A stretch of DNA of 64,000 bases from Nocardioides pini (GTDB lineage Bacteria; Actinomycetota; Actinomycetes; Propionibacteriales; Nocardioidaceae), in assembly GCF_026712185.1 (NCBI RefSeq), contig NZ_JAPPUX010000004.1:124001-188000 (forward strand). Direction: 5' to 3'. Made by a program: the position numbers and the translations under genes. How positions within the stretch are numbered: position 1 is the first letter of the stretch; every line of letters starts with the position of its first letter. Under the pieces are notes generated by a model. The model did no database searches, was not told where the DNA came from, and saw only the letters and a list, made by a program, of their open reading frames with translations. Shown here piece after piece: positions 1 to 64,000 of this stretch.

Positions 1-630
1 CGCACCAGGTACGCCGTCTCGCTCCCGCAGCAGTACGCCCCCGGCAGCGCGTGGGCCTACAACAACGCCGCCATCCAGGTGCTCGAGCCGGTGCTGGAGG
101 AGGCGACGGGGATGCCGGTGGCGAGGTTCGCCCGGAAGCGGCTCTTCGAGCCGCTCGGCATGACCCGCACGTCGTTCATCACCGACCGCGCGGACGACGC
201 GGCCGTGTTCTACGGCCTTCGCACGACGTGCCTCGACATCGCCCGGCTCGGCCGGCTCTACCTCGACGGCGGCACGGTGGGCGGCCGGCGCATCCTCGAC
301 GACTCCTACATCCGACGCGCGGTCGGCGAGTCCTCGACGGTCCACAACGCGGCCTACGGCTACCTCTGGTGGCTCAACCGTCCCGGCGCCCTCCGCGGGG
401 CGACCGACCCGGTCGACGCACAGGGCCAGCCGCTGCGGCCGGTCACCGGGCAGCTGGCACCGTCGGCGCCCGTCGACGTCTTCGCGGCGCTCGGCTTCGG
501 CGGCCAGGTGCTGCTCGTCGACCCGTCCTCGCGCACCATGGTGGTGCGCCTCGGCCTGCCCGCACAGCCGGGCGCGGAGGCGTACGGCTTCGGCAACGCC
601 GCCCGCGTGCTGACCCGCGCCCTGCGCTGA
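1..630 (+). CDS. Serine hydrolase, beta-lactamase / penicillin-binding-like family (5' end outside window)
   Basis: This is the C-terminal 209 residues of a gene that begins before the window; the frame is open from base 1 and stops with TGA at 628-630. The visible part carries YNNAAIQ, which fits the Tyr-x-Asn motif of the class C beta-lactamase / esterase family, followed by LFEPLGMTRTSF, a phrase typical of that family. Further on, AYGYLWWLNR and AALGFGGQVLLVDP fit the C-terminal active-site strand region. The N-terminal Ser-x-x-Lys motif lies outside the window, so catalytic competence cannot be judged. Members act as esterases, D-amino-acid peptidases or beta-lactamases, often secreted; the substrate here is unknown. 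It converges on pdxS across a GC-rich hairpin. Confidence 0.85.
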   Translation, partial: RTRYAVSLPQQYAPGSAWAYNNAAIQVLEPVLEEATGMPVARFARKRLFEPLGMTRTSFITDRADDAAVFYGLRTTCLDIARLGRLYLDGGTVGGRRILDDSYIRRAVGESSTVHNAAYGYLWWLNRPGALRGATDPVDAQGQPLRPVTGQLAPSAPVDVFAALGFGGQVLLVDPSSRTMVVRLGLPAQPGAEAYGFGNAARVLTRALR

Positions 631-641
631 GGGGGGTGGGA

Positions 642-669
642 GCCGCGGCGGCCGGTGGACCGCCGCGGC
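642..669. terminator. GC-rich hairpin between convergent genes
   Basis: GCCGCGGCGG (642-651) and CCGCCGCGGC (660-669) form a perfect 10-bp inverted repeat around an 8-base loop. It sits between the convergent stops of the serine hydrolase (630) and pdxS (676). There is no T tract on either side, as is common for hairpins in high-GC actinobacteria, so a bidirectional terminator role is inferred from position only. Confidence 0.5.
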
Positions 670-675
670 CCCGCG

Positions 676-1596
676 TCACCAGCCGCGCTCGGCCAGGCGG
701 TGCGGCTGCGGGATCTCGTCGACGTTGATGCCGACCATGGCCTCGCCGAGGCCGCGGGAGACCTTGGCGACCACGTCGGGGTCGTCGTGGAAGGTCGTGG
801 CCTTCACGATGGCCTCGGCCCGCTGGGCCGGGTTGCCGGACTTGAAGATGCCCGACCCGACGAAGACGCCCTCCGCGCCGAGCTGCATCATCATCGCGGC
901 GTCGGCCGGGGTGGCGATGCCGCCCGCGGTGAAGAGGACGACCGGCAGCTTGCCCGCGGCCGCGACCTCCTTGACCAGCTCGTAGGGGGCCTGCAGCTCC
1001 TTGGCCGCGACGTAGAGCTCGTCCTCGGACATGCTGTGCAGGCGACGCAGCTCGCCGCCGATGGTGCGCATGTGCATGACCGCGTTGGAGACGTCACCGG
1101 TGCCGGCCTCGCCCTTGGAGCGGATCATCGCCGCGCCCTCGGTGATGCGGCGCAGCGCCTCACCGAGGTTCGTGGCACCGCACACGAAGGGAACGGTGAA
1201 GGCCCACTTGTCGATGTGGTTGGTGTAATCGGCCGGGGTGAGCACCTCGGACTCGTCGATGTAGTCGACGCCGAGCGACTGCAGCACCTGCGCCTCGGCG
1301 AAGTGGCCGATGCGGGCCTTGGCCATCACCGGGATCGATACGGCCTCGATGATCCCGTCGATCATGTCGGGGTCGCTCATCCGGGACACGCCGCCCTGGG
1401 CGCGGATGTCGGCCGGGACGCGCTCGAGCGCCATCACGGCGACCGCGCCGGCGTCCTCCGCGATCTTGGCCTGGTCGGGGGTGACGACGTCCATGATCAC
1501 GCCGCCCTTCAGCATCTCGGCCATGCCGCGCTTGACGCGGCTCGTGCCGTGCTCGAGGGGGGTGTCGACAGCCGTCTCGGGAGTGTGCTCAGCCAT
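676..1596 (-). CDS. pdxS: Pyridoxal 5'-phosphate synthase lyase subunit PdxS
   Basis: A 306-residue PdxS, the synthase subunit that condenses ribose 5-phosphate, glyceraldehyde 3-phosphate and ammonia into PLP (deoxyxylulose-independent vitamin B6 route, cytoplasmic). Full family length is present: [17 protein letters not shown] near residues 21-37, the Schiff-base lysine in MAKARIGH (K93), and the second lysine segment SKGEAGTGD (K161). The ATG at 1596 is chosen because the conserved protein starts soon after it; an in-frame ATG at 1620 would add eight residues. The usual partner PdxT, the glutaminase that supplies ammonia, is not next to it and not elsewhere in the window, which is slightly unusual. 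Neighbouring pgsA-like, HIT and thrS genes resemble the mycobacterial order. Confidence 0.96.
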
Positions 1597-1661
1597 GCCT
1601 CGATCGTAGTGCGGGCTCATCCGAAAGGATGCATCGCCACCACCGATGGTCGAGGGCCAGA

Positions 1662-2285
1662 TCAGGCCTGCGAGGCGGCGCGGGCGAGCGCCTGCCGCCA
1701 CACGACCCAGATGCGCTGCGCGACGGTGACGGTGGCCGCGATCGCGAGGGCCCAGAGGGCGACCTCGAGCAGGATCCAGAGGTCGAGGAGGTCGGCGAAG
1801 AACGCCGGCACGAGCATCCCCACGAGGCGGTCGGGCCGCTCCGCGATGCCGACCTTGGCGTCGTACCCGAGGTGGTCGGCCTTGGCGCGGGCGTACGACG
1901 TCACGGCGCCCATCACGAGGATGACGAGGCACAGCCACAGGTAGAGGTGGCTCTCGCGCTCCCAGGCGAAGAAGAGCGCCAGCCCGGCGAACAGCGCGCC
2001 GTCGGCGACCCGGTCGAGCGTCGAGTCGAGGAAGGCGCCGAAGTCGTCCTTGCGCCCCACCTTGCGGGCCATCGCCCCGTCGACGAGGTCGCTGAAGACG
2101 AAGGCGGTGATGAAGAGGACGCCCTCCCACACCATGCCGCGGGGGAAGAAGAACAGCGCGCCGAAGCTGACCCCCAGCGTGCCGACCAGCGTCACCACGT
2201 CGGGGCTGATGCCCAGGCGGATGAACAGGTTGATGAAGGGCGCGAGCATCACGCCCTGCCAGAACTGCTTGAACCGATCGAGCAC
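1662..2285 (-). CDS. pgsA: CDP-alcohol phosphatidyltransferase, probably phosphatidylinositol phosphate synthase
   Basis: A 207-residue multi-pass membrane enzyme starting at GTG 2285. It has the family signature D-x2-D-G-x2-A-R-x8-G-x3-D-x3-D, seen here as [10 protein letters not shown] followed by GAFLDSTLD; its aspartates bind metal and the CDP-diacylglycerol head. Hydrophobic stretches cover most of the protein, about six helices. In actinobacteria the member encoded near HIT, thrS and pdxS joins inositol 1-phosphate to CDP-diacylglycerol, making the precursor of phosphatidylinositol and its mannosides. Assignment to that branch rather than phosphatidylglycerophosphate synthase rests on gene context and is inference. 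The inositol-monophosphatase-like gene lies 9 bases upstream on the same strand. Confidence 0.88.
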
Positions 2286-2294
2286 GGCGGCAGG

Positions 2295-3077
2295 CTATCG
2301 GTCGAGCAGCGCGGCGCGGACGTCCGCCACGGCGGCGGGGGCCCCGGAGACCGTCCACTCCACCCCCGAGGCCGCCACGACGACCGACTCGCCACCCGCG
2401 CCTCGGATGATCGCGGCGCCCGGCAGCCGGTCCCAGTCGGCCACCGAGTGCTGGAAGAGCACGTCCCACTGTCCGGAGGCGATCGCCATCGTGTCCATCG
2501 TCCCGGAGCCGAGCATCCGCAGCGTGCCGACCTGGCCCAGGGCGCGCGCGAAGGCCTCGCCGACCTCGCTGCCGAAGAACGGCGGGTGCAGGTAGGTCGC
2601 GGCGCACCGCGCCTCGCGCGGGGTGTCGGGCAGCGGGGCGAGCGGCTCGCCGTCGCAGGTGCTCGGCAGGTCGGGTCCACCCACCCAGGTGCGCAGGCTG
2701 GCGGCGTGGTGGACCGCACCGAGCAGCACGTCGTCCTCGTCGTGCAGGGCGATCGCGGTGCACCACCAGTCGCTGCCGCGGGAGAAGTTGAAGGTGCCGT
2801 CCACGGGGTCGATCACCCAGGTGCGGCCCGAGGTGCCGGGCCTCGACGTGCCCTCCTCCCCCACGATCGCGTCGTCCGGCCGCTCGGCGGCGAGCTGCTG
2901 GACGATCAGCCGCTCGGCGGCGGTGTCGGCCTGGGTGACGATGTCGGAGCCGCTGGTCTTGCGCTCGACGTCGAGGCCCTCCTGCCGGATGCGGGCCGCC
3001 AGCAGCGCCGCCTCGCGGACCAGGTCGGCGGCCAGCGCTGCGTCGCGGGCGAGGTGCGAGTCGTCCACGGCGGCCAC
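2295..3077 (-). CDS. Inositol monophosphatase / CysQ-like phosphatase
   Basis: A 260-residue Mg-dependent phosphatase of the inositol monophosphatase superfamily. Metal-binding motifs are visible: GEEG, then [15 protein letters not shown], and a C-terminal [11 protein letters not shown] matching the WD motif. Such enzymes remove phosphate from inositol phosphate, fructose bisphosphate or 3'-phosphoadenosine 5'-phosphate; sequence alone does not decide. Being immediately upstream of the probable phosphatidylinositol phosphate synthase makes an inositol role attractive. GTG 3077 is preferred; GTG 3068 is possible, and an open frame extends to 3158 without family-like sequence. Transcription diverges from the small basic gene at 3140. 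Confidence 0.86.
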
Positions 3078-3139
3078 GTTAGTCGGCGCGCGTAGGGTGG
3101 AGGCACGGAGCCATCCAGGCTTCCGACCGAGGAGCCCCG

Positions 3140-3274
3140 ATGAGCGACAAGTCGCCACGGCAAGGCATGTCCAAGAAGTCCGGAAAGTCCATCAAGGAGA
3201 AGCGGGCCGAGAAGCACGCCAAGGCAGCGGGGAAGAACGACACCGCCGACGGCTTGCTGCCCAAGAAGAAGTGA
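3140..3274 (+). CDS. Small lysine-rich basic protein, unknown function
   Basis: A 44-residue protein reading MSDKSPRQGMSKKSGKSI and ending DGLLPKKK. It is strongly basic, with repeated lysine and serine, no hydrophobic segment and no cysteine. A GGAG sequence sits just before ATG 3140. The stop at 3272-3274 overlaps the GTG start of the next gene (GTGA at 3271-3274), so the two are probably translationally coupled, which is the best evidence that it is a real gene. From memory, similar short Lys-rich proteins are annotated as hypothetical in actinobacteria. A nucleic-acid-binding role is a guess from charge only. Confidence 0.7.
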   Translation: MSDKSPRQGMSKKSGKSIKEKRAEKHAKAAGKNDTADGLLPKKK

Positions 3275-4413
3275 CCGTCCTCGGTCTCGGGGTCATCGGG
3301 ACGTCCGCCAAGGAGAACGAGCACCGGCTCCCCCTGCACCCCGAGCACCTGTCGCGCCTGGCGCCCGACGTCGCTTCCCGGACCACCCTCGAGCACGGCT
3401 ACGCCGACCGGTTCGGCCTCAGCGACGACGATCTGGCCCCGCACGTGGCCGGCTTCGCGTCGCGCGAGGAGATCCTGCGGGACTCCGACGTCGTCCTGCT
3501 GCCCAAGCCGCAGCACGAGGACGTCGCGGCGATGCGCGCCGGACAGGTCCTGTGGGGGTGGCCGCACTGCGTCCAGGACCCGGTGATCACCGAGCTGGCG
3601 ATCGAGCGGGAGCTCACCCTGATCGCGTTCGAGGCGATGAACCACTGGACCGCCGACGGGCACGTCGGCCTCCACGTCTTCCACAAGAACAACGAGCTCG
3701 CCGGCTACTGCTCGGTGCTCCAGGCGATGGAGCTGGTGGGCGTCACCGGCGACTACGGCCGTCGGCTCAGCGCCGTCGTGATCGGCTTCGGCGCCACGGC
3801 GCGCGGTGCCGTCACCGCCCTGAACGCCCACGGCGTCAGCGACGTCGCCGTCCTGACCACCCGCGGCGTGGCGGCCGTCGGCTCGCCCATCCACTCGGTC
3901 CGGATCCGCCAGTTCGACCACGACCCCGACGACCCCGGCGCGAGCCAGGTGATCACCGACGAAGGCCGCGTGCCGCTGGCGCCGTACCTGGCGAAGCACG
4001 ACATCGTCGTGAACTGCACCCTCCAGGACACCGCCGCGCCGCTGACCTACCTGCGGACCGAGGACCTGGCGGGCTTCCGCACGGGCAGCCTGATCGTCGA
4101 CGTCTCGTGCGACGAGGGCATGGGGTTCTCGTGGGCCGTGCCGACGACCTTCGACGACCCGATGTTCACCGTCGGGGGCCGCGTCCACTACTACGCCGTG
4201 GACCACAGCCCGTCCTACCTCTGGAACTCGGCCACGTGGGAGAACAGCGAGGCCCTGCTCCCCTTCGTGGACGCCGTCCTCGCCGGTCCCCGGGCGTGGG
4301 ACGCCGACGAGACCATCACCCGGGCGACCGAGATCCGTGACGGACGGATCCGCAACCCGGCGATCCTGGCGTTCCAGGGGCGGGCCGCCGAGCACCCCTA
4401 CCGGGTGCTCTGA
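3271..4413 (+). CDS. Alanine dehydrogenase / PNT-fold enzyme, N5-(carboxyethyl)ornithine synthase-like
   Basis: A 380-residue enzyme starting at GTG 3271, overlapping the upstream stop. The N-terminal GTSAKENEHRLPLHPEHL matches the substrate-domain opening of alanine dehydrogenase and N5-(carboxyethyl)ornithine synthase. A Rossmann segment follows at SAVVIGFGATARGAVTAL (about residues 169-186), then IVDVSCDEGMGFSWAVP and PSYLWNSATWENSEALLPF. The carboxyethylornithine synthase branch reductively condenses pyruvate with ornithine or lysine using NADPH. I infer that branch from the KENE-R opening and the family-like C-terminus; simple alanine dehydrogenase or a saccharopine-dehydrogenase relative cannot be excluded. 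Its last 16 bases overlap the convergent HIT gene. Confidence 0.72.
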   Translation: MTVLGLGVIGTSAKENEHRLPLHPEHLSRLAPDVASRTTLEHGYADRFGLSDDDLAPHVAGFASREEILRDSDVVLLPKPQHEDVAAMRAGQVLWGWPHCVQDPVITELAIERELTLIAFEAMNHWTADGHVGLHVFHKNNELAGYCSVLQAMELVGVTGDYGRRLSAVVIGFGATARGAVTALNAHGVSDVAVLTTRGVAAVGSPIHSVRIRQFDHDPDDPGASQVITDEGRVPLAPYLAKHDIVVNCTLQDTAAPLTYLRTEDLAGFRTGSLIVDVSCDEGMGFSWAVPTTFDDPMFTVGGRVHYYAVDHSPSYLWNSATWENSEALLPFVDAVLAGPRAWDADETITRATEIRDGRIRNPAILAFQGRAAEHPYRVL

Positions 4414-4907
4414 GTCGACCCCCACGCGTCGGCCAGCAGGTCGCGCGTGTCCTCGAGCAGCTGCGGCAGGGTCTTGGTGCCGCCGATGACGGTGATGAAG
4501 TTGGCGTCACCGGTCCACCGCGGCACGACGTGCTGGTGGAGGTGCTCCGACAGCGAGCCCCCGGCGGACCGGCCGAGGTTGAGCCCGACGTTGAACGAGT
4601 GCGGACGGCTCACCGCGCGCACGGTCCGCAGGGCCTGCTGCGTCATCGCCATCAGCTCGGCCGCCTCCTCGGCGGTGAGGTCGGTGAGGTCGGCGACGTG
4701 GCGGTAGGGCAGCACCATCAGGTGGCCGGGATTGTAGGGGTGCAGGTTGAGCACGACGTAGGTCGACTCGCCGCGCGCCACGACCAGCGTCTCCTCGTCG
4801 GGGTGCGAGGGGATCGCGCAGAACGGGCAGCCCTCGTCCTCGACCGCCGTGCGGACGTAGGCCATCCGGTGGGGCGTCCAGATCCGCTCCAGCGCGTCGT
4901 CACTCAT
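4398..4907 (-). CDS. HIT-domain nucleotide hydrolase / phosphorylase
   Basis: A 169-residue histidine-triad protein. The catalytic triad is clear in SEHLHQHVVPRW (H-x-H-x-H), preceded by GCPFCAIPS near the N-terminus, which resembles the metal-binding Cys pair of the actinobacterial branch. LNLHPYNPGHLMVLPYRHVADL matches the conserved middle of the fold. Such proteins act on nucleotide phosphates such as Ap4A or on adenylated compounds. Position between thrS and pgsA is the same as for the mycobacterial Ap4A phosphorylase gene, supporting orthology (inference). The start at ATG 4907 gives the family length. Confidence 0.9.
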   Translation of the reverse strand: MSDDALERIWTPHRMAYVRTAVEDEGCPFCAIPSHPDEETLVVARGESTYVVLNLHPYNPGHLMVLPYRHVADLTDLTAEEAAELMAMTQQALRTVRAVSRPHSFNVGLNLGRSAGGSLSEHLHQHVVPRWTGDANFITVIGGTKTLPQLLEDTRDLLADAWGSTQSTR

Positions 4908-4930
4908 GACAGCGATCCTAGGGTGACCGC

Positions 4931-5410
4931 ATGACGTCGATCCGACCGGCCGAGGACGCCGACATGGCCGCGGTGGCCGACCTCTGGCACGAGGGCTGGC
5001 ACGACGGGCACGCCGGTCACGTGCCCGACGGCCTGACCGCCGCGCGCACCCTGACCGCCTTCCACGAGCGCACGCCGCCGCGGGTCGCGGACACGGCGGT
5101 CGCGGTCGCCGACGACGGGTCGCTGCAGGGGTTCGTGATGGTCGTGGACGACGAGGTGGAGCAGGTGTTCGTCGCGCGGTCGGCGCGTGGGAGCGGGCTG
5201 GCGAGCGAGCTGCTGGCCGAGGCCGAGCGGCGGGTGGGAGCCGCCGGCCACTCCACGGCGTGGCTGGCGGTCGTGGTGGGCAACGCGCGCGCCCGGCGGT
5301 TCTACGAGCGGCACGGCTGGGTCGACCGCGGCGACCTCCCATACGAGGTCAGCGCCGGCGGGCAGTCCTTCGTCTCCCCCTGCCGGAGGTACGTCAAGCG
5401 GGTGCGGTGA
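4931..5410 (+). CDS. GNAT family N-acetyltransferase
   Basis: A 159-residue single-domain acetyltransferase. It opens with TSIRPAEDADMAAVADLW, the usual first strand and helix of the GNAT fold. Acetyl-CoA binding is indicated by EQVFVARSARGSGLASELL (R/Q-x-x-G-x-G/A type loop, about residues 77-95) and the closing NARARRFYERHGWVDRG. The acceptor cannot be predicted. It is divergent from the HIT gene with only 23 bases between starts, so the two may share a regulatory region. Its 3' end overlaps the convergent gene at 5394 by 17 bases. Confidence 0.9.
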   Translation: MTSIRPAEDADMAAVADLWHEGWHDGHAGHVPDGLTAARTLTAFHERTPPRVADTAVAVADDGSLQGFVMVVDDEVEQVFVARSARGSGLASELLAEAERRVGAAGHSTAWLAVVVGNARARRFYERHGWVDRGDLPYEVSAGGQSFVSPCRRYVKRVR

Positions 5411-5876
5411 CGGCCTCGCGGACCCGGTCCAGCATCGCCTGCTCGCCGGCGCTGACCTGCTCCGCGTGGAAGCCCATGAAGCCGCCCTCCTTGGCCGCCG
5501 CGGCCGCGGCCTCGGCGCTCGCGAGCAGCCAGGCGCCGTACGCCGACGTCTCCTCCGCCGACGCCTTGGCCGCCACGATGCCCACCACCTCGCGGAGCTC
5601 GCCGACCACCTCGTCCCCCACGGCGGGCCCCGTGGGCTTGTAGCCCTTGAGCGGGTGCCGGTGCTCCTGCACCATGCCCTGGACGTCGAGCGCCACGTCG
5701 GCCAGGAGCTGCTCGCGGCTCGGCGGGCTGGTGGCCGACCGCATCGTCGCCATCGTCTCCTTCGCGGCCTCGATCGGACCGCCCGGGTCGGCCAGGGAGA
5801 TCGCCAGCCCGGCCACGAAGGGTGCCCGCAGGATCCGGGTCCACTCCTCCTCGGAGAAGTCGCTCTTCGTCGTCAC
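5394..5876 (-). CDS. Conserved helical protein of unknown function
   Basis: A 160-residue protein starting at GTG 5876 (TTKSDFSEEEWTRIL). It is rich in Ala and Glu and appears entirely helical, with no signal peptide, membrane segment or catalytic motif I recognise. The pattern of FSEEEW near the N-terminus, LREVVGIVAAKAS in the middle, and GGFMGFHAEQVSAGEQ near the C-terminus resembles actinobacterial proteins I recall only as hypothetical. It is flanked by a GNAT acetyltransferase and a methyltransferase but is not obviously in an operon with either. No function is proposed. Confidence 0.68.
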   Translation of the reverse strand: MTTKSDFSEEEWTRILRAPFVAGLAISLADPGGPIEAAKETMATMRSATSPPSREQLLADVALDVQGMVQEHRHPLKGYKPTGPAVGDEVVGELREVVGIVAAKASAEETSAYGAWLLASAEAAAAAAKEGGFMGFHAEQVSAGEQAMLDRVREAVTAPA

Positions 5877-5989
5877 ACCAGGTCTCCTTCGAGCGCGGTG
5901 GCCGCACCCCGAGCGGGCCGGCATCAGTGCCAGTGTCCGCCGCGGCCGGGGGGTTGTCCTCCCACGCGGCGGGGGAAGCACGCTGCTCG

Positions 5990-6151
5990 TCAGGCGTCCC
6001 CGCCCGAGCCCATCTGCTCCCCGAGGAACCCGGCGTTCGGGTCGAGGGACTGCTGGGGGATCCGCGGGTCGGGTCCCGGACCGCGCGAGAGGAGCAGCGA
6101 CCGGCCCCGTCCGCGTCTGCGTCGGTTCCGCCGCCGTCGCAGGGCGGCCAT
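5990..6151 (-). CDS. Possible 53-residue arginine-rich peptide
   Basis: The 347-base gap between 5877 and 6223 contains one open frame that looks protein-like: ATG 6151 to TGA 5990. It encodes an Arg-rich N-terminus (MAALRRRRNRRRRGRGRS) followed by a Pro/Gly-rich tail ending LGEQMGSGGDA. There is only a weak GAGAG before the start. Arg-rich frames arise easily in GC-rich DNA, so this could be chance. I see nothing else in this gap apart from GC-rich sequence. Confidence 0.3.
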   Translation of the reverse strand: MAALRRRRNRRRRGRGRSLLLSRGPGPDPRIPQQSLDPNAGFLGEQMGSGGDA

Positions 6152-6223
6152 CGCTCTCGTCAACACCCCTGGTCCCTTCGCTCCGGGCCGGTCGTGCCAC
6201 GGCGGAGGCGCGTTGTCCGGGCG

Positions 6224-6976
6224 TCAGCCCGCCTCGCAGACGCAGACCTGCAGCGCCGCGTCCGAGCTGAACGGCGTACGCGACCAGTCCCCGAAGCGCT
6301 CGGCGACCCGGAGGCCGCCGAGCGTGAGCAGCAGCGGCAGCTCCTGGGGGAAGATGCTCCTGATCTCGAGCGGCGCGACGATCATGTCGGCGTCGGCCTC
6401 GGAGGAGAGGTACCACGTCCCGCGGGTCACCTGGGCGGCCGCGTCGTACGTCTCCGCGACGTCGACGTGCACGACGCCACGGTCGGGATCGACGAACGAC
6501 AACGCGTCGCGCCTGCGTCGCACACCGTCTGCCTGGGCGAGCATGTGCACGCTCGGGTTGAACACGTCGAGGACCAGCCGCGCGCCGGGCGCCAGGTGGC
6601 GGCGCACCGACCGGAAGCAGCCCACCAGGTCGGCGGCCTCGTGGAGGTGCAGCAGCGAGTTGGCGGCGATGATGACGAGGTCGAACGTCCGGCCCAGGTC
6701 GAACGCACGCATGTCCCCCTGCACCCACTCCACCGCGACGCCCCGCACGTCCGCCCTGCGCCGGGCCCCGGCGAGCATGGCCGGCGACAGCTCGAGGCCC
6801 GTGCACGGGTGGCCGTCGGACGCGATCGGGACCAGCTTCTGCCCCGTCCCGGACCCGAGCTCAAGGACGTGCCCGCCTCGCCGATCGGCCTCGGCCCGGT
6901 AGAAGTCGACGGCCTGCGCGTCCCCGGGGAACAACCGGTCGTACAGCCCGGCGTCCGAGTAGAACTCCTCGCTCAT
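6224..6976 (-). CDS. Class I SAM-dependent methyltransferase
   Basis: A 250-residue Rossmann-fold methyltransferase. Motif I is HVLELGSGTGQKLVPIA (about residues 36-52); motif II includes CTGLELSPAML; the acidic motif is VQGDMRAFDLGRTFDLVI; and RSVRRHLAPGARLVLDVFNP follows. This arrangement matches small-molecule methyltransferases of the Methyltransf_25 kind. The acceptor is not predictable. ATG 6976 is chosen because GGGAGGG lies about 8 bases upstream; an in-frame ATG at 7021 would add 15 residues without conserved character. Divergent from the GNAT gene at 7096. Confidence 0.88.
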   Translation of the reverse strand: MSEEFYSDAGLYDRLFPGDAQAVDFYRAEADRRGGHVLELGSGTGQKLVPIASDGHPCTGLELSPAMLAGARRRADVRGVAVEWVQGDMRAFDLGRTFDLVIIAANSLLHLHEAADLVGCFRSVRRHLAPGARLVLDVFNPSVHMLAQADGVRRRRDALSFVDPDRGVVHVDVAETYDAAAQVTRGTWYLSSEADADMIVAPLEIRSIFPQELPLLLTLGGLRVAERFGDWSRTPFSSDAALQVCVCEAG

Positions 6977-7095
6977 GGGGACACCCTCCCCCGCCGGTGC
7001 CTTCGCCCGACCGAACGACACCCGGCCCGGCAGCCACGAGTGGTGAGCGACGCGCCGCGCCTCCCGTGGGCGGGCGCACCGTAGGCTCGCCTGCC

Positions 7096-7668
7096 GTGAC
7101 CCGACGCGAGGACCTCTCCTTCGACGTCCGTCCAGCCCGTCCCGGGGACGAGGTCGCGATCGCGCGGGTGTGCCGCGCGGGCTTCGTCCTCTCCTCGCGG
7201 GGCCTCCTCCCCCCGGACGTCGTCCAGCGGCAAGCCGCGCACTACTACGACGTGGAGCGCATCCGGCGCGAGATCGCGCCCCGTCCCCACGATCCGTCCT
7301 GGCAGGGGTACGTCGTCGCCGTGTCGGCGCACGGAGAGGTCCTCGGCGCAGCCGGCGGCGGTGTGGGCGACGGGCACGTCGGCAACGTGCTCGTGCTCTA
7401 CGTCGACACGGAGCTGCGTGGGCACGGGATCGGCACCGCCCTTCTCGACCACCTCACCGGTCAGCAGGGCGACGCCGGTGCCGCCGAGCAGTGGGTGTCG
7501 GTCACCAAGGGCAATGCGCTGGCCATCCCCTTCTACCGCGCACGTGGGTTCGTCGAGCGCGGCGAGGTCCCCTACGTGGCCGCCGACAGCGACGAGCCGA
7601 GCGGCACCACCCTCCGCATGAGTCGACCCGTCGAGCCGGCCGGCACGGCGCGCGAGCCGGGCTCCTAG
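7096..7668 (+). CDS. GNAT family N-acetyltransferase
   Basis: A 190-residue acetyltransferase beginning at GTG 7096 (TRREDLSFDVRPARPGDE). The acetyl-CoA site is seen in NVLVLYVDTELRGHGIGTALLDHL, with the R-G-H-G-I-G loop near residue 117, and the fold closes with NALAIPFYRARGFVERGEVPY. The substrate is unknown. An upstream ATG at 6997 is open but gives a Pro/Gly-rich extension overlapping the promoter region of the divergent methyltransferase, so it was not chosen. The stop overlaps the convergent aminotransferase by four bases. Confidence 0.87.
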   Translation: MTRREDLSFDVRPARPGDEVAIARVCRAGFVLSSRGLLPPDVVQRQAAHYYDVERIRREIAPRPHDPSWQGYVVAVSAHGEVLGAAGGGVGDGHVGNVLVLYVDTELRGHGIGTALLDHLTGQQGDAGAAEQWVSVTKGNALAIPFYRARGFVERGEVPYVAADSDEPSGTTLRMSRPVEPAGTAREPGS

Positions 7669-8819
7669 CGCCAGGCCTTGGCCAGCCGCTCGACGATCTC
7701 GGTGAGCCGGGCGGGCGAGGTGGCGATGTTGAGGCGCACGTGTCCGGTGGTGCCGGGGGCGTAGGAGTCCCCCGGGCTGACCTGGACGCGACCGCGCTCG
7801 AGCGCGACGGCCGCGGCGTCGTCGTGGCCGTAGGCGGAGGCGTCGAGCCAGGCGAGGTAGGTGGCCTCGAGGGGCCGCATCCGGACCTCGGGCAGGTGCT
7901 CGGCCAGCAGCGAGGCGAGCAGCGTGCGTTGCTCGTCGAGCCGCTCGACGAGCGAGGCGAGCCACGGGTCGCCGAGGTCGTACGCCGATCGCGCCGCGAC
8001 CACGCCGAGGGGCGACCACGAGTCGTTGCGCGACATCGGCTGGGCGTCGAGGCGGGCCCGGTCGGCGGCGGAGGGCACGACGAGCTGGGCGCAGCGCAGG
8101 CCGGCGGTGTTGAACGCCTTCGACGCCGCGACCACGGCGACCGCGTGGTCGTGCGTGCCTTCGATCGAGAGGTAGGAGACGTGCTCGGCCCCGGGCAGCA
8201 CGAGCGGCGCGTGGATCTCGTCGCTGACGACCCTCGCGCCGTGGCGCACGACGACGTCGCGGATCCCCTCGAGCTCAGCTCGGGTGAAGACGCGGCCCCA
8301 CGGGTTGTGCGGCTGGGTGAGCAACAACGTCTGCGCGCCCTCGGCGAAGAGGCGTTCGAGCGCATCCAGGTCGATCTCGCAACGCTCCGCCGACGTGGGG
8401 ACCTCGAGCAGGTGCTCGGCACGGCCGGTGACCTGGGCCAGGCCGTGCTGGGCGTTGTAGCCCGGCGTCGGGAAGACCACGCCGCCGGGGCCGCTGAGCA
8501 CGTCGATCGCGACCCGCACCCCGGCGGTCACGTCGACCACCTCGCGCACCGCCTCGGGGTCCGGGGCCCAGCCGAAGTGGCGCGCTGCCCAGCCTGCGTA
8601 CGCCTCCCCCAGCCGCGGGTCCCGCTCCAGCGGGTAGCCGGTGATCCCCTCGGCGAGCGCCCCCTGCACCGCGTCCATCACGACCGGGTCGACGGCGTAG
8701 TCCATCTCCGCGACCCACGCCGGGAGGACGCCCTCGGGCACCCCCCACTTGAGCGGGAGCGCCCGACGGGCCTGCTCCTCGGTGAGGTCGACGATCGGGC
8801 GACGTGCGTCCGTGTCCAT
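7665..8819 (-). CDS. PLP-dependent MalY/PatB-type aminotransferase (C-S lyase-like)
   Basis: A 384-residue fold-type I PLP enzyme of the MalY/PatB group, whose members are usually cystathionine beta-lyases or related C-S lyases. Features: LPLKWGVPEGVLPAWVAEMDY near the start, TPGYNAQHGLAQ, LLTQPHNPWGRVFTRAEL for the cofactor-pocket Asn, VVSDEIHAPLV for the Asp that contacts the pyridine nitrogen, and AASKAFNTAGLRCAQLV carrying the Schiff-base lysine. Length fits the family. Its ATG shares a base with the stop of the small gene before it (TGATG), so it is probably the last cistron of a thrS operon. The biochemical substrate is inferred only at family level. Confidence 0.88.
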   Translation of the reverse strand: MDTDARRPIVDLTEEQARRALPLKWGVPEGVLPAWVAEMDYAVDPVVMDAVQGALAEGITGYPLERDPRLGEAYAGWAARHFGWAPDPEAVREVVDVTAGVRVAIDVLSGPGGVVFPTPGYNAQHGLAQVTGRAEHLLEVPTSAERCEIDLDALERLFAEGAQTLLLTQPHNPWGRVFTRAELEGIRDVVVRHGARVVSDEIHAPLVLPGAEHVSYLSIEGTHDHAVAVVAASKAFNTAGLRCAQLVVPSAADRARLDAQPMSRNDSWSPLGVVAARSAYDLGDPWLASLVERLDEQRTLLASLLAEHLPEVRMRPLEATYLAWLDASAYGHDDAAAVALERGRVQVSPGDSYAPGTTGHVRLNIATSPARLTEIVERLAKAWR

Positions 8820-8971
8820 CAGTGCCAGTTCCTCTCCTCGGGCAGCCGGACGACGAGCACACGACGATCGGTCATCGTGCGCGCGTCGGCCAGCGCGGCG
8901 TCGTACGAGTCGTGCCGGTGCTGGATCCATCGGCCGTCCGGACCCCGCCGGCTCCCCTCGTCGTCGGGCAC
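8819..8971 (-). CDS. Small 50-residue protein between thrS and the MalY-like gene
   Basis: A short frame starting at GTG 8971, 13 bases after the thrS stop, and ending in TGA that overlaps the ATG of the downstream aminotransferase as TGATG. The product is hydrophilic and includes RWIQHRHDSYDAALADA and DRRVLVVRLPEERNWH. It has no motif I recognise. The tight fit between two same-strand genes and the stop-start overlap argue for a real, translationally coupled gene. Confidence 0.52.
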   Translation of the reverse strand: MPDDEGSRRGPDGRWIQHRHDSYDAALADARTMTDRRVLVVRLPEERNWH

Positions 8972-8984
8972 GGGTGCGTCCGCG

Positions 8985-10976
8985 TCAGACCTGCTCGCGC
9001 GAGGCCACCGCCGCGGCCACCCGCTCGATGGCCTCGGCCAGCGGCACGCCGTTGTCCTGGCGGCCGTCGCGGTAGCGGAACGACACGGCGCCCGCCTCCA
9101 CGTCGTTGTCACCGGCGATCATCATGAAGGGCACCTTGGCGAGCTGGGCGTTGCGGATCTTCTTCTGCATCCGGTCGTCGGAGTCGTCGACCTCGACCCG
9201 CAGCCCCTGCGCCTTCATCTGCCTCGCGATGTCGAACAGGTAGTCGTTGTGCCGCTCGGCGATCGGGATGCCCTGGACCTGGACGGGCGCGAGCCAGGGC
9301 GGGAACGCGCCGGCGTAGTGCTCGACGAGCACGCCGGTGAACCGCTCGATGGAGCCGAACTTGGCGGAGTGGATCATCACCGGCTGCTGGCGGGTGCCGT
9401 CGGCGGCGACGTACTCCAGGTTGAAGCGGTCGACGGCCGGCTGGTTGAAGTCGTACTGGATGGTCGACATCTGCCAGGTGCGGCCGATGGCGTCCTTGGC
9501 CTGGACGGAGATCTTCGGGCCGTAGAACGCGGCGCCGCCCGGGTCGGGCACGAGGTCGACGCCGAACTTGCGCGCGGCGGTCTCGAGCACCGAGGTCGCG
9601 GTCTCCCACTGGTCGTCGGAGCCGATGAACTTGTCGGGCTTGGAGTCGTCGCGGGTCGACAGCTCGAAGTAGTAGTCGTCGAGGCCGAAGTCGCGCAGCA
9701 GGCCGGTGACGAAGGTGAGCAGGTGCTCGACCTCGGCCGGCGCCTGCTCCGGGGTGACGTAGGAGTGCGAGTCGTCCTGGGTCATCGCGCGCACGCGGGT
9801 GAGTCCGTGCACGACGCCGGACTTCTCGTAGCGGTAGACCGACCCGAACTCGAACAGCCGCAGCGGCAGCTCGCGGTAGGAGCGCTGCCTCGAGCGGTAG
9901 ATGAGGTTGTGCATCGGGCAGTTCATCGCCTTGAGGCGGTACTCGGCGTGCTCCATCTCCATCGGCGGGAACATGGTGTCCGCGTAGTAGGGCAGGTGCC
10001 CGGAGGTGTGGAACAGCCCGTCCTTGCTGATGTGGGGGGTGCCGACGTAGTCGAAGCCCTCCTCGAGGTGCCGGCGGCGGACGTAGTCCTCCATCTCGCG
10101 CTTGATCACGCCACCCTTGGGGTGGAAGACCGCCATCCCCGACCCGATCTCGTCGGGGAAGGAGAACAGGTCGAGCTCCCGGCCGAGCTTGCGGTGGTCG
10201 CGTCGCTCGGCCTCCTCGATGCGGTGGAGGTGCTCCTCGAGCGCCTCCTTGGTCTCCCACGCGGTGCCGTAGATGCGCTGCAGCTGCTTGTTCTTCTCGT
10301 CGCCGCGCCAGTACGCCGCCGCGCTCCGCATGAGCTTGAAGGCGGGGATCCGCTTGGTGGTCGGCAGGTGCGGGCCCCGGCAGAGGTCGGACCACTTGGC
10401 CTCGCCGTTGCGGCCGATGTTGTCGTAGATGGTCAGCTCGCCGGCCCCGACCTCGACGGAGGCGCCCTCGGTGTCGGAGGCACCGGCGCCGCCCTTGAGC
10501 CCGATCAGCTCGATCTTGTAGGGCTCGTCCTTGAGCTCGGTCAGCGCGTCGGCATCGGTGGTGACCCGCCGCTCGAAGCGCTGGTTCTCCTTGATGATCT
10601 TGCGCATCGCGGACTCGATCTTGACCAGGTCGTCGGGCACGAACGGGGTCTCGACGTCGAAGTCGTAGTAGAAGCCGTTCTCGACCGGCGGGCCGATGCC
10701 GAGCTTCGCCTCGGGCCAGATCTGCTGCACCGCCTGCGCCATCACGTGGGCGGTCGAGTGGCGCAGGATGTCGCGGCCGTCGGGGCTGTCGATCGCCACC
10801 CCTTCGACCTCGTCGCCGTCGGCGAGCTCGTAGGAGAGGTCCTTCAGCTCGCCGCCGACGCGCGCGGCGACCACGTCGGCGTCGTCGCGGAACAGCTCCC
10901 AGGCCTTGGTGCCCGTCGTGACCGCGGTCTCCGCACGCTGATCGGCGTGGATGCGGACGACCTGGATGTCGGACAC
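8985..10976 (-). CDS. thrS: Threonyl-tRNA synthetase
   Basis: A 663-residue class II aminoacyl-tRNA synthetase that charges tRNA-Thr. Domains in order: N-terminal TGS domain (about 1-65), the editing SAD domain with [12 protein letters not shown] near residue 80, the catalytic core with [20 protein letters not shown] and [20 protein letters not shown] (motif 2) and the zinc-binding residues, motif 3 at [18 protein letters not shown], and the anticodon-binding domain from about residue 560. The start is GTG 10976. It is expected to be essential. No T-box or other leader is evident in the roughly 100 bases upstream. Confidence 0.98.
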
Positions 10977-11078
10977 GAGGGCTCCTTCAGGAGGGTGAGG
11001 GGTGGGACGGATGTCCCCGGCGATGCTATCGGCCGCGCACGCCGCGGCTCACCCCGGTTTGTCCGCCCCGCCGCGGGA

Positions 11079-12029
11079 TCAGCCCTGCACGCGCCGGCGG
11101 GCCAGCTCGACGACGTTGGCGCCGATCGCGAGCAGGGCGTTGCCGTGGCCGCCCCGGAGGCCGTTGAGCTCGCCACGCGGGCGCAGCACGTTGCCCGGGC
11201 TGGGGCTCACCTCCGCCGTCTGGTCCTGCGCGGCGACGGCGAACAGCGGACCGACCAGGCGGTCGTAGGCCCACGGCAGGGCGGTGAAGCCGAACCGGAT
11301 CACGTCGTTGGCGAGACCGACCTGACCGCCGCTGCGCCGCCCGTCGGCCACGTCGAGCGCGCGCCGGGCGATGCGCTCGGGGCTGGTGACCGGGAACGGC
11401 GGGCGCCCCGCTGCGTCGCCGTACGTCGCCGCCTGCCGGTAGATGGGCGTGTCGACGCCGCCGGGGGCGACGTACCCGATCCGGACGCCGGGGCGGTCGC
11501 GGTTGTCGACCCGGAGCTGTCGCACCAGGGCGCGGACGCCCCACTTGCTGACGACGTACGCCGCCATGTCGGGGACCACGATGTGCCCGATGACCGAGCC
11601 GACGACCACCAGGCTGCCCGACCCCTGGGTCCGCAGGACCGGCAGCACGTGGCGCGCCAGGTTGACGGTGCCGAGCAGGTTCGTGGCCACCACCTGGTCG
11701 AACACCTCGGCCGGCACGTCCTCCACGCGGCCGTAGGCGACCACGCCCGCGCTGCCGACCACCGTGTCGATCCAGCCGTGGCGCTCGACGGTCGTGGCGA
11801 CGGCGGCCGCGACCTCGTCGTCCTTGCTCACGTCGGCCGTCAGGGCCGTCGTCGAGGCGGCCCCGAGGGCGTCGCAGTCGCGGGCCACCCGGTCGAGGGC
11901 GTCGCGGCCGCGGGCGAGCAGGACGAGGTGGTCGCCGCGTCGTGCGACGCGGTGGGCGGCGGCCTCGCCGATGCCGCTGGAGGCACCGGTGACGAGGACC
12001 ACGCGCGGCGGTCGGTCGTGGGTCGGCAT
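11079..12029 (-). CDS. Short-chain dehydrogenase/reductase
   Basis: A 316-residue SDR. The nucleotide-binding motif is VVLVTGASSGIGEAAAH (about residues 10-26), the adenine-region acid is DVSKDDE, and the catalytic pair is present as AYVVSKWG (Tyr-x3-Lys), with serine in VVVGSVIGHI. The protein is about 60 residues longer than the classical form; the C-terminal part (PWAYDRLVGPLFAVAAQD onwards) resembles SDRs annotated as membrane-associated or of unknown substrate. Cofactor preference is uncertain although GDHLVLLARGRD hints at NADP(H). It follows a HAD hydrolase on the same strand with a 27-base gap. Confidence 0.88.
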   Translation of the reverse strand: MPTHDRPPRVVLVTGASSGIGEAAAHRVARRGDHLVLLARGRDALDRVARDCDALGAASTTALTADVSKDDEVAAAVATTVERHGWIDTVVGSAGVVAYGRVEDVPAEVFDQVVATNLLGTVNLARHVLPVLRTQGSGSLVVVGSVIGHIVVPDMAAYVVSKWGVRALVRQLRVDNRDRPGVRIGYVAPGGVDTPIYRQAATYGDAAGRPPFPVTSPERIARRALDVADGRRSGGQVGLANDVIRFGFTALPWAYDRLVGPLFAVAAQDQTAEVSPSPGNVLRPRGELNGLRGGHGNALLAIGANVVELARRRVQG

Positions 12030-12056
12030 GCCCGCCGGTACCCCGTCCGGGCCGGA

Positions 12057-12671
12057 TCAGACGCGAGCCGCCGCCGCGATGAGGTGCTCCATCTCGGTGA
12101 TCGAGGTCGCGGTGTCGCGGTGCAGGACGGCGTGCCACCCCAGCGCCCGCGCGGCCTCGACGTTGGCCTCGACGTCGTCGAGGAACAGGACCTCCCCGGC
12201 CGCCACGCCGAGCCGGCGGGTGACGAGCTCGTACGCCGCCGGGTCGGGCTTGGCGAGCCCCACCTCGTGGCTGTAGACGATGTCGTCGGTCACCTCCTCG
12301 AAGCCGTGGCACCGCTCCCGCTCCCGGGCACCGGGGCCGGAGTTGGAGAGGATCGCGGTGAGCCGCGCCGGCCGCTGGGCGGCGAACCAGTCGAACAGCT
12401 CGCGGTCCAGCGTGCCGACGTACCACCGCCAGAAGTCGTCCAGCAGCGCGTCGACCTGCCGGTCGTCCAGCGACAGCGCGCGCTGCCACTCCGCACGCAC
12501 GTCGGCCTCGGTCACCTCGCCCACCACGGCGTCGCCCGGCAGGCCGGCGAGGCCGCCGGCGATCGTGCCCGGCGCGAGTCCGAGCCGGCGCTCGGCGGGT
12601 GCGGGGAAGACGTCGTCGTCGATGACCTCGAGGACTCCCCCGATGTCGAGGACCACCGCCCGGATCGCCAT
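12057..12671 (-). CDS. HAD-superfamily hydrolase
   Basis: A 204-residue haloacid-dehalogenase-type protein. Motif I is AVVLDIGGVLEVID with the nucleophilic Asp; motif II is ILSNSG; the Lys is in VGLAKPDPAAYELV; and motif IV is VLFLDDVEANVEAARALGW. The first motif has Gly-Gly where phosphatases often have a second Asp, as in many uncharacterised members called phosphoglycolate-phosphatase-like or epoxide-hydrolase N-like. The likely reaction is phosphate ester hydrolysis of an unknown small molecule. Confidence 0.87.
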   Translation of the reverse strand: MAIRAVVLDIGGVLEVIDDDVFPAPAERRLGLAPGTIAGGLAGLPGDAVVGEVTEADVRAEWQRALSLDDRQVDALLDDFWRWYVGTLDRELFDWFAAQRPARLTAILSNSGPGARERERCHGFEEVTDDIVYSHEVGLAKPDPAAYELVTRRLGVAAGEVLFLDDVEANVEAARALGWHAVLHRDTATSITEMEHLIAAAARV

Positions 12672-12748
12672 GCGCCCACCCTAGGGACCGGCGAGCCTGC
12701 CCTCGCCCTGCTCGGGGTGCGGCACGCCGCAGCACCCCGTACGACCCC

Positions 12749-13606
12749 TCATCGGGCGGCGTCGATGTAGGCGACCATCCGGTCGAAGAGCAGCGTCGCC
12801 CGGTAGAGGTCCTCCGAGGCCCCCGGCGGGTCGGGCTGGGGAGGCAGGTCCACGACCTCGCGCCACCCGGGTCGCAGCTCGTCGGCCAGGGCGGCGGCGA
12901 TGCGCGACGCGTCACGCACGACCTGGGGGTCGACCGACCAGACGGCCTCGAACGTCCGCGCCATCGGTCCGGTGTGCCCGCCCGGGCGCTCGACCGCCAC
13001 CAGGCACGCCGGCAGGTCGGCGGCGTCGCACACGACCAGCCACTCGCGGTTGAGCGGCGAGTCCGGCGGGATCGCGACCTCCACCGGGACGCCCCGGCGT
13101 GCCGGGGCGGGGTCGGCGACGTCGACGAAGACGACCGTGCACTGGGCCGTGCGGGCGAGCTCACGCCAGCGGTCGTAGGAGGCACTGAGGAACCGTTGCC
13201 GCTGGAACCCGCCGAACAGGACGGGGTCGGCGGCCCGGGCGGCGCACTCGTCCTCGATGGCGTGGCTCATCGACACGAGCGTGCGCCGCGAGAGCACCTG
13301 CGGCCGGAGGAGGGGGTGCAGGCGTCGGAGGTCGGCGAAGACCGACCCCGACCGGGCCTGGGGCACGTCGGCCCGCTGGACGGCCGCCGCCAGGGACAGT
13401 CCGCCCCGGCGGCGCGCCAGCACCTCGAGCACGGACTCGACGTCGGCCTCGCTGTAGCGGCGGTGACCCCCGGGCTGACGGCGCGGCTCGGGAAACCCGT
13501 AACGCCTTTCCCAGCTGCGCAGCGTGGAAATGGGTACTCCGGTCCTGTGGGCGAGATCCCCGATGGTGAGAGTGGCGTTGCCCAAACCTTGTCCACCCCT
13601 CCGCAT
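12749..13606 (-). CDS. MerR-family regulator with C-terminal DICT-like sensor domain
   Basis: A 285-residue regulator divergent from the carotenoid/phenolic-lipid operon. The N-terminal winged helix is typical MerR: LTIGDLAHRTGVPISTLRSW and GFPEPRRQPGGHRRYSEADV (about residues 13-60). The remaining 200 residues match what I recall as the DICT sensory domain (SMSHAIEDECAARA, VFVDVADPAP, EWLVVCDAADLPACLVAVE), which is often fused to MerR in actinobacteria. There is no cobalamin-binding motif, so it differs from the LitR/CarH light regulators that control carotenoid genes elsewhere. The start could be ATG 13606, or TTG 13585 which has GGAGGGG upstream; ATG 13648 is less likely. It probably controls the divergent promoter and itself. 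Confidence 0.85.
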   Translation of the reverse strand: MRRGGQGLGNATLTIGDLAHRTGVPISTLRSWERRYGFPEPRRQPGGHRRYSEADVESVLEVLARRRGGLSLAAAVQRADVPQARSGSVFADLRRLHPLLRPQVLSRRTLVSMSHAIEDECAARAADPVLFGGFQRQRFLSASYDRWRELARTAQCTVVFVDVADPAPARRGVPVEVAIPPDSPLNREWLVVCDAADLPACLVAVERPGGHTGPMARTFEAVWSVDPQVVRDASRIAAALADELRPGWREVVDLPPQPDPPGASEDLYRATLLFDRMVAYIDAAR

Positions 13607-13644
13607 CGTGCCTAGATTTTGTTGGAAGTGTTGCATAGGTTTGG
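13582..13644. promoter_or_regulatory. Inverted repeat bracketing the crt promoter (probable MerR operator)
   Basis: CCAAACCT (13582-13589) and AGGTTTGG (13637-13644) form a perfect 8-bp inverted repeat with a 47-base interval. One arm abuts the -35 box of the crt operon promoter; the other lies past the expected transcription start and within the merR leader. This layout suits a divergently acting repressor or activator that contacts both sides of the promoter. Binding by the MerR-DICT protein is inference. Confidence 0.55.
13589..13618 (+). promoter_or_regulatory. Predicted sigma-70-type promoter of the crtE-idi operon
   Basis: TTGTCC (13589-13594) and TAGATT (13613-13618) are separated by 18 bases, giving a recognisable -35/-10 pair in an otherwise GC-rich region. 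The local A/T-rich stretch TAGATTTTGTT is unusual for this window. The start of crtE is 60 bases further on. MerR-type promoters often have an overlong spacer; this one is only slightly long. Confidence 0.55.
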
Positions 13645-13678
13645 TCATCAAGGAACGGTCGAGCTGCGGGAGGCACAG

Positions 13679-14722
13679 ATGATCGGCACCGCCACGGACG
13701 AGGCGCTGGCACGGATCCTCGACGAGGGGCGCCGCCGTGCGGCCGCGGTCGACGCCCACCACGCACTGCTGTGGGAGGCGCTCGCCGCCGCCACCGAGGG
13801 CGGCAAGCGGTTCCGTCCCGCGCTGCTGGTCGCCACCCACGACGCCCTCGGCGGGGACTCGCCCGGCGCGGCCGCCGAGGTGGGTGCGGCGGTGGAGCTG
13901 CTGCACACCGCGTTCGTCATCCACGACGACGTCATCGACGACGACCACGTGCGCCGCGGGCGCCCCAACGTCAGCGGCACGTTCCGCGCGCTGGCCGGCG
14001 TCGACGGCGCCACCCCGGACGTCGCCGCCGGCTACGGGCTGACCGCCGCGATCCTGGCCGGCGACCTCGCGCTGAGCGCCGCGATCCGCGCCGTCGCGAC
14101 CTGCGGCGCACCGGCACCGGTCACCGAGCGACTGCTCGACCTGTTCGACGCCGCGCTGCACCGCACCGCCGCCGGCGAGCTCGCCGACGTACGCCACTCC
14201 CTCGACCTCGCCCCCGCCACCCTCGCGCAGAGCCTCGAGATGGAGGCGCAGAAGACCAGCGCCTACTCGTTCACCCTCCCGCTGCAGGCGGGCGCGGTGC
14301 TGGCCGGCGCCGACGCCGCGACGACCGCGCGGCTCGGCGACGTGGGCCGGGCCATGGGCATCGCCTTCCAGCTCGCCGACGACCTGATCGGCGTCTTCGG
14401 CGACCCGGCGCGCTCCGGCAAGAGCGCCACCTGCGACCTGCGCACCCGCAAGCAGACGCCGCTCCTGGTGCACGCGCGCACGACGTCCGCGTGGGCGCAG
14501 CTCCGCGGCTACCTCGGCCGCGACCTCGGCGACGACGAGCTCGACGAGGCCCGCGCCCTGCTCGTGGCCTCCGGGTCGCGGCGCTTCGTCGAGGACCTCG
14601 CCCAGCAGCACCTCGCGCAGGCGCGCACGGCGCTCGACGGCCTCGGCATCCCGGTCGACCTCGTCGACGGCGTCGCCGTCCGACCGGCCGTGCTGGCCGA
14701 CGGCAAGGAGGTCGCGGCATGA
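13679..14722 (+). CDS. crtE: Geranylgeranyl diphosphate synthase
   Basis: A 347-residue trans-prenyl diphosphate synthase. It has GGKRFRPALL (residues 41-50), the first aspartate-rich motif DDVIDDD (83-89) and the second, DDLIGVFGD (234-242). Chain length C20 is inferred from its position as first gene of a crt operon. GGPP would feed phytoene synthase here and also the UbiA prenyltransferase later in the operon. ATG 13679 is chosen because GGGAGG lies 6-11 bases upstream; the frame is open back to 13619 but that part lacks family character. Its stop overlaps the crtB start (ATGA). Confidence 0.92.
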   Translation: MIGTATDEALARILDEGRRRAAAVDAHHALLWEALAAATEGGKRFRPALLVATHDALGGDSPGAAAEVGAAVELLHTAFVIHDDVIDDDHVRRGRPNVSGTFRALAGVDGATPDVAAGYGLTAAILAGDLALSAAIRAVATCGAPAPVTERLLDLFDAALHRTAAGELADVRHSLDLAPATLAQSLEMEAQKTSAYSFTLPLQAGAVLAGADAATTARLGDVGRAMGIAFQLADDLIGVFGDPARSGKSATCDLRTRKQTPLLVHARTTSAWAQLRGYLGRDLGDDELDEARALLVASGSRRFVEDLAQQHLAQARTALDGLGIPVDLVDGVAVRPAVLADGKEVAA

Positions 14723-15603
14723 CGCTCTTCGTGGGCCGCAGCGCGCCCCGCAGCCTCTACGACACGGTGTCCGAGGCCAGCTCCGCGGTGGTGATCCGCG
14801 AGTACTCCAGCTCGTTCGGCCTGGCCTCGCGCCTCCTCGGCGAGCCGGTGCGCACCCAGGTGCGCAACGTGTACGCCCTCGTGCGGGTCGCCGACGAGAT
14901 CGTCGACAACCCCGACCCGACGCTCGACCGGTCCGCGCGCGCCACGATGCTCGACTGGCTCGAGGGCGACGTGGCCCACGCGATGCGCACCGGCTACAGC
15001 GGCAACCTGGTCGTGCACGCCTTCGCCCGCACGGCCATCGCCGTCGGGATCGAGCCCGCGATCGTGACCCCGTTCTTCACCTCGATGCGCACCGACCTCG
15101 ACACGCGGTCGCACACGCAGGAGAGCTTCGAGCGCTACGTCTACGGCTCGGCCGAGGTCGTCGGGCTGATGTGCCTGCGCGCCTTCCTCGCCGCGCCCGA
15201 CGCCCCGCCCGACCCTGACGCGCACTACGAGCGCCTCACGCCGGGCGCACGCAGCCTCGGCGCGGCGTTCCAGAAGCTGAACTTCGTCCGCGACCTGTCC
15301 GACGACCACGACCTCCTGCGCCGCGACTACTTCCCCGGACTGGACGTCGAGACGTTCTGCGAGGCCGACCGCGACCGGATCCTCGACGACGTCGATGCCG
15401 ACCTGCGGGCGGCCGCGGCGGTCGTGCCGGAGCTGCCCCCGAGCAGCCGGCGCGCGGTCCGGGCCGCCCACGCCACCTTCGCCGAGCTGGCCCAGCGGCT
15501 GCGTGCCGCGACGCCCGACGAGATCCGGCACACCCGCGTCCGCGTGCCGACGCCGGTCAAGCTGCGCCTGGCCGCGAGCTCGCTGCGCGGAGGACGTCCG
15601 TGA
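14719..15603 (+). CDS. crtB: Phytoene synthase
   Basis: A 294-residue squalene/phytoene synthase that joins two GGPP molecules to make 15-cis-phytoene. Motifs: YALVRVADEIVDN (about 52-64, first Asp-rich site), EVVGLMCLRAFL, and KLNFVRDLSDDHDLLRRDYFP (second Asp-rich site). The start ATG 14719 overlaps the crtE stop, and the stop overlaps the crtI GTG start, so it is coupled on both sides. The first 10 residues are a slight extension before SLYDTVSEASSAV. Confidence 0.94.
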   Translation: MTLFVGRSAPRSLYDTVSEASSAVVIREYSSSFGLASRLLGEPVRTQVRNVYALVRVADEIVDNPDPTLDRSARATMLDWLEGDVAHAMRTGYSGNLVVHAFARTAIAVGIEPAIVTPFFTSMRTDLDTRSHTQESFERYVYGSAEVVGLMCLRAFLAAPDAPPDPDAHYERLTPGARSLGAAFQKLNFVRDLSDDHDLLRRDYFPGLDVETFCEADRDRILDDVDADLRAAAAVVPELPPSSRRAVRAAHATFAELAQRLRAATPDEIRHTRVRVPTPVKLRLAASSLRGGRP

Positions 15604-17222
15604 CCCTGCGTCTGCCCGAGCGACTCAGCCGGTTCACCCCCACGCCCCGCCGGACCGGCGACGGCACCCCGCGACGCGTGGTCGTCGTCGGCGGCGGCAT
15701 CGCGGGCCTCGCCACCGCGGCACTCCTCGCCTCGCGCGGCCACTCCGTCGACCTCCTGGAGAAGAACGACGACCTCGGCGGTCGCGTCGGCAGCGTCGAG
15801 CGCGACGGCTTCCGCTTCGACACCGGGGCCTCGTGGTACCTGATGCCGGAGGTCTTCGAGCACTTCTTCGAGCTGCTCGGCACCACGGCCGACGCCGAGC
15901 TCGACCTCGAGGTGCTCGACCCGAGCTACCGGGTCTTCTTCGAGGGGCACGCGGAGCCGGTCGACCTGCGTCCCGACCGGGACCACAACCGCGCGCTGTT
16001 CGAGTCCCTCGAGCCGGGGGCCGGCGAGCGCTTCGACGCCTACCTCCGCTCGGCGGAGGACACCTACGACATGGCCCTGCGTCGCTTCCTCTACACGAGC
16101 TTCGACTCCCCGTCGGCCTTCGTGCACCCCGACGTCGTACGCCGGACCCCGGCCCTCGGCCGGCTCCTGACGCGGTCGCTGGAGAGCCACGTCGCCGGCT
16201 CGTTCACCGACAACCGGCTGCGCCAGGTGCTCGGCTACCCCGCCGTCTTCCTGGGCTCCTCCCCCAGCCGGACGCCGAGCATGTACCACCTGATGAGCCG
16301 GCTCGACCTCGGCGACCGCGTGCTCTACCCGCAGGGCGGGTTCACCCAGCTGATCCGGGTCATCGCCGACCTCGCGGAGAAGCACGGCGCGCGTCTGCAC
16401 ACCGGCGCGGCCGTGACCCGCATCCTCACCGCCGAGACGTCCGGCGGACGGCCCGTCGTCACCGGCGTCGAGCACGGCTCCCCGGCCGGTCCGCGCACCG
16501 TCGAGGCCGACGTCGTCGTCGGCGCCGCCGACCTCCACCACCTCGAGACGGCGCTGCTGCCCACCGCGCTCCAGACCCACCCCGAGCCGGCGTGGCGCGA
16601 CCGCTCCCCCGGTCCTGGCGCGGTGCTCGCCATGCTCGGCGTCGAGGGACGGCTGCCGGAGCTGCCGCACCACTCGCTGTTCTTCACCCGCGACTGGGGG
16701 CAGAACTTCGGCGACATCTTCGGCAAGGATGCACGGGTGCCCGATCCCGCCTCGATCTACGTCTGCAAGCCCTCCGAGACCGACCCCTCCGTCGCCCCGG
16801 AGGGGTGCGAGAACCTCTTCGTGCTCGTGCCGGTGCCCGCCGACACGTCCATCGGCAGCGGCGGCGACGACGGCGCCGGGTCCGAGACCGTCGAGCGCAC
16901 GGCCGACGCGGCCATCGACCAGATCGCCTCCTGGGCCGACGTGCCCGACCTGCGCGAGCGGATCCGGGTGCGCCACACGGTCGGCCCGGAGGACTTCGCC
17001 ACCCGCTACCACGCGTGGCGGGGAGGCGCCCTCGGGCTCGAGCACACCCTGCGCCAGAGCGCGTTCCTGCGTCCGGGCAACGTGTCCGCCAAGGTCGACG
17101 GCCTGCTCTACGCCGGTGCGAGCACCGTCCCCGGCGTCGGCCTGCCGATGTGCCTGATCAGTGCCGAGCTCGTGCTCAAGCGGCTCTCGGGCGACCGGTC
17201 CAGCCTGCCGGTGCAGGCATGA
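15600..17222 (+). CDS. crtI: Phytoene desaturase (CrtI type)
   Basis: A 540-residue FAD-dependent desaturase. The dinucleotide site VVVVGGGIAGLATAALL is at about residues 27-43, followed by DLGGRVGSVERDGFRFDTGASWYLMP, the family signature. The C-terminal TVPGVGLPMCLISAELVLKRL is the usual CrtI end. It converts phytoene to lycopene by successive desaturations; the exact number of steps is not visible. The 25-residue N-terminal extension before the FAD motif is longer than usual. The start is GTG 15600, overlapping crtB. The downstream crtYc starts seven bases after the stop. Confidence 0.94.
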   Translation: MTLRLPERLSRFTPTPRRTGDGTPRRVVVVGGGIAGLATAALLASRGHSVDLLEKNDDLGGRVGSVERDGFRFDTGASWYLMPEVFEHFFELLGTTADAELDLEVLDPSYRVFFEGHAEPVDLRPDRDHNRALFESLEPGAGERFDAYLRSAEDTYDMALRRFLYTSFDSPSAFVHPDVVRRTPALGRLLTRSLESHVAGSFTDNRLRQVLGYPAVFLGSSPSRTPSMYHLMSRLDLGDRVLYPQGGFTQLIRVIADLAEKHGARLHTGAAVTRILTAETSGGRPVVTGVEHGSPAGPRTVEADVVVGAADLHHLETALLPTALQTHPEPAWRDRSPGPGAVLAMLGVEGRLPELPHHSLFFTRDWGQNFGDIFGKDARVPDPASIYVCKPSETDPSVAPEGCENLFVLVPVPADTSIGSGGDDGAGSETVERTADAAIDQIASWADVPDLRERIRVRHTVGPEDFATRYHAWRGGALGLEHTLRQSAFLRPGNVSAKVDGLLYAGASTVPGVGLPMCLISAELVLKRLSGDRSSLPVQA

Positions 17223-17229
17223 GCGCCCC

Positions 17230-17595
17230 ATGAGCCCCTCCCACTGGGCCTACGTCGCCATGCTGGCGTTCTGCCTCGCAGGCACGCTGCCGCTGGTGCC
17301 GGCCTTCCGGCTGCGGGTGCTCAAGCAGCCGGGGCGGCTGCTGCTCACCGTTGCGCTTGCCGGGACGCCGTTCCTGCTGTGGGACCTCTGGGCCACGCAC
17401 GTCGGGCACTGGTGGTTCGACGCCGACCAGACCCTCCCGTGGCGCGTCGCCGGGCTTCCGCTGGAGGAGATCGCCTTCTTCGTCGTCATCCCGGTGGTGT
17501 CGGTGCTGACCCTGGAGGGCGTGCGCGCCGCCCGTCGCGGCGTACGACCCTGGTCACCGCGCACCCGGGAGGATGGCGAGGTGACCTCGCCATGA
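17230..17595 (+). CDS. crtYc: Lycopene cyclase subunit CrtYc-like
   Basis: A 121-residue membrane protein with about three hydrophobic segments. It carries WATHVGHWWFDADQTL and GLPLEEIAFFVVIPVVSVLTLE, the hallmark of one half of the heterodimeric lycopene cyclases of actinobacteria and of the fused CrtYcd proteins. Together with the next gene it should cyclise lycopene ends. Beta-cyclisation is the common outcome, but epsilon or C50 variants (CrtYe/Yf, CrtYg/Yh) have the same architecture and cannot be distinguished by eye. The start at ATG 17230 lies within the open frame; the stop overlaps the next ATG (ATGA). Confidence 0.88.
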   Translation: MSPSHWAYVAMLAFCLAGTLPLVPAFRLRVLKQPGRLLLTVALAGTPFLLWDLWATHVGHWWFDADQTLPWRVAGLPLEEIAFFVVIPVVSVLTLEGVRAARRGVRPWSPRTREDGEVTSP

Positions 17596-17939
17596 CCTAC
17601 ACCACCATCGCCGTCCTCTGCGTGCCGCTGGCCGTGGTGCTGGACCGGTGGGTCGCCCGCACCCGCCTCACCTCGACCCGGGACTGGTGGGCCGCCTACG
17701 CGATCATCGTGTTCTTCCAGCTCCTCACCAACGGCTGGCTGACCGGTCGCGAGATCGTGAGCTACTCCGGCGACGCCATCATCGGCAGCGGGCAGGTCAC
17801 GGTCCTGGGCGACGGTCGCCTGTTCTACGCACCCGTGGAGGACCTCGGGTTCGGCTTCGGTCTGGTACTCGGCAGCTGCATCGCCTGGACGTGGCTGGGC
17901 CGTCGGCGCGACGGGTCCGCCGAGCAGGTGCGCGGATGA
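17592..17939 (+). CDS. crtYd: Lycopene cyclase subunit CrtYd-like
   Basis: A 115-residue membrane protein, partner of the preceding subunit. Motifs of the second lycopene cyclase half are present: NGWLTGREIVSYSGDAIIG and FYAPVEDLGFGFGLVLGS. About three transmembrane helices are visible. Its ATG overlaps the crtYc stop and its own stop overlaps the P450 start. The two subunits should work as a complex in the cytoplasmic membrane, where lycopene is dissolved. Confidence 0.88.
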   Translation: MTYTTIAVLCVPLAVVLDRWVARTRLTSTRDWWAAYAIIVFFQLLTNGWLTGREIVSYSGDAIIGSGQVTVLGDGRLFYAPVEDLGFGFGLVLGSCIAWTWLGRRRDGSAEQVRG

Positions 17940-19339
17940 GCGTCGCCACCCGACTGCAGTCGATGCAGCCGACCGACGTCGGCGTGCCGGGACCGACGTC
18001 GTGGGACATGGCCCGGGCCTTCCGCTCGGTGCGCGCCGACCCGCTCACCTTCCTCGGCGAGGTGTCGCGGCACTACGGCGACACCGTCTCCTTCCCGGTG
18101 CCCGGGGCGCCGGCCCTGCTGCTCAACGACCCCGCCGACGTCAAGCACGTGCTCCAGACCTCGGCGCGCAGCTGGGGCAAGGACACCGTCCAGTACGCCG
18201 CCCTGGCGCGGGTCACCGGACCCGGCCTCCTCGCCTCGGCCGAGCCGAGCTGGATCGACCACCGGCGGCTCGCCGCGCCGGCCTTCCACCACCAGCGCCT
18301 CGAGGCGGTGGGCCTCGAGGTGCGTGCGGCCGCCCGCACCGCCGTCGACGCCCGGCTGGGCGGACCGCACGCCCGCGCGATCGCCGCCGGGGCGGTCGTC
18401 GACGTCGCCGCGCTGACCCACACGATCGGCCTCGACGCCGTGGGTCGCGCGCTGTTCAGCACCGACCTGTCCGACCACGCCCACGACCTGCTGGCGGCCA
18501 CGAGCGAGGCCGCCGACCTGGTGGTGCGCCTCGGGCGCTCGGTCCTCCCCCGCGCCGAGTGGACCCCCACCCGGACCAACCTCCGCCTCCGATCCGCCCG
18601 TCGCCGCCTCGACGCCGGCGCCGCCGCGATCATCGCGGAGCGGCGGGCCCGCAACGCCCGCACGGGCGGCACGACCCACCACGGCGACGACCTGCTCGGG
18701 CTGCTCCTCGACAGCGGGATGGCGGACGGCGAGATCCGCGACGAGCTCGTCACGATGGTCATCGCCGGCCACGAGACGGTGGCCGCCGCGCTCGCGTGGA
18801 CCCTGATGCTCCTGGCCGAGCACCCCGAGGCGCAGGACCGCGTGCGCTCCGAGCTCGACGCCCACCCCGGGCCCGTGCCGCTCGTGGGCCACCGCGACCG
18901 GCTGCCCTGGACCCGTGCCGTGGTCGACGAGGCGCTGCGCCTCTACCCGCCGGCCTGGGCCATCTCCCGGCGCTCGCACCGCGACGACGAGCTCGGCGGG
19001 CGTCGCGTCCCGGCCGGCACGCTCGCGATCATCAGCCCCTGGCTGGTCCACCGACGCCCCGACCTCTGGACCGAGCCCGAGGCCTTCCGTCCGGATCGCT
19101 TCCTCGACGGCACCACCCGCACCGGCTACCTGCCCTTCGGCCAGGGACCGCGGCTGTGCATCGGCCGGGAGTTCGCGCTCGGGGAGATGGTCGTCGTCCT
19201 CGCCGAGCTGCTGCGCGAGCACCGCGTCGAGGTGCCCGGCGGGCCGGGCGGCTGGAGGCGACCCGTCGCGGAGGCGAAGGTCGCCGTCCACCCCCGCGGT
19301 GGCATGCCGCTCGTCGTCCGACGGACGGGCACTCCGTGA
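17936..19339 (+). CDS. Cytochrome P450, probable carotenoid hydroxylase
   Basis: A 467-residue P450. The heme-binding loop is FGQGPRLCIGREF with the thiolate Cys at about residue 408; the I-helix reads VIAGHETVAAALAW; and the K-helix has VDEALRLYPPAW (E-x-x-R). The substrate is inferred from position between lycopene cyclase and a carotenoid-type glycosyltransferase. Thermus uses a P450 (CYP175A1) to hydroxylate beta-carotene at C3, and an analogous role would create the hydroxyl group that the next two gene products could glycosylate and acylate. Redox partners are not encoded nearby. The start overlaps crtYd (ATGA). Confidence 0.9.
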   Translation: MSVATRLQSMQPTDVGVPGPTSWDMARAFRSVRADPLTFLGEVSRHYGDTVSFPVPGAPALLLNDPADVKHVLQTSARSWGKDTVQYAALARVTGPGLLASAEPSWIDHRRLAAPAFHHQRLEAVGLEVRAAARTAVDARLGGPHARAIAAGAVVDVAALTHTIGLDAVGRALFSTDLSDHAHDLLAATSEAADLVVRLGRSVLPRAEWTPTRTNLRLRSARRRLDAGAAAIIAERRARNARTGGTTHHGDDLLGLLLDSGMADGEIRDELVTMVIAGHETVAAALAWTLMLLAEHPEAQDRVRSELDAHPGPVPLVGHRDRLPWTRAVVDEALRLYPPAWAISRRSHRDDELGGRRVPAGTLAIISPWLVHRRPDLWTEPEAFRPDRFLDGTTRTGYLPFGQGPRLCIGREFALGEMVVVLAELLREHRVEVPGGPGGWRRPVAEAKVAVHPRGGMPLVVRRTGTP

Positions 19340-20517
19340 CGGCCGCGCTCCTCGTCGACCTCGTGCTCGCCGCGCTCCTCCTCGGAGCCGCGGTGTGGGC
19401 GCAGCGGCTGGTGGCCGACCTCCGCACCCTCCCGCGTGTCGGTGTCGCGAGCGGCACGAGTCCGTCGGTGTCGGTGGTGGTCCCCGCGCGTGACGAGGAG
19501 ATGGCACTGCCGGCGCTGCTGCGGTCGGTGGCCGAGCAGGTGCCGCCCGTCCGCGAGGTCGTCGTCGTCGACGACGCGTCGCGCGACGCGACCGCCGCCG
19601 TGGCCCGCGACGGGGGCGCCCGGGTCGTGCCGGCCGGCACGCCGCCACCGGGCTGGACCGGCAAGGCGTGGGCCTGCCACACCGGCGCCGCGGCGACCAC
19701 CGGCGACCTGCTGCTCCTCCTCGACGCCGACACGGTCCTCCGGCCGGGTGCGCTCGCGGGCCTGCTCGCAGCGCACGCCCGGCACGGCGGGCTCGTGTCG
19801 GTGCAGCCGCACCACGACGTCGTACGCCCCTACGAGCAGCTGTCGGCCTACTTCAACGTCGTCGCACTGATGGCCAGCGCTGCCTTCACCCGTCGCGGCC
19901 GGGACGACGCCGCCCACGCGCCGATGGCGTTCGGACCGTGCCTGTTGTCCTCCCGCGAGGACTACCGCCACGCCGGTGGGCACGAGGCCGTCCGCGCCGA
20001 CATCCTCGACGACGCCGCCCTCGCCGCCGCCTACCAGCGGGCGGGGCTGCCCGTGTGGTGCGCGGTCGGGGGCGACGCGGTGCGCATGCGCAGCTATCCC
20101 GGCGGGCTGGGCCAGCTCGTGGCCGGCTGGACGAAGAACATCGCCTCCGGGGCAGCGGACGCGGCGCCGTCGGCGACCGCCGCCACCGTCGCCTGGATCA
20201 GCGCCCACCACGCCGTCGCCGTCGGGGCGGTCCTGTCCCTCCTCGTCGCGCTGACCGGACGGGGCGGGTCCCTCGTGGCCGGCAGCCCGCTCCTGTGGGC
20301 GGCGGCCTACGTCGCCGTGGCCCTGCAGCTGCGCTGGCTGCTCCGCCGCGCCGGCTCGTTCCGGTGGTGGGCGTGGTCGCTGTTCCCGGTGCCCCTGCTG
20401 GCCTTCGACCTCGTCTTCGCGCGCTCGCTCGCCCTGACCGTCGTCCGCCGCTCGGTGCCGTGGCGCGGCCGCGACGTGTCCCTCGCGCGCGGCCCGTCCG
20501 GGGAGGAGGTGGTCTGA
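19336..20517 (+). CDS. Family 2 glycosyltransferase, carotenoid glycosyltransferase-like (CrtQ type)
   Basis: A 393-residue membrane-anchored GT-A glycosyltransferase starting at GTG 19336. An N-terminal membrane helix (about 3-22) is followed by SVSVVVPARDEEMALPALL, VVVDDASRDATAAVA and LLLLDADTVLRPGAL (the D-x-D metal site). Hydrophobic segments near the C-terminus anchor the protein. This architecture fits the CrtQ glycosyltransferase of staphyloxanthin synthesis. With an acyltransferase of the CrtO type directly after it, the likely product is a glycosylated carotenoid. Sugar identity cannot be told. Coupled to both neighbours by stop-start overlaps. Confidence 0.86.
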   Translation: MTAALLVDLVLAALLLGAAVWAQRLVADLRTLPRVGVASGTSPSVSVVVPARDEEMALPALLRSVAEQVPPVREVVVVDDASRDATAAVARDGGARVVPAGTPPPGWTGKAWACHTGAAATTGDLLLLLDADTVLRPGALAGLLAAHARHGGLVSVQPHHDVVRPYEQLSAYFNVVALMASAAFTRRGRDDAAHAPMAFGPCLLSSREDYRHAGGHEAVRADILDDAALAAAYQRAGLPVWCAVGGDAVRMRSYPGGLGQLVAGWTKNIASGAADAAPSATAATVAWISAHHAVAVGAVLSLLVALTGRGGSLVAGSPLLWAAAYVAVALQLRWLLRRAGSFRWWAWSLFPVPLLAFDLVFARSLALTVVRRSVPWRGRDVSLARGPSGEEVV

Positions 20518-21017
20518 TGCTCCGACTCGTCATGCCCCAGACGGCCACCATCGTGGTCGACGTCGTCGCGTGGGGCGTCTTCCACGCCGCCACCGGCTAT
20601 GCCGCGCACCGGCTCGGTGACGAGCGGCTGTCCCGCGACGGCTGGGGGCTGCGGGAGCGGGCCTTCGAGGACCGCGGCCGGTGGTACCGCCGACGGCTGC
20701 ACATCCACCGCTGGAAGGACCGGCTCCCCGAGGCGGGCGCGCTGTTCGAGGGCGGCGTCAGCAAGCGCGAGCTGCCGGCGCTCGACGCCGACGGCCTCGA
20801 GCTGTTCGTGCGCGAGACCCGACGCGCCGAGCTGGGGCACTGGTGGGCGCTGTGGTGCAGCCCGCTCTTCGTCCTCTGGAACCCGCCCCTGGCGGCGTTC
20901 CTGCTCGCCGCCTACGGCGTGCTGGTCAACCTGCCGTTCATCGCCGTCCAGCGCTACAACCGCTTCCGGACCCAGGCCCTGCTCGCGCGACTCGCACGCC
21001 GGCGGAGCACGACATGA
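20517..21017 (+). CDS. Glycosyl-carotenoid acyltransferase (CrtO-type)
   Basis: A 166-residue membrane protein with hydrophobic segments at the N-terminus and near residues 115-145. The stretch LHIHRWKDRLPEAGALF is the hallmark of glycosyl-4,4'-diaponeurosporenoate acyltransferase, the last enzyme of staphyloxanthin synthesis, which esterifies the sugar of the carotenoid glycoside with a fatty acid. LGHWWALWCSPLFVLWNPP follows the family pattern. Here the acceptor is more likely a C40 carotenoid glycoside, because crtB/crtI and a lycopene cyclase precede it (inference). ATG 20517 shares a base with the glycosyltransferase stop (TGATG). Confidence 0.82.
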   Translation: MLRLVMPQTATIVVDVVAWGVFHAATGYAAHRLGDERLSRDGWGLRERAFEDRGRWYRRRLHIHRWKDRLPEAGALFEGGVSKRELPALDADGLELFVRETRRAELGHWWALWCSPLFVLWNPPLAAFLLAAYGVLVNLPFIAVQRYNRFRTQALLARLARRRSTT

Positions 21018-21883
21018 CCACCCCCGCGACCTCCCGGTCCCGCGTCGGTGCCGCCTCGGCGGCGCCGCAGGGCGAGGTCGCGGCCCCGCAGGAGTCCCGG
21101 CACGGGCCGATCGCCCAGCTGCTGATCGCGTGGTCGCCGCTGAGCGCGATCCTGGTGGCCTACTGGGTGGCGCAGTGGGTCACCGCGCCCCTCGGGGTGG
21201 GCAACGGCGCCGACACCAACCGGCTCGGCGCGAGCCTGCACGTGCTCGGCCCGGCGCGCGCCGACGAGACGCTGCTCGGCACGGTCCCCAGCGTGTGGCT
21301 GCAGGCCCGCCTCGTGGACGGCTCGGCTCACTGGTACGACGTCGTGGCGGCGCTCGTCTACGTCACCCACTTCGTGACCATCCCGCTCATCACCGCGGTC
21401 GTGTGGTTCCGGCTGCGCGACCGCTTCGGCCAGTGGCTCACCGCGGTGCTCGCGATGTCCTTTCTCGGCATCGCCGGCTACCTCGCCTACCCGGCCGCGC
21501 CGCCCTGGCTCGCCGCCCGGCGCGGCGACATCGGCACGCTCGAGCGCATCTCCCACCTCGGCTGGGAGCACCTCGGTCTCGACGCGGTCGGCCGGCTCGT
21601 GCAGCTCGGGCAGTCGGGCAGCAACCCGGTGGCCGCGATGCCGTCGCTGCACGCCGGCGCCGCGCTGCTGGCGGCGCTGTTCCTGTGGCCGTCGGTGTCG
21701 GTGGTCTCGCGCGCCCTGCTGGCGGCGTACGCCCTGGCCATGGCGCTGACCCTCGTCTACACCGGCGAGCACTACGTGGTCGACGTGCTCGCAGGCTGGC
21801 TCGTCGCCATCCTCGGCATCGCCGTCTCGCAGCTGGTGGTCCGCCTGACCCGCGAGCCCCGGGCGTCGGGAGGGGCGACATGA
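21014..21883 (+). CDS. PAP2-family membrane phosphatase / phosphotransferase
   Basis: A 289-residue integral membrane protein of the PAP2 / Aur1-like superfamily. It has about six hydrophobic segments. Phosphatase motifs are AYPAAPPWLAARRGD, MPSLHAGAAL (P-S-x-H) and YTGEHYVVDVLAG (the catalytic His-x3-Asp). Members either hydrolyse lipid phosphates or transfer phospho-head-groups. Its fully coupled place in a carotenoid and quinol lipid operon is unexplained: it might dephosphorylate prenyl diphosphates or lipid intermediates, or attach a head group to the product. This is speculation; the sequence supports only the superfamily. Confidence 0.85.
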   Translation: MTTPATSRSRVGAASAAPQGEVAAPQESRHGPIAQLLIAWSPLSAILVAYWVAQWVTAPLGVGNGADTNRLGASLHVLGPARADETLLGTVPSVWLQARLVDGSAHWYDVVAALVYVTHFVTIPLITAVVWFRLRDRFGQWLTAVLAMSFLGIAGYLAYPAAPPWLAARRGDIGTLERISHLGWEHLGLDAVGRLVQLGQSGSNPVAAMPSLHAGAALLAALFLWPSVSVVSRALLAAYALAMALTLVYTGEHYVVDVLAGWLVAILGIAVSQLVVRLTREPRASGGAT

Positions 21884-22719
21884 GCACCCGCCCCGTGACC
21901 GGCGTGGCCGCCGGCCGCTCGTCCTCCCCCTCGCACGCCCGCGCGCTCGTGGGCGCCGCCCACGCGGGGCCGGCCCTCGCGGTCACCGTCCTGGCCGCGC
22001 TCCTGTCGGTCGCGCAGGGCCTGCCCGCGACGACGACCGCGGTGCTCGTGGCCGCCGTCCTCGCCGGCCAGCTCTCGATCGGGTGGAGCAACGACCTCGT
22101 CGACCGCTCCCGCGACCGCGCGGCCGGGCGGGGTGACAAGCCGCTCGCCGCGGACGACGGCCCGGTCGCCGTCGTCCGGGTGGCGTGCGGCGTCGCCGTC
22201 GTCGCATGCGTCGTCCTGTCGCTCGCCCTCGGACCCGCCGCCGGTCTCGTGCACCTGGCATGCGTCGCGTCGGCGTGGGCCTACAACGTCTGGCTGAAGG
22301 CGACGGTCTGGTCCTGGGTGCCCTACGCCGTGTCGTTCGGCGGGCTCACGGCGGTGGTCACCCTCGCCGACGGCGAGGCACCGCCGTGGTGGTGGCCGGT
22401 CGGCGCCGCGCTGCTCGGCGTCGCGGCCCACCTCCTCAACGTGCTGCCCGACCTCGCGGACGACGCCGCCACCGGCGTGCGCGGTCTCCCCCACCGCCTC
22501 GGGGAGCGACGCATCGCCCCGGTCGCCGCCGTCGTCCTGGTCGCGGCGACCACAGTGGTCCTCGTCGGGGCGGGGCCGCCGGTGGCCGCCACGGTGGCCG
22601 TCGCGGTCGTCGTGCTCGCGCTGGCGGGCGTGGTGGTCGTCGGCACCGGACGCCGGCCCTTCGTCGCGGCGGTCGCCATCGCCCTGACCGACGCCCTGCT
22701 GCTGGTGGTGGCCCGATGA
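21880..22719 (+). CDS. UbiA-family membrane prenyltransferase
   Basis: A 279-residue prenyltransferase with about eight to nine membrane helices. The first Asp-rich motif is NDLVDRSRDRAAGRGDKPLA (N-D-x2-D-x3-D) and the second is NVLPDLADDAATGVRGLP (D-x2-D-D). The R-x-x-K-P ending of the first motif is typical of enzymes that prenylate aromatic acceptors, and less like lycopene elongases, though that alternative cannot be excluded beside crt genes. With the type III PKS, methyltransferase, monooxygenase and geranylgeranyl reductase nearby, it most likely transfers a geranyl or geranylgeranyl group onto a phenolic lipid. The start overlaps the PAP2 stop. Confidence 0.88.
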   Translation: MSTRPVTGVAAGRSSSPSHARALVGAAHAGPALAVTVLAALLSVAQGLPATTTAVLVAAVLAGQLSIGWSNDLVDRSRDRAAGRGDKPLAADDGPVAVVRVACGVAVVACVVLSLALGPAAGLVHLACVASAWAYNVWLKATVWSWVPYAVSFGGLTAVVTLADGEAPPWWWPVGAALLGVAAHLLNVLPDLADDAATGVRGLPHRLGERRIAPVAAVVLVAATTVVLVGAGPPVAATVAVAVVVLALAGVVVVGTGRRPFVAAVAIALTDALLLVVAR

Positions 22720-23927
22720 GCCGCGGCAGCGCCACCGAGCACTGGGACCTCGTCGTCGTCGGTGCCGGCCCCGCCGGGTCCGCGACCGCGCTCGGCGCGC
22801 TGGCCGAGGACCCGGGCCTGCGCGTCCTGCTCCTCGACCGCAGCGAGTTCCCGCGCGACAAGTCCTGCGGCGACGGCATCGCCCCCCACGTCCTCGACGC
22901 CCTCGCACCGGTCGGAGCCGCCGACGTCGTCGACGGGTGGGCGCCGCTGCGCGACCTCGAGCTGGCCCATGGCGACGTGTCGGTCGCGGGCCCCATGCGT
23001 CGCGAGGTGCACGTCGTGCCGCGGCAGGTGCTCGACGCCCGGCTCGTCGAGCGGGCGGTGTCCGCCGGAGCGGTGCTGCGCACCCACCGCGCCACGTCGC
23101 TCAGCCGCACGGGCACCCCCGTGGTGTCCGGCGAGCTGTCCGCCGACGTGGTCGTCGGCGCCGACGGCGCCCACTCCTTCGTCCGGACGGCGCTGCTGGG
23201 CAAGCGCCGCGAGCCGCGCGCCATCGCAATCCGCGGCTACGCACCGACCACGCCCGAGATGGCGGGGAGGCAGGTCATCCGCTACGGCAACCGGCGCCAG
23301 CCGTCCTACGCCTGGGCCTTCGACCGCGGCGACGGCCTGGCCAACGTCGGCTACGGCGAGCTGCTGCCCGGCGAGCGCCACGGCGGTGCACCGAGCCGCA
23401 GGCTGCTCCTCGACCAGCTGGAGGAGCTGGTCCCCGGCGCCGCCAGCACCGGTGACGACTGGCGCGGCCACCACCTGCCCCTGAGCACCTGGCGGTGGGA
23501 CCAGCCCGACGGCCCGGTCCTGCTCGTCGGCGACGCCGCCGGACTCGTCAACCCGATGACCGGTGAGGGGATCTACTACGCCGTCGCCACCGGGATCGCC
23601 GCCGGACGCACCGCGGCGCGGGCGGTCCGGGCGGGTCGGCCCGCGGAGGCCGGCGCCCGCCACCGGCACACCGTCCGCGCCCTGCTCGGGACGCACCTGC
23701 GCCACACGTGGGCGGCCTCGCGGCTCGCGCAGTCGCCCCGCATCGTCGACGCGGGCATCCGCGCCGCCACCCGCGACCGCCACGCCTTCGACGCGCTCGT
23801 CGAGCTCGGCCTCGGCGACGGCCGCATCGACGCCCGGCTGGCGGGCGGCCTGCTGCGCAGCCTCGCCCGCCCGGACCGACCCGCCCGACCCGACCTGCCT
23901 TCGACCCCCACACCCCGAGGTGGCTGA
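22716..23927 (+). CDS. Geranylgeranyl reductase family FAD oxidoreductase
   Basis: A 403-residue flavoprotein. The FAD site is [20 protein letters not shown] near the N-terminus, then [19 protein letters not shown], the Cys-Gly-Asp-Gly signature of the geranylgeranyl reductase family, [10 protein letters not shown], and [21 protein letters not shown]. Family members hydrogenate isoprenoid double bonds of prenyl diphosphates, archaeal lipids or prenylated quinones, using NADPH or ferredoxin. In this operon it could saturate the chain transferred by the UbiA enzyme; reduction of a menaquinone chain is an alternative. Only one base separates its stop from the PKS start. Confidence 0.9.
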
Positions 23928-23928
23928 C

Positions 23929-24993
23929 ATGAGGATCCTCTCCGTACGAGGCGCACTGCCGTCCCACTCGCACCCGCAGGCCGAGATCACCGAGGCCTTC
24001 GGCGCGTTCATCTCCGAGCGCAGCCTCGACCGGTCGTTGCTGCGCCGCTTCCACGCCAATGCCGGGGTCGAGCGACGCCACACCGTCCTGCCGCTCGACC
24101 AGTACGCCGGGCTCGGCGACTTCGGCCACGCCAACGACCTGTTCATCGAGCACGCCGTCGAGCTGGGCTCGCGCGCGCTCGTCGACGCCCTCAAGGCCGC
24201 CGACCTCACGCCCTCCGACGTCGGCCTCGTCGTCACCGCGACGGTCACGGGGCTCGCCGTGCCCTCGCTCGACGCCCGCATCGCCGCCCAGGTCGGCCTG
24301 CGGGAGGACGTGCGCCGGATGCCGCTCGTCGGGCTCGGCTGCGTCGCCGGCGCCGCCGGCATCGCGCGCGTCCACGACTACCTCCTGGGGCACCCCGACC
24401 ACACCGCGGTGCTCATCGCCGTGGAGCTGTGCTCGCTGACCGTGCAGCGCGACGACGCGTCGGTGCCGAACCTCGTGGCGAGCGGTCTCTTCGGCGACGG
24501 GGCCGCGGCCGTCGTCGCGGTCGGGTCGTCGGGCCCGTCCGGCCGGCCGGATCCCGTCGAGGTCCTCGACTCGCGCAGCCGCCTCTACCCCGACAGCGAG
24601 CGCACCATGGGCTTCGACGTCACCGGCAACGGCCTGCGCATCGTGCTCGACGCCGAGGTGCCCACCCTGGTGGGCCGCTTCGTGCGTGGGGACGTCGACG
24701 CCTTCCTCGCCGACCACGGCCTCACGCGCGCGGACATCGGCTGGTGGGTCTGCCATCCCGGCGGTCCCAAGGTGATCGAGGCGCTCGAGCAGGCACTCGA
24801 GGTGCCGAGGGACGCGGTCCGGCTGACGTGGGAGTCGCTGGCCCGGGTGGGCAACCTCTCCTCGGTGTCGGTCCTGCACGTCCTGGAGGACACCCTGCGT
24901 GAGCGTCCCCCCGCCCCCGGCAGCCACGGCGTCCTGATGGCGATGGGCCCGGGCTTCTGCTCCGAGCTCGTGCTGCTGAGGGCCGCGTCGTGA
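23929..24993 (+). CDS. Type III polyketide synthase (alkylresorcinol / phenolic lipid synthase-like)
   Basis: A 354-residue chalcone-synthase-fold enzyme. The catalytic triad is visible: Cys138 in [15 protein letters not shown], His276 in [10 protein letters not shown], and Asn309 in [23 protein letters not shown] is the usual conserved loop. Homologues in Streptomyces griseus (SrsA) and Actinoplanes (AgqA) extend long acyl starters with malonyl or methylmalonyl-CoA to alkylresorcinols or pyrones. The ICMT-type methyltransferase and FAD monooxygenase directly downstream repeat the SrsA-SrsB-SrsC order. The acyl starter length and extender cannot be read by eye. The stop overlaps the next GTG. 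Confidence 0.93.
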
Positions 24994-25553
24994 CCGGGCT
25001 CGTCGCGTTCACCGTCCTGGTGGCGCTCGTCGGCCTCGAGCGGGTCGCCGAGCTCGTCGTCTCGACCCGCAACGCCCGGTGGAGCCGCGAGCGCGGCGGT
25101 GTCGAGCACGGGCTGGGGCACTTCCCGTTCATGGTCGTGCTGCACACCGGCCTGCTCGTCGGCGCGCTCGCCGAGGCGTGGATCCGGCAGCCGCAGGTCC
25201 CGGCCGCCCTGGCGTGGTCGATGCTCGCGCTCGTCGTCGCGTCGCAGGCCCTCCGCTGGTGGTGCATCGCCACCCTGGGCCCGCGGTGGAACACCCGCGT
25301 GATCGTCGTGCCGGGGATGCCGCCCGTCACCTCGGGTCCCTACCGGTTCCTGCGCCACCCCAACTACGTGGCCGTCGTGGTCGAGGGGATCGCGCTGCCG
25401 CTGGTGCACGCGGCCTGGATCACCGCGCTGGTCTTTACCGTCCTGAACGCCGCCCTGCTCGTCGTACGCATCCGCGTCGAGGACGCGGCACTGGCCACCC
25501 TGCCGCGATCCGACGCGGCCCCGGAGCCCCGGACGGAGGCCGCCGGTGCATGA
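24990..25553 (+). CDS. ICMT-type membrane methyltransferase (SrsB-like)
   Basis: A 187-residue membrane protein starting at GTG 24990. It has an N-terminal membrane helix, further hydrophobic helices, and the isoprenylcysteine methyltransferase C-terminal signature [20 protein letters not shown] (R-H-P-x-Y, SAM binding). In phenolic lipid clusters this enzyme O-methylates the alkylresorcinol or its hydroxylated product, and that is the likely role here. The gene overlaps the PKS stop by four bases and the monooxygenase start by eight. Confidence 0.88.
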
Positions 25554-26586
25554 CGTGGTGGTGGCCGGTGGTGGGCCGGTAGGCCTCGCGGCCGCGCTGC
25601 ACGCCCACCGCGCCGGGCTCTCGGTCGTGGTGCGCGAGCCCCGGACCGGTCCCATCGACAAGGCGTGCGGCGAGGGACTGATGCCCGGCGCCGTCGCCGA
25701 GCTGGCCGTCCTCGAGGTGCACCCGCACGGCCGCGAGCTCAGCGGGATCCGCTACCTCGACGCGAACGCCGGCGGCCCCGGGGCGACCGCGAGGTTCGCC
25801 CGTGGGCCGGGACGCGGGGTCCGCCGCACCGTGCTCCACGATGCCCTGGCCGCGCGGGTCGCCGCCGCCGGGATCGTCGTGGACCCCCGCCCCGTCGCCC
25901 GTGTCGACGACGCCGGCGACCATTTGCTCGTCGACGGCGAGCCGGCCCGCCACCTCCTCGCCGCGGACGGCCTGCACTCCCCCGTGCGGCGCCTCGTCGG
26001 CCTCGACGCGCCCGTCTCCGGGCGGCGCCGCTTCGGGCTGCGCTGCCACGTGCAGCAGGCGCCGTGGTCGTCCTACGTCGAGGTGCACTGGTCGCCGCGC
26101 GCCGAGGCCTACGTGACCCCCGTCGACGACGACCTCGTCGGCGTGGCCGTCCTGGGAGCGGCCGGGTCGCGCTTCGAGGAGCTCCTCGACGACTTCCCGC
26201 TGCTCCAGCAACGCCTCACCGGCCCGCGCACGCGGGTGATGGGCGCCGGCCCCCTGCGACAGCGCGCCCGCTCGCGGTCGGCCGGGCGGGTGCTGCTCGT
26301 CGGCGACGCCGGGGGCTACGTCGACGCGCTCACCGGCGAGGGCATCGCCCTCGGCCTCGCCCAGGCGCGCGTCGCCGTCGCCTGCATCGCCGAGGGCCGC
26401 ACCGAGCACTACGACCGGCTGGCCGGTCGGCTGGGCCTGCGGCACGAGCTGCTCACGCACGCCCTCCTGCGGGCCACCGCCCACGCCACCGTCCGCAGGC
26501 GCCTCGTCCCGGCCGCGTCCCGGCTGCCGTGGCTCTTCGACACCGCCGTCAACCAGCTCGCCCGACCCGTGGGGAGGCCCGCATGA
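25546..26586 (+). CDS. FAD-dependent monooxygenase (SrsC/AgqC-like)
   Basis: A 346-residue flavoprotein hydroxylase starting at GTG 25546. The FAD site is VVVAGGGPVGLAAALHAHRAG at the very N-terminus, then IDKACGEGLMPGAVAEL, LLAADGLHSPVRRLVG, and LLVGDAGGYVDALTGEGIAL. In the SrsABC and Agq systems such an enzyme hydroxylates the resorcinol ring, leading to hydroquinone or quinone lipids. It resembles the geranylgeranyl reductase in the same operon in its C-G-E/D-G motif, so its assignment as hydroxylase rather than reductase depends on the PKS-methyltransferase context. Confidence 0.86.
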   Translation: MHDVVVAGGGPVGLAAALHAHRAGLSVVVREPRTGPIDKACGEGLMPGAVAELAVLEVHPHGRELSGIRYLDANAGGPGATARFARGPGRGVRRTVLHDALAARVAAAGIVVDPRPVARVDDAGDHLLVDGEPARHLLAADGLHSPVRRLVGLDAPVSGRRRFGLRCHVQQAPWSSYVEVHWSPRAEAYVTPVDDDLVGVAVLGAAGSRFEELLDDFPLLQQRLTGPRTRVMGAGPLRQRARSRSAGRVLLVGDAGGYVDALTGEGIALGLAQARVAVACIAEGRTEHYDRLAGRLGLRHELLTHALLRATAHATVRRRLVPAASRLPWLFDTAVNQLARPVGRPA

Positions 26587-27251
26587 CCACGTCCGACAGC
26601 ACGACCGACACCACCACCGACAGCACCGGCACGACCGGCACCGTGACGCCCGAGCTGGTGGTGCTGCTCGACGAGGACGGCCGGGCCGTCGGCACCGCCG
26701 ACAAGGCCGGCGTCCACCACGCCGACACCCCGCTGCACCTGGCCTTCTCCTGCTACCTCTTCGACGACGCCGGCAACGTGCTGGTGACCCGGCGGGCACT
26801 GCACAAGCGCACCTTCCCGGGCGTGTGGACCAACAGCTGCTGCGGACACCCGGCGCCCGGCGAGCCCCTGGCGGACGCCGTGCGTCGCCGCGTCGAGCAG
26901 GAGCTCGGGACCACGGTCGGCGACCTCCGCCTGGTGCTGCCGCGCTTCCGCTACCGCGCCGAGCAGGACGGCGTCGTGGAGAACGAGATGTGCCCGGTGT
27001 TCGTCGGCCTCGTCTCCGAGGCCGTCCCCGGCGACACCTCCCCCGCCGTGTCCCCCGACCCGGACGAGGTCGAGGACGCGCGGTGGGAGCCGTGGTCGTC
27101 GTTCCGCGAGTCGGTCCTCGACGGCAGCCGGACGGTGTCGGTGTGGTGCCGCGAGCAGGTGGCCCAGCTGCCCGCCGACCCGGTGTCGGCGGTCGCGGCC
27201 GACGTCGCCGAGCTGCCGCCGGCCGCGCGGGTCGTCGACGTCCGGCCCTGA
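26583..27251 (+). CDS. idi: Isopentenyl-diphosphate delta-isomerase, type I
   Basis: A 222-residue NUDIX-fold isomerase that interconverts IPP and DMAPP and so balances the precursors of GGPP. The active-site Cys lies in TNSCCGHPAPGE (Cys86/87) and the catalytic Glu in ENEMCPVFVG. Residues 1-20 are an unusual Ser/Thr/Asp-only extension (MTTSDSTTDTTTDS...), absent from the core family and probably disordered. It is the last gene of the coupled operon, overlapping the monooxygenase stop. Its presence fits an operon that consumes isoprenoid units in two branches. Confidence 0.94.
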   Translation: MTTSDSTTDTTTDSTGTTGTVTPELVVLLDEDGRAVGTADKAGVHHADTPLHLAFSCYLFDDAGNVLVTRRALHKRTFPGVWTNSCCGHPAPGEPLADAVRRRVEQELGTTVGDLRLVLPRFRYRAEQDGVVENEMCPVFVGLVSEAVPGDTSPAVSPDPDEVEDARWEPWSSFRESVLDGSRTVSVWCREQVAQLPADPVSAVAADVAELPPAARVVDVRP

Positions 27252-27265
27252 GGTTGCGCCGTTCG

Positions 27266-27283
27266 GGCGCGCGGGGCCGCGCC
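27266..27283 (+). terminator. GC hairpin after idi
   Basis: GGCGCG (27266-27271) and CGCGCC (27278-27283) pair around a six-base loop, starting 15 bases after the idi stop. There is no T tract. It is a possible end of the long operon, but a 6-bp stem in this base composition may be chance. Confidence 0.3.
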
Positions 27284-27346
27284 GTGTGACACGCTGTGCC
27301 GGTGCCTCGACGAACGTGGGCTACCGACCTGGCATGAGAAGGGCCT

Positions 27347-29452
27347 GTGACCGACGACGACTCCGCGACGCCGAGAGCGCGGTCCTCACTCGACGCCGAG
27401 AGCGACCGCCTCGCGTGGCGGCTCGCCGTCGAGGCCGCGGGCGTGGGTGCCTTCGTCTGGGACCTGGTGACGGGCGACCTGCGCTGGGACGGCCGGCTCC
27501 TCGAGCTGTTCGGCCTCGACGAGGAGAGCTTCGGCGGGACGATCGAGGCCTTCAACCGGTGCGTGCACCCCGACGACATCGGCCGCGTCTCCGACGCCCT
27601 CCAGCGCGCCATCGCCACCTGCGGTGACTACGACGCGGAGTACCGCGTGGTCCTGCCCGACGGCACCCTCCGCTGGATCGAGGCACGCGGGCACGCGTTC
27701 GCCGACCAGCCCGACGGCCCACCCGTCCGCCTCGTCGGGGCGGCGTACGACACCACCCAGGTCCGCGAGGGCGAGGCGCGCGTGGGACGCGTGCTCGAGT
27801 CGATGTCGTCGGCCTTCTTCCAGCTCGACCACGACTGGCGCTTCAGCTACGTCAACTCCGAGGCCGAGCGGCTGCTGGGCTCCACGCGCGTGCACCTGAT
27901 CGGCGCCAGCATCTGGGAGGCCTTCCCCGCCGCCGTGGGCAGCACGTTCGAGGAGCACTACCGGGGCGCGGTCTCCTCGGGCGAGCCGGTGACCTTCGAG
28001 GCGTGGTACCCGCCACCGCTGGACGCCTGGTACGAGGTGCGCGCCTGGCCGTCCCCGGAGGGCCTGGCCGTCTACTTCGTCGACATCACCGCCCGGCGTG
28101 ACGCCCAGGAGGCACTGGACCGCTCCGCCCACCGCCTCGCCCTGCTGGCCTCGGTGTCGGAGGCCCTCACCGCGACGCTCGACCCGACCGAGGGGGTCAG
28201 CCGGCTCGCCACCCAGCTGGTGCCCGAGCTCGCGGACTGGTGCCTGGTGACCCTCGTCGAGGACCCGCACGCGACCGACTGGCGACGGGGGCTGCGCGAC
28301 GTCGGGTGGTCGCACCGCGACCCCGCCATGGAGGGCGTCCTCCGCGACTACGCCACCCGGCGGCTGCTCGCGATGACCGACAGCTCCTACCTCGCCCAGG
28401 CGATCCGGGAGATGACGTCGGTGCTCATGGAGTCGTCGGCGTCCGAGGCCGTGGCCGGGGTGCTGGAGCCCGGCACGGCCCGCGACCTGCTGCGCCGCCT
28501 CGCGCCGTTCTCGGCCGCGGTGGTCCCCCTGCGGGCCCGCGGTCGCACCGTCGGCGTGGTCAGCGCGTTCCGCGACATCCACCGCACGCCGTTCACCACC
28601 GATGACGTCGCGCTCCTCGAGGACATCGGCGCCCGGGCGGCGCTCGCGCTCGACAACGCGCGCCTCTACGAGTCGCAGCGCGACGTGTCCGAGGCGTTGC
28701 AGCGCAGCATGCTCACCGCGCCGCCGCAGCGCCGGGGCCTGCAGGTCGCGACCCGCTACACCCCGGCCGGTGAGGCGGCCCGCATCGGCGGCGACTGGTA
28801 CGACGCCTTCCTGCAGGGTGGCGCGGCCACCGCGACGCCCGACATCGTGGTCGTCGTGGGGGACGTCGTCGGCCACGACGTGGAGGCCGCCGCCGCGATG
28901 GGGCAGGTGCGCGGCCTGCTGCGCGGCATCGCCGTGCACAGCGGTGACGCTCCCGCCGCCATCCTGTCCGGCCTCGACACCGTCATGCAGTCGCTGCAGC
29001 TCGAGACCACCGCGACCGCCGTCGTCGCCCGCTTCGAGCAGGTCGGCCCCGCAGGCAACGGCGCACCACGGGTCCTGCTGCGCTGGTCCCACGCCGGCCA
29101 CCCGCCGGCGCTGCTCGTCGACCACGCCGGCACGGTCACGCGGCTGGCGGACGCCGACGCCAACGACCTGCTGCTGGGCTTCGACCCGGCCGCGGCCCGC
29201 CACGAGGGCGTCGTGGCGCTCGAGCCCGGCGCGACCCTGGTGCTCTACACCGACGGTCTCGTGGAGCGTCGCGACCGCGACATCGAGGACGGCATCGAGG
29301 CGCTGGAGCGCCTGCTCGGCGAGGTGGCTCCCGCGACCCGCGACCTCGACCAGCTCTGCGACCGGCTGCTCGGCGCCATGGCCAGCGAGGTGCAGGAGGA
29401 CGACGTCGCGCTCCTCGTCGTCCGGTGGGCTCCCGAGGCCCAGGTGGTGTAG
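27347..29452 (+). CDS. PAS-PAS-GAF-PP2C (SpoIIE/RsbU-type) serine phosphatase
   Basis: A 701-residue signalling phosphatase starting at GTG 27347. Domains in order: PAS (about 25-140, with LRWDGRLLELFGLDEESF and EYRVVLPDGTLRWIEARG), PAS (140-255, with FFQLDHDWRFSYVNSEAERL), GAF (about 270-450) and a PP2C/SpoIIE phosphatase (460-700). All phosphatase metal motifs are intact: GGDWYDAF, VVGDVVGHDVEAAAAMGQVR, HAGHPPALLV, VLYTDGLVERR and EDDVALLVVR. Such proteins dephosphorylate anti-anti-sigma factors in partner-switching stress pathways. No anti-sigma kinase, STAS protein or sigma factor gene lies nearby, so partners are elsewhere. Confidence 0.93.
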   Translation: MTDDDSATPRARSSLDAESDRLAWRLAVEAAGVGAFVWDLVTGDLRWDGRLLELFGLDEESFGGTIEAFNRCVHPDDIGRVSDALQRAIATCGDYDAEYRVVLPDGTLRWIEARGHAFADQPDGPPVRLVGAAYDTTQVREGEARVGRVLESMSSAFFQLDHDWRFSYVNSEAERLLGSTRVHLIGASIWEAFPAAVGSTFEEHYRGAVSSGEPVTFEAWYPPPLDAWYEVRAWPSPEGLAVYFVDITARRDAQEALDRSAHRLALLASVSEALTATLDPTEGVSRLATQLVPELADWCLVTLVEDPHATDWRRGLRDVGWSHRDPAMEGVLRDYATRRLLAMTDSSYLAQAIREMTSVLMESSASEAVAGVLEPGTARDLLRRLAPFSAAVVPLRARGRTVGVVSAFRDIHRTPFTTDDVALLEDIGARAALALDNARLYESQRDVSEALQRSMLTAPPQRRGLQVATRYTPAGEAARIGGDWYDAFLQGGAATATPDIVVVVGDVVGHDVEAAAAMGQVRGLLRGIAVHSGDAPAAILSGLDTVMQSLQLETTATAVVARFEQVGPAGNGAPRVLLRWSHAGHPPALLVDHAGTVTRLADADANDLLLGFDPAAARHEGVVALEPGATLVLYTDGLVERRDRDIEDGIEALERLLGEVAPATRDLDQLCDRLLGAMASEVQEDDVALLVVRWAPEAQVV

Positions 29453-29465
29453 CGCACCCGCCCGT

Positions 29466-29482
29466 TCACCCCCCTCGGGGGA
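29466..29482. promoter_or_regulatory. Weak copy of the TCACCC-N5-GGGTGA motif
   Basis: TCACCC-CCCTC-GGGGGA, with one mismatch in the second half and the correct 5-base interval. It lies just after the phosphatase stop and only 25 bases before the K+-channel start, so it may instead be a chance GC hairpin. Confidence 0.3.
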
Positions 29483-29506
29483 GGTCAACCCGCGTGCTCA
29501 TGCCGG

Positions 29507-30082
29507 ATGGTGCGCAGCATGAGCCAGCCCTGGGCCCCGGCCTCCCGGCAGGAACTCTGGACGCGGGGACTCCTCGTGCTGTGCCGGGTGGTGCTGGCGG
29601 TGACGCTGCTGTGCGTGACGTACTTCATGGTGCCGACGAGGCGACCGTCGTACGGGGTGCCGTGGGTGGTCCTGCAGCTGCTGGTCTTCCTCGTCGTGGT
29701 CGGCGCCCAGGTGCCCGCCATCATCCGGTCGCGGAACCCCGTCCTGCGCGCGATCGAGGCCCTCGCGGTGCTGGTCCCGGTGTACCTGCTGATCTTCGCC
29801 CGGATCTACCTCGAGAACTCGCTGGCCGACCCGTCGGGCTTCAACCGCCCGCTCGACCACGTCACGGCGCTGTACTTCACGGTGACGGTCTTCGCCACCG
29901 TCGGGTTCGGGGACATCGTCGCCTCCAGCCAGAGCATGATGCTGCTGGTGACGGTGCAGATGATCCTCAACCTGGTCGTGCTCGGGCTGGGGATCAGGCT
30001 GCTCACCTCGGCGGCGCGGCGCGGCATCGCCCGTCGCGGAGGCCTGCCCGACATCGGGGACCGCGACCATCCCCTCGTCTGA
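29507..30082 (+). CDS. Two-helix potassium channel protein
   Basis: A 191-residue membrane protein with two N-terminal hydrophobic helices and a C-terminal pore module. The pore reads YFTVTVFATVGFGDIVA with selectivity filter TVGFGD, followed by an inner helix MMLLVTVQMILNLVVLGLGI. There is no RCK or TrkA-N regulatory domain, and the C-terminus ends about 20 residues after the last helix. It would assemble as a tetramer and conduct K+. Start is ATG 29507; ATG 29519 is equally plausible. Neither has a strong ribosome-binding site. Confidence 0.87.
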   Translation: MVRSMSQPWAPASRQELWTRGLLVLCRVVLAVTLLCVTYFMVPTRRPSYGVPWVVLQLLVFLVVVGAQVPAIIRSRNPVLRAIEALAVLVPVYLLIFARIYLENSLADPSGFNRPLDHVTALYFTVTVFATVGFGDIVASSQSMMLLVTVQMILNLVVLGLGIRLLTSAARRGIARRGGLPDIGDRDHPLV

Positions 30083-30124
30083 GTGACACGCTGCCGGCGA
30101 CTCTCCGACCCGTCCGGCCGCTGC

Positions 30125-30673
30125 TCAGTGCAGGAACAGCTTGCCCAGCACCGCCAGCAGGCCCAGCGATGCTGCGCCGGCCGACTCCAGCACGAGCCGC
30201 CAGCCGCCGATGCCCGCACGGTGCGCTCCGAGGTAGCCGATGACGGCGAGGAACACCACGGAGAAGCACAGCGCCCAGTACGCCGCACCGCTGGAGGAGA
30301 GCCCGAGGAGGTAGAGGACGAGGTAGACCACGATGGCGGGCGCGGCGCCGACGAGGATGAAGACCTCCTTGGCCGCCGCGTGGGGCGTGCGGCGGTAGAG
30401 CGGGCGGCGGTCACCCTCGAAGAGCATCTCCTGCGTCTCCGTGTACACGTGGGCCAGCCAGTAGACGACCACGACGGCGGCGACGCTGAGCGCGACCCGT
30501 TGGGCGTGGGAGAGGTTGGCGCTCACGGCAGCCAGTGAGCTGGCGGCGATCACCGCGCCGTACAGCAGGCCGCCCGGATCGCGTCGGGCGAGGGTGTCCG
30601 CCGCCCGGCGTCGGTGGCCGCTCGTCTCGGCGTCGTCGGCGCGGTCGGCGCGGGTGCGCTCCGGTTCAGGCAT
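30125..30673 (-). CDS. Integral membrane protein, unknown function
   Basis: A 182-residue protein with a charged N-terminus (about 30 residues rich in Arg, Asp and Glu) followed by about five hydrophobic helices, including LLYGAVIAASSLAAVSANLS, VALSVAAVVVVYWLAHVYTE and EVFILVGAAPAIVVYLVLYL. No catalytic motif is recognised. It overlaps the 3' end of the ATP-grasp gene by eight bases and is therefore its operon partner. It might anchor or export the product of that ligase, but this is only context. Confidence 0.72.
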   Translation of the reverse strand: MPEPERTRADRADDAETSGHRRRAADTLARRDPGGLLYGAVIAASSLAAVSANLSHAQRVALSVAAVVVVYWLAHVYTETQEMLFEGDRRPLYRRTPHAAAKEVFILVGAAPAIVVYLVLYLLGLSSSGAAYWALCFSVVFLAVIGYLGAHRAGIGGWRLVLESAGAASLGLLAVLGKLFLH

Positions 30674-32162
30674 CGATCCTCCCGTCGGACATGCTGCCGG
30701 ACGGGCCGAGCATCCGCGACCCTCCCCGGATCGCCGCGACCGTCGCGTCGTGGAGCCGCTGGGCCTGGGCGGCCGACCGCCCGATCGTCGTCAGTCCCAC
30801 CAGTCCGCTGGACGCCAGGCCGTTGAGCATGTGGAGGACCGTGCCGACACCGCGGTGCGTGTCGAAGGACAGTCCGGCCCGCTCCACGGCCTCGATGACG
30901 TCGCTCTCCGCCCGCCCGCGCCAGGCCGGGTCGAGGAGGTTGTCGGTCGCGCTGTAGCAGCGTCGTGAGCCGTCCGGCATCGACCACGTGCCGCTCGCGC
31001 GGTCGTAATGGCCCGTGGTCAGGTTGTGCAGCAGGGACAGCGGGTGGGAGGTGCCGCTGCGGCGCAGGTTGATCTCGAGCCCGTGGAGGCGCCACCGCGA
31101 GGACGAGGTGCGGGTCGCCGCGAAGTCGACCCCGAACCGGCCCAGGGCGCCGCGGTCGGCCAGCAGCTGCCCGACGGAGGCGCCGTACGCGGTGAGGTCG
31201 CTGCGGTAGTCGCGGCTCGCGGGGAACCGGCACCCGAGGTAGGCCTGGCGGTCCGTGCCGTCATGGACCTGCTCGTGCGTGGCGATGACGTCCACGCGGC
31301 GCCCCGGCGTGATGTCGCCCTGGACGCTCGGGCTGGACACCTCCGGACCGGTCAGGAGCTCCTCGACCACGGCTCCGGAGGCGAGGCCGGAGAGGTAGTC
31401 CGGTCCGAGTGACTCGACGGCCGCACGGAGCCGGGTCGGGTGGGGGACGTCGGCGAACCGGAACACGCGGTTGCCGATGCCCGTCGCGCTGTCGTCCAGC
31501 TTCACGACGGCTCCCACGGCAGCGGGACGCTCCTGCCGGATGGCCTCGACCGCCGCGACGACCTCGTCGACGCTGCGGACGTCCTCGCACCCCGGGGCGA
31601 CCGGCACGCCGGCCTCGCGCATGAGCCGGCGGCCGTTGCTCTTGAACCCCAGCGGCCACAGGCTGGCGGGCGTGCCGGCGAGCGGCAGCCCGAGGACCCG
31701 CGCGACCTCCATCTCCGGCTGCGTGACGTTCCACGGCTCGATGAAGGCGAGGCGCCCGCGGGTCATCGACCGGACCACCTCGAGGAGGTCCGGTCTCTCC
31801 AGGAGCTTGACGGTCACCGACCGCGAGGTGCGGTCGGGGACCTCCACCACGTGGAAACGCGAGCGCACCCCGTCGCGGAGCCCGCGCTCGACGAACGAGA
31901 GGTAGTAGGCCATCACCCGCTCGGTCGGCCGCTCGGACGTCACGAAGACCATCTCCGCCCCGGGGAGTCGCGCCAGCCGGAGCACCGTGAGCAGCTGTCG
32001 GTGCTCCAGGGTGGCGATGCGTGGTCCGAAGTGCGCCAGCAGCCTGGGCTCGACGCTGTAGGACGGGAGGACCACCACCGTGTGCGGCACCGTCGAGCCG
32101 GGGCGGCTCGCGGCCAGGGCGCGTGCGAGGTCGCGCGTCGCCGGCGGTTCCACGGATGCCAT
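30666..32162 (-). CDS. ATP-grasp carboxylate-amine ligase, PGM1-like
   Basis: A 498-residue ATP-grasp protein. AAVGAVVKLDDSATGIGNRVF contains the lysine and glycine-rich lid, VVEELLTGPEVSSPSVQGD is the following strand pair, and WRLHGLEINLRRSGTSHPLS holds the metal-binding Glu and Asn. The whole resembles peptide ligases related to PGM1 of pheganomycin synthesis, which form amide bonds using ATP. The N-terminal third (VVVLPSYSVEPRLLAHFG) is the usual pre-ATP-grasp region, and the C-terminal part (SFDTHRGVGTVLHMLNGLAS) fits the PGM1 C-terminal domain. Substrates are unknown. It is divergent from a class II glutamine amidotransferase, with one copy of the TCACCC palindrome between them. Confidence 0.83.
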   Translation of the reverse strand: MASVEPPATRDLARALAASRPGSTVPHTVVVLPSYSVEPRLLAHFGPRIATLEHRQLLTVLRLARLPGAEMVFVTSERPTERVMAYYLSFVERGLRDGVRSRFHVVEVPDRTSRSVTVKLLERPDLLEVVRSMTRGRLAFIEPWNVTQPEMEVARVLGLPLAGTPASLWPLGFKSNGRRLMREAGVPVAPGCEDVRSVDEVVAAVEAIRQERPAAVGAVVKLDDSATGIGNRVFRFADVPHPTRLRAAVESLGPDYLSGLASGAVVEELLTGPEVSSPSVQGDITPGRRVDVIATHEQVHDGTDRQAYLGCRFPASRDYRSDLTAYGASVGQLLADRGALGRFGVDFAATRTSSSRWRLHGLEINLRRSGTSHPLSLLHNLTTGHYDRASGTWSMPDGSRRCYSATDNLLDPAWRGRAESDVIEAVERAGLSFDTHRGVGTVLHMLNGLASSGLVGLTTIGRSAAQAQRLHDATVAAIRGGSRMLGPSGSMSDGRIDA

Positions 32163-32229
32163 GTCTCGCCCACCTCGCACGACGCACCTTGGTCCGCCCG
32201 ACGCTACGGCCCGTCGCCGCGGTCCGACC

Positions 32230-32246
32230 TCACCTCGCACGGGTGA
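32230..32246. promoter_or_regulatory. TCACCC-N5-GGGTGA palindrome, copy 1
   Basis: TCACCT-CGCAC-GGGTGA. It lies between the divergent ATP-grasp and amidotransferase genes. The right half ends 61 bases before the amidotransferase ATG, almost the same distance as at 33721 and 46091. Confidence 0.65.
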
Positions 32247-32306
32247 GCCGCCGGCGCCCTCCCGCGCGTGGAATGGGAAGGCTCCCGGACGGAAGGAAGA
32301 AGTGCC

Positions 32307-33170
32307 ATGTGCCGCTGGCTCGCCTACTCCGGTTCGCCGGTCCTCCTCTCGGACCTCCTCTTCGCGCCGGAGAACTCGCTCGTCGTGCAGAGCCTGCACT
32401 CGCGGCTCGGGGTCGAGGCCGTCAACGGCGACGGCTTCGGGGTGGGCTGGTACGGCGCCCAGGAGGAGCCGGGCATCTACCACAGCACCGAGCCCGCGTG
32501 GAGCGACCGCAACCTGCGTGAGCTCGCGGGCCATGCGTCCGCCGGCCGGGTCTTCGCCCACATCCGCGCGACGACGGGCACACCCGTGCAGCAGACCAAC
32601 TGCCACCCCTTCCGGCACGGGCGCTGGCTCTGGATGCACAACGGGGCGATCGCCGGCTTCTCGTCGGTCAAGCGCGACCTGACGCTCGCGGTCGAGCCCG
32701 CGCTGTTCCCGCTCATCGAGGGATCGACCGACTCGGAGCTCTTCTTCTTCCTCGCCCTCACCTACGGGCTCGAGCAGGACCCGCCCGCCGCGGTGGCCCG
32801 GGCTGTCGGACTCATCGAGGAGACGGGGCGGAAGCACGGCGTGCCCCTTCCGATCCAGATGACGGTGGCCACCACCAACGGCGAGACCACGTGGGCGTTC
32901 CGCTACTCCAGCGAGGGCAGGTCCAGGTCGCTGTTCCACAACGCCGACGTCCGCACGCTCCGGCTCCAGCACCCCGACAACGTCACCCTCCAGCACGTGT
33001 CCGACGACGCCCGCATCGTGGTGTCGGAGCCGCTGGGGAGCCTGGAGGGTGCGTGGCGCGAGGTGCCCGAGTCGAGCTGTCTCGTCATCGAAGGGGGCCG
33101 TGAGCAGCTGCACCCCTTCGCGCCGGTCCCGGGCGCTGCTCCGGCGGGCTCCGCCGCAGCGGCGCTGTGA
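32307..33170 (+). CDS. Class II glutamine amidotransferase (EgtC-like)
   Basis: A 287-residue N-terminal-nucleophile hydrolase. The sequence begins MCRWLAYSGSPV so Cys2 becomes the catalytic N-terminal residue once Met is removed. VNGDGFGVGWYG, AHIRATTGTPVQQTNCHPF and WMHNGAIAGF are the conserved GATase II core. Similar proteins include EgtC of ergothioneine synthesis, but no other egt gene is nearby. It may supply ammonia or hydrolyse a gamma-glutamyl amide, perhaps formed by the divergent ATP-grasp ligase (inference). ATG 32307 is preceded by GGAAGGAAGA and is the only start that puts Cys at position 2. Confidence 0.9.
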   Translation: MCRWLAYSGSPVLLSDLLFAPENSLVVQSLHSRLGVEAVNGDGFGVGWYGAQEEPGIYHSTEPAWSDRNLRELAGHASAGRVFAHIRATTGTPVQQTNCHPFRHGRWLWMHNGAIAGFSSVKRDLTLAVEPALFPLIEGSTDSELFFFLALTYGLEQDPPAAVARAVGLIEETGRKHGVPLPIQMTVATTNGETTWAFRYSSEGRSRSLFHNADVRTLRLQHPDNVTLQHVSDDARIVVSEPLGSLEGAWREVPESSCLVIEGGREQLHPFAPVPGAAPAGSAAAAL

Positions 33171-33177
33171 GGCGAGG

Positions 33178-33705
33178 ATGACGGCCCTGACGGTCTGGCG
33201 CTACGACACCCCCTTCGGGGCCGAAGCCGGTGCCGTGCGCCTCAAGGCCCTGGCGGAGCGCCATGTCCTCACCGTCCACGACGCGATCACGATCGCCTGG
33301 ATGCCGCAGGCCGAGGAACCGGTGATCGGCCACGTGAAGCACCCGACCGCCTCGGCCGTCGGCAAGGGGTCGGTGCTCGGTGGTCTCGTGGGCATGCTGG
33401 TCCTGGCGCCGGTGGCCGGGGCCGCGCTCGGGGCCGGGGTCGCATCCGTCTCGGCGCGCCTCCGAAGGTCGGGCATCGACGAGCAGTTCGTCGAGGAGCT
33501 GGGTGCGCAGCTGACGCCGGGCTCGTCGGCCCTGCTCGTGCTGTCGAGCGACGGGAACCTGGACGAGCTGCGACCGGCGATGGAGCGCGAGCTGAAGCGG
33601 GGCGACGTCGTGCTGCTGCACGCCGAGCTCTCCGAGGACGCGCCGGCGGCCATCGTCGAGGCGCTGGACGAGCTCCGGAGCAGCGAGGGGCCGTCCGAGC
33701 CGTGA
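33178..33705 (+). CDS. DUF1269-like protein with glycine-rich membrane segment
   Basis: A 175-residue protein. A soluble N-terminal alpha/beta part (MTALTVWRYDTPFGAEAGAV, then HVLTVHDAITIAWMPQ) is followed by a Gly/Ala-rich hydrophobic stretch GSVLGGLVGMLVLAPVAG (about residues 64-92) and a C-terminal part with SSALLVLSSDGNLDELRPAM. This resembles DUF1269 proteins, often found among stress-induced genes; function unknown. It starts seven bases after the amidotransferase stop and is likely cotranscribed with it. Confidence 0.8.
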   Translation: MTALTVWRYDTPFGAEAGAVRLKALAERHVLTVHDAITIAWMPQAEEPVIGHVKHPTASAVGKGSVLGGLVGMLVLAPVAGAALGAGVASVSARLRRSGIDEQFVEELGAQLTPGSSALLVLSSDGNLDELRPAMERELKRGDVVLLHAELSEDAPAAIVEALDELRSSEGPSEP

Positions 33706-33720
33706 CCGCGACGCGGGACG

Positions 33721-33737
33721 TCACCCACGCCGGGTGA
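33721..33737. promoter_or_regulatory. TCACCC-N5-GGGTGA palindrome, copy 2 (perfect)
   Basis: TCACCC-ACGCC-GGGTGA, both half sites perfect. It ends 61 bases before the ATG of the DUF7144-like gene, in the 92-base gap after the DUF1269-like gene. Confidence 0.72.
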
Positions 33738-33797
33738 ACCCGCCGCACCGATGTGGTGCGAGCCTGAGCCGGACGGACCCGGACGAGGAGGAGCACC

Positions 33798-34232
33798 ATG
33801 ACCAGCGACACCACTCGGCCGCAGCGTCAGGAGCCGGACGAGAGACCCGCCTCGCCCCTGTGGACCGGCATGCTCGGCTTCGCGTCCATCATGCTGCTGC
33901 TGCTGGGCGGCTTCCACGCACTGGGCGGCTTCATCGCCCTGCTGGAGAACCGGGTGTACGACGTCAACGCCAGCGACCTGCTCCTGTTCCAGAGCTACCG
34001 CGGGTGGGGCATCGCCCACATCGCGGTCGGCGTCCTGGCGTTCATGACCGGGATCGCGCTGTTCTACCGCAAGCCCTGGAGCCGGGTCGCGACCATCGTG
34101 CTCGCGTCGCTCAGCGCCCTGATGAACCTGACGTTCCTCTCGGCGTCCCCCGTCTGGTACGGCCTGCTCATCGTCCTCGACATCCTCGTGCTCTACGCCG
34201 TCACCGTTCACTTCGACGACGAGCTCGACTAG
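33798..34232 (+). CDS. DUF7144-like four-helix membrane protein
   Basis: A 144-residue protein with four hydrophobic helices after a polar 20-residue N-terminus. The conserved ends are WTGMLGFASIMLLLLGGFHALGG and GLLIVLDILVLYAVTVHFDDELD. It is paralogous to the protein at 46170: both have a first helix with a GxFHA motif, WGIAHI / WGWTHL in the middle, and an ending LVxYAVTVH. Function is unknown. A strong AGGAGGAG lies before ATG 33798. A perfect TCACCC palindrome is upstream, suggesting shared control with its paralogue. Confidence 0.85.
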   Translation: MTSDTTRPQRQEPDERPASPLWTGMLGFASIMLLLLGGFHALGGFIALLENRVYDVNASDLLLFQSYRGWGIAHIAVGVLAFMTGIALFYRKPWSRVATIVLASLSALMNLTFLSASPVWYGLLIVLDILVLYAVTVHFDDELD

Positions 34233-34279
34233 GCACGCGGCCCGCGGGGCCCCCTCGCTCGGTCGCGCCCGTCCCGGGG

Positions 34280-34636
34280 TCAGCGACGGTCGAGGCCGCT
34301 GAAGTAGCGGTCGACCCGCGCACGCACGGAGTCGTCGATCTCCGCGTCCTCGTGGGCCGGGGCGGACAGCAGCTGCACCCGGGTGAGGTCGACGCGGACC
34401 GTCCGCTCGTCGTGGCGGATCGAGGAGACTGCGAGCGCCGGCACCACGCGCCGCCCCGCTGCGGGAACGGCGTCCACCACGAGGTGGGCCGCGCCCGGCG
34501 AGCTGGTGGCTCGCACGACGGATCCGAGGCGGCCGTCGGTGGCCTCGACCTCGTAGCCGACGAGGTCGCTGTCCAGGGTCCACGTGGACTCGCGGTAGTC
34601 CCACACCGACGGTCGGTAGTTCCACAACGCGTTCAT
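34280..34636 (-). CDS. PRC-barrel domain protein
   Basis: A 118-residue protein. DSDLVGYEVEATDGRLGSVVRAT and AHLVVDAVPAAGRRVVPALAVSSI match the PRC-barrel fold, which binds RNA or protein partners and is common in small stress proteins. A 20-residue N-terminal part rich in Trp and Tyr (MNALWNYRPSVWDYRESTW) is distinctive. It may be the third gene of a minus-strand series after DUF6325-like and SHOCT genes, although 160 bases separate it from the SHOCT gene. It converges on the DUF7144-like gene. Confidence 0.78.
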   Translation of the reverse strand: MNALWNYRPSVWDYRESTWTLDSDLVGYEVEATDGRLGSVVRATSSPGAAHLVVDAVPAAGRRVVPALAVSSIRHDERTVRVDLTRVQLLSAPAHEDAEIDDSVRARVDRYFSGLDRR

Positions 34637-34796
34637 GCTGTCGCCTCGCTCAGGACCGCGGGCCCGTCCCGCGCACAGACCTCCAACGCGCGCAGGCTCG
34701 CTCCGTCACGCCGAGGGCCCCATGTCAGTACCCCCGGTCAGCGCGTTTCACGCAGGACTCCTCGGGACGACCGAGGAGGTGCGGCGCCGGGCGCCG

Positions 34797-35093
34797 TCAG
34801 CCGTTGAGGATGCGGTTCTTCTGCTGCTCGAACTCGAGGTCGTTCAGCACGCCGGCGGCCTTCAGCTCGCCGAGCTCCTTGAGCTGCGCCAGCTTGTCGT
34901 CCATGCCGGACGACGGGGCCGGGGCGGGCGGCGGCGGGGGGGCGTACTGCTGCTCGGGCGGCGGGGCGGCGTACTGCTGCTGCTCCTCGTTGGCCCACCT
35001 GCCCGCCTGCCTGCGTGAGACCCGGTTGGAGACGGCCGTGGCGGTGCCGGCGACGACGGCGGTGCGTGCGACACCGCGGAGAAGACCTGGCAT
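34797..35093 (-). CDS. SHOCT-domain protein
   Basis: A 98-residue protein. Basic N-terminus (MPGLLRGVARTAVVAGTATA), a Gln/Pro-rich linker including QQYAPPPPPAPAPSSG, and a C-terminal SHOCT domain, DDKLAQLKELGELKAAGVLN and DLEFEQQKNRILNG. SHOCT domains are short oligomerisation modules. The gene starts 24 bases after the stop of the DUF6325-like gene and is probably cotranscribed with it. Function unknown. Confidence 0.85.
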   Translation of the reverse strand: MPGLLRGVARTAVVAGTATAVSNRVSRRQAGRWANEEQQQYAAPPPEQQYAPPPPPAPAPSSGMDDKLAQLKELGELKAAGVLNDLEFEQQKNRILNG

Positions 35094-35117
35094 GACGTGT
35101 TCCTGTTCTCTCGTGGA

Positions 35118-35588
35118 TCAGACCTGGGCGGCGGGCGCGTCGGCTGCGTCGACGGCGGCCAGCAGCGCCTGGACGGGGATGCGGCCACTCGCGACCAGCT
35201 GGCCACCCCCTTGACGGACGGCACGGGCGAAGGGCGCGGCCCAGACGTTCTCGTAGACGAGGATCCCGGCGGAGCTGCCCGCCTCGAGGGCGTTGCCGGC
35301 CTCGTCGAGGTCGCTCTCGTCGAGCAGCCCGGACGAGGCGCCCTCGAAGACGGTGAGGTCGAGCTCGCCGTCGCCGTCGACGTCGCTGATGTCGATCGCG
35401 TGGATGGTCCCGTCCTCGTCCTTCATGACGAAGGCGAGGTCGAGGATGCGGATGAGCCCGCGGTCGACGAGGTCGAGCAGGATCGGGAAGCCCTCGCCCG
35501 TCATCCTGCTGCCCGGGAACTCGACCACGATGTAGTCGATCGGACCCATGAGGTCGAGGTCGTCGCCGGTCTCCTGGTCGTTGCTCAT
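35118..35588 (-). CDS. DUF6325-like protein
   Basis: A 156-residue acidic protein with DLMGPIDYIVVEFPGSRMTG near the N-terminus, LVDRGLIRILDLAFVMKDEDG, and a C-terminal helix region ENVWAAPFARAVRQGGGQLV. This pattern matches proteins I recall as DUF6325, usually encoded next to SHOCT proteins, as here. No membrane segment is evident. Unknown function; the acidic loop DISDVDGDGELDL resembles but does not establish a Ca-binding loop. Palindrome copy 3 lies 96 bases upstream of the ATG. Confidence 0.8.
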   Translation of the reverse strand: MSNDQETGDDLDLMGPIDYIVVEFPGSRMTGEGFPILLDLVDRGLIRILDLAFVMKDEDGTIHAIDISDVDGDGELDLTVFEGASSGLLDESDLDEAGNALEAGSSAGILVYENVWAAPFARAVRQGGGQLVASGRIPVQALLAAVDAADAPAAQV

Positions 35589-35683
35589 GCTCTCCTCCTG
35601 CGGCTCGGTGGGACGCGACTCGGTGGGGTGTCACCCGGCCCGTCGTCCTCTCGGAGCCTAAGGAGGGCGAACGCCGCCCCGCC

Positions 35684-35700
35684 TCACCCAGAGCGGATGA
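35684..35700. promoter_or_regulatory. TCACCC-N5-GGGTGA palindrome, copy 3
   Basis: TCACCC-AGAGC-GGATGA (one mismatch). It is between the MBL-fold gene and the DUF6325-like gene; read on the minus strand it precedes the DUF6325-SHOCT pair by 96 bases. Confidence 0.6.
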
Positions 35701-35705
35701 GCCCG

Positions 35706-36476
35706 TCAGGGCAGGGTCGCCGACGACCCGATGTCCAGCACGGACGCCCGGCACGACGGCGCCTCGTGGGCCAGCGCCTCCACGAACCGCGGACCGGCGA
35801 GGTCCATCCAGCCGCGCGGGAACCTCCCGCCGACCGGGACGTGGAGGGTCTGCCAGTGCACCGGGACCGCGGAGCGGGCAGCCACCAGCCGGCACGCCGT
35901 CGCCGCCTGCTTGGGCCCCATGTGGCCCGGGGAGAGTCGGGGACCCCACCCGCCGACCGGGACGACCGCCACGTCGATCGGTGAGCCCGCCAGTCCCGGG
36001 TGGCCCGCCATCCCCGGGTAGAGGTCGGTGTCGCCCGCGAGCCACACGACTCCCGAGGGGCCCCTGACCAGGTGCCCGTTCGCGGCGTTGGGTCGGTGCG
36101 GCATCGGCCGCGAGTGGTGCACGGCCGGCACCAGCCGGACCGCCACGTCCCCCGTCTCGCCGACCGGCGCCCACTCCCCCTCGCCGAGGCCGCGCCCGTC
36201 CAGGCCCTTCTTCCTCACCCACACGGCGTTCTCCGGCGCGGTGAGCACCGGTACGTCGTCGAACAGCCGCAGGGAGCCGACCTCCGCGTGGTCGTGGTGG
36301 AGGTGGGAGAGCAGGACGACGTCCGCGCCGGACCACGCCTCGCCGTCCGGGGCGGCTCCGCCGCGTCGCCGCAGGACCCCGTTGTGCCGCCGCAGCAACG
36401 GGTCGGCCACGATCCGGACGCCGTCGATGTCGACCACGACGGTGGCGTGCCCGAGCCAGGTGAGGGTGATGGCCAT
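35706..36476 (-). CDS. MBL-fold metallo-hydrolase
   Basis: A 256-residue metallo-beta-lactamase-fold protein. It opens with ITLTWLGHATVVVDIDGVRI; the metal ligands are in VVLLSHLHHDHAEVGSL (H-x-H-x-D-H) and WLAGDTDLYPGM; AVVPVGGWGPRLSPGHMGP and VPVHWQTLHVP complete the site. The pattern matches the UlaG / N-acylphosphatidylethanolamine phospholipase D-like branch, suggesting a phosphodiester or lactone substrate. As it is encoded with a cardiolipin-synthase-like enzyme, a lipid substrate is attractive but unproven. It starts four bases after the stop of the membrane protein gene. Confidence 0.88.
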   Translation of the reverse strand: MAITLTWLGHATVVVDIDGVRIVADPLLRRHNGVLRRRGGAAPDGEAWSGADVVLLSHLHHDHAEVGSLRLFDDVPVLTAPENAVWVRKKGLDGRGLGEGEWAPVGETGDVAVRLVPAVHHSRPMPHRPNAANGHLVRGPSGVVWLAGDTDLYPGMAGHPGLAGSPIDVAVVPVGGWGPRLSPGHMGPKQAATACRLVAARSAVPVHWQTLHVPVGGRFPRGWMDLAGPRFVEALAHEAPSCRASVLDIGSSATLP

Positions 36477-36480
36477 GGAG

Positions 36481-36951
36481 CTACGGCCAGTCGCTCCAGT
36501 CGCTCCTGGGCCAGGAGCGCGGCCCGCGCCTGCGTGCCTCGCGGGACAGCACGACGGACAGGCGCAGCGCCGTACGCGCGTCCCGCAGCCACCGGCGGAC
36601 CGCGGGAGCCGTGAGGGACAGCACGAGCACGAGCAGCAGCCCGAGCGGCGCCGAGACGGCGACGAGGCCGGCTGCCCCGACGGACGCGAGGGCGCCCATC
36701 GAGACCACGTCGACGACGACGCGCACCTTCGCGGCCTCGACCTTGCCCGCGCACGCGACGAAGAGCAGGACGGCGACGCCCACGCTCGCCAGGACGACCA
36801 CGCTCGGGACGAGCCATCCCCACTGCACGACCGCCAGCAGGAGGCCGATGGAGCAGCACCAGTGCAGGCACCGCCACCAGGTCCTGTCCCGGTCCCGGTC
36901 GAGCACGCCTTGCCGGTCCTCGAGCCACAGGTCACGCGTGGTCCGTGCCAT
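36481..36951 (-). CDS. Small integral membrane protein
   Basis: A 156-residue protein with a charged N-terminus (about 30 residues), about four hydrophobic helices (LHWCCSIGLLLAVVQWGWLV, SVVVLASVGVAVLLFVACAG, VSMGALASVGAAGLVAVSAP and LGLLLVLVLSLTAPA) and an Arg-rich C-terminus ending SDWSDWP. No family is recognised. It is the middle gene of a probable operon: 12 bases after the PLD gene and four before the MBL gene. Confidence 0.7.
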   Translation of the reverse strand: MARTTRDLWLEDRQGVLDRDRDRTWWRCLHWCCSIGLLLAVVQWGWLVPSVVVLASVGVAVLLFVACAGKVEAAKVRVVVDVVSMGALASVGAAGLVAVSAPLGLLLVLVLSLTAPAVRRWLRDARTALRLSVVLSREARRRGPRSWPRSDWSDWP

Positions 36952-36963
36952 CGTGGTGTCCTC

Positions 36964-38415
36964 TCACTGGAGCGCGGCCGTGAGCCGCATCGTGTTGTCG
37001 AGGTAGCGCTGCCAGGGCGAGCGCTGCCGCCACTCCTCGAGGGTGAGCTCGCGCGACAGCGTCCGGTAGTCGTCCTCGACCTTGCGGAACCGGGCGACGA
37101 TGTCGGCGCCGGTGAGCATCATCGAGACCTCGTGGTTGAGCGCGAAGGAGCGCAGGTCCATGTTGCTGGAGCCGATGACGGCGACGTCGTCGTCGATCGA
37201 GAAGTGCTTGGAGTGGAGCACGGCCGGCGCCGGGTAGAGGTGGATGCGCACGCCAGCCTCGAGCAGCGCCTCGTAGTAGGAGCACTGCGCGTGGTAGACC
37301 ATGAACTGGTCGCCCTCCTCGCTGACGAAGAGCTCCACCTCCACGCCGCGGCGCGCGGCCGTGGTCACGGCGTACAGCAGCGGCTCGTCCGGGACGAAGT
37401 ACGGGCTGGTCAGCGAGACACGGGACTGCGCGGAGTAGATCAGCGCCGTGAAGAGCCTCAGGTTGTTCTCCGTGACGTAGCCCGGCCCGCTCGGAAGCAC
37501 CTGTGCCGTCACGCCGCCCGGATGGCTCTGCGGCTTCGACGCGGCGACCTGCTCGGTCAGGCGCTCCTGGGTCTCGGTGAACCAGTCCTTCGCGAAGACG
37601 GCCCGCAGGGCGCTGACGGTGGGGCCGTCGACACGGGCGACCAGCTCGACCCACTCGCGACCGGCGGCGTGGTTCTTCGGCTTGTTGTAGCCCGGCTCGA
37701 TGAGGTTCTGCGACCCCATGAACGCCACCCGGCCGTCCACCACCAGCAGCTTGCGGTGGTTGCGCAGGTCCGGGCGCTGCAGCTGGCCCTTGAACGGGCG
37801 GAACGGGAGCATCGGCCGCCACTGGATGTCCGTGCCGTCGAGGCGCTTCGCGAAGTCGTCGTACCCCGGGATCCCCCGGGACCCCAGGTGGTCGACGAGC
37901 AGGCGCACCTCGACGCCCCGCGTGGTGGCCTCGACGAGCGCCTCGAAGAACGGAGCGGTCACCTCGTCCCAGGCGGCGATGTAGAACTCGACCTCGATCG
38001 ACGTCTCGGCCTTCGCGACCTCGGCCGTCATGGCGGCGATGGAGTCGTGGTAGCCCGGGATGAGGTCGACCTGGTTCCCGCCCTGGAGGGGCAGCGCGCC
38101 GAGGTTGTAGGTGAGCGCCGCCATCGACGGGAGGTACGCCGGCTCGGCGACCGTCCACGCGGGCAGGCTTTCCGTGGCGGCACGGATCGCCGCGTCCGCC
38201 TCACGCTGCCGCGCCAGCCTGCCCCGTCCCAGGCTCGTGCGTCCCAGGACGAGGAAGACGAGGAAGCCGGCCAGCGGCACGATCAGGATGAGGATCAGCC
38301 ACGCCATCGCCGACGAGGGCTTCTTGTTGCTCGGGAGCACCCCGAGCGCCAGGAACTTGATCACGTAGTCCAGGACCACCACGGCGGCTCCCAGGACCAC
38401 CGGGACGTTGTCCAT
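36964..38415 (-). CDS. cls: Cardiolipin synthase-like phospholipase D enzyme
   Basis: A 483-residue membrane enzyme. Two N-terminal helices (PLDc_N-like, VVLGAAVVVLDYVIKFLALG and AWLILILIVPLAGFLVFLVL) precede two PLD catalytic domains with HKD motifs: NHRKLLVVDGRVAFMGSQN and LHSKHFSIDDDVAVIGSSN. The C-terminal WQRYLDNTMRLTAALQ is typical. It should make cardiolipin from phosphatidylglycerol, or exchange other head groups, in the cytoplasmic membrane. ATG 38415 is preferred over upstream in-frame starts because the first helix begins there. Palindrome copy 4 is 77 bases upstream. Confidence 0.93.
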   Translation of the reverse strand: MDNVPVVLGAAVVVLDYVIKFLALGVLPSNKKPSSAMAWLILILIVPLAGFLVFLVLGRTSLGRGRLARQREADAAIRAATESLPAWTVAEPAYLPSMAALTYNLGALPLQGGNQVDLIPGYHDSIAAMTAEVAKAETSIEVEFYIAAWDEVTAPFFEALVEATTRGVEVRLLVDHLGSRGIPGYDDFAKRLDGTDIQWRPMLPFRPFKGQLQRPDLRNHRKLLVVDGRVAFMGSQNLIEPGYNKPKNHAAGREWVELVARVDGPTVSALRAVFAKDWFTETQERLTEQVAASKPQSHPGGVTAQVLPSGPGYVTENNLRLFTALIYSAQSRVSLTSPYFVPDEPLLYAVTTAARRGVEVELFVSEEGDQFMVYHAQCSYYEALLEAGVRIHLYPAPAVLHSKHFSIDDDVAVIGSSNMDLRSFALNHEVSMMLTGADIVARFRKVEDDYRTLSRELTLEEWRQRSPWQRYLDNTMRLTAALQ

Positions 38416-38491
38416 CACCGCGCCCGCACGCGCCGGTGGCGCCGGATCGTCTCCACCCCGTCGAGTCTCGGGCACGAGTGGCGCCCGCGTA

Positions 38492-38508
38492 TCACCCTCC
38501 ACGAGTGA
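38492..38508. promoter_or_regulatory. TCACCC-N5-GGGTGA palindrome, copy 4
   Basis: TCACCC-TCCAC-GAGTGA (one mismatch). One of two copies in the 254-base gap between the divergent PLD gene and the BrkB-holin gene; this one is nearer the PLD gene. Confidence 0.6.
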
Positions 38509-38562
38509 GCCGCCGCGCGGACGCACGCACGGGTGGCCCGCCCCCGTCCGATTCCGTCCGCC

Positions 38563-38579
38563 TCACCCACGCCGGATGA
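38563..38579. promoter_or_regulatory. TCACCC-N5-GGGTGA palindrome, copy 5
   Basis: TCACCC-ACGCC-GGATGA (one mismatch; the interval ACGCC is the same as in copy 2). It lies 91 bases before the BrkB-holin ATG. Confidence 0.6.
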
Positions 38580-38669
38580 CGACACCGGGACCGCGGCGCC
38601 GGAGCATGGCGTGGTCAGGACCCGCGCGGACGTGGGTCGAGGAGGCGACGAGGGCGGGCAGGTGAGCCG

Positions 38670-39959
38670 ATGCGCCTGCTGCCGGAGGAGCGCTCGGACG
38701 AGGTCAGCGCGCTGTCGCGCAGGGTCGCTGCGTCGTTCCTCGGCCAGTCCGTGCGGCGCTTCGCCCTGATGGACGGGTTCGACCGCTGCATCGTGGTCTC
38801 CTCCCAGGTCCTGACCGCCCTGATCCCGCTCTTCATCGTGGTGGCCAGCGCCGCACCGGCGGGACAGGAGGACGTGATCAGCCGGTCCATCATCCGGAGG
38901 TTCAACCTGACCGGCTCCTCGGCCGACGCCGTGGAGCAGCTCTTCGACGCCCCCGCCGGCGCCTCGAGCAGCGTGTCCGTGTTCAGCGCCCTGCTGCTGA
39001 TCTACTCCGCGATGGCGTTCAGCCGCCGGCTCCAGTCGATGTACCGGGCGGCGTGGGGGCGGACCAACGCCGGGATGCGGAGCACGTTGTACGCCGGGCT
39101 GGGACTGGTCGCCTTCACCCTGATGGCCGGTCTCTCCTTCCTGGTCCGCGAGCTGGCAAGCCGGTTCCCGCTGGAGTGGCTGTGGTCGATCCCGGTCACC
39201 GCCGGCGTCGGCCTCGTGCTGTGGACGGCCATCCCGTACCTCCTGCTCGAGCGGCAGGTCCACTGGCGTCGACTGCTCGCGACGGGCGGCGCGTCGGCGG
39301 TGGGCGTGACGGTCCTCGCGATCGGCACGCCCATCTACATGCCGGCACTAATGGAGGGTGCCACGAGCGACTTCGGCCTCTTCGGGGTGACGATCACCCT
39401 GCTCGGGTGGCTCCTCGCCGCAGCCTTCATCCTCATCGCCTGCGCCGTCATGGGGGCGCAGTTCGACACCTCCGACGCGCGGTGGCTCGTGCGGATCAAG
39501 ACCCGGTTCTCGCTGACCGACCCGGCGGCGGGCGAGCCGCCGGCTCCCGGGCCCCACGTCGAAGCCGGCCTGACGAGCGACGACCTGCTGACCATCGTCC
39601 GCGTGCTGGTGAACTGGTGCATCATGGCCGCGGCGGTGTGGGTCGCGACCGCGGTCGTGCCGGGCATCGAGGTCAACGGCGGGTTCGGCACCTACCTCGC
39701 CGTGTCGATCCTCTTCGGGCTGGTCAACGCGATGGTCGGGCCGGTGCTGGAGTGGCTGGTCGGCTCCCAGTCGTGGCTGCGGATGGGCACCTCGGCGCTC
39801 CTGGTCAACGGCGCACTGCTCGCGGTCACCGCGGGCCTCAGCGCCAACCTGGACATCGCCGGTCCGGGCACCGCCCTGCTGGGGGCCGCGGTGATCGCCG
39901 TGACCGGGACGCTGCTCGAGCTGGTGATCAGGCCATCCGAGTCGAGCCACGGCACCTGA
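38670..39959 (+). CDS. YihY/BrkB-like membrane protein fused to a phage-holin-4-like domain
   Basis: A 429-residue polytopic protein. Residues 20 to about 280 look like the YihY/BrkB family: FDRCIVVSSQVLTALIPLFI, VFSALLLIYSAMAFSRRLQS, SIPVTAGVGLVLWTAIPYLL, RRLLATGGASAVGVTVLAIG and FGLFGVTITLLGWLLAAAFI. After a polar linker (about 285-305) the C-terminal third matches the holin-4 superfamily: IVRVLVNWCIMAAAVWVATA, VVPGIEVNGGFGTYLAVSIL and FGLVNAMVGPVLEWL. Ten or so membrane helices are expected. Function of either part is poorly known; the fusion is notable. ATG 38670 follows GGTGAG. Confidence 0.8.
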   Translation: MRLLPEERSDEVSALSRRVAASFLGQSVRRFALMDGFDRCIVVSSQVLTALIPLFIVVASAAPAGQEDVISRSIIRRFNLTGSSADAVEQLFDAPAGASSSVSVFSALLLIYSAMAFSRRLQSMYRAAWGRTNAGMRSTLYAGLGLVAFTLMAGLSFLVRELASRFPLEWLWSIPVTAGVGLVLWTAIPYLLLERQVHWRRLLATGGASAVGVTVLAIGTPIYMPALMEGATSDFGLFGVTITLLGWLLAAAFILIACAVMGAQFDTSDARWLVRIKTRFSLTDPAAGEPPAPGPHVEAGLTSDDLLTIVRVLVNWCIMAAAVWVATAVVPGIEVNGGFGTYLAVSILFGLVNAMVGPVLEWLVGSQSWLRMGTSALLVNGALLAVTAGLSANLDIAGPGTALLGAAVIAVTGTLLELVIRPSESSHGT

Positions 39960-39969
39960 GCGGGCGGGC

Positions 39970-41310
39970 TCAGGCCTGCGGGCCGGTCCCGGCCGGGCCG
40001 GGGCGCGCGGCCAGCACCTCGAGGACGAGCAGCACGAACGCGGTGACCAGCACGAAGGCCAGCGCGGTTCCTCCGGTGGGGTGGTCCTGTGCGAGGTAGA
40101 GGATCGCGGCCAGCCCGACCACGGCTGCCCGGATCGGGCCCCGGTAGGTCGCGAGCGCCACCCCGAGGCGCCCGGTGTCCCCGACGCGGGACCGACCACG
40201 GCGCAGCTGGTCCACACCCCTCGACAACCCCGAGCGCGCGGCCGCTCCGGAGCCGCGGGGGGCGCTGAGCCACGCCACGACCGCCACGGTCAGGGCGATC
40301 ACGAGGACGCCGCGCAGCGCCACCCTGATGAAGGACACGAGCTGGTCGTACACCGCACCTGCTGCTGCCGGCGAGCTGCTCGACGGCAGGGCATCGAGGT
40401 AGAACGGCCGGATCACGTTGAGGGTCGCCCCGAGCAGCAGCATCGAGCCCGCCACCGCCAGCCCCGAGACCAGCACCATCCTGCGCCGGTCGCGGGCGAT
40501 CGCGACCGCGATCCCGATGAGGGCCAGGCCGACCACCGGCAACCAGGTGCTGAGGGGGTCCAGCACGCCCAGCAGGGACTGCGCCGTGGCCAGGTCGTCG
40601 GACTTGACGATGGCGAAGGAGGCGTCGACCTCCGGGATCCGGTCCGCGATCGCGAAGCCGGCGTCGACCAGCTGCTGCTTCACGGTGTTGATCAACGTGG
40701 CGAGGTTGACGCTGACCTCTCCCCTGTCGATGACCACCGCACCCTTGGTGTCGCCGTTCAGCGCGGCCACCAGCTCCTCGTGGGCCGTCCGGTTCGCCTC
40801 CACCCACGCCTGCTTGAACGTGTCGGACTGGACGACCGCCAGGATGCGGTCCTCGACGAAGCCGCGGATGCCGGTCGCGAGCGGCCCGGACAGGGCCGAG
40901 AGGGTCGCGCCGGCCTTGTCCGGGAGGCCGCGGCCCTCGAGCGCGGTGACGACCTCGTCCACGGCTGCGTCGACGTCGAGGTAGGAGAAGATCACCTGCT
41001 CCAGGCGGGCGGCGATCGCCGCCTGGACGTCGGGGTCGTCGGCCAGCGGGGACACGGTCGCGAGGTAGCGGTCGGTGTCCTGGATCTGGCCGTTGGACCA
41101 CGTGGCCAGGACCGACAGGGGTGCGAGCAGGGCGGCCAGCAGGACCAGCACGCCGGCGACGACGGGCCGCCACCAGCCCCGGCGCTCGGTCGTGACGACG
41201 GGAGCCTGCGCGGCGGGTGCCGACGTCTGCAGCCGGGCCACCTCCGCGCGCAGTCGCTCGATCTCCGCGGCGGCTGCTTCCGGGGTGTCATACGTCTCGG
41301 GCGGGGCCAT
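39970..41310 (-). CDS. Large membrane protein with coiled N-terminus and extracytoplasmic domain
   Basis: A 446-residue protein. A short predicted coiled coil (EAAAAEIERLRAEVARLQTS) leads to a first helix VAGVLVLLAALLAPLSVLAT. A large, probably external domain of about 170 residues follows (WSNGQIQDTDRYLATVSPLA through ASFAIVKSDDLATAQSLLG). Four or five further helices form the C-terminal half. The external start NGQIQDTDRYLATVSPLADD resembles actinobacterial membrane proteins of unknown function that I recall. It converges on the BrkB-holin gene and diverges from the 79-residue protein. Start ATG 41310; ATG 41331 would add seven residues. Confidence 0.8.
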   Translation of the reverse strand: MAPPETYDTPEAAAAEIERLRAEVARLQTSAPAAQAPVVTTERRGWWRPVVAGVLVLLAALLAPLSVLATWSNGQIQDTDRYLATVSPLADDPDVQAAIAARLEQVIFSYLDVDAAVDEVVTALEGRGLPDKAGATLSALSGPLATGIRGFVEDRILAVVQSDTFKQAWVEANRTAHEELVAALNGDTKGAVVIDRGEVSVNLATLINTVKQQLVDAGFAIADRIPEVDASFAIVKSDDLATAQSLLGVLDPLSTWLPVVGLALIGIAVAIARDRRRMVLVSGLAVAGSMLLLGATLNVIRPFYLDALPSSSSPAAAGAVYDQLVSFIRVALRGVLVIALTVAVVAWLSAPRGSGAAARSGLSRGVDQLRRGRSRVGDTGRLGVALATYRGPIRAAVVGLAAILYLAQDHPTGGTALAFVLVTAFVLLVLEVLAARPGPAGTGPQA

Positions 41311-41343
41311 GCTCCACCGTGCGACCTGCACCGCGCGGAGGCG

Positions 41344-41360
41344 TCACCCGCAAAGGGTGA
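41344..41360. promoter_or_regulatory. TCACCC-N5-GGGTGA palindrome, copy 6 (perfect)
   Basis: TCACCC-GCAAA-GGGTGA, both halves perfect and preceded by CG / followed by CG. It lies between divergent genes, 72 bases before ATG 41432 and 34 before ATG 41310 on the other strand. Confidence 0.72.
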
Positions 41361-41431
41361 CGCGATCCCTCTGCTCCGTGGCTCACCGTAGAGGTCCCAC
41401 GGCCCACTTCCGTCGACGAATCGAGGACGTC

Positions 41432-41671
41432 ATGTCGAGATCGGTCTACGAGATCCGCGCCGTGGGCGACGCTCCGTCGGAGCTGCTCGACGACTTCGAG
41501 GGTGCGACCGTCTCGATCGACCCCGGCGGCTTCACCATCCACGTGGCGCTCGGCGACGACGCCGAGCTCCACGGGCTGCTGGCCGCGCTCAGCCGCCAGG
41601 GCTTCGCGCTCGTCGACGTGCGCCGCGAGCCCGACGTCGACCCCGGCGACGAGGAGGGCGCACCACCGTGA
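41432..41671 (+). CDS. 79-residue protein, unknown function
   Basis: A small acidic protein with two half domains, YEIRAVGDAPSELLDDFEGA and VSIDPGGFTIHVALGDD, followed by AELHGLLAALSRQGFALVDV. The last segment resembles AELSALLVEIGTLGLTLTDV in the 156-residue protein at 45586, so the two may be distant relatives. No catalytic residues are apparent. It is preceded by a perfect TCACCC palindrome and followed, after 149 bases, by the ATPase-type LuxR regulator. Confidence 0.72.
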   Translation: MSRSVYEIRAVGDAPSELLDDFEGATVSIDPGGFTIHVALGDDAELHGLLAALSRQGFALVDVRREPDVDPGDEEGAPP

Positions 41672-41692
41672 CCGGGCCCGCCCGGCGCTGGG

Positions 41693-41736
41693 GTCCCGGG
41701 ACGGTCCCGGGACGGTCTTGGGACGGTCCCGGGTGC
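41693..41736. repeat. Four tandem 11-bp repeats
   Basis: GTCCCGGGACG, GTCCCGGGACG, GTCTTGGGACG and GTCCCGGGTGC follow one another without gaps. Each contains the palindromic core CCCGGG (TTGGGA in the third). A period of 11 bp keeps each copy on nearly the same face of the helix, as for cooperative regulator sites. They lie 85 bases before the LuxR start. Confidence 0.72.
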
Positions 41737-41759
41737 AGACGGCAGACCCTCGACACCCG

Positions 41760-41775
41760 TATGGTCAACGCCATA
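41760..41775. promoter_or_regulatory. Small palindrome before the LuxR gene
   Basis: TATGG-TCAACG-CCATA, a 5-bp perfect inverted repeat. It is a local A/T-rich spot 46 bases before ATG 41821, possibly an operator or part of the promoter. Confidence 0.4.
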
Positions 41776-41820
41776 GAGGACCAGCTCGGGGGAGACGGGC
41801 GGCGAGACGGAGGCTGACCG

Positions 41821-44082
41821 ATGAGTGCGTTCGGCTCGGATCCTCCTGTCCGCGGGCCCGTGCTGGCCACGCCCACGGACCACCTGTCGGACGTGAAGCT
41901 CCATGCTCCGTCCCGACGCGCGAGCTGGGTCGACCGCCCGCGCCTCATGCTCGCCATGGCTGTCGCGATCCGCAGCCCGGTCACCCTCGTGGCGGCGCCG
42001 GCCGGCTACGGCAAGACCACCGTCGTCGCCCAGGCGCTGCAGGCCGGGGACTGCCCCGGCTCCGCGTGGGTCTCCCTCGACGCCGGCGACAACGATCCGG
42101 CGCGGCTGTGGACCCACGTCGCCGCGGCCCTCGAGCGCGCGGGGTGCGTGCTGCCGCTCGTCGAGCCGTCGCGGGTGCTCGGCCGGGCCGTGGACGCCCC
42201 ACCGACCCTGCTGGTGACGATCATGGCCGCGCTGGCGGCCATGCCGGACGACCTGGTCCTCGTCCTCGACGACTTCCACTTCGTCCAGTCGCCCGAACGT
42301 CACGGCGAGGTCGAGGCCCTCATCCAGGCACTGCCGGAGAAGGCCCACCTGGTCATCATCACCCGCTCCGACCCGGGGCTGCGGCTGGGGCGGTTGCGGG
42401 TCTCCCACGACCTGGCCGAGCTGCGGGCCGACGACCTCGCCTTCACGCGCGAGGAGGCGCGGGACCTGGTGGCGCGCACGGGAGTCGACCTCGCCGACGA
42501 CACCCTCGTCGAGCTGGTCGAGCGGACCGAGGGCTGGCCCGCGGCCCTCTACCTCGCCGCGCTCTCCCTGGCCGACCGGCCGGACCCCGACGACTTCGTG
42601 CACCGCTTCAGCGGCAGCAACCGCTTCATCGGCGACTACCTCACCGAGGAGGTGCTCAGCCGGCACCCCGAGCGGCTGCGGGACTTCATCCTCGACGTCT
42701 CGGTGCTGGACCGCTTCTCCGCGCCCCTGTGCGACCACCTCCTCGGACGCGGCGACAGCGCGACGATCCTCAACGACCTGGAGCGCGCCAACCTGTTCCT
42801 GGTCCCGCTGGACGCGGACCGCACGTGGTTCCGCTTCCACCAGCTGTTCGCCGCTGTCGCGCGCAGCGAGCTCGAGCTGTCGCACCCCGACCGCGTCCCG
42901 GACCTGCACGGCCGCGCCGCCGAGTGGTTCTCCGCCCACGGCCTGGTGCCGGAGGCGATCACGCACTGGCTCGCCGCGGGGAGGACCCACGACGCGTCGG
43001 CCCTCGTCCACGCGAACTGGCTGGGGTTCGTGGACGCCGGCCGGGCTGCGACCGTCCTGGGGTGGCTCGACGTCCTCGGTCCCGGCGACGACAGTCCTCC
43101 GGCCCACGTGACGGCGGCCTGGATGGCGTCCCTCGTCGGAGACGAGCACACCGCGGCGCGCCACCTCCGAGCCCTCGAGGGCATGGACGACTACGGCCCC
43201 CTGCCGGACGGCTCACGGTCGGTCGAGTCGGCCACGACCCAGCTGCGGGGCCTGTTCGGCTACGGCGGGCCGCTCGACATGATGGCCGCGGCCCGGCGCG
43301 CCACCCAGCTCGAGACGGACGGGCGATCGGCCCAGTTCGCCGTCGCGCAGGCGGCGCTCGGTCACGCGCACTACGTGCAGGGCGAGCTGGACCAGGCCCT
43401 CCCGCCCCTGCGCGCGGCCACCCGGGCCGACCGTGCGCCCGGGATGATCCGCATCCTGACCCTGTCGCTGGAGTGCTTCGCCGAGGGCGAACGCGGCAAC
43501 ACCACGCGTGCACGTGAGTGCGCGGAGCAGGCCATGGAGGTGCTCGACAGCCGTGGGCTGGGAGCCACTCCGCAGGCCTCGTGGGCCTACGTCGCCCTCG
43601 CCCAGGCGCAGGCCGACGCGGGCAAGTCCGACGACGCCATGCGCACGCTCGAGCTCGGGCTGTCGACCCGCCGGCTCGACAACGCCCAGGCGGTGTGGGG
43701 GCCCATCCACCACCTCCTGGTGAGCGCGCGCATCGCCGCCCGGTTGGGCCACGACGTGCTGGCCCGTGACCTGCTCGCCGAGCTCCGCCAGCGCATGAGC
43801 CGTTTCGCCGACGGGATGACGGCGATGCAGGCCCGGGCGGACGCGGTCCGGAAGCTCGTGAACGACCACGACGCGCTGGAGATGATCGGTGAACCGCTCA
43901 CCGAGCGCGAGCTCGACGTCCTGCGCCTGCTGCAGGGCTCGATGAGCCTCCACGAGATCTCGGTCGAGCTCTACCTCTCCCCCAACACCGTCAAGTCGCA
44001 CGCGCGAGCGGTCTACCGCAAGCTCGGAGCCCACTCGAGGGCGGACGCGGTGAGGCGGGCGCGCCACCTGACGCTGATCTAG
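41821..44082 (+). CDS. LuxR-family ATP-binding regulator (MalT/LAL-like)
   Basis: A 753-residue signal-transduction ATPase. Walker A is in VAAPAGYGKTTVVAQAL (about residues 57-73); Walker B is DLVLVLDDFHFVQSP; a MalT-like arrangement follows with LVELVERTEGWPAALYLAAL and FRFHQLFAAVARSELE. A TPR-like helical region spans about 400-680. The C-terminal LuxR helix-turn-helix is LTERELDVLRLLQGSMSLHE followed by LSPNTVKSHARAVYRKLGAHS. Such proteins multimerise on ligand and ATP binding and activate nearby genes. The inducer is unknown. GGAGG lies just before ATG 41821. It is a candidate for the factor that binds the TCACCC palindromes or the 11-bp repeats. Confidence 0.92.
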   Translation: MSAFGSDPPVRGPVLATPTDHLSDVKLHAPSRRASWVDRPRLMLAMAVAIRSPVTLVAAPAGYGKTTVVAQALQAGDCPGSAWVSLDAGDNDPARLWTHVAAALERAGCVLPLVEPSRVLGRAVDAPPTLLVTIMAALAAMPDDLVLVLDDFHFVQSPERHGEVEALIQALPEKAHLVIITRSDPGLRLGRLRVSHDLAELRADDLAFTREEARDLVARTGVDLADDTLVELVERTEGWPAALYLAALSLADRPDPDDFVHRFSGSNRFIGDYLTEEVLSRHPERLRDFILDVSVLDRFSAPLCDHLLGRGDSATILNDLERANLFLVPLDADRTWFRFHQLFAAVARSELELSHPDRVPDLHGRAAEWFSAHGLVPEAITHWLAAGRTHDASALVHANWLGFVDAGRAATVLGWLDVLGPGDDSPPAHVTAAWMASLVGDEHTAARHLRALEGMDDYGPLPDGSRSVESATTQLRGLFGYGGPLDMMAAARRATQLETDGRSAQFAVAQAALGHAHYVQGELDQALPPLRAATRADRAPGMIRILTLSLECFAEGERGNTTRARECAEQAMEVLDSRGLGATPQASWAYVALAQAQADAGKSDDAMRTLELGLSTRRLDNAQAVWGPIHHLLVSARIAARLGHDVLARDLLAELRQRMSRFADGMTAMQARADAVRKLVNDHDALEMIGEPLTERELDVLRLLQGSMSLHEISVELYLSPNTVKSHARAVYRKLGAHSRADAVRRARHLTLI

Positions 44083-44085
44083 ACC

Positions 44086-44097
44086 TCACCCGGGTGA
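44086..44097. promoter_or_regulatory. TCACCC/GGGTGA palindrome without interval
   Basis: TCACCCGGGTGA, flanked by C and G to give a 14-bp perfect palindrome. The half sites equal those of the spaced motif but abut directly. It lies four bases after the first LuxR stop and before the second LuxR gene. Confidence 0.5.
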
Positions 44098-44121
44098 GAT
44101 CACGCCTCGGGTGTTCCCGCC

Positions 44122-44137
44122 TCACCTCGAAGGGTGC
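44122..44137. promoter_or_regulatory. Degenerate TCACCC-type motif before the second LuxR gene
   Basis: TCACCT-CGAA-GGGTGC, with a four-base interval and one mismatch in each half. It is followed by GTAATAGGAG, the most A/T-rich stretch in this gap, which may include a -10 box. The ATG is 40 bases on. Confidence 0.42.
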
Positions 44138-44176
44138 GTAATAGGAGTGGCCATTCGTCGACCTCGGGGGTCCCGC

Positions 44177-45589
44177 ATGTCATTGCACCCACCCGCCCGG
44201 CAGTCCCTGTCCCTCCAGGCCCGCCCTCCTGCGTGCCTCCCCGGTCCCGATCCTGCTCCCGACGTGCCCGCGCCCCGCACGGCCGTCCACGACCCGGCCG
44301 CCCCCACCTGGGGCTGGGCCCTGGTGGAGATCCGCGCCGACGGCACGTGGGGCGAGCCCCAGGTGATCCCGGCGCCCGGGACCGTCGCCCCACCGCTCGC
44401 CGAGTCGCGGACGAGCGCTTCCTCGAGCATCACCGAGCTCAGCGAGCTCCTCAAGACCCACCTCGTGGCCGAGCGGGTCGAGGACGCCGACCGCGGCGAC
44501 GTCGCCGCCGTGCTCGCCCAGGGAGCGGACGCCGCCAACCCCGGCAGCCGCAGCCGGTTCCTCGGCCCTCTGGCCCACGTCGAGGCGCTGCAGGGGGACC
44601 TGCGGCGGTCCGCGCGCCACGCCGAGCAGGTGCTCGCCGATGGTGCGGACCCGGAGGGCAGCCCCGGGCGCGAGCATGCCCTCCTCGCCCAGGCCTGGGT
44701 CGCCCTCGAGCGCGCCGACTTCGATGCCGCGGGCCGCATCCTCGACGACCTGGACGTCGTCGTGCACGGACCGGACGCCTGGCTGGCGACGAGCCACGCC
44801 CTGCTCGAGGCGAAGCTGTCGATCGCGCTGGGATCGCCCGAGGCGGCGATCCGCCTCATGGCCGTGCGCGAGCGCGCGGTGCCGGCCTCGGGCTGGCTCT
44901 TCGAGCTGGAGACGGTCGTGCGGGCCGAGGCCCTGATCGCGTCGGGCGAGCCGAGGCGCGCCATGGCCCTCCTCACCCCGGTCCCCCAGCACGCCGTGGT
45001 CGAGGCCATGGTCACGGTCGCGCTCGCGCGGCGGGCAGTGGGAGACGTGCGCGGAGCACTCGCCGTCCTCAGTCGCGCGGTCACCGACCTCGACCACGCT
45101 CCCCTGGCCCTGCAGGTCGAGGCCTGGTTGCTCGAGGCGCGGATGGCCGAGGACCAGCAGCGACCGGAGCGCGCGCGGCTGCTGGTCGACCGCGCCCTCC
45201 GCTCGGCAGCGAGCGAGGGCATGCGTCGTGCGGTGATGCGGGACTGGGCGTGGCTGCGCCGGACGGTGGACCGCGACCCCGGTCTGCTGCGGGCGCACCG
45301 CGGCTTCCTCGCCACGTGCGCGGTGGACGACGGGGGAATCTCGCGAGCGGCGCCGGTCGCACCGACCCCCGGCCTGGTGGCCGACGAGCTCCGACCCTCG
45401 CTGCTGACCGAGCGCGAGAGCCAGGTCCTCGGGCTCCTGGCGCAGATGAACTCCACGGAGGAGATCGCCGCGACGCTCTTCGTGTCCACCAACACCGTCA
45501 AGACCCACCTCAAGGGCATCTTCGGCAAGCTGGGGGTCAACCGCCGGGTCGACGCGGTGCGCCGCGGCCGGTCCCTCGGCCTCTGCTAG
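44177..45589 (+). CDS. LuxR-type regulator without ATPase domain
   Basis: A 470-residue protein. The N-terminal 100 residues are Pro- and Ala-rich with no clear fold. Residues 100-390 are repeated helical hairpins (RRSARHAEQVLADGADPEG, ARAALVDRALRSA-like units), resembling TPR or the MalT helical region. The C-terminus has the LuxR helix-turn-helix LLTERESQVLGLLAQMNSTE and VSTNTVKTHLKGIFGKLGVN. There is no Walker A or receiver domain, so it looks like a MalT/LAL protein lacking its ATPase. ATG 44177 follows GGGGG; GTG 44147 is possible. It ends in a four-base overlap with the convergent gene. Confidence 0.86.
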   Translation: MSLHPPARQSLSLQARPPACLPGPDPAPDVPAPRTAVHDPAAPTWGWALVEIRADGTWGEPQVIPAPGTVAPPLAESRTSASSSITELSELLKTHLVAERVEDADRGDVAAVLAQGADAANPGSRSRFLGPLAHVEALQGDLRRSARHAEQVLADGADPEGSPGREHALLAQAWVALERADFDAAGRILDDLDVVVHGPDAWLATSHALLEAKLSIALGSPEAAIRLMAVRERAVPASGWLFELETVVRAEALIASGEPRRAMALLTPVPQHAVVEAMVTVALARRAVGDVRGALAVLSRAVTDLDHAPLALQVEAWLLEARMAEDQQRPERARLLVDRALRSAASEGMRRAVMRDWAWLRRTVDRDPGLLRAHRGFLATCAVDDGGISRAAPVAPTPGLVADELRPSLLTERESQVLGLLAQMNSTEEIAATLFVSTNTVKTHLKGIFGKLGVNRRVDAVRRGRSLGLC

Positions 45590-46056
45590 ACCGAGCCCAC
45601 CAGCGGTCGGGGGCGCTCGACGCTCGGGGGGCCGACGCGGTGCACGCGAGCCAGGCCGGCGCCGCAGTCGGTGCACGCCTGCAGGAAGCTGTGGAGCTCC
45701 CCCGCGACGAGGGTGAGGCGCACGAGCGCCTGCTTCTCGACGTGGTAGTGCGTGCACTTCAGGTAGCGCAGCGAGGGCTCGCCCAGCTCGCCGAGCACCC
45801 TGAGCTCGTAGAGCCCCGCGCCGGCGGGGCCGTCCTCGACGCTCGCCACGCGGTGCACGTCGGTCAGCGTGAGGCCGAGCGTGCCGATCTCGACGAGCAG
45901 GGCGCTGAGCTCCGCGGGTCCGTCGACGCGCCGGCGGAGCGCGGTCTGCGCTGCGGTGCTCCGCACCGTCATGTGGGGGTAGCGCTGGCGGAGCGTGTCG
46001 CTCGGCAGCCGGGTCAGCTGAACGTCGTACTCGAAGGCCTGGTCCTCGTCCACCAT
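45586..46056 (-). CDS. 156-residue protein, unknown function
   Basis: This starts at ATG 46056 (MVDEDQAFEYDVQLTRLPSD). The middle, AELSALLVEIGTLGLTLTDV, resembles the end of the 79-residue protein at 41432. The second half has LYELRVLGELGEPSLRYLKC, HYHVEKQALVRLTLVAGELH and a pair of Cys in LQACTDCGAGLARVHRV. There are no membrane segments. An upstream in-frame ATG at 46179 would run through the palindrome and was rejected. Divergent from the DUF7144-like gene at 46170, sharing one perfect palindrome. Confidence 0.7.
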   Translation of the reverse strand: MVDEDQAFEYDVQLTRLPSDTLRQRYPHMTVRSTAAQTALRRRVDGPAELSALLVEIGTLGLTLTDVHRVASVEDGPAGAGLYELRVLGELGEPSLRYLKCTHYHVEKQALVRLTLVAGELHSFLQACTDCGAGLARVHRVGPPSVERPRPLVGSV

Positions 46057-46090
46057 CCCGTCACGGTGCGCCGTCCGGGGGCTCCCCGCG

Positions 46091-46107
46091 TCACCCCCGG
46101 TGGGTGA
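46091..46107. promoter_or_regulatory. TCACCC-N5-GGGTGA palindrome, copy 7 (perfect)
   Basis: TCACCC-CCGGT-GGGTGA. The right half ends 63 bases before ATG 46170 of the DUF7144-like gene; on the other strand it is 35 bases from ATG 46056. Confidence 0.72.
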
Positions 46108-46169
46108 GGCCCTGCCGTTGCGCTGTCCCCATGCTGATGGCACGAGCACGAACGACAGGAGGCGAGCTG

Positions 46170-46598
46170 ATGTCGACATCGGCCCCGGTGCAGGACCGCA
46201 GGTCCACGGGAGGTGCGTGGTCGGGCTGGATCGTGTTCGCCAGCACCCTGATGGTGATCCTCGGGTGCTTCCACGCGATCGCCGGCCTCGTCGGCATCTT
46301 CGACGAGGACTACTACCGCGTCGGTGAGAGCGGCCTCGTCGTGAGCGTCGACTACGCGACCTGGGGGTGGACGCACCTGCTCCTCGGGATCCTCGTGGCC
46401 GGCGCGGGCGGTGCGCTCCTCCGAGGCGCGATGTGGGCCAGGATCGTGGCCATCGTCCTCGCGGTGGCGAGCTCCATCGCCAACCTTGTCTTCATGGCGG
46501 CCTATCCCCTGTGGTCGCTCATCATGATCACCGTCAACTTCCTGGTGATCTATGCCGTCACGGTCCACGGCGACCGCCGGTCCCTCGAGGGCTACTGA
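46170..46598 (+). CDS. DUF7144-like four-helix membrane protein (paralogue)
   Basis: A 142-residue membrane protein, second copy of the family seen at 33798. Helices: WIVFASTLMVILGCFHAIAG, THLLLGILVAGAGGALL, RIVAIVLAVASSIANLVFMA and LIMITVNFLVIYAVTVHGD. The two copies share layout, the GxFHA first helix, a GW-x-H turn and the IYAVTVH ending, but differ enough to be an old duplication. AGGAGGCGAG precedes ATG 46170. It is the first gene of a likely pair with the PLDc_N-SHOCT gene. Function unknown. Confidence 0.85.
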   Translation: MSTSAPVQDRRSTGGAWSGWIVFASTLMVILGCFHAIAGLVGIFDEDYYRVGESGLVVSVDYATWGWTHLLLGILVAGAGGALLRGAMWARIVAIVLAVASSIANLVFMAAYPLWSLIMITVNFLVIYAVTVHGDRRSLEGY

Positions 46599-46679
46599 CC
46601 GGCCGGCGTCGCCGAGCTTCGGCGTCGCGAACCCGTCCCGTCCCCCGGTTCCGTCCCACCAGCGCAGGAGCAGGTAGCC

Positions 46680-47060
46680 ATGTCAGACGACTTCGGATTC
46701 TGGGACGTGATCGTCTCGATCTTCTGGTTCACGATCCTGCTGGCCTGGATCTCGCTCCTGATCCACATCCTGGCCGACATCTTCCGGGACGACACCATGA
46801 GCGGTGGCAAGAAGGCCCTCTGGACGATCTTCATCGTCCTCATCCCGTGGCTGGGAGCCCTCGTCTACATCATCTCGCGCGGCGACTCGATGAACCAGCG
46901 CAGCCGCGAGGCGGCGATGGAGCGCATGGCGATCTACGAGTCGCAGCGGGCGCCCGCGCCGCAGGTGTCGGACGAGCTGCAGCGCCTGGCCGAGCTGCGC
47001 GACAGCGGTGTCCTGTCCCCCGCCGAGTACGAGCAGGCCAAGGCGAAAGTCCTGGCCTGA
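46680..47060 (+). CDS. PLDc_N / SHOCT-domain membrane protein
   Basis: A 126-residue protein. Two membrane helices, DVIVSIFWFTILLAWISLLI and KKALWTIFIVLIPWLGALVY, form a PLDc_N-like module (the second ends in YIISRGDSM, a typical continuation). The C-terminus is a SHOCT domain: SDELQRLAELRDSGVLSPAE followed by YEQAKAKVLA. Such two-part proteins are frequent in actinobacteria and may be phospholipid- or stress-related; no function is established. A hairpin CGCCGA-GCT-TCGGCG lies at 46610-46624 in the gap before it. AGGAGCAGG precedes ATG 46680. Confidence 0.87.
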   Translation: MSDDFGFWDVIVSIFWFTILLAWISLLIHILADIFRDDTMSGGKKALWTIFIVLIPWLGALVYIISRGDSMNQRSREAAMERMAIYESQRAPAPQVSDELQRLAELRDSGVLSPAEYEQAKAKVLA

Positions 47061-47079
47061 GCCGAGGCGCGGGCCCGGC

Positions 47080-47247
47080 TCAGCGTCGCCGGGTGATCAA
47101 CGAGCCCAGGTCGCTCGCCCGGTAGTCGAGCTCGCCGAGCGCCGCCCGGACCGCGGCGTGGACCGCACGTCTTCCGACCACGTACGTCACGACTCCTCCG
47201 GCGACGACGGCCAACGGACCCCAGGGGACTGCACCGGTCGTGCCCAT
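47080..47247 (-). CDS. Small 55-residue membrane-like protein
   Basis: The ATG at 47247 is preceded by GAGGAGGTG at good distance, strong evidence for translation. The product has one hydrophobic helix, WGPLAVVAGGVVTYVVGRRA, then a polar tail with AALGELDYRASDLGSLITRR. It converges on the PLDc_N-SHOCT gene and diverges from the LURP-one gene. Function unknown. Confidence 0.6.
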   Translation of the reverse strand: MGTTGAVPWGPLAVVAGGVVTYVVGRRAVHAAVRAALGELDYRASDLGSLITRRR

Positions 47248-47310
47248 CAGGCACCTCCTCGCCGCGACAACGTGTGCGCCCATGGTCCGCCTCGTGCCGG
47301 CCCGCGTGGA

Positions 47311-47327
47311 TCACCCGTCGCGGAGGA
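47311..47327. promoter_or_regulatory. TCACCC-N5-GGGTGA palindrome, copy 8 (weak right half)
   Basis: TCACCC-GTCGC-GGAGGA, with two mismatches in the right half. It ends 65 bases before ATG 47392 of the LURP-one gene, in line with copies 1, 2 and 7. Confidence 0.48.
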
Positions 47328-47391
47328 AGTCGCCCACGGCCGCGCCACGTGATGCTCGAGGTGGCCGGGACGCCCGGCACGAGGAGGGACG

Positions 47392-47892
47392 ATGGGACTG
47401 CGTGATCGCGACCTCGGGGGCGCCACGTTCAGGATGCGCGAGAAGATGATCGCGATCGGGGACGACTACTGGATCGAGGACGACCAGGGTCATCGGGTCT
47501 ACAAGGTCGACGGCAAGGCCGTCCGGTGGCGCGAGACCTTCGTCCTGGAGGACGCGAGTGGCAGCGCGCTGTGCAAGATCCAGGAGAAGAAGCTGTCGGT
47601 GCGCGACAAGATGACCATCGAGCACGGCAGCACCACCGCGACGGTCCACAAGCGACTCCTCGGCATCCGCGACCACTACGTCATCGAGGTGGACGGCGGC
47701 GAGGACCTCAAGGCCCACGGCAACATCGTCGACCACGAGTACGAGATCGAACGCGACGGCGACACGGTGGCCCGGGTGTCGAAGAAGTGGTTCCGGGTCC
47801 GCGACACCTACGGGGTCCAGGTCGCCGAGGGCCAGGACGTCGCGCTGATCCTGGCCATCACGGTCTGCGTCGACGCGATGGCACGCGGTTGA
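47392..47892 (+). CDS. LURP-one-related (tubby-like) protein
   Basis: A 166-residue protein of beta strands in repeating pattern: ATFRMREKMIAIGDDYWIED, HRVYKVDGKAVRWRETFVLE, LCKIQEKKLSVRDKMTIEHG, ATVHKRLLGIRDHYVIEVDG and EYEIERDGDTVARVSKKWFR. This is the LURP-one-related / DUF567 fold, similar to phospholipid scramblase and tubby C-terminal domains. It ends with a hydrophobic helix, DVALILAITVCVDAMA. The bacterial role is unknown; membrane association is plausible. GAGGAGGGACG precedes ATG 47392. Confidence 0.88.
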   Translation: MGLRDRDLGGATFRMREKMIAIGDDYWIEDDQGHRVYKVDGKAVRWRETFVLEDASGSALCKIQEKKLSVRDKMTIEHGSTTATVHKRLLGIRDHYVIEVDGGEDLKAHGNIVDHEYEIERDGDTVARVSKKWFRVRDTYGVQVAEGQDVALILAITVCVDAMARG

Positions 47893-47944
47893 CGGCGTGC
47901 CCCCGACCGTCGCTCGAGCCGACGCGCGGGCCGCCGGGGTCGGG

Positions 47945-48769
47945 TCAGGCGGCCGCCACCACCCGCACCCCGGGTGGGAGGAGCCTGCCGTCACCGATCG
48001 CGTCGTCGAGCCACAGCGCGGTGACGCCTGCCAGTTCGACGGGATGGCTGAAGTTCACCGCGTGCGCCGCGCGGTCGACGAGGGCGACCGTCAGGTGCTC
48101 AGGGGCGCGCCGGGCCACCTCACGGATGCGGTCGGGCGACGGCAGGAGCGGATCGCGGGTCCCGAGGACGGCGAGCGTGGGGACGGGCGTGTGGAGCAGT
48201 CGCTCCAGCGACGGGAAGCGGGTCAGCTCGCTGAAGAGGCGCAGCCCGTTCAGCGGCCCGAACCTCACGTAGTCCGGGAAGGCGACCGGGAACATCCGCG
48301 GGCTCTCGCGGAACGCGTCCCGCGCCAGCTGGCCGACGGCGCGGCCGAGGGGCTGGTTGTGCACGCCGCCGGCCGGCGAGACCAGGACGAGGCGGTGGAC
48401 CCGCTCGGGCGCCATGTGGGCGACCTCCAGGCTGACGGCGCAGCCCATCGAGTTCCCGACCAGAACGGCCCGGTCGATGTCGAGCCGGTCGAGGATGGTG
48501 ATCGCGCTCTCGGCCAGGCCCGGGATGTCGAGGACGCTCCCCCGGCGCTCGCTGCGCCCGTAGCCGGGGAGGTCCGGCACCACGTTGACCCCCCGACCGG
48601 CGAGAGCCCTGGCGGTCGGCATCAGGTAGGCCCCGGAGATCGCGAAGCCGTGCAGGTGGACGAGGGGGACACCGTCGCCGTCGGTGCTGCGCCGGCAGTG
48701 GACCGACGTCCCTGCGACCTCGAGCCACTCGTCGACCCAGCCGTCACCTGGTCCGGAGCGCGCCCTCAT
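47945..48769 (-). CDS. Alpha/beta-fold hydrolase
   Basis: A 274-residue hydrolase. The oxyanion region is PLVHLHGFAISGAYLMPTAR, the nucleophile elbow is VLVGNSMGCAVSLEVAHMA (G-N-S-M-G), the acid is likely in VPTLAVLGTRDPLLPSPDRI, and the catalytic His is in RAAHAVNFSHP. This is the layout of carboxylesterase / MhpC-like hydrolases. The substrate is unknown. Divergent from the LssY-C gene, with 35 bases between starts. Confidence 0.88.
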   Translation of the reverse strand: MRARSGPGDGWVDEWLEVAGTSVHCRRSTDGDGVPLVHLHGFAISGAYLMPTARALAGRGVNVVPDLPGYGRSERRGSVLDIPGLAESAITILDRLDIDRAVLVGNSMGCAVSLEVAHMAPERVHRLVLVSPAGGVHNQPLGRAVGQLARDAFRESPRMFPVAFPDYVRFGPLNGLRLFSELTRFPSLERLLHTPVPTLAVLGTRDPLLPSPDRIREVARRAPEHLTVALVDRAAHAVNFSHPVELAGVTALWLDDAIGDGRLLPPGVRVVAAA

Positions 48770-48804
48770 GGACCGAGGCTAGTGGCGAGGCAGGAGGTCA
48801 GCCC

Positions 48805-50145
48805 ATGAGGGTCGAGCCCGCCGACGACTGGCGCCGCGGCGACGCCGTGGACACCCCGCCCCCGACGTCACCGCCCAGGTTCGAGCTGGCACCGGACGAC
48901 GTCTCGGGCACGCCGCTGTGGCCCGTCCAGCAGATCGTCGACGGCGCCTTCTTCCTCATCGGCACAGCGCTCGTCATGTGGCTGGGATGGATCGTGGTCA
49001 CCGTCGGCCTCGACGACGGCTGGTACGCGATCGCCTCGGTGTTCCTGTTCTGGGTGCTCCTGGCCTACGTGGGGCTCCCCCGCCTGCAGGAGGTGCTCTC
49101 GAGGATCTACGTCCCGGACTACTTCATCGGGCGCTCCCTCACCGACATCGGTGTGCTCGGTGACCCGATCAACCTCGCCCTGGACGGGGACGAGGGCGTC
49201 ATCCACGCCGCCATGCGTCGTGCCAGCTGGACCCGTGCCGACGAGCTCACGATCCGGTCCTCGTGGAGGATCGTGGTCTCCTCGGTGCTGCGCCGGCCCT
49301 ACCCGGAGGCACCGGTCTCGTCGCTGTTCCTCTTCGGACGGAGGCAGGCGTTCGCCTACCAACAGGAGGTCGACGGCAACCCGTCCCAGCGCCACCACGT
49401 GCGCTTCTGGCCGGTCCCCGAGGGGTGGCGGCTGCCCGGGGGGTTCGAGGTGCAATGGCTGGCCGCGGCGACGTACGACCGGGCCGTGGGGGTCTCCCTG
49501 TTCACCCTCCAGGTGACGCACCGCGTGGACGCCGACATCGACATCGAGCGGGACTACGTCATCGACACCGTCCGCTACGCGACCCCGGAGGCGTCCCTCC
49601 GGGTCATCAGGGACTACTCCAGCGCCTTCACCACCCGCAACGGAGGCGGCGACGTCGTCCGCACCGACGGAAGCCTGCCGATCCTCGACCTGACCGGCCT
49701 GGAGGCGCCCGAGCCCGCGGTCGCGGAGCCGGAGACCGATGCGTCCTCGCGCGCGGGGTCCCACCGGATGCCCCCACCGAGCCTCCTGGCGGCGGCCGCG
49801 ATGAGCATGGCCAAGGCCGGGGTCACCCTGGCGACCGCGCTCGTCGCCGTCTTCCTCGGCGACGACCTCCCGACCACGGCCTCGACCCGCGAGGTCGCCG
49901 TCATGGGCATCAGCGCGCTGTGCCTCCTCGGTCTCTGGGTGTTCACGCTCGCCCACCACGCCTGGGCACGGACCACCCTGATGGTCGTCTGCACCGCGGA
50001 GGCGATCACGCAGCTGGCCGACCTGAGCGCCGCGGACGAGGCCCACTTCCTCGTCCTGGCGAGCACCGCGATCACCGTCCTGATCCTGATCGCGGTGAGC
50101 TCGGACGCCGCCCGGCGCTGGGTGGGGCTCGACCGTCGGTCCTGA
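48805..50145 (+). CDS. LssY C-terminal domain membrane protein
   Basis: A 446-residue protein. After a polar N-terminus, two helices (AFFLIGTALVMWLGWIVVTV and AIASVFLFWVLLAYVGLPRL) precede an LssY-C-like domain (about 110-290) with GRSLTDIGVLGDPINLALDG, RRASWTRADELTIRSSWRIV and PVSSLFLFGRRQAFAYQQEV. About four helices follow after a Pro/Glu linker. LssY-C occurs alone or joined to DedA or PAP2 domains and is thought to be membrane-linked, without defined activity. CAGGAGG precedes ATG 48805. Confidence 0.8.
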   Translation: MRVEPADDWRRGDAVDTPPPTSPPRFELAPDDVSGTPLWPVQQIVDGAFFLIGTALVMWLGWIVVTVGLDDGWYAIASVFLFWVLLAYVGLPRLQEVLSRIYVPDYFIGRSLTDIGVLGDPINLALDGDEGVIHAAMRRASWTRADELTIRSSWRIVVSSVLRRPYPEAPVSSLFLFGRRQAFAYQQEVDGNPSQRHHVRFWPVPEGWRLPGGFEVQWLAAATYDRAVGVSLFTLQVTHRVDADIDIERDYVIDTVRYATPEASLRVIRDYSSAFTTRNGGGDVVRTDGSLPILDLTGLEAPEPAVAEPETDASSRAGSHRMPPPSLLAAAAMSMAKAGVTLATALVAVFLGDDLPTTASTREVAVMGISALCLLGLWVFTLAHHAWARTTLMVVCTAEAITQLADLSAADEAHFLVLASTAITVLILIAVSSDAARRWVGLDRRS

Positions 50146-50172
50146 GCCGATCACCCCTGCCGGACCGCCGGC

Positions 50173-50664
50173 TCAGCCGCGGAGGACGTCGATGACGTCC
50201 TTGCTGTGGGTGAGCGGCACCCGGTTGCCCTCGAGCTGGACGGAGGACCCGGTGGAGCCGTCGACCAGCTCGAGGATCCTCACGTTGACGCGCTGGTGGA
50301 CCCGCACCTCCAGCCGGCTGCGTGACACGCTGAAGACCAGCGCACCGGCGGGACTGCTCCGGTGGGCGGCGTCGAAGCCGTAGACGTGCGTCGCCGTCAC
50401 CCCGACCAGCATGTTCGTCGGCAGCCCGCTCGCGGCGTCGTGCATCCGTGCGCCGGCCAGCGCGCCGCCGGCCGTCGCCACGGAGTCCGGCACACCGCCG
50501 GACCCGCCGGCCAGGCTGTCGCCGATCATGCCGGCGGCGAACATGCTCCCCGTGTGACCGCGTGGCTGGAACTGGCCGGCCGCGACCACCTCGTCGTGGA
50601 CCCCGAGCTCGCGCAGCGCGGCCTCCACGTTCCGTACCAACGTCTGCTCGGACACCCCCGTCAC
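50173..50664 (-). CDS. 163-residue protein, unknown function
   Basis: This starts at GTG 50664 (TGVSEQTLVRNVEAALRELG). The first third is helical; a Gly/Ala-rich middle (GSMFAAGMIGDSLAGGSGGV) is followed by strands NMLVGVTATHVYGFDAAHRS, ALVFSVSRSRLEVRVHQRVN and VQLEGNRVPLTHSKDVIDVL. The later part looks like a small PH-like fold found in other hypothetical proteins, but this is a visual impression only. It converges on the LssY-C gene. Between 50665 and 50856 I see no gene. Confidence 0.62.
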   Translation of the reverse strand: MTGVSEQTLVRNVEAALRELGVHDEVVAAGQFQPRGHTGSMFAAGMIGDSLAGGSGGVPDSVATAGGALAGARMHDAASGLPTNMLVGVTATHVYGFDAAHRSSPAGALVFSVSRSRLEVRVHQRVNVRILELVDGSTGSSVQLEGNRVPLTHSKDVIDVLRG

Positions 50665-50869
50665 CCCTCCAGGTCGAGACGCTCCCGTCAGACATCATGC
50701 GCGGGTCGGAGGGCCGCCGCCAGAGCGGACGCCCGGCGACTCGGTGGGCGGGCCGACACGGTGCCGTCGGGGGGCGTCACCTCGGGTGGCCGTGCGTCGT
50801 TGTCCCACTGTGAGCCGTCCGTCGGTGGACCCTGCCGCCGGTGTCCCGTGGACACCCGGTGCGAACAGC

Positions 50870-50901
50870 AGAGCCGCGCTACCGCCCGGAAGCGCGGCTT
50901 T
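50870..50901 (-). terminator. Duplicated hairpin downstream of the tRNA fragment
   Basis: This is the same hairpin as at 50960-50991 with one stem mismatch, in the second copy of the 90-bp unit. As the tRNA is on the minus strand, this copy is the distal one. Confidence 0.5.
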
Positions 50902-50959
50902 CGATGATCTTGGTGGGCGATACTGGGTTCGAACCAGTGACCTCTTCGGTGCGAACAAC

Positions 50960-50991
50960 AGAGCCGCGCTACCACCCGGAAGCGCGGCTCT
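50960..50991 (-). terminator. Hairpin downstream of tRNA-Val
   Basis: AGAGCCGCGCT and AGCGCGGCTCT form an 11-bp perfect stem around a 10-base loop, ten bases past the tRNA 3' end. It is followed on the minus strand by GTTGTT, a short U-rich run. Likely an intrinsic terminator. Confidence 0.6.
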
Positions 50992-51000
50992 CGATGATCT

Positions 51001-51075
51001 TGGTGGGCGATACTGGGTTCGAACCAGTGACCTCTTCGGTGTGAACGAAGCGCGCTACCACTGCGCCAATCGCCC
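51001..51075 (-). tRNA. tRNA-Val (anticodon CAC)
   Basis: Read on the minus strand, the 75-base gene begins GGGCGATTGGCGCAGTGGTA and ends with encoded CCA. The acceptor stem GGGCGAT pairs with ATCGCCC; the D loop is CAGTGGTAGCG; the anticodon arm is CTTCG-TTCACAC-CGAAG, giving anticodon CAC at loop positions 34-36; and the T arm has CTGGTTCGAACCCAG. All arms are intact. It reads the GUG codon, frequent in GC-rich genomes. Confidence 0.95.
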
Positions 51076-51124
51076 AAGCTCGGCAGAACCGTATCCCATG
51101 GTGGGGCCCGAGCCGGAATCCGGG

Positions 51125-51628
51125 TCAGGTGTCGGCGCCGACGGCACGGTCCTCCGACTTGCGGCCGCGGGCCTTGATGTCGCTGCGCAGCTCGTCGGCC
51201 TTCTCGGGGTGACCGTGGAAGCGACGGTAGCTGTAGATGATCAGGCCCACCGCGATGAAGGCGGACGCCACCTGGGTGACGCCCGTCCAGATCCCGCCGG
51301 GCAGCCACCACGTGTCGGACACCGGCCACCAGTCCGGGGCGGGCGGCTTCATGATCCACAGCACGCCGCACGCCGCCAGGACGACCGCGCCCAGGCAGGA
51401 GGCGACGATCCGGGGCCACGTCTCGACGCTCTCGGCGGCACCGAGCATCGCCCGCAGCCGGACCGGCTCGACCCGCTTCTCGGCCCAGTCGTACTGCTGC
51501 GACAGGAGCGCGAGGCCGGCGAAGATGCCGAGCAGCCCGGGCCCCGGCAGGAACACCGCCGCGATGCCGAGAACGAGCAGGGTCCAGCCCAGGACCTCGA
51601 GACCGATGCGCTTGGCTGCCCCCGTCAT
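51125..51628 (-). CDS. PGPGW / TIGR02611-type transmembrane protein
   Basis: A 167-residue membrane protein. The N-terminal WTLLVLGIAAVFLPGPGLLG contains the Pro-Gly-Pro-Gly signature, followed by IFAGLALLSQQYDWAEKRVE. A second hydrophobic region (VASCLGAVVLAACGVLWIMK) and a third (VTQVASAFIAVGLIIYSYRR) lie further on, and the tail is polar and charged. Function unknown. It diverges from the SsgA-like gene with 213 bases between starts; I see no gene there. Confidence 0.85.
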   Translation of the reverse strand: MTGAAKRIGLEVLGWTLLVLGIAAVFLPGPGLLGIFAGLALLSQQYDWAEKRVEPVRLRAMLGAAESVETWPRIVASCLGAVVLAACGVLWIMKPPAPDWWPVSDTWWLPGGIWTGVTQVASAFIAVGLIIYSYRRFHGHPEKADELRSDIKARGRKSEDRAVGADT

Positions 51629-51841
51629 GGGACGAACCTACCCGGGGGGACCACGAGTTGCGCTGCAGGCGAAAGCACGGGTTACCGTCAAGTTCGCCAG
51701 GAGCCGGTCTCAAGGCCCGGTCTGGACCAGCCCGGATCATCTTTTGCCGTTTTGCATCACGAGCATCCCGGGATGCCGTCTCATTGGCACGCAACCCGGA
51801 GGAACCCCTCACACACTTCGGGCGAACACAAGGAGCTCTCG

Positions 51842-52276
51842 ATGAACATGTCCGGTAGCGGGCACACCCTGTCCGACGTCGCGTTGGACATCACCGTCGA
51901 GTGCATGGACGACCGCGGCATCCGCCACGAGATCGACACCGTGCTCAGCTATGCCGCCTCGGACCCGTTCGCGGTCGCGATGACCTTCGTCACCTCCGAC
52001 GGCAACCTCGTGTGGACCTTCGGTCGCGACCTGCTGATCCGCGGCACGGAGGCCCCGGCCGGCGACGGCGACGTGCACGTGTCCCCCGCCATCGGCCTCA
52101 GCGGTCGCGCCATGGTCTCGATCGAGCTCAGCTCTCCCGACGGTCACCTCGTGCTGCTGGCCCGCGCCTCGGACGTCCTCGACTTCATCGCGCGCACCGT
52201 CGCGGTGGTCTCCCCCGGCTCGGAGTCCGACGCGTTCGACGCGGACCTGCTCATCAGCCAGCTGCTCGCCTCCTGA
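51842..52276 (+). CDS. SsgA-like (SALP) sporulation / cell division regulator
   Basis: A 144-residue protein of the SsgA family, which in Streptomyces controls septum placement and sporulation (SsgB recruits FtsZ). Key stretches: LDITVECMDDRGIRHEIDTV, SYAASDPFAVAMTFVTSDG, LVWTFGRDLLIRGTE and GHLVLLARASDVLDFIART. The length is normal. AAGGAG lies at a good distance before ATG 51842; ATG 51848 is an alternative. The family is restricted to actinobacteria, giving good taxonomic evidence. Which SALP subgroup it belongs to is not decidable by eye, though single-copy members in non-Streptomyces species are usually SsgB-like. Confidence 0.9.
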   Translation: MNMSGSGHTLSDVALDITVECMDDRGIRHEIDTVLSYAASDPFAVAMTFVTSDGNLVWTFGRDLLIRGTEAPAGDGDVHVSPAIGLSGRAMVSIELSSPDGHLVLLARASDVLDFIARTVAVVSPGSESDAFDADLLISQLLAS

Positions 52277-52324
52277 TCCCCGCCTCCCGTCCGGGAGGCA
52301 GGTCGCGGCGTCGCCTCGCCCGGG

Positions 52325-54133
52325 CTACACCCGCGAGTGCTGCGCGACCCAGCTCGCGTGGAGGCCGGCGTAGACGCTGCCGGCCTGGGTGACGAGCTCG
52401 CGGTGCGGGCCACGCTGCACCACCCGTCCCTTGTCGACCACGATCACCTCGTCTGCGCTCTCGGCCGTGGACAGCCGGTGCGCGATGGTGACCGAGGTCC
52501 GCGACTGCATCAGCCGTTCGAGGGCGCGGCCGATCTGCATCTCCAGCGCGGGGTCGACGGCGCTGGTGGCCTCGTCGAGGACCAGGAGGTCCGGGTCGGC
52601 GAGGTGGGCGCGCAGGAGCGCGACCAGCTGGCGCTCGCCGGCCGAGAGCGACTCGCCGCGCTGGCCCACCTGGGTCTGCAGGCCGCGCGGGAGGCCGCGC
52701 AGCCAGTCGTCGACGCCCAGCTCGACCGCCGAGGCACGGATCTCGTCCTCGGTGGCGTCGAGCTTGCCGTAGCGCACGTTGGCCGCGATGGAGTCGTCGA
52801 ACAGGAAGCCCTCCTGCGGCACGAGCACGACGCTGCGCCGCAGGGACCGCGCCTCGATGCGGCGTACGTCGACGCCGTCGAGCAGCACCGCGCCGTGGGT
52901 CGGGTCCATCAGGCGGGTGAGCAGCTTGGCGAAGGTGGACTTGCCCGAGCCGGTCTCCCCGACGATCGCCACGCGGGTGCCGGCGGCGATCGCGAGGTCG
53001 ACCTCCCGGAGCACCGGCGGGCCGTCGGGGTAGGCGAAGGTGACGTCGGCGAACCGGACGTCGATCGGCCCCCGGGGCAGGACCTCGCCGTCGGCTCCCG
53101 GGTCGACGAGGTCGGCCGGCGTCTCGAGGATGCCGAGCACGCGGCGCCAGCTGGCGATCGCGTTCTGGGCGTCGGTGAGGATCTGGGTGCCCATCTGCAC
53201 CGGACCCACGAACAGGGTCACGAGGAACGCGAAGGCCAGGACCCGGCCCGGCGTCATGTCGCCGGTGAAGCCGAGCAGCACGCCGATCACGATCACGCCG
53301 GCGTTGGCCAGGCCGGCGGACAGGCCGCCGAGGGAGAACGAGGTGACCGTGTAGGTCTGCGCGTGGGTGTAGGCGTCCTGCCAGTCCTGGATGGCGGTGT
53401 CGATGCGCGCCTGGGTGCGGTCCTCGACGCCGTAGGAGCGGACGACGGCGGCGCCGACGACCGGCTCCGAGATGGCGCCCAGCAGCACGCCCACCTGGTG
53501 GCGTACGACGGTGTAGGCGGCTGACAGCTTCTTCTGGAACCAGCGGATGGAGAGGAACAGCGGGGCGAACGCCAGCCAGACCACCAGCGCGAGCTGCCAG
53601 CTGTAGACCACCATGAGCACGGTCGCGACCAGCACCTGCCCGATGCTGACGACGAAGATCAGCCCGCCGAAGACGAGGAACTGGCTGACCTGGTCGACGT
53701 CGCTGGTCACCCGGGACACCAGGGCGCCGCGGCGCTCGGTGTTCTGGGTGAGGAGCGGGAGGTCGTGGACGTGGCGGAACGCCTTCGTGCGCAGGGTCGC
53801 CAGCCCACGCTCGGAGGTGGTGAAAAGCCGGTTGGTCATCATGTAGGACGCCCAGCTCGTCACCGCGATCGCGAGGGCGGCGAGCACGCCCATCCAGGCG
53901 ACGTAGTCGAGACGGGGGCCGCCGGGGCCGTTGAGCCCGCGGTCGAGCGTCTGCTGGACCGCGATCGGGACGACGACCTGGCCGCACGAGGCGATCACCG
54001 CGTAGAGCAGCGTCAGCCCGAGGCCCTCGCGCAGCTCGGGTGAGTAGCGCATGCCGAGCCGGAGGGTGGCGATCGCGCCGATGTCCTCGCCGGTGTCCAT
54101 CCGGGTTCCGGAGGTGGGAGCGGTGCTGCTCAT
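52325..54133 (-). CDS. ABC exporter subunit with consensus catalytic residues
   Basis: A 602-residue half-transporter (six helices plus ATPase). Walker A is VAIVGETGSGKSTFAKLLTR, the signature is LSAGERQLVAL, Walker B is LLVLDEATSAVDPALE with the catalytic Glu, and the switch His is in VTIAHRLSTAESADEV. The signature motif is LSAGE rather than LSGGQ, the pattern expected in the subunit that completes the degenerate site of its partner. Its ATG overlaps the partner's stop (ATGA), so the two form a heterodimeric exporter. Substrates may be drugs, lipids or peptides; undetermined. Confidence 0.92.
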   Translation of the reverse strand: MSSTAPTSGTRMDTGEDIGAIATLRLGMRYSPELREGLGLTLLYAVIASCGQVVVPIAVQQTLDRGLNGPGGPRLDYVAWMGVLAALAIAVTSWASYMMTNRLFTTSERGLATLRTKAFRHVHDLPLLTQNTERRGALVSRVTSDVDQVSQFLVFGGLIFVVSIGQVLVATVLMVVYSWQLALVVWLAFAPLFLSIRWFQKKLSAAYTVVRHQVGVLLGAISEPVVGAAVVRSYGVEDRTQARIDTAIQDWQDAYTHAQTYTVTSFSLGGLSAGLANAGVIVIGVLLGFTGDMTPGRVLAFAFLVTLFVGPVQMGTQILTDAQNAIASWRRVLGILETPADLVDPGADGEVLPRGPIDVRFADVTFAYPDGPPVLREVDLAIAAGTRVAIVGETGSGKSTFAKLLTRLMDPTHGAVLLDGVDVRRIEARSLRRSVVLVPQEGFLFDDSIAANVRYGKLDATEDEIRASAVELGVDDWLRGLPRGLQTQVGQRGESLSAGERQLVALLRAHLADPDLLVLDEATSAVDPALEMQIGRALERLMQSRTSVTIAHRLSTAESADEVIVVDKGRVVQRGPHRELVTQAGSVYAGLHASWVAQHSRV

Positions 54134-55977
54134 GGGCGACCCCTTCCCTCGGTGGTGGATCCCGCGTCGGCATCGAGCGCCGCCTCGGTCTCGTAGGCGT
54201 TGACCAGCTGGGCGTAGGCCGGGCTGGTGGCCAGCAGCTCGGCGTGGGTGCCGCGGCCGACGATGCGCCCCTCGTCGAGGTGCACGACCTCGTCGGCCAG
54301 CGAGATCGTCGCCTTGCGGTAGGCCACGACGACGAGCGACGCGGCCGAGCCGTCGCCGTCGCCGTCTCCGTCGCGGTCGTCGCGCAGCGAGGCGAGGATG
54401 CGCGCCTCGACCTCCGGGTCGACCGCGGACGTCGCGTCGTCGAGGATCAGCAGCCGCGGGCGTCGCACCAGTGCCCGGGCGAGCGAGAGGCGCTGGCGCT
54501 GCCCGCCGGAGAGCGAGGTGCCGCGCTCCCCCAGCCTGGTGTCGAGGCCCTCGGGGAGGGCGGCGACGAAGCCGTCGGCCTGGGCGGTGCGCAGGGCGGC
54601 CCATACGTCCGCGTCGGGGACGTCGGCGCCGAGGGTGACGTTGCCGCGGACGGTGTCGTCGAACATGAAGGCCGTCTGGGGCACGAGCGCCACGTCGCGC
54701 GGCAGCTCGCCCTTGCGCAGGCCCGTGAGGTCGTGGCCGTCGAGGCGGATGCGGCCCTCGTCGGGGTCGACCAGGCGGGTCATCAGGCTGGTCAGCGTGC
54801 TCTTGCCGGACGCGGTGGCACCGACGAGGGCGACGGTGCGCCCGGGGAGCACGTCGAAGTCGACGCCGCGCAGCAGCGGCGCGTCGGCGTCGTAGGAGTA
54901 GTGGAGGTCCTCGACCTCGAGCAGGGCGCCCGTCGTCGTGCGCGCGGGCAGCTCGTCGTGGCCGTAGGACATGCTGCCGGTCGCGTCGAGCACCGCCTTG
55001 GCGCGGCGGTAGCCCACGACCGAGCGCGGGAACTCGCCGAGCAACCACCCGATCGCACGGATCGGGAAGGAGACGATCGTGAGCAGGTAGGCGACCGTCA
55101 CCACGTCGCCCGCCTCCGTGGCGCCCGTGGTGACGCGCGAGACGCCGACGGCGAGGACGACGAGCACCCCGAGGTTGGGCAGGCTGGCCAGGGTCGGGTC
55201 GAAGATCGCGCGGAAGCGGCCGGCGCGCACGTTGACGTCGCGCAGCTCGTGCGCCTTCGCGCGGAACCGGTCGGTCTCCTCGACCTCGCGCCCGAGCGTC
55301 TTGACGACCATCGCGCCGTCGAAGGACTCGTGGGCGATCTCGCTCACCTCGGCACGCAGGCCCTGGGCGCGGGTCATCAGCGGGGAGGAGAAGCGCTGGT
55401 AGAGCAGGTTGGCCACCACGACGGCCGGGAAGACCAGCAGGCCGACCAGCGCCAGCACGACGTCGGCGATGAACATCTGGACCACCGCGACGACCATCAT
55501 CACGATCGTGCCCAGCGCCATCGGCAGCGGCATGATCGGCGCCCACGCCGCCTCGACGTCGGAGTAGGCGTTGGAGAGCAGCTGGCCCGTCGGGTGGCGC
55601 TGGTGCCACTCCATCGGCAGGGAGAGGTACTGACGGGTGACGCCGCGTCGCGTGTGGGACTGCATCCGGTAGTACATGATGCCGCCGCCGAGGCGCCGCG
55701 CGACGATCCCGACGGCTCGCAGGATCGCGACGCCCATGAAGAGCGCCACCACCCAGACCAGCATGTCGGTGCCGATCTCACCGGTCTCGAACGCCGGGAT
55801 CAGGACGTGCTGGGTGGCCCAGCCGAGCACCCACGCGTCGGCCACGGTGAGCACGCCGAAGAGCACGGCTCCCAGCGTCGCGACCGTGAAGACGATGGGC
55901 TCGCGCTTGATGCCGACCCACAGGACCCGGAAGCCGTCGAGAGTGGTGCTGCCCCGGACCTCCGTGTCGTCGCCCAC
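54130..55977 (-). CDS. ABC exporter subunit with degenerate ATP site
   Basis: A 615-residue half-transporter. Six membrane helices (about 20-310) precede the ATPase: Walker A VALVGATASGKSTLTSLMTR, signature LSGGQRQRLSLARAL, and Walker B LLILDDATSAVDPEVE, where the catalytic Glu is replaced by Asp. The switch His is also changed, VVVAYRKATISLAD having Tyr. A run of Asp-Gly repeats (RDGDGDGDGS) sits between Walker B and the switch and is unusual. These changes are the known hallmark of the non-catalytic site in heterodimeric exporters such as TM287/288. GTG 55977 with GGAGG upstream is preferred; TTG 56034 is open but has no ribosome-binding site. Confidence 0.9.
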   Translation of the reverse strand: MGDDTEVRGSTTLDGFRVLWVGIKREPIVFTVATLGAVLFGVLTVADAWVLGWATQHVLIPAFETGEIGTDMLVWVVALFMGVAILRAVGIVARRLGGGIMYYRMQSHTRRGVTRQYLSLPMEWHQRHPTGQLLSNAYSDVEAAWAPIMPLPMALGTIVMMVVAVVQMFIADVVLALVGLLVFPAVVVANLLYQRFSSPLMTRAQGLRAEVSEIAHESFDGAMVVKTLGREVEETDRFRAKAHELRDVNVRAGRFRAIFDPTLASLPNLGVLVVLAVGVSRVTTGATEAGDVVTVAYLLTIVSFPIRAIGWLLGEFPRSVVGYRRAKAVLDATGSMSYGHDELPARTTTGALLEVEDLHYSYDADAPLLRGVDFDVLPGRTVALVGATASGKSTLTSLMTRLVDPDEGRIRLDGHDLTGLRKGELPRDVALVPQTAFMFDDTVRGNVTLGADVPDADVWAALRTAQADGFVAALPEGLDTRLGERGTSLSGGQRQRLSLARALVRRPRLLILDDATSAVDPEVEARILASLRDDRDGDGDGDGSAASLVVVAYRKATISLADEVVHLDEGRIVGRGTHAELLATSPAYAQLVNAYETEAALDADAGSTTEGRGRP

Positions 55978-56019
55978 AGGTGTCGCCCGCCTCCTCGTCG
56001 TCCGCTGTCTCCGCTGGTC

Positions 56020-56036
56020 GGTTGCCGAAGGCAACC
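56020..56036. promoter_or_regulatory. Inverted repeat upstream of the ABC exporter
   Basis: GGTTGCC-GAA-GGCAACC is a perfect 7-bp inverted repeat with a three-base centre, within a wider imperfect TCGGTT/AACCGA symmetry. It lies about 43 bases before GTG 55977 on the minus strand. Position and symmetry suggest an operator; a hairpin in the leader RNA is the alternative. Confidence 0.5.
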
Positions 56037-56094
56037 AACCGACTCGGCAAGGCTATTCCTCGGCACCGACCGCGGGCGAATCAGGAGGAACGGA

Positions 56095-56859
56095 TCACGA
56101 CGCCCGGATGCGCGACAGGAAGGCGCGCGTGCGCTCCTGCTGCGGGTCGCCGAGCACCTGCTCGGGCCGGCCCCGCTCGTGGATGTGCCCGTCGTGCAGG
56201 AAGCAGACCTCGTCGGCGACGTCGCGCGCGAAGCCCATCTCGTGGGTGTTGAGGAGCATCGTGACGCCCTCGCCCTTGAGGTCGGTGAGCAGGTCGAGCA
56301 CCTCGCCGACGAGCTCGGGGTCGAGCGCGCTCGTCACCTCGTCGAGGAGCATCAGCCGCGGGTTGGCCACCAGGGCCCGCGCGATCGCCACCCGCTGCTG
56401 CTGCCCGCCGGACAGGTCGTCGGGTCGCGCCGCCGCCTTGGCGGACAGCCCGACGCGCTCGAGCATGGCCAGGCCGCGCGCGCGCGCCTCCTCTGCGCCC
56501 ACCCCGTGCACCAGTCGCAGCGCCAGGGTCACGTTGCCGATGACGTCGAGGTGCGGGAACAGGTTGTAGGCCTGGAAGACCATGCCCATCCGCGAGCGCA
56601 CCTCGTCGCCGTCCACACGCGGGTCGGTGATGTCGCGGCCCTCGAAGGTGATCACGCCGTCGTCGACGACCTCGAGGAGGTTGACGCACCGCAGCAGCGT
56701 CGACTTGCCCGAGCCCGAGGCGCCGATCAGAACGACGCACTGGCCGGGCTCGACGGTGAGGTCGACGTCGCGCAGCACGACGTGGTCGCCGAACGACTTG
56801 CGCACGCCGTGGAGTCGCAGCAGCTCGCTGCCGGCGGGGCTCGTCACAGGTGTCGTCAC
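56095..56859 (-). CDS. Polar amino acid ABC transporter ATP-binding protein
   Basis: A 254-residue importer ATPase of the GlnQ/HisP type. Walker A is VVLIGASGSGKSTLLRCVNL, the Q loop is MGMVFQAYNLFPHLDVIGNV, the signature is DLSGGQQQRVAIARALV, Walker B is LMLLDEVTSALDPELV, and the switch is LLNTHEMGFARDVADEVCFL. THEM-F-A is characteristic of the polar amino acid subfamily. It is the last of a binding protein / permease / ATPase operon; GTG 56859 overlaps the permease stop. Confidence 0.94.
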   Translation of the reverse strand: MTTPVTSPAGSELLRLHGVRKSFGDHVVLRDVDLTVEPGQCVVLIGASGSGKSTLLRCVNLLEVVDDGVITFEGRDITDPRVDGDEVRSRMGMVFQAYNLFPHLDVIGNVTLALRLVHGVGAEEARARGLAMLERVGLSAKAAARPDDLSGGQQQRVAIARALVANPRLMLLDEVTSALDPELVGEVLDLLTDLKGEGVTMLLNTHEMGFARDVADEVCFLHDGHIHERGRPEQVLGDPQQERTRAFLSRIRAS

Positions 56860-57719
56860 AGGTGGCCCCCTGCCCCGTGGTAGCCCTTCTTGCGGGCGTA
56901 GCGGTCGGTCAGCCTCGCCATCGGGATGGTGAGGCAGCAGAACAGCACGCCGGCCACGACGTAGGGCGTGTAGTTGAAGTCGATGGCCGTCTGGATCTGC
57001 GCCGCCCGGATCGCGTCGACGACGCCGAGCACAGCGATCAGGCCGGAGTCCTTCTGCAGCGAGACGAGGTCGTTCATCAGCGGCGGGATGACGCGACGCC
57101 ACGCCTGGGGCAGCACCACGTGGCGCAGCGTCTGCCCGTAGGTCAGGCCCAGCGACCGCCCGGCCAGGCGCTGGCTGGGGTGGACCGACTCGATGCCGGC
57201 CCGGAACACCTCGGCGACGTACGCCGAGTAGGACAGCACCAGCGCCGTGCACCCCCAGAAGAGGGCCGACGTGGGCAGGCCGGACAGGCTGAGCGCGGGG
57301 CCGCCGAAGCCGAGCAGGAAGATCACCAGGAGCAGCGGCAGGCCGCGGAAGACGTCGACGTACGCCGTGCCCACCAGGCGCAGCGGGAACGCGACGGGAC
57401 CGCGGATGGTGCGCATCACCGCGATGGTCAGGCTCAGCGCGACGATGAGGACGGCGCACAGGACCATCACGCGGATGTTGAGCCAGAGGCCCTCCAGCAC
57501 CGCCGGGAACGACGAGACGGCCTTTTCCCAGTCGAAGTAGGTCTCCTGGACGCGCTCCCAGCCCGGCGAGCTGACCACCAGGGCGCCGACGGCGCCGAGC
57601 AGCAGCACGGTGCTGCTCGACGCGATGACGGCGCTGCGGACCGTGCGCCGGCGCCGCCACTGCTCGCGCTCGCGCTGGACCTCGGAGGGCTCCCAGGCGG
57701 TGTCCACCTGGTCAGTCAC
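56856..57719 (-). CDS. Polar amino acid ABC transporter permease
   Basis: A 287-residue permease of the HisM/GlnP type starting at GTG 57719. The soluble N-terminus has EVQREREQWRRRR before the first helix. Signature stretches: AYVDVFRGLPLLLVIFLLGF, YSAYVAEVFRAGIESVHPSQ, and the EAA loop AGRSLGLTYGQTLRHVVLPQ that contacts the ATPase. About five helices are visible. With a single permease gene, it probably acts as a homodimer. Another open frame extends to 57767 but overlaps the binding-protein gene. Confidence 0.93.
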   Translation of the reverse strand: MTDQVDTAWEPSEVQREREQWRRRRTVRSAVIASSSTVLLLGAVGALVVSSPGWERVQETYFDWEKAVSSFPAVLEGLWLNIRVMVLCAVLIVALSLTIAVMRTIRGPVAFPLRLVGTAYVDVFRGLPLLLVIFLLGFGGPALSLSGLPTSALFWGCTALVLSYSAYVAEVFRAGIESVHPSQRLAGRSLGLTYGQTLRHVVLPQAWRRVIPPLMNDLVSLQKDSGLIAVLGVVDAIRAAQIQTAIDFNYTPYVVAGVLFCCLTIPMARLTDRYARKKGYHGAGGHL

Positions 57720-57730
57720 GGGGTCGGCCC

Positions 57731-58648
57731 TCAGGACAGCTCGGGGGCGCCCTGCTGGGCCAGCCACTCCTGGCCGATCTGGTCGAGGACGCCGTCCTCG
57801 CGCAGCGTGTCGACGGCCGCGGAGACGCAGTCGGTCAGCGGGCTGTCCTTGGCCAGGACGGCGCCGAACTGCTCGGGCTCGCCGTCGGGCAGCGGCAGCT
57901 GGCCGACGATCACGCCGTCGTCGAGCTGCACGGCCGTCATGAAGTAGGCCGTCGGCAGGTCGACGACGATGCCGTCGATCTGGCCGTTCTTGAGCGCCTG
58001 GACCGCCTGGTCGTTGGTGTCGAAGACGGCGGGGTCCGCGGACGGCTGGATCTGGTCGGTGATCGCGGTGTAGCTCGTGGTGCCGACCTGGGCACCCAGC
58101 TTCGCGTCGGCGAGTTCGTCGAGGCTCGTCGCGCCGTCGATCGCGCTGCCCTTGTTGGTGATGACGGTCTGGACGACGTCGTAGTAGCCGGAGGAGAAGT
58201 CGACGGCCTTGCGGCGGGCCTCGGTGATGGAGACCTGGTTGACGTCGAAGTCGAACTCCTTGGGGCCGGGCTGGACGACCTTGTTGAACGGGACCTTGAC
58301 CCAGGTGACCTGCTCCTGGGTGTAGCCGAGCTGCTCGGCGACGGCGTACGCCACGGCGGACTCGTAGCCCTCACCGTTGGTGGGGTCGTTGTCGACGAAC
58401 CACGGCTCGTAGGCGGGGTCGTCGGTCGCGATCGTGAGGGTGCCGTCGGCGACGGTCTCCATCGTGTCCGGCGTGCACTCGTCGGCGGCGGGCGACGCGG
58501 AGTCGGAGGTCTCCGAGCTGTCCGAGCCGGAGTCGGTGCCGCTGTCGGTCTCGTCGGTCGGGGCGCACGCGGAGAGCGCGATCGCGGCGGACGCGAGGGT
58601 GACGACGGCGAGGTGGCGCTTGGTCGCGCGCCGGGAGGTCTTCAGCAT
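57731..58648 (-). CDS. Amino acid ABC transporter substrate-binding lipoprotein
   Basis: A 305-residue family 3 solute-binding protein. The signal peptide ends in a lipobox, ALSAC, so Cys at about 28 is lipidated; a Ser/Asp/Thr-rich linker (DSGTDSGSDSSETSDSASP) follows. The binding domain includes LTIATDDPAYEPWFVDNDPT, GYESAVAYAVAEQLGY, FDFDVNQVSITEARRKAVDF, KLGAQVGTTSYTAI and NGQIDGIVVDLPTAYFMTAV. It would capture a polar amino acid outside the membrane for the permease and ATPase encoded next. Ligand not predictable. Confidence 0.93.
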   Translation of the reverse strand: MLKTSRRATKRHLAVVTLASAAIALSACAPTDETDSGTDSGSDSSETSDSASPAADECTPDTMETVADGTLTIATDDPAYEPWFVDNDPTNGEGYESAVAYAVAEQLGYTQEQVTWVKVPFNKVVQPGPKEFDFDVNQVSITEARRKAVDFSSGYYDVVQTVITNKGSAIDGATSLDELADAKLGAQVGTTSYTAITDQIQPSADPAVFDTNDQAVQALKNGQIDGIVVDLPTAYFMTAVQLDDGVIVGQLPLPDGEPEQFGAVLAKDSPLTDCVSAAVDTLREDGVLDQIGQEWLAQQGAPELS

Positions 58649-58675
58649 GGCCGAATCCTACGACCGGGCACGGCC

Positions 58676-59437
58676 TCAGCGGACCGGGTGACCTGCCATG
58701 GACAGACCGTTCTTGACCTCACCGATGGTGAGCGTCCCGAAGTGGAAGACCGTCGCTGCCAGCACGGCGTCGGCCCCGGCCTCCACGGCGGGCGCGAAGT
58801 GCTCGACCGCGCCCGCTCCCCCGCTGGCGATGACCGGGATGGCCACCTCGCGACGTACGGCGCGGATCAGCTCGAGGTCGAAGCCGTCGGTCGTGCCGTC
58901 GGCGTCCATCGCGTTGAGCAGGATCTCGCCCGCCCCGAGCTCGGCGGCGCGCACGGCCCACTCGATGGCGTCGAGCCCGGCGCTCGTGCGGCCGCCGTGG
59001 GTGGTGACCTCGAAGCCGCTGGGGGTGCCGGCGGCGCGGCGCGCGTCCACGCTCAGCACGAGGACCTGGTTGCCGAAGCGGTCGGCGATCTCGGCGACCA
59101 GCTCGGGCCGGCGGATCGCCGCGGTGTTGACCGCCACCTTGTCGGCGCCGGCCCGCAGGAGCCGGTCGACGTCCTGCACGCTGCCGACTCCGCCGCCCAC
59201 CGTGAGCGGGATGAACACCTCCTCCGCGCAGCGGCTGACCACCTCCATCGTGGTGGCACGCCCCTCGTGGGAGGCGGAGATGTCGAGGAAGGTCAGCTCG
59301 TCGGCCCCCTCGGCGTCGTAGACGCGGGCGAGCTCGACCGGGTCGCCGGCGTCGCGGAGCTCCTGGAAGTTGATGCCCTTGACCACCCGGCCGCCGTCGA
59401 CGTCCAGGCACGGGATGACGCGGATCGCGAGGCTCAT
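58676..59437 (-). CDS. hisF: Imidazole glycerol phosphate synthase cyclase subunit HisF
   Basis: A 253-residue TIM-barrel enzyme that, with the glutaminase HisH, converts PRFAR to IGP and AICAR in histidine synthesis. [57 protein letters not shown] and [13 protein letters not shown] are the conserved strand ends, with the two catalytic aspartates in CLDVDGG and AMDADGT. Its ATG overlaps the NUDIX gene stop (ATGA). hisH is not in the window. Confidence 0.97.
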
Positions 59438-59877
59438 CGCTCCGCCGCCCGGGCGGCCAGGGCGACGTCCACGATGTCGGCGCGTGGCTGGCCCTCCAGC
59501 TCGGCGAGCGGCACCCACGCGGCGTGGTCGGTCGACCCGTCGACCTCGGTGGTGCCGAGCTCGCCGCCGATGATGGTCGCCTCGAAGACGAAGCGCTGCG
59601 AGCGGAACCAGCCGTCGAAGGTCCGTCCCCGCGCGGTGAAGTGGTGCTCGGCCAGGAGCGGTCCCGGCTCGACGTGGCAGCCGGTCTCCTCGAAGACCTC
59701 GCGCACCATCCCGTCGATGACGGGCTCGTCGAAGTCGATCCCGCCGCCGGGCAGCGACCACTCCGGGTCGCTGTGGCCCTCGCCGTTCCACCACGCGAGC
59801 AGCACCCGGTCGTCCTCGTCGACCAGCAGGGCGTACGCCGCCAGCCGGGTGTGGTAGTCGGTGAACTCCATGCTCAC
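59434..59877 (-). CDS. NUDIX hydrolase between hisA and hisF
   Basis: A 147-residue NUDIX enzyme. The NUDIX box is [20 protein letters not shown] followed by ETG, matching G-x5-E-x7-R-E-x2-E-E-x-[21 protein letters not shown] precedes it. It hydrolyses a nucleoside-diphosphate-linked substrate. It overlaps hisA (its ATG lies in the hisA stop, ATGA) and hisF in the same way, so it is expressed with histidine genes. No role in that pathway is known to me; house-cleaning of nucleotides is possible. Start ATG 59877, or ATG 59871. Confidence 0.9.
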
Positions 59878-60623
59878 GCCCCCGGCTTCGTCAGTGCGAG
59901 GGCGTCCTCGAGGGTGAAGCGGCCCTCGTAGAGCGCGGTGCCGGCGATGGCGCCCTCGACGCCCTCGTCGACGAGCGTCATGAGGGCGCGGATGTCGTCG
60001 AGCGTCGTGACGCCGCCGCTGGCCACGACGGGCTTGTCCGTGGCAGCGCAGACGTCACGGAGCAGCTGCAGGTTGGGCCCCTGGAGCATGCCGTCCTTGT
60101 TGACGTCGGTGACGACGTAGCGCGCGCAGCCCTCGGAGTCGAGGCGGGCCAGGGTCTCGTAGAGGTCGCCGCCGTCACGGGTCCAGCCGCGCGCGGCCAG
60201 CGTCGTGCCGCGGACGTCGAGCCCGACCGCGACCCGGTCGCCGTACGTCGCGATGGCGCGCGCGCACCACTCGGGCTGCTCGAGGGCGGCGGTGCCGATG
60301 TTGACCCGGCGGCAGCCGGTCGCCATCGCGGCCTCCAGCGACTCGTCGTCGCGGATGCCGCCGCTCATCTCGACCTGGATGTCGAGGGTGCCGACGATCC
60401 GGGCCTGCAGCTCACGGTTGTGGCCGTGCCCGAAGGCCGCGTCGAGGTCGACGAGGTGGATCCACTCCGCGCCCGCCTCCTGCCAGCGCAGCGCCGCCTC
60501 GATGGGGTCGCCGAACCGCTTCTCGGACCCGTCCACCCCCTGGACCAGCTGGACGGCCTGGCCGCCCTTGATGTCCACGGCGGGCAGGAGCTCGAGGTAG
60601 GGCTGCTCGGGGGTGCTGGGCAT
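59874..60623 (-). CDS. priA: Phosphoribosyl isomerase A (HisA/PriA)
   Basis: A 249-residue (beta-alpha)8 isomerase. [20 protein letters not shown] (catalytic Asp17), [55 protein letters not shown] (second Asp) and [16 protein letters not shown] are present. In actinobacteria without TrpF this protein isomerises both ProFAR (histidine) and PRA (tryptophan); the dual role is inferred from taxon. It is the first visible gene of the hisA-NUDIX-hisF set on the minus strand. Confidence 0.95.
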
Positions 60624-60778
60624 GGCTCGATCCTAGGAGCGCCCCCTCGCCGTCGTCGCCGGGTGGTGGCCCTGCGAGACGCGTCGGCTCACCACTGCGG
60701 TGCGTCGAACCACTCCGCGAGGTCGGACAACGCGCCCGTGACACTGCGCGTCGTCGAGTGCATCCTGAGAGGAGACGT

Positions 60779-63748
60779 GTGCCCCTGTGCGTGGGAGGTG
60801 GTGTGGGTGCGCTGCCACGGCCCGACATCCCGCCGGGTGCCCAGCGGGACCTGAACGACGCCCTCCACGAGTTGCACCACCAGTCCGGTTGGCCCAGCCT
60901 CCGGTTCCTCGCCCGGGAGGTGGGGTGCAGCCACACAACGGTCTCGCACGTCTTCTCGGCGCCCCGGTTGCCGACATGGGGGGTCACCGAGATGTTGGTG
61001 GAGGCCATGCACGGGGACGTTGATCACTTCCATGACTTGTGGCTTCGGGCCAGCTCGCCTGCCGGCGTCCTGGACGGAGGCGGACCGAGGATCGCCGGTC
61101 GACGCCGCGAGCTCGCGCGGACGCGTGGGCATCTCGGAACGGGCACCGGGCTGCTGCTGGTCGCGGGAGAGGCCGGAATGGGCAAGACGCGGCTGGTCGC
61201 CACGGCCGCTGCACTCGAGTCAGGTGCTCTGTTCGTGGGCTCCGGCAGCTGCCTGCCGTTGTCCACGGAGGTTCCCTTCCTCCCCGTTGCAGACGTGCTG
61301 CGCGCCATCCACGCGATCGACGACCACACGTGGCTGACGGACGCGCTGGGTCGGTGCCCGCCGTTCGTGTCCAGCTCGTTGGGGCGCCTTCTGCCTGAGC
61401 TCGGGGAACCTGGCGACGAACCACAGTCGTCGGACGGATGGCTGCGGCAACGCCTCTTCACGTCCATCGAGGCCGTCCTCGTTGAGCTCCACGCGACGCG
61501 CCCGCTCGCGGTGCTGGTCGAGGACCTGCACTGGGCGGACTCCGCCACCCTCGACCTGCTCGAGCACCTGCTGGCGCGCGGTACGGACGTGCCCGTCCTG
61601 GGGACGTGGCGGCTGGACGACCCTGCCACGACACCAGCGTCCCGGGACTGGTTCACCCGCGTGAGCCGCCTGCCGAGCGTCGGGGTGCTCGAGCTGTCTC
61701 CCCTCACGCGGGACGAGACCCAGGAGCAGCTGTCCCTCCTCCTGCCGGGTCCGCCCGACAACGATCTGGTCGACCGCGTGCATCGGCGAGCCCAAGGTCA
61801 CCCCCTGTTCATCGACCAGCTGGCCGCGGACCCCACCGGGGTCGGCGACATGCCGCGGTTGCTGGTCGACCTGCTCGACACCAAGCTCCAGGGGTTGACC
61901 CCCACCGCCTGGGCCGTGGCACGAGCACTCGGTGTGGCGGATCGGCCCCTGCTGGAGAGCCAGGTGGGCGCGGTCGCGGAACTGACCAACGACGGCTTGG
62001 TCTCGGCGGAACGCGAGCTCGCCGACCGCCGGTTGCTGTCAGAGCCCTTCACGTCGAACAAGGTCTCGCTACGTCACCCGTTGCTCGCCGAGACGGTCCG
62101 CCGGCACCTGTTTGCGAGCGAAGCCGCGGACCAGCACCGGAGAATCGCTTCTGTCCTCGCCGAAGGTCCCGACCCGGCGGCGGCCGAGATCGCGACGCAT
62201 TGGCAGGCCGTCGGCGACACGACACGCGAGCTGGAGTGGCGGATCCGCGCCGCGCGGGAGGCAGAGGCCCGCGTGGCAACCGCCAACGCCGCTGAGCAGT
62301 GGCTGCGCGTCCTGGAGCTCTGGCCCCCGGGGGCAGCGTCGGCTGGTTCGCCGCCCCTACGACGTTGGCCGGCGTTGGCGGCGGCATGCGATGCCTTGGG
62401 CGAGTCGGACAGGATCCTCGAGCACGAGATCGGACTCCTCGAGTCTGCCTTGGAGTGGGCGCCGACCTTGAGGCCCGAAGAGGCCGCCGAACTGTACGCG
62501 AGGGTCGGCGGGAACCGGAGCTTCCACGGAGACCCGACAGGACCCGCCCTCATGGACAGGGCCATCGACCTGTACGAGCACCTGCCGCCGTCGCCGGGCT
62601 ACGTGAGGGCCCTGATGGAGCGCGCGGGCACCCGGGCCGAGCGCGGACGGGTCGACGAGGCCGCTCGTGATCTTGCGACTGGGGTGGAGGTCAGCGTCGC
62701 CATCGGCGACCGCCTGCAGGGGCGGAAGCTGCGCGTCATGCAGGCAGGGAACGACTTCGTGCTCGGGGACCGGGCCGGTGCGCTCGCCCGTATGGCCACC
62801 CTGACCATCAGCGATCCGACGACGCCCGACCCCCATGGGGACATCCACGCTGCCGGCTTCTTCACGGACCTGCTCCTCACCGTTGGCGCGGACCCCGACG
62901 AGGTGGAGGAGGCGGCCCGGCCGGGCCTCGAAGCGGCACGGACCTGGCACATCGCGTCCTTCCCGGAATCGATACTCCGCTTCAACGTGGCAGAGGCAGC
63001 ATGGCGGGCGGGCCAGACGGCCCGGGCGGCTGCGGGCATCGACCCCGAGACCGACGTTCCTGTGTCGCACGACCGCTGGCTCCTCCGCCTGGCCCGGATA
63101 CGGCTCGATGCCATGAGAGGGGACAGCACCGCAGCCGTCCGGTTGACCGATGTCGACCGGCTTCCCGCCACCCTCCACGCATGGTGCGTCCCGCATGCGG
63201 CCCTCGTCGAGCTGTGGTGCCAGCAGCCCGAACGCGCCCTCGCCCGCCTCACGGCCCACCTGGACCGCGAGATCGCTGCGGGAGAGACTCAGCCGGACGA
63301 AGCGATCTTCGCCCTGACCGCGCGTGCGGCCGCTGACGTCGCCGGCAGCACCCCCGCTTCAGGACGCCGGCGGCGGGCAGAGGCACTCGCATCCAGCCTC
63401 GAGGAGAGGCGGTCGACCACAGCCGAGCTACCGCCCGACCCCTACTCCGCCGTAGATGCGTCACGACACGCGACTTCGGCGACGTACGCCGCTGAGATGG
63501 ACCGGTTGGCTGACCGACAGACGGTCGAGGCATGGGTGCGAGCCGCACGCGAGTGGGACAAGGTCAACCGGCCACACGACGCCGCCTACTGCCGCTGGCG
63601 TGCCGCGCACGTCGCGCTGGCGACGGGCCGGGCCACCACGGCGGCATCCCTGTTGAACCAGGCAGCACGTCAAGCCCGGGAGCACGCACCCCTGCTCGAG
63701 GCGATCGCCTCCCTCCGCCGGCGCAGCGCCCGATCCCCCCAAGGGTGA
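60779..63748 (+). CDS. XRE-type HTH / AAA ATPase / TPR-like regulator
   Basis: A 989-residue protein starting at GTG 60779, with GAGAGGAG just upstream (GTG 60758 and 60803 are other options). The N-terminal helix-turn-helix is PSLRFLAREVGCSHTTVSHVF, an XRE-like fold. Then comes an ATPase: GRRRELARTR, Walker A LLLVAGEAGMGKTRLV (about 125-140), and Walker B LAVLVEDLHWADSATLDLLE. QGHPLFIDQLA and LRHPLLAETVRRHLF fit the LAL/STAND arrangement. Residues 450-980 are helical, TPR-like. There is no C-terminal LuxR domain; DNA binding has moved to the N-terminus. Its A+T content is somewhat higher than its neighbours', perhaps acquired. Confidence 0.86.
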   Translation: MPLCVGGGVGALPRPDIPPGAQRDLNDALHELHHQSGWPSLRFLAREVGCSHTTVSHVFSAPRLPTWGVTEMLVEAMHGDVDHFHDLWLRASSPAGVLDGGGPRIAGRRRELARTRGHLGTGTGLLLVAGEAGMGKTRLVATAAALESGALFVGSGSCLPLSTEVPFLPVADVLRAIHAIDDHTWLTDALGRCPPFVSSSLGRLLPELGEPGDEPQSSDGWLRQRLFTSIEAVLVELHATRPLAVLVEDLHWADSATLDLLEHLLARGTDVPVLGTWRLDDPATTPASRDWFTRVSRLPSVGVLELSPLTRDETQEQLSLLLPGPPDNDLVDRVHRRAQGHPLFIDQLAADPTGVGDMPRLLVDLLDTKLQGLTPTAWAVARALGVADRPLLESQVGAVAELTNDGLVSAERELADRRLLSEPFTSNKVSLRHPLLAETVRRHLFASEAADQHRRIASVLAEGPDPAAAEIATHWQAVGDTTRELEWRIRAAREAEARVATANAAEQWLRVLELWPPGAASAGSPPLRRWPALAAACDALGESDRILEHEIGLLESALEWAPTLRPEEAAELYARVGGNRSFHGDPTGPALMDRAIDLYEHLPPSPGYVRALMERAGTRAERGRVDEAARDLATGVEVSVAIGDRLQGRKLRVMQAGNDFVLGDRAGALARMATLTISDPTTPDPHGDIHAAGFFTDLLLTVGADPDEVEEAARPGLEAARTWHIASFPESILRFNVAEAAWRAGQTARAAAGIDPETDVPVSHDRWLLRLARIRLDAMRGDSTAAVRLTDVDRLPATLHAWCVPHAALVELWCQQPERALARLTAHLDREIAAGETQPDEAIFALTARAAADVAGSTPASGRRRRAEALASSLEERRSTTAELPPDPYSAVDASRHATSATYAAEMDRLADRQTVEAWVRAAREWDKVNRPHDAAYCRWRAAHVALATGRATTAASLLNQAARQAREHAPLLEAIASLRRRSARSPQG

Positions 63749-64000
63749 GCGAACGCGGGGAAGACGAACGGACCCGCTGCTTGTCGTCCACCCACGTCGA
63801 GGGGCCGTCCAGATCGTGCGGCAGCCGGGGTCCCGCGCGGCGGGCGCGACGAACGGAGGGCTCCACAGCCTCCAGGCCACCTGGCGGCGTGAAGCAGGCA
63901 TCGCCCGGGTCATTGGCACTCCGGGTCTATCGGCTGGATACGCCGACCAGTCGTCGGGAACTACCTGCACGGGACTGGCTCGGGAGCGGGCCGCCAGGGA

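Follow-up and report, generated by a model that had tools for sequence, protein, structure and literature searches.

How is a carotenoid operon controlled by a CarH-like regulator that has no domain for binding B12, and which DNA would such a regulator read? In the 64,000-nucleotide stretch of Nocardioides pini DNA analysed here (the window), the carotenoid (crt) operon faces a divergent gene for a MerR protein with a DICT domain, as the original prediction had stated (Table 1). The same prediction placed the operator in two inverted arms around the operon promoter and suggested a different sensory route to carotenoid control, which we judge plausible. We think it reasonably likely that the regulator is a B12-independent repressor of the CarA/CarH type, which sits on tandem repeats, represses both the crt operon and its own gene, and is released by a signal read by the DICT domain.

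Table 1 Features of the regulator-crt region of the window
Feature	Position	Strand	Remarks
MerR-DICT regulator, 278 aa	12752..13585	-	translation and Pfam; start codon probably TTG, from 13585; stop at 12749-12751
DICT domain, residues 83-199	12989..13339	-	Pfam PF10069, E 5e-19
MerR DNA-binding domain, CarA/CarH type, residues 5-77	13355..13573	-	CarH and CarA are the best solved relatives
Possible second CarH-type tandem pair, TGCCCAAACCT/TGTCCACCCCT	13579..13600	+	weak; one mismatch in window
Left arm, CCAAACCT	13582-13589	+	overlies the regulator's probable TTG start codon (13585-13583)
Direct repeat 1, GTGCCTAGATT	13608..13618	+	contains the predicted -10 box TAGATT
Conserved 33-bp operator candidate	13609..13641	+	column conservation; genus-wide pattern search
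Degenerate middle repeat slot, TGTTGGAAGTG in window, consensus AGTTGGAAGTG	13620..13630	+	repeat role inferred
Direct repeat 3, TTGCATAGGTT	13631..13641	+	includes bases 1-5 of the right arm
Right arm, AGGTTTGG	13637-13644	+	first five bases conserved within repeat 3; last three not conserved
crtE-type polyprenyl (GGPP) synthase, first operon gene	13679..14722	+	Pfam polyprenyl_synt on longer ORF 13619-14722
Phytoene synthase	14719-15603	+	Pfam
Phytoene-desaturase-like oxidoreductase	15600-17222	+	Pfam
Two lycopene-cyclase subunits	17161-17595, 17592-17939	+	Pfam
Rest of collinear cluster, P450 to IPP-isomerase-like NUDIX	17936..27251	+	Pfam; 25546-26586 from ORF alone

The regulator is composed of a MerR DNA-binding domain and a DICT domain that takes the place of the cobalamin domain, and Pfam thereby confirms the predicted domain make-up. 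The score of 50.9 bits against MerR_1 (cut-off 21.6) places the protein in the MerR superfamily. It scores 49.6 against the second MerR winged-helix model (cut-off 28.2) and 69 bits against DICT (PF10069, gathering cut-off 23.8), and has no Pfam match to the B12-binding families PF02310 and PF02607. The NCBIfam CarH model covers only residues 5-88 of the regulator, with 61 bits against a cut-off of 400. The nearest solved sequence relatives of the DNA-binding domain are CarH and CarA. In a superposition of the predicted regulator model (mean pLDDT 85.5) on CarH (5c8d), the DNA-binding domain aligns with a Z score of 14.0 and an rmsd of 1.3 over 73 residues, with 44% identity. Residues 19-29 of the model form the recognition helix, the sixth residue of which is residue 24. 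The TTG at 13585 is the most likely start codon, because it is located just downstream of the ribosome-binding site GGAGGGG at 13602-13596 of the minus strand.

The best fold match of the DICT region (model residues 90-240) is the sugar-binding domain of TrmB (2f5t), with a Z score of 10.7 and an rmsd of 4.0 Å over 129 aligned residues; at 7% identity, the fold alone is shared with this archaeal sugar regulator. The fold search with the predicted model also aligned the region with other PLD-fold proteins, and no DICT structure is among the matches listed. Members of the PLD superfamily use a catalytic HxKx4D motif, which is absent here, since the regulator translation contains no lysine. A reasonable guess from the model is that DICT has a ligand-binding pseudo-enzyme fold.

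The crt operon opens with crtE, the start of which we place at 13679, preceded by the ribosome-binding site GGGAGG at 13668-13673. The rest of the collinear cluster (17936-27251) encodes a P450, a glycosyltransferase, a CrtO-type acyltransferase, PAP2, UbiA, a GGR-like FAD oxidoreductase, a type III PKS, ICMT, a further FAD oxidoreductase, and an IPP-isomerase-like NUDIX protein. We take this part to resemble the alkyl-O-dihydrogeranyl-methoxyhydroquinone clusters, joined to a glycosylated-carotenoid cluster.

Orthologous loci were collected from 147 genomes of the genus and from a collection of named genomes. The crtE-adjacent loci comprise 20 from the genus (L003-L022, window included) and 33 from the named genomes. 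Several named loci duplicate genomes of the genus collection, so the counts below use 34 loci, namely the 33 named ones and the window. In the column table, L053 is misaligned (7 mismatches) and L052 is poor (6 mismatches); recounts used the 29 loci that have a repeat period of 23 bp and no more than 4 mismatches.

Both predicted arms, CCAAACCT and AGGTTTGG, are present at exactly the positions given for them. They are the sole copies of CCAAACCT in the window, against a mean of 0.20 expected, and two copies occurred in 2 of 100 shuffles. The spaced pair is found once in the window and in no shuffle out of 100; it has a single location in the 4.5-Mb genome and is retained in the five closest relatives examined. 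An inverted-repeat operator formed by the pair and bracketing the promoter is nevertheless very improbable. Conservation of the arms across orthologous intergenic regions, the check proposed together with the prediction, went against it for the left arm: six of 34 regions have an exact left arm and five have both arms, and the left-arm columns carry 0.10-0.31 bits in 29 aligned orthologues. We rejected the inverted-arm operator on this conservation; the left arm also covers the probable start codon of the regulator.

The hexamers of the promoter predicted between the arms, TTGTCC (13589-13594) and TAGATT (13613-13618), are present with their 18-base spacer, but by our own count they agree with the sigma-70 consensus at 8 of 12 bases, and a promoter scan with a threshold of 9 of 12 consensus bases found no promoter. 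The -35 element is not conserved, as a match to TTGACA at four or more of six bases occurs upstream of slot 1 in 10 of 29 loci and upstream of slot 3 in 5 of 29. With the -35 element unconserved and the scan empty, this promoter was rejected.

The intergenic region contains instead a sharply bounded conserved block at 13609-13641, with a mean of 1.44 bits per column in 29 aligned orthologues, versus 0.46 in the left flank and 0.25 in the right. The block consensus, TGCCTAGATTT AGTTGGAAGTG TTGCATAGRTT, includes two copies in the same orientation, TGCMTAGRTT and TGCATAGRTT. The repeat period is 23 bp in 31 of the 34 crtE-adjacent loci and 24 bp in the other three, and 30 of the 34 loci have at most two mismatches in the 20 specified bases. 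Between the copies, the middle slot (columns 11-21) keeps T14 in 30 of 31 loci, A18 in 27 of 31 and T20 in 29 of 31. The middle slot was rejected as a full third CarH repeat and is retained as a degenerate slot alone. The conserved operator candidate thus appears to be a direct repeat of the CarH type, which overlaps the predicted -10 box and the right arm, rather than a pair of inverted arms. A search of 147 whole Nocardioides genomes, with at most one mismatch allowed, returned 15 matches, every one of them between the regulator gene and crtE, and the reversed pattern had no match in the same genomes. Therefore, the regulator looks like a local one with a single target.

The block might also be mainly the crt promoter, made of two TANNNT elements or of a -35/-10 pair, with the repeat being incidental. 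Of the 29 loci, 23 fit TANNNT at slot 1 and 27 at slot 3, and the hexamers are 17 bp apart. However, conservation reaches far past promoter hexamers to span TGC..TAG..TT of both copies, similar repeats occur at many MerR-DICT loci that control other genes, and the repeat core follows the recognition helix. We consider a mere promoter unlikely and continue with the block as an operator.

The core of the crt repeats, TGYnnA, is the reverse complement of TnnACA, the core of the tandem 11-bp direct repeats to which CarH is described to bind (PMC8156234, PMC9304148). A direct-repeat pair was detected at 33 of the 34 crt loci. Upstream of MerR-DICT genes away from crt clusters, a pair was detected at 51 of 84 loci (shuffle test, p<0.05), while 60 column-permuted control motifs averaged 5.9 positives at the same 84 loci and never exceeded 18. 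The other 33 loci have no significant pair. For tests by group, the loci were sorted by hand according to their neighbour gene, and all 84 were later tested jointly. Duplicates (L024 and L148) were left out, as was L099 for the shortness of its upstream stretch. Four of 20 loci were positive in the group left over after sorting, and three of nine in the conserved-small-protein group, a level equalled by 3 of 30 permuted motifs.

The third base of the repeat core co-varies with residue 24 of the regulator. Among the 77 loci with a good site, out of 118 examined, serine at position 24 occurs with C in 36 of 39 loci, and methionine, threonine, alanine or valine with T in 35 of 38; after exclusion of the crt loci, the counts are 7 of 8 and 35 of 37. 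Over the full set of loci, the association is strongest for residue 24 and for residue 18, which adjoins the recognition helix. The position of residue 24, sixth in this helix, is described as one that generally reads bases (PMC5045206). Across the MerR-DICT family, the third core base thus seems to follow residue 24. This speaks for the repeats as the regulator's site but is no proof, because the locus counts are not phylogenetically independent. Given the CarH-like DNA-binding domain, the similar pairs at other MerR-DICT loci, and the residue-24 association, the direct repeats are probably the regulator's own site, as predicted from sequence comparison.

Several MerR-DICT loci have a distinct organization of their own. 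Three TGCAT-type direct repeats are positioned at 0, 12 and 22 bp upstream of the MerR-DICT genes in L074, L076 and L082 (Acidimicrobiaceae MAGs), a spacing close to the three-repeat layout of CarH; in L074 a WhiB gene comes next, and in L082 a gene related to it. The second MerR-DICT gene of the N. pini genome (L113, G000:C11:14500-18900) is divergent from a gene for a 60-residue conserved putative membrane protein, which is followed by a CsbD-like stress protein. Repeats of the TGTAGAGGTT type are located between the divergent genes, and the arrangement recurs in many Nocardioides. A family of proteins of about 75-95 residues is encoded divergently to the MerR-DICT genes in L027, L069, L120, L125, L126, L129, L130, L135 and L139; most of them share the motif VVDW[ST]DLG..MW.FLT, and the one member tested has no Pfam match. 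Proteins of about 90-120 residues that resemble only region 2 of sigma factors are divergent to MerR-DICT in L023, L025, L028-L032, L067, L115, L116, L118, L119, L127 and L141. The protein from L119 scored as Sigma70_r2, and that from L025 has no Pfam match.

Far from the crt cluster, the genome of N. pini encodes two tandem CarH/LitR-like proteins with a MerR domain, two B12-binding domains and the Wx9EH motif (G000:C9:543833-545939, L162:3334-5443). Orthologous pairs are present in 14 of the 20 genomes examined that have a crt MerR-DICT gene, and these B12-dependent proteins could themselves bind the crt repeats, with the DICT regulator only modulating them. However, the promoter of the second CarH-like gene contains two TGTCCAN5TGTCCA pairs, forming four 11-bp repeats, the core of which is TGTCCA and not TGCMTA. 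Furthermore, the other six genomes have the crt regulator without the CarH pair, yet the crt repeats are conserved among them. We find this division of roles quite unlikely, and assign the crt repeats provisionally to the MerR-DICT protein.

In the closest relatives, a CarH-type site may lie beside the putative MerR-DICT site and include the left arm. Two close relatives among 12 genomes examined, G089 and G030, have a perfect TGTCCAN5TGTCCA at the same place, and the pair in the window (13579-13595), of which the left arm is part, differs from it by one mismatch. The second-site reading is weak because of the mismatch in the window, the small number of genomes, and the four occurrences of the pattern in the host genome. 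The sequence TGTCCAAGGATTGTCCA recurs in 6 of 12 genomes searched. It is located near a lipoprotein gene and a sigma-factor-like gene in two stretches, at about position 2006 of L184 and 1089 of L186 (G000:C11:439005 and G089:C1:902588), and this locus is a candidate target of CarH.

We propose that the regulator, a MerR protein of the CarA/CarH type in which DICT would have replaced the B12 domain, binds head to tail on the tandem direct repeats at 13608-13641. In this operator candidate, a degenerate repeat separates two good ones with a spacing of 23 bp. The candidate covers both TANNNT candidates for the crt -10 element, and it starts a few bases upstream of the ribosome-binding site of the regulator gene. 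Because the TANNNT elements are within the repeats and the block is close to this ribosome-binding site, the bound protein would keep RNA polymerase off the DNA on the crt side, and probably also on the side of the regulator gene. Binding would thus most likely repress the crt operon together with the regulator gene. The argument for occlusion is one of position, since no promoter passes the scan and the -35 element is not conserved. By analogy with CarA and CarH, the regulator would most likely act as a repressor until a signal releases it.

Activation is the usual mode of action in the MerR family, and the regulator, which has the MerR fold, might activate the crt operon in the classical MerR manner, through distortion of a long spacer. 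We give this mode a small chance. The classical layout has a palindrome within a promoter spacer of 19-20 bp, and the aligned intergenic regions contain no conserved palindrome centred in a spacer, no conserved -35 element, and no conserved promoter with such spacing. The nearest DNA-binding domains, those of CarA and CarH, belong to repressors, which is the role that we favour for the MerR-DICT protein.

The signal read by DICT would probably be light or the photo-oxidative state. The domain would sense it by means of a bound chromophore or small molecule, and the regulator would then leave the DNA. A photolyase is encoded near 4 of 37 named non-crt MerR-DICT loci and 3 of 50 genus loci, the latter with shorter flanks; for amine-oxidase-type FAD proteins, the counts in these two sets are 6 and 14, respectively. 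No photolyase was found beside the crt loci. We infer a light or photo-oxidative input as likely from these photolyase and FAD-protein neighbours of other MerR-DICT genes. An IPP-isomerase/GGPP-synthase-like gene is present near 3 of the 37 named loci, that of Candidatus Microthrix among them. An isoprenoid signal is a fair alternative by analogy with CrtR, the binding of which is described as affected by isoprenoid pyrophosphates (PMC5401885, PMC6739363).

The regulator shares with CarH and class I LitR of Thermus, Bacillus and Myxobacteria the MerR DNA-binding domain, which is 44% identical to that of T. thermophilus CarH, and a putative role in the control of carotenoid genes. The operator candidate resembles in its layout the tandem direct repeats (core TGTnnA/TnnACA) that CarH binds over the promoter. 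The regulator differs from these proteins in having DICT and no B12-binding domain, and the crt operator differs from that of CarH in its core, TGC instead of TGT, and in its outer repeats, which are 23 bp apart with a degenerate middle. CarA of Myxococcus xanthus, the DNA-binding domain of which (2jml) is the next nearest to that of the regulator, is likewise B12-independent in its action, and is described as acting at a crt promoter of cells in which CarH is present too. In contrast to the regulator, CarA is reported to retain a B12-type domain and to be released by the protein CarS. LitR classes II-V, compared here by description only, are MerR proteins with diverged C-termini and a link to light responses; classes IV and V are described as lacking the B12 domain and having no known function, with class V found in Micrococcales (PMC9758184). 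CrtR of Corynebacterium glutamicum is, by its published description, also a divergent local repressor of an actinobacterial crt operon and light-inducible (PMC6739363, PMC5401885), but it has a MarR fold and a different operator. By analogy, the regulator would work like CarA and CarH, but it is not CarH, because the defining B12 domain is absent. Searches of the open-licence literature turned up no paper about a MerR-DICT regulator; subscription papers may describe one.

More tentatively, we speculate that MerR-DICT proteins are a B12-independent sister branch of CarA/CarH, large and spread across Actinomycetota. They would have a readable specificity code, in which residue 24 sets the third core base, and their DICT domain, of the PLD/TrmB-like fold, would bind a small molecule and let go of the tandem repeats in response to light or photo-oxidative state. 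The crt promoter of this Nocardioides clade would then be a two-sensor switch, with a B12-CarH site at 13579-13600 and a MerR-DICT site at 13608-13641, and an independent parallel to Myxococcus, where CarH and CarA are described as acting at one promoter. This extended scheme is possible, although we hold it to be rather doubtful.

A 2022 review, as far as its treatment of DICT goes, lists the domain among putative sensory domains without a discernible physiological purpose (PMC8846402). For the DICT protein of N. pini, only one target is in sight, the operator candidate is defined, and pigment gives a readable output; the signal of the domain is therefore directly testable. Our results suggest that the unusual direct-repeat reading of DNA by CarH is wider than its B12 photochemistry. 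If true, this would matter for optogenetic tools and for understanding how non-phototrophic bacteria respond to light.
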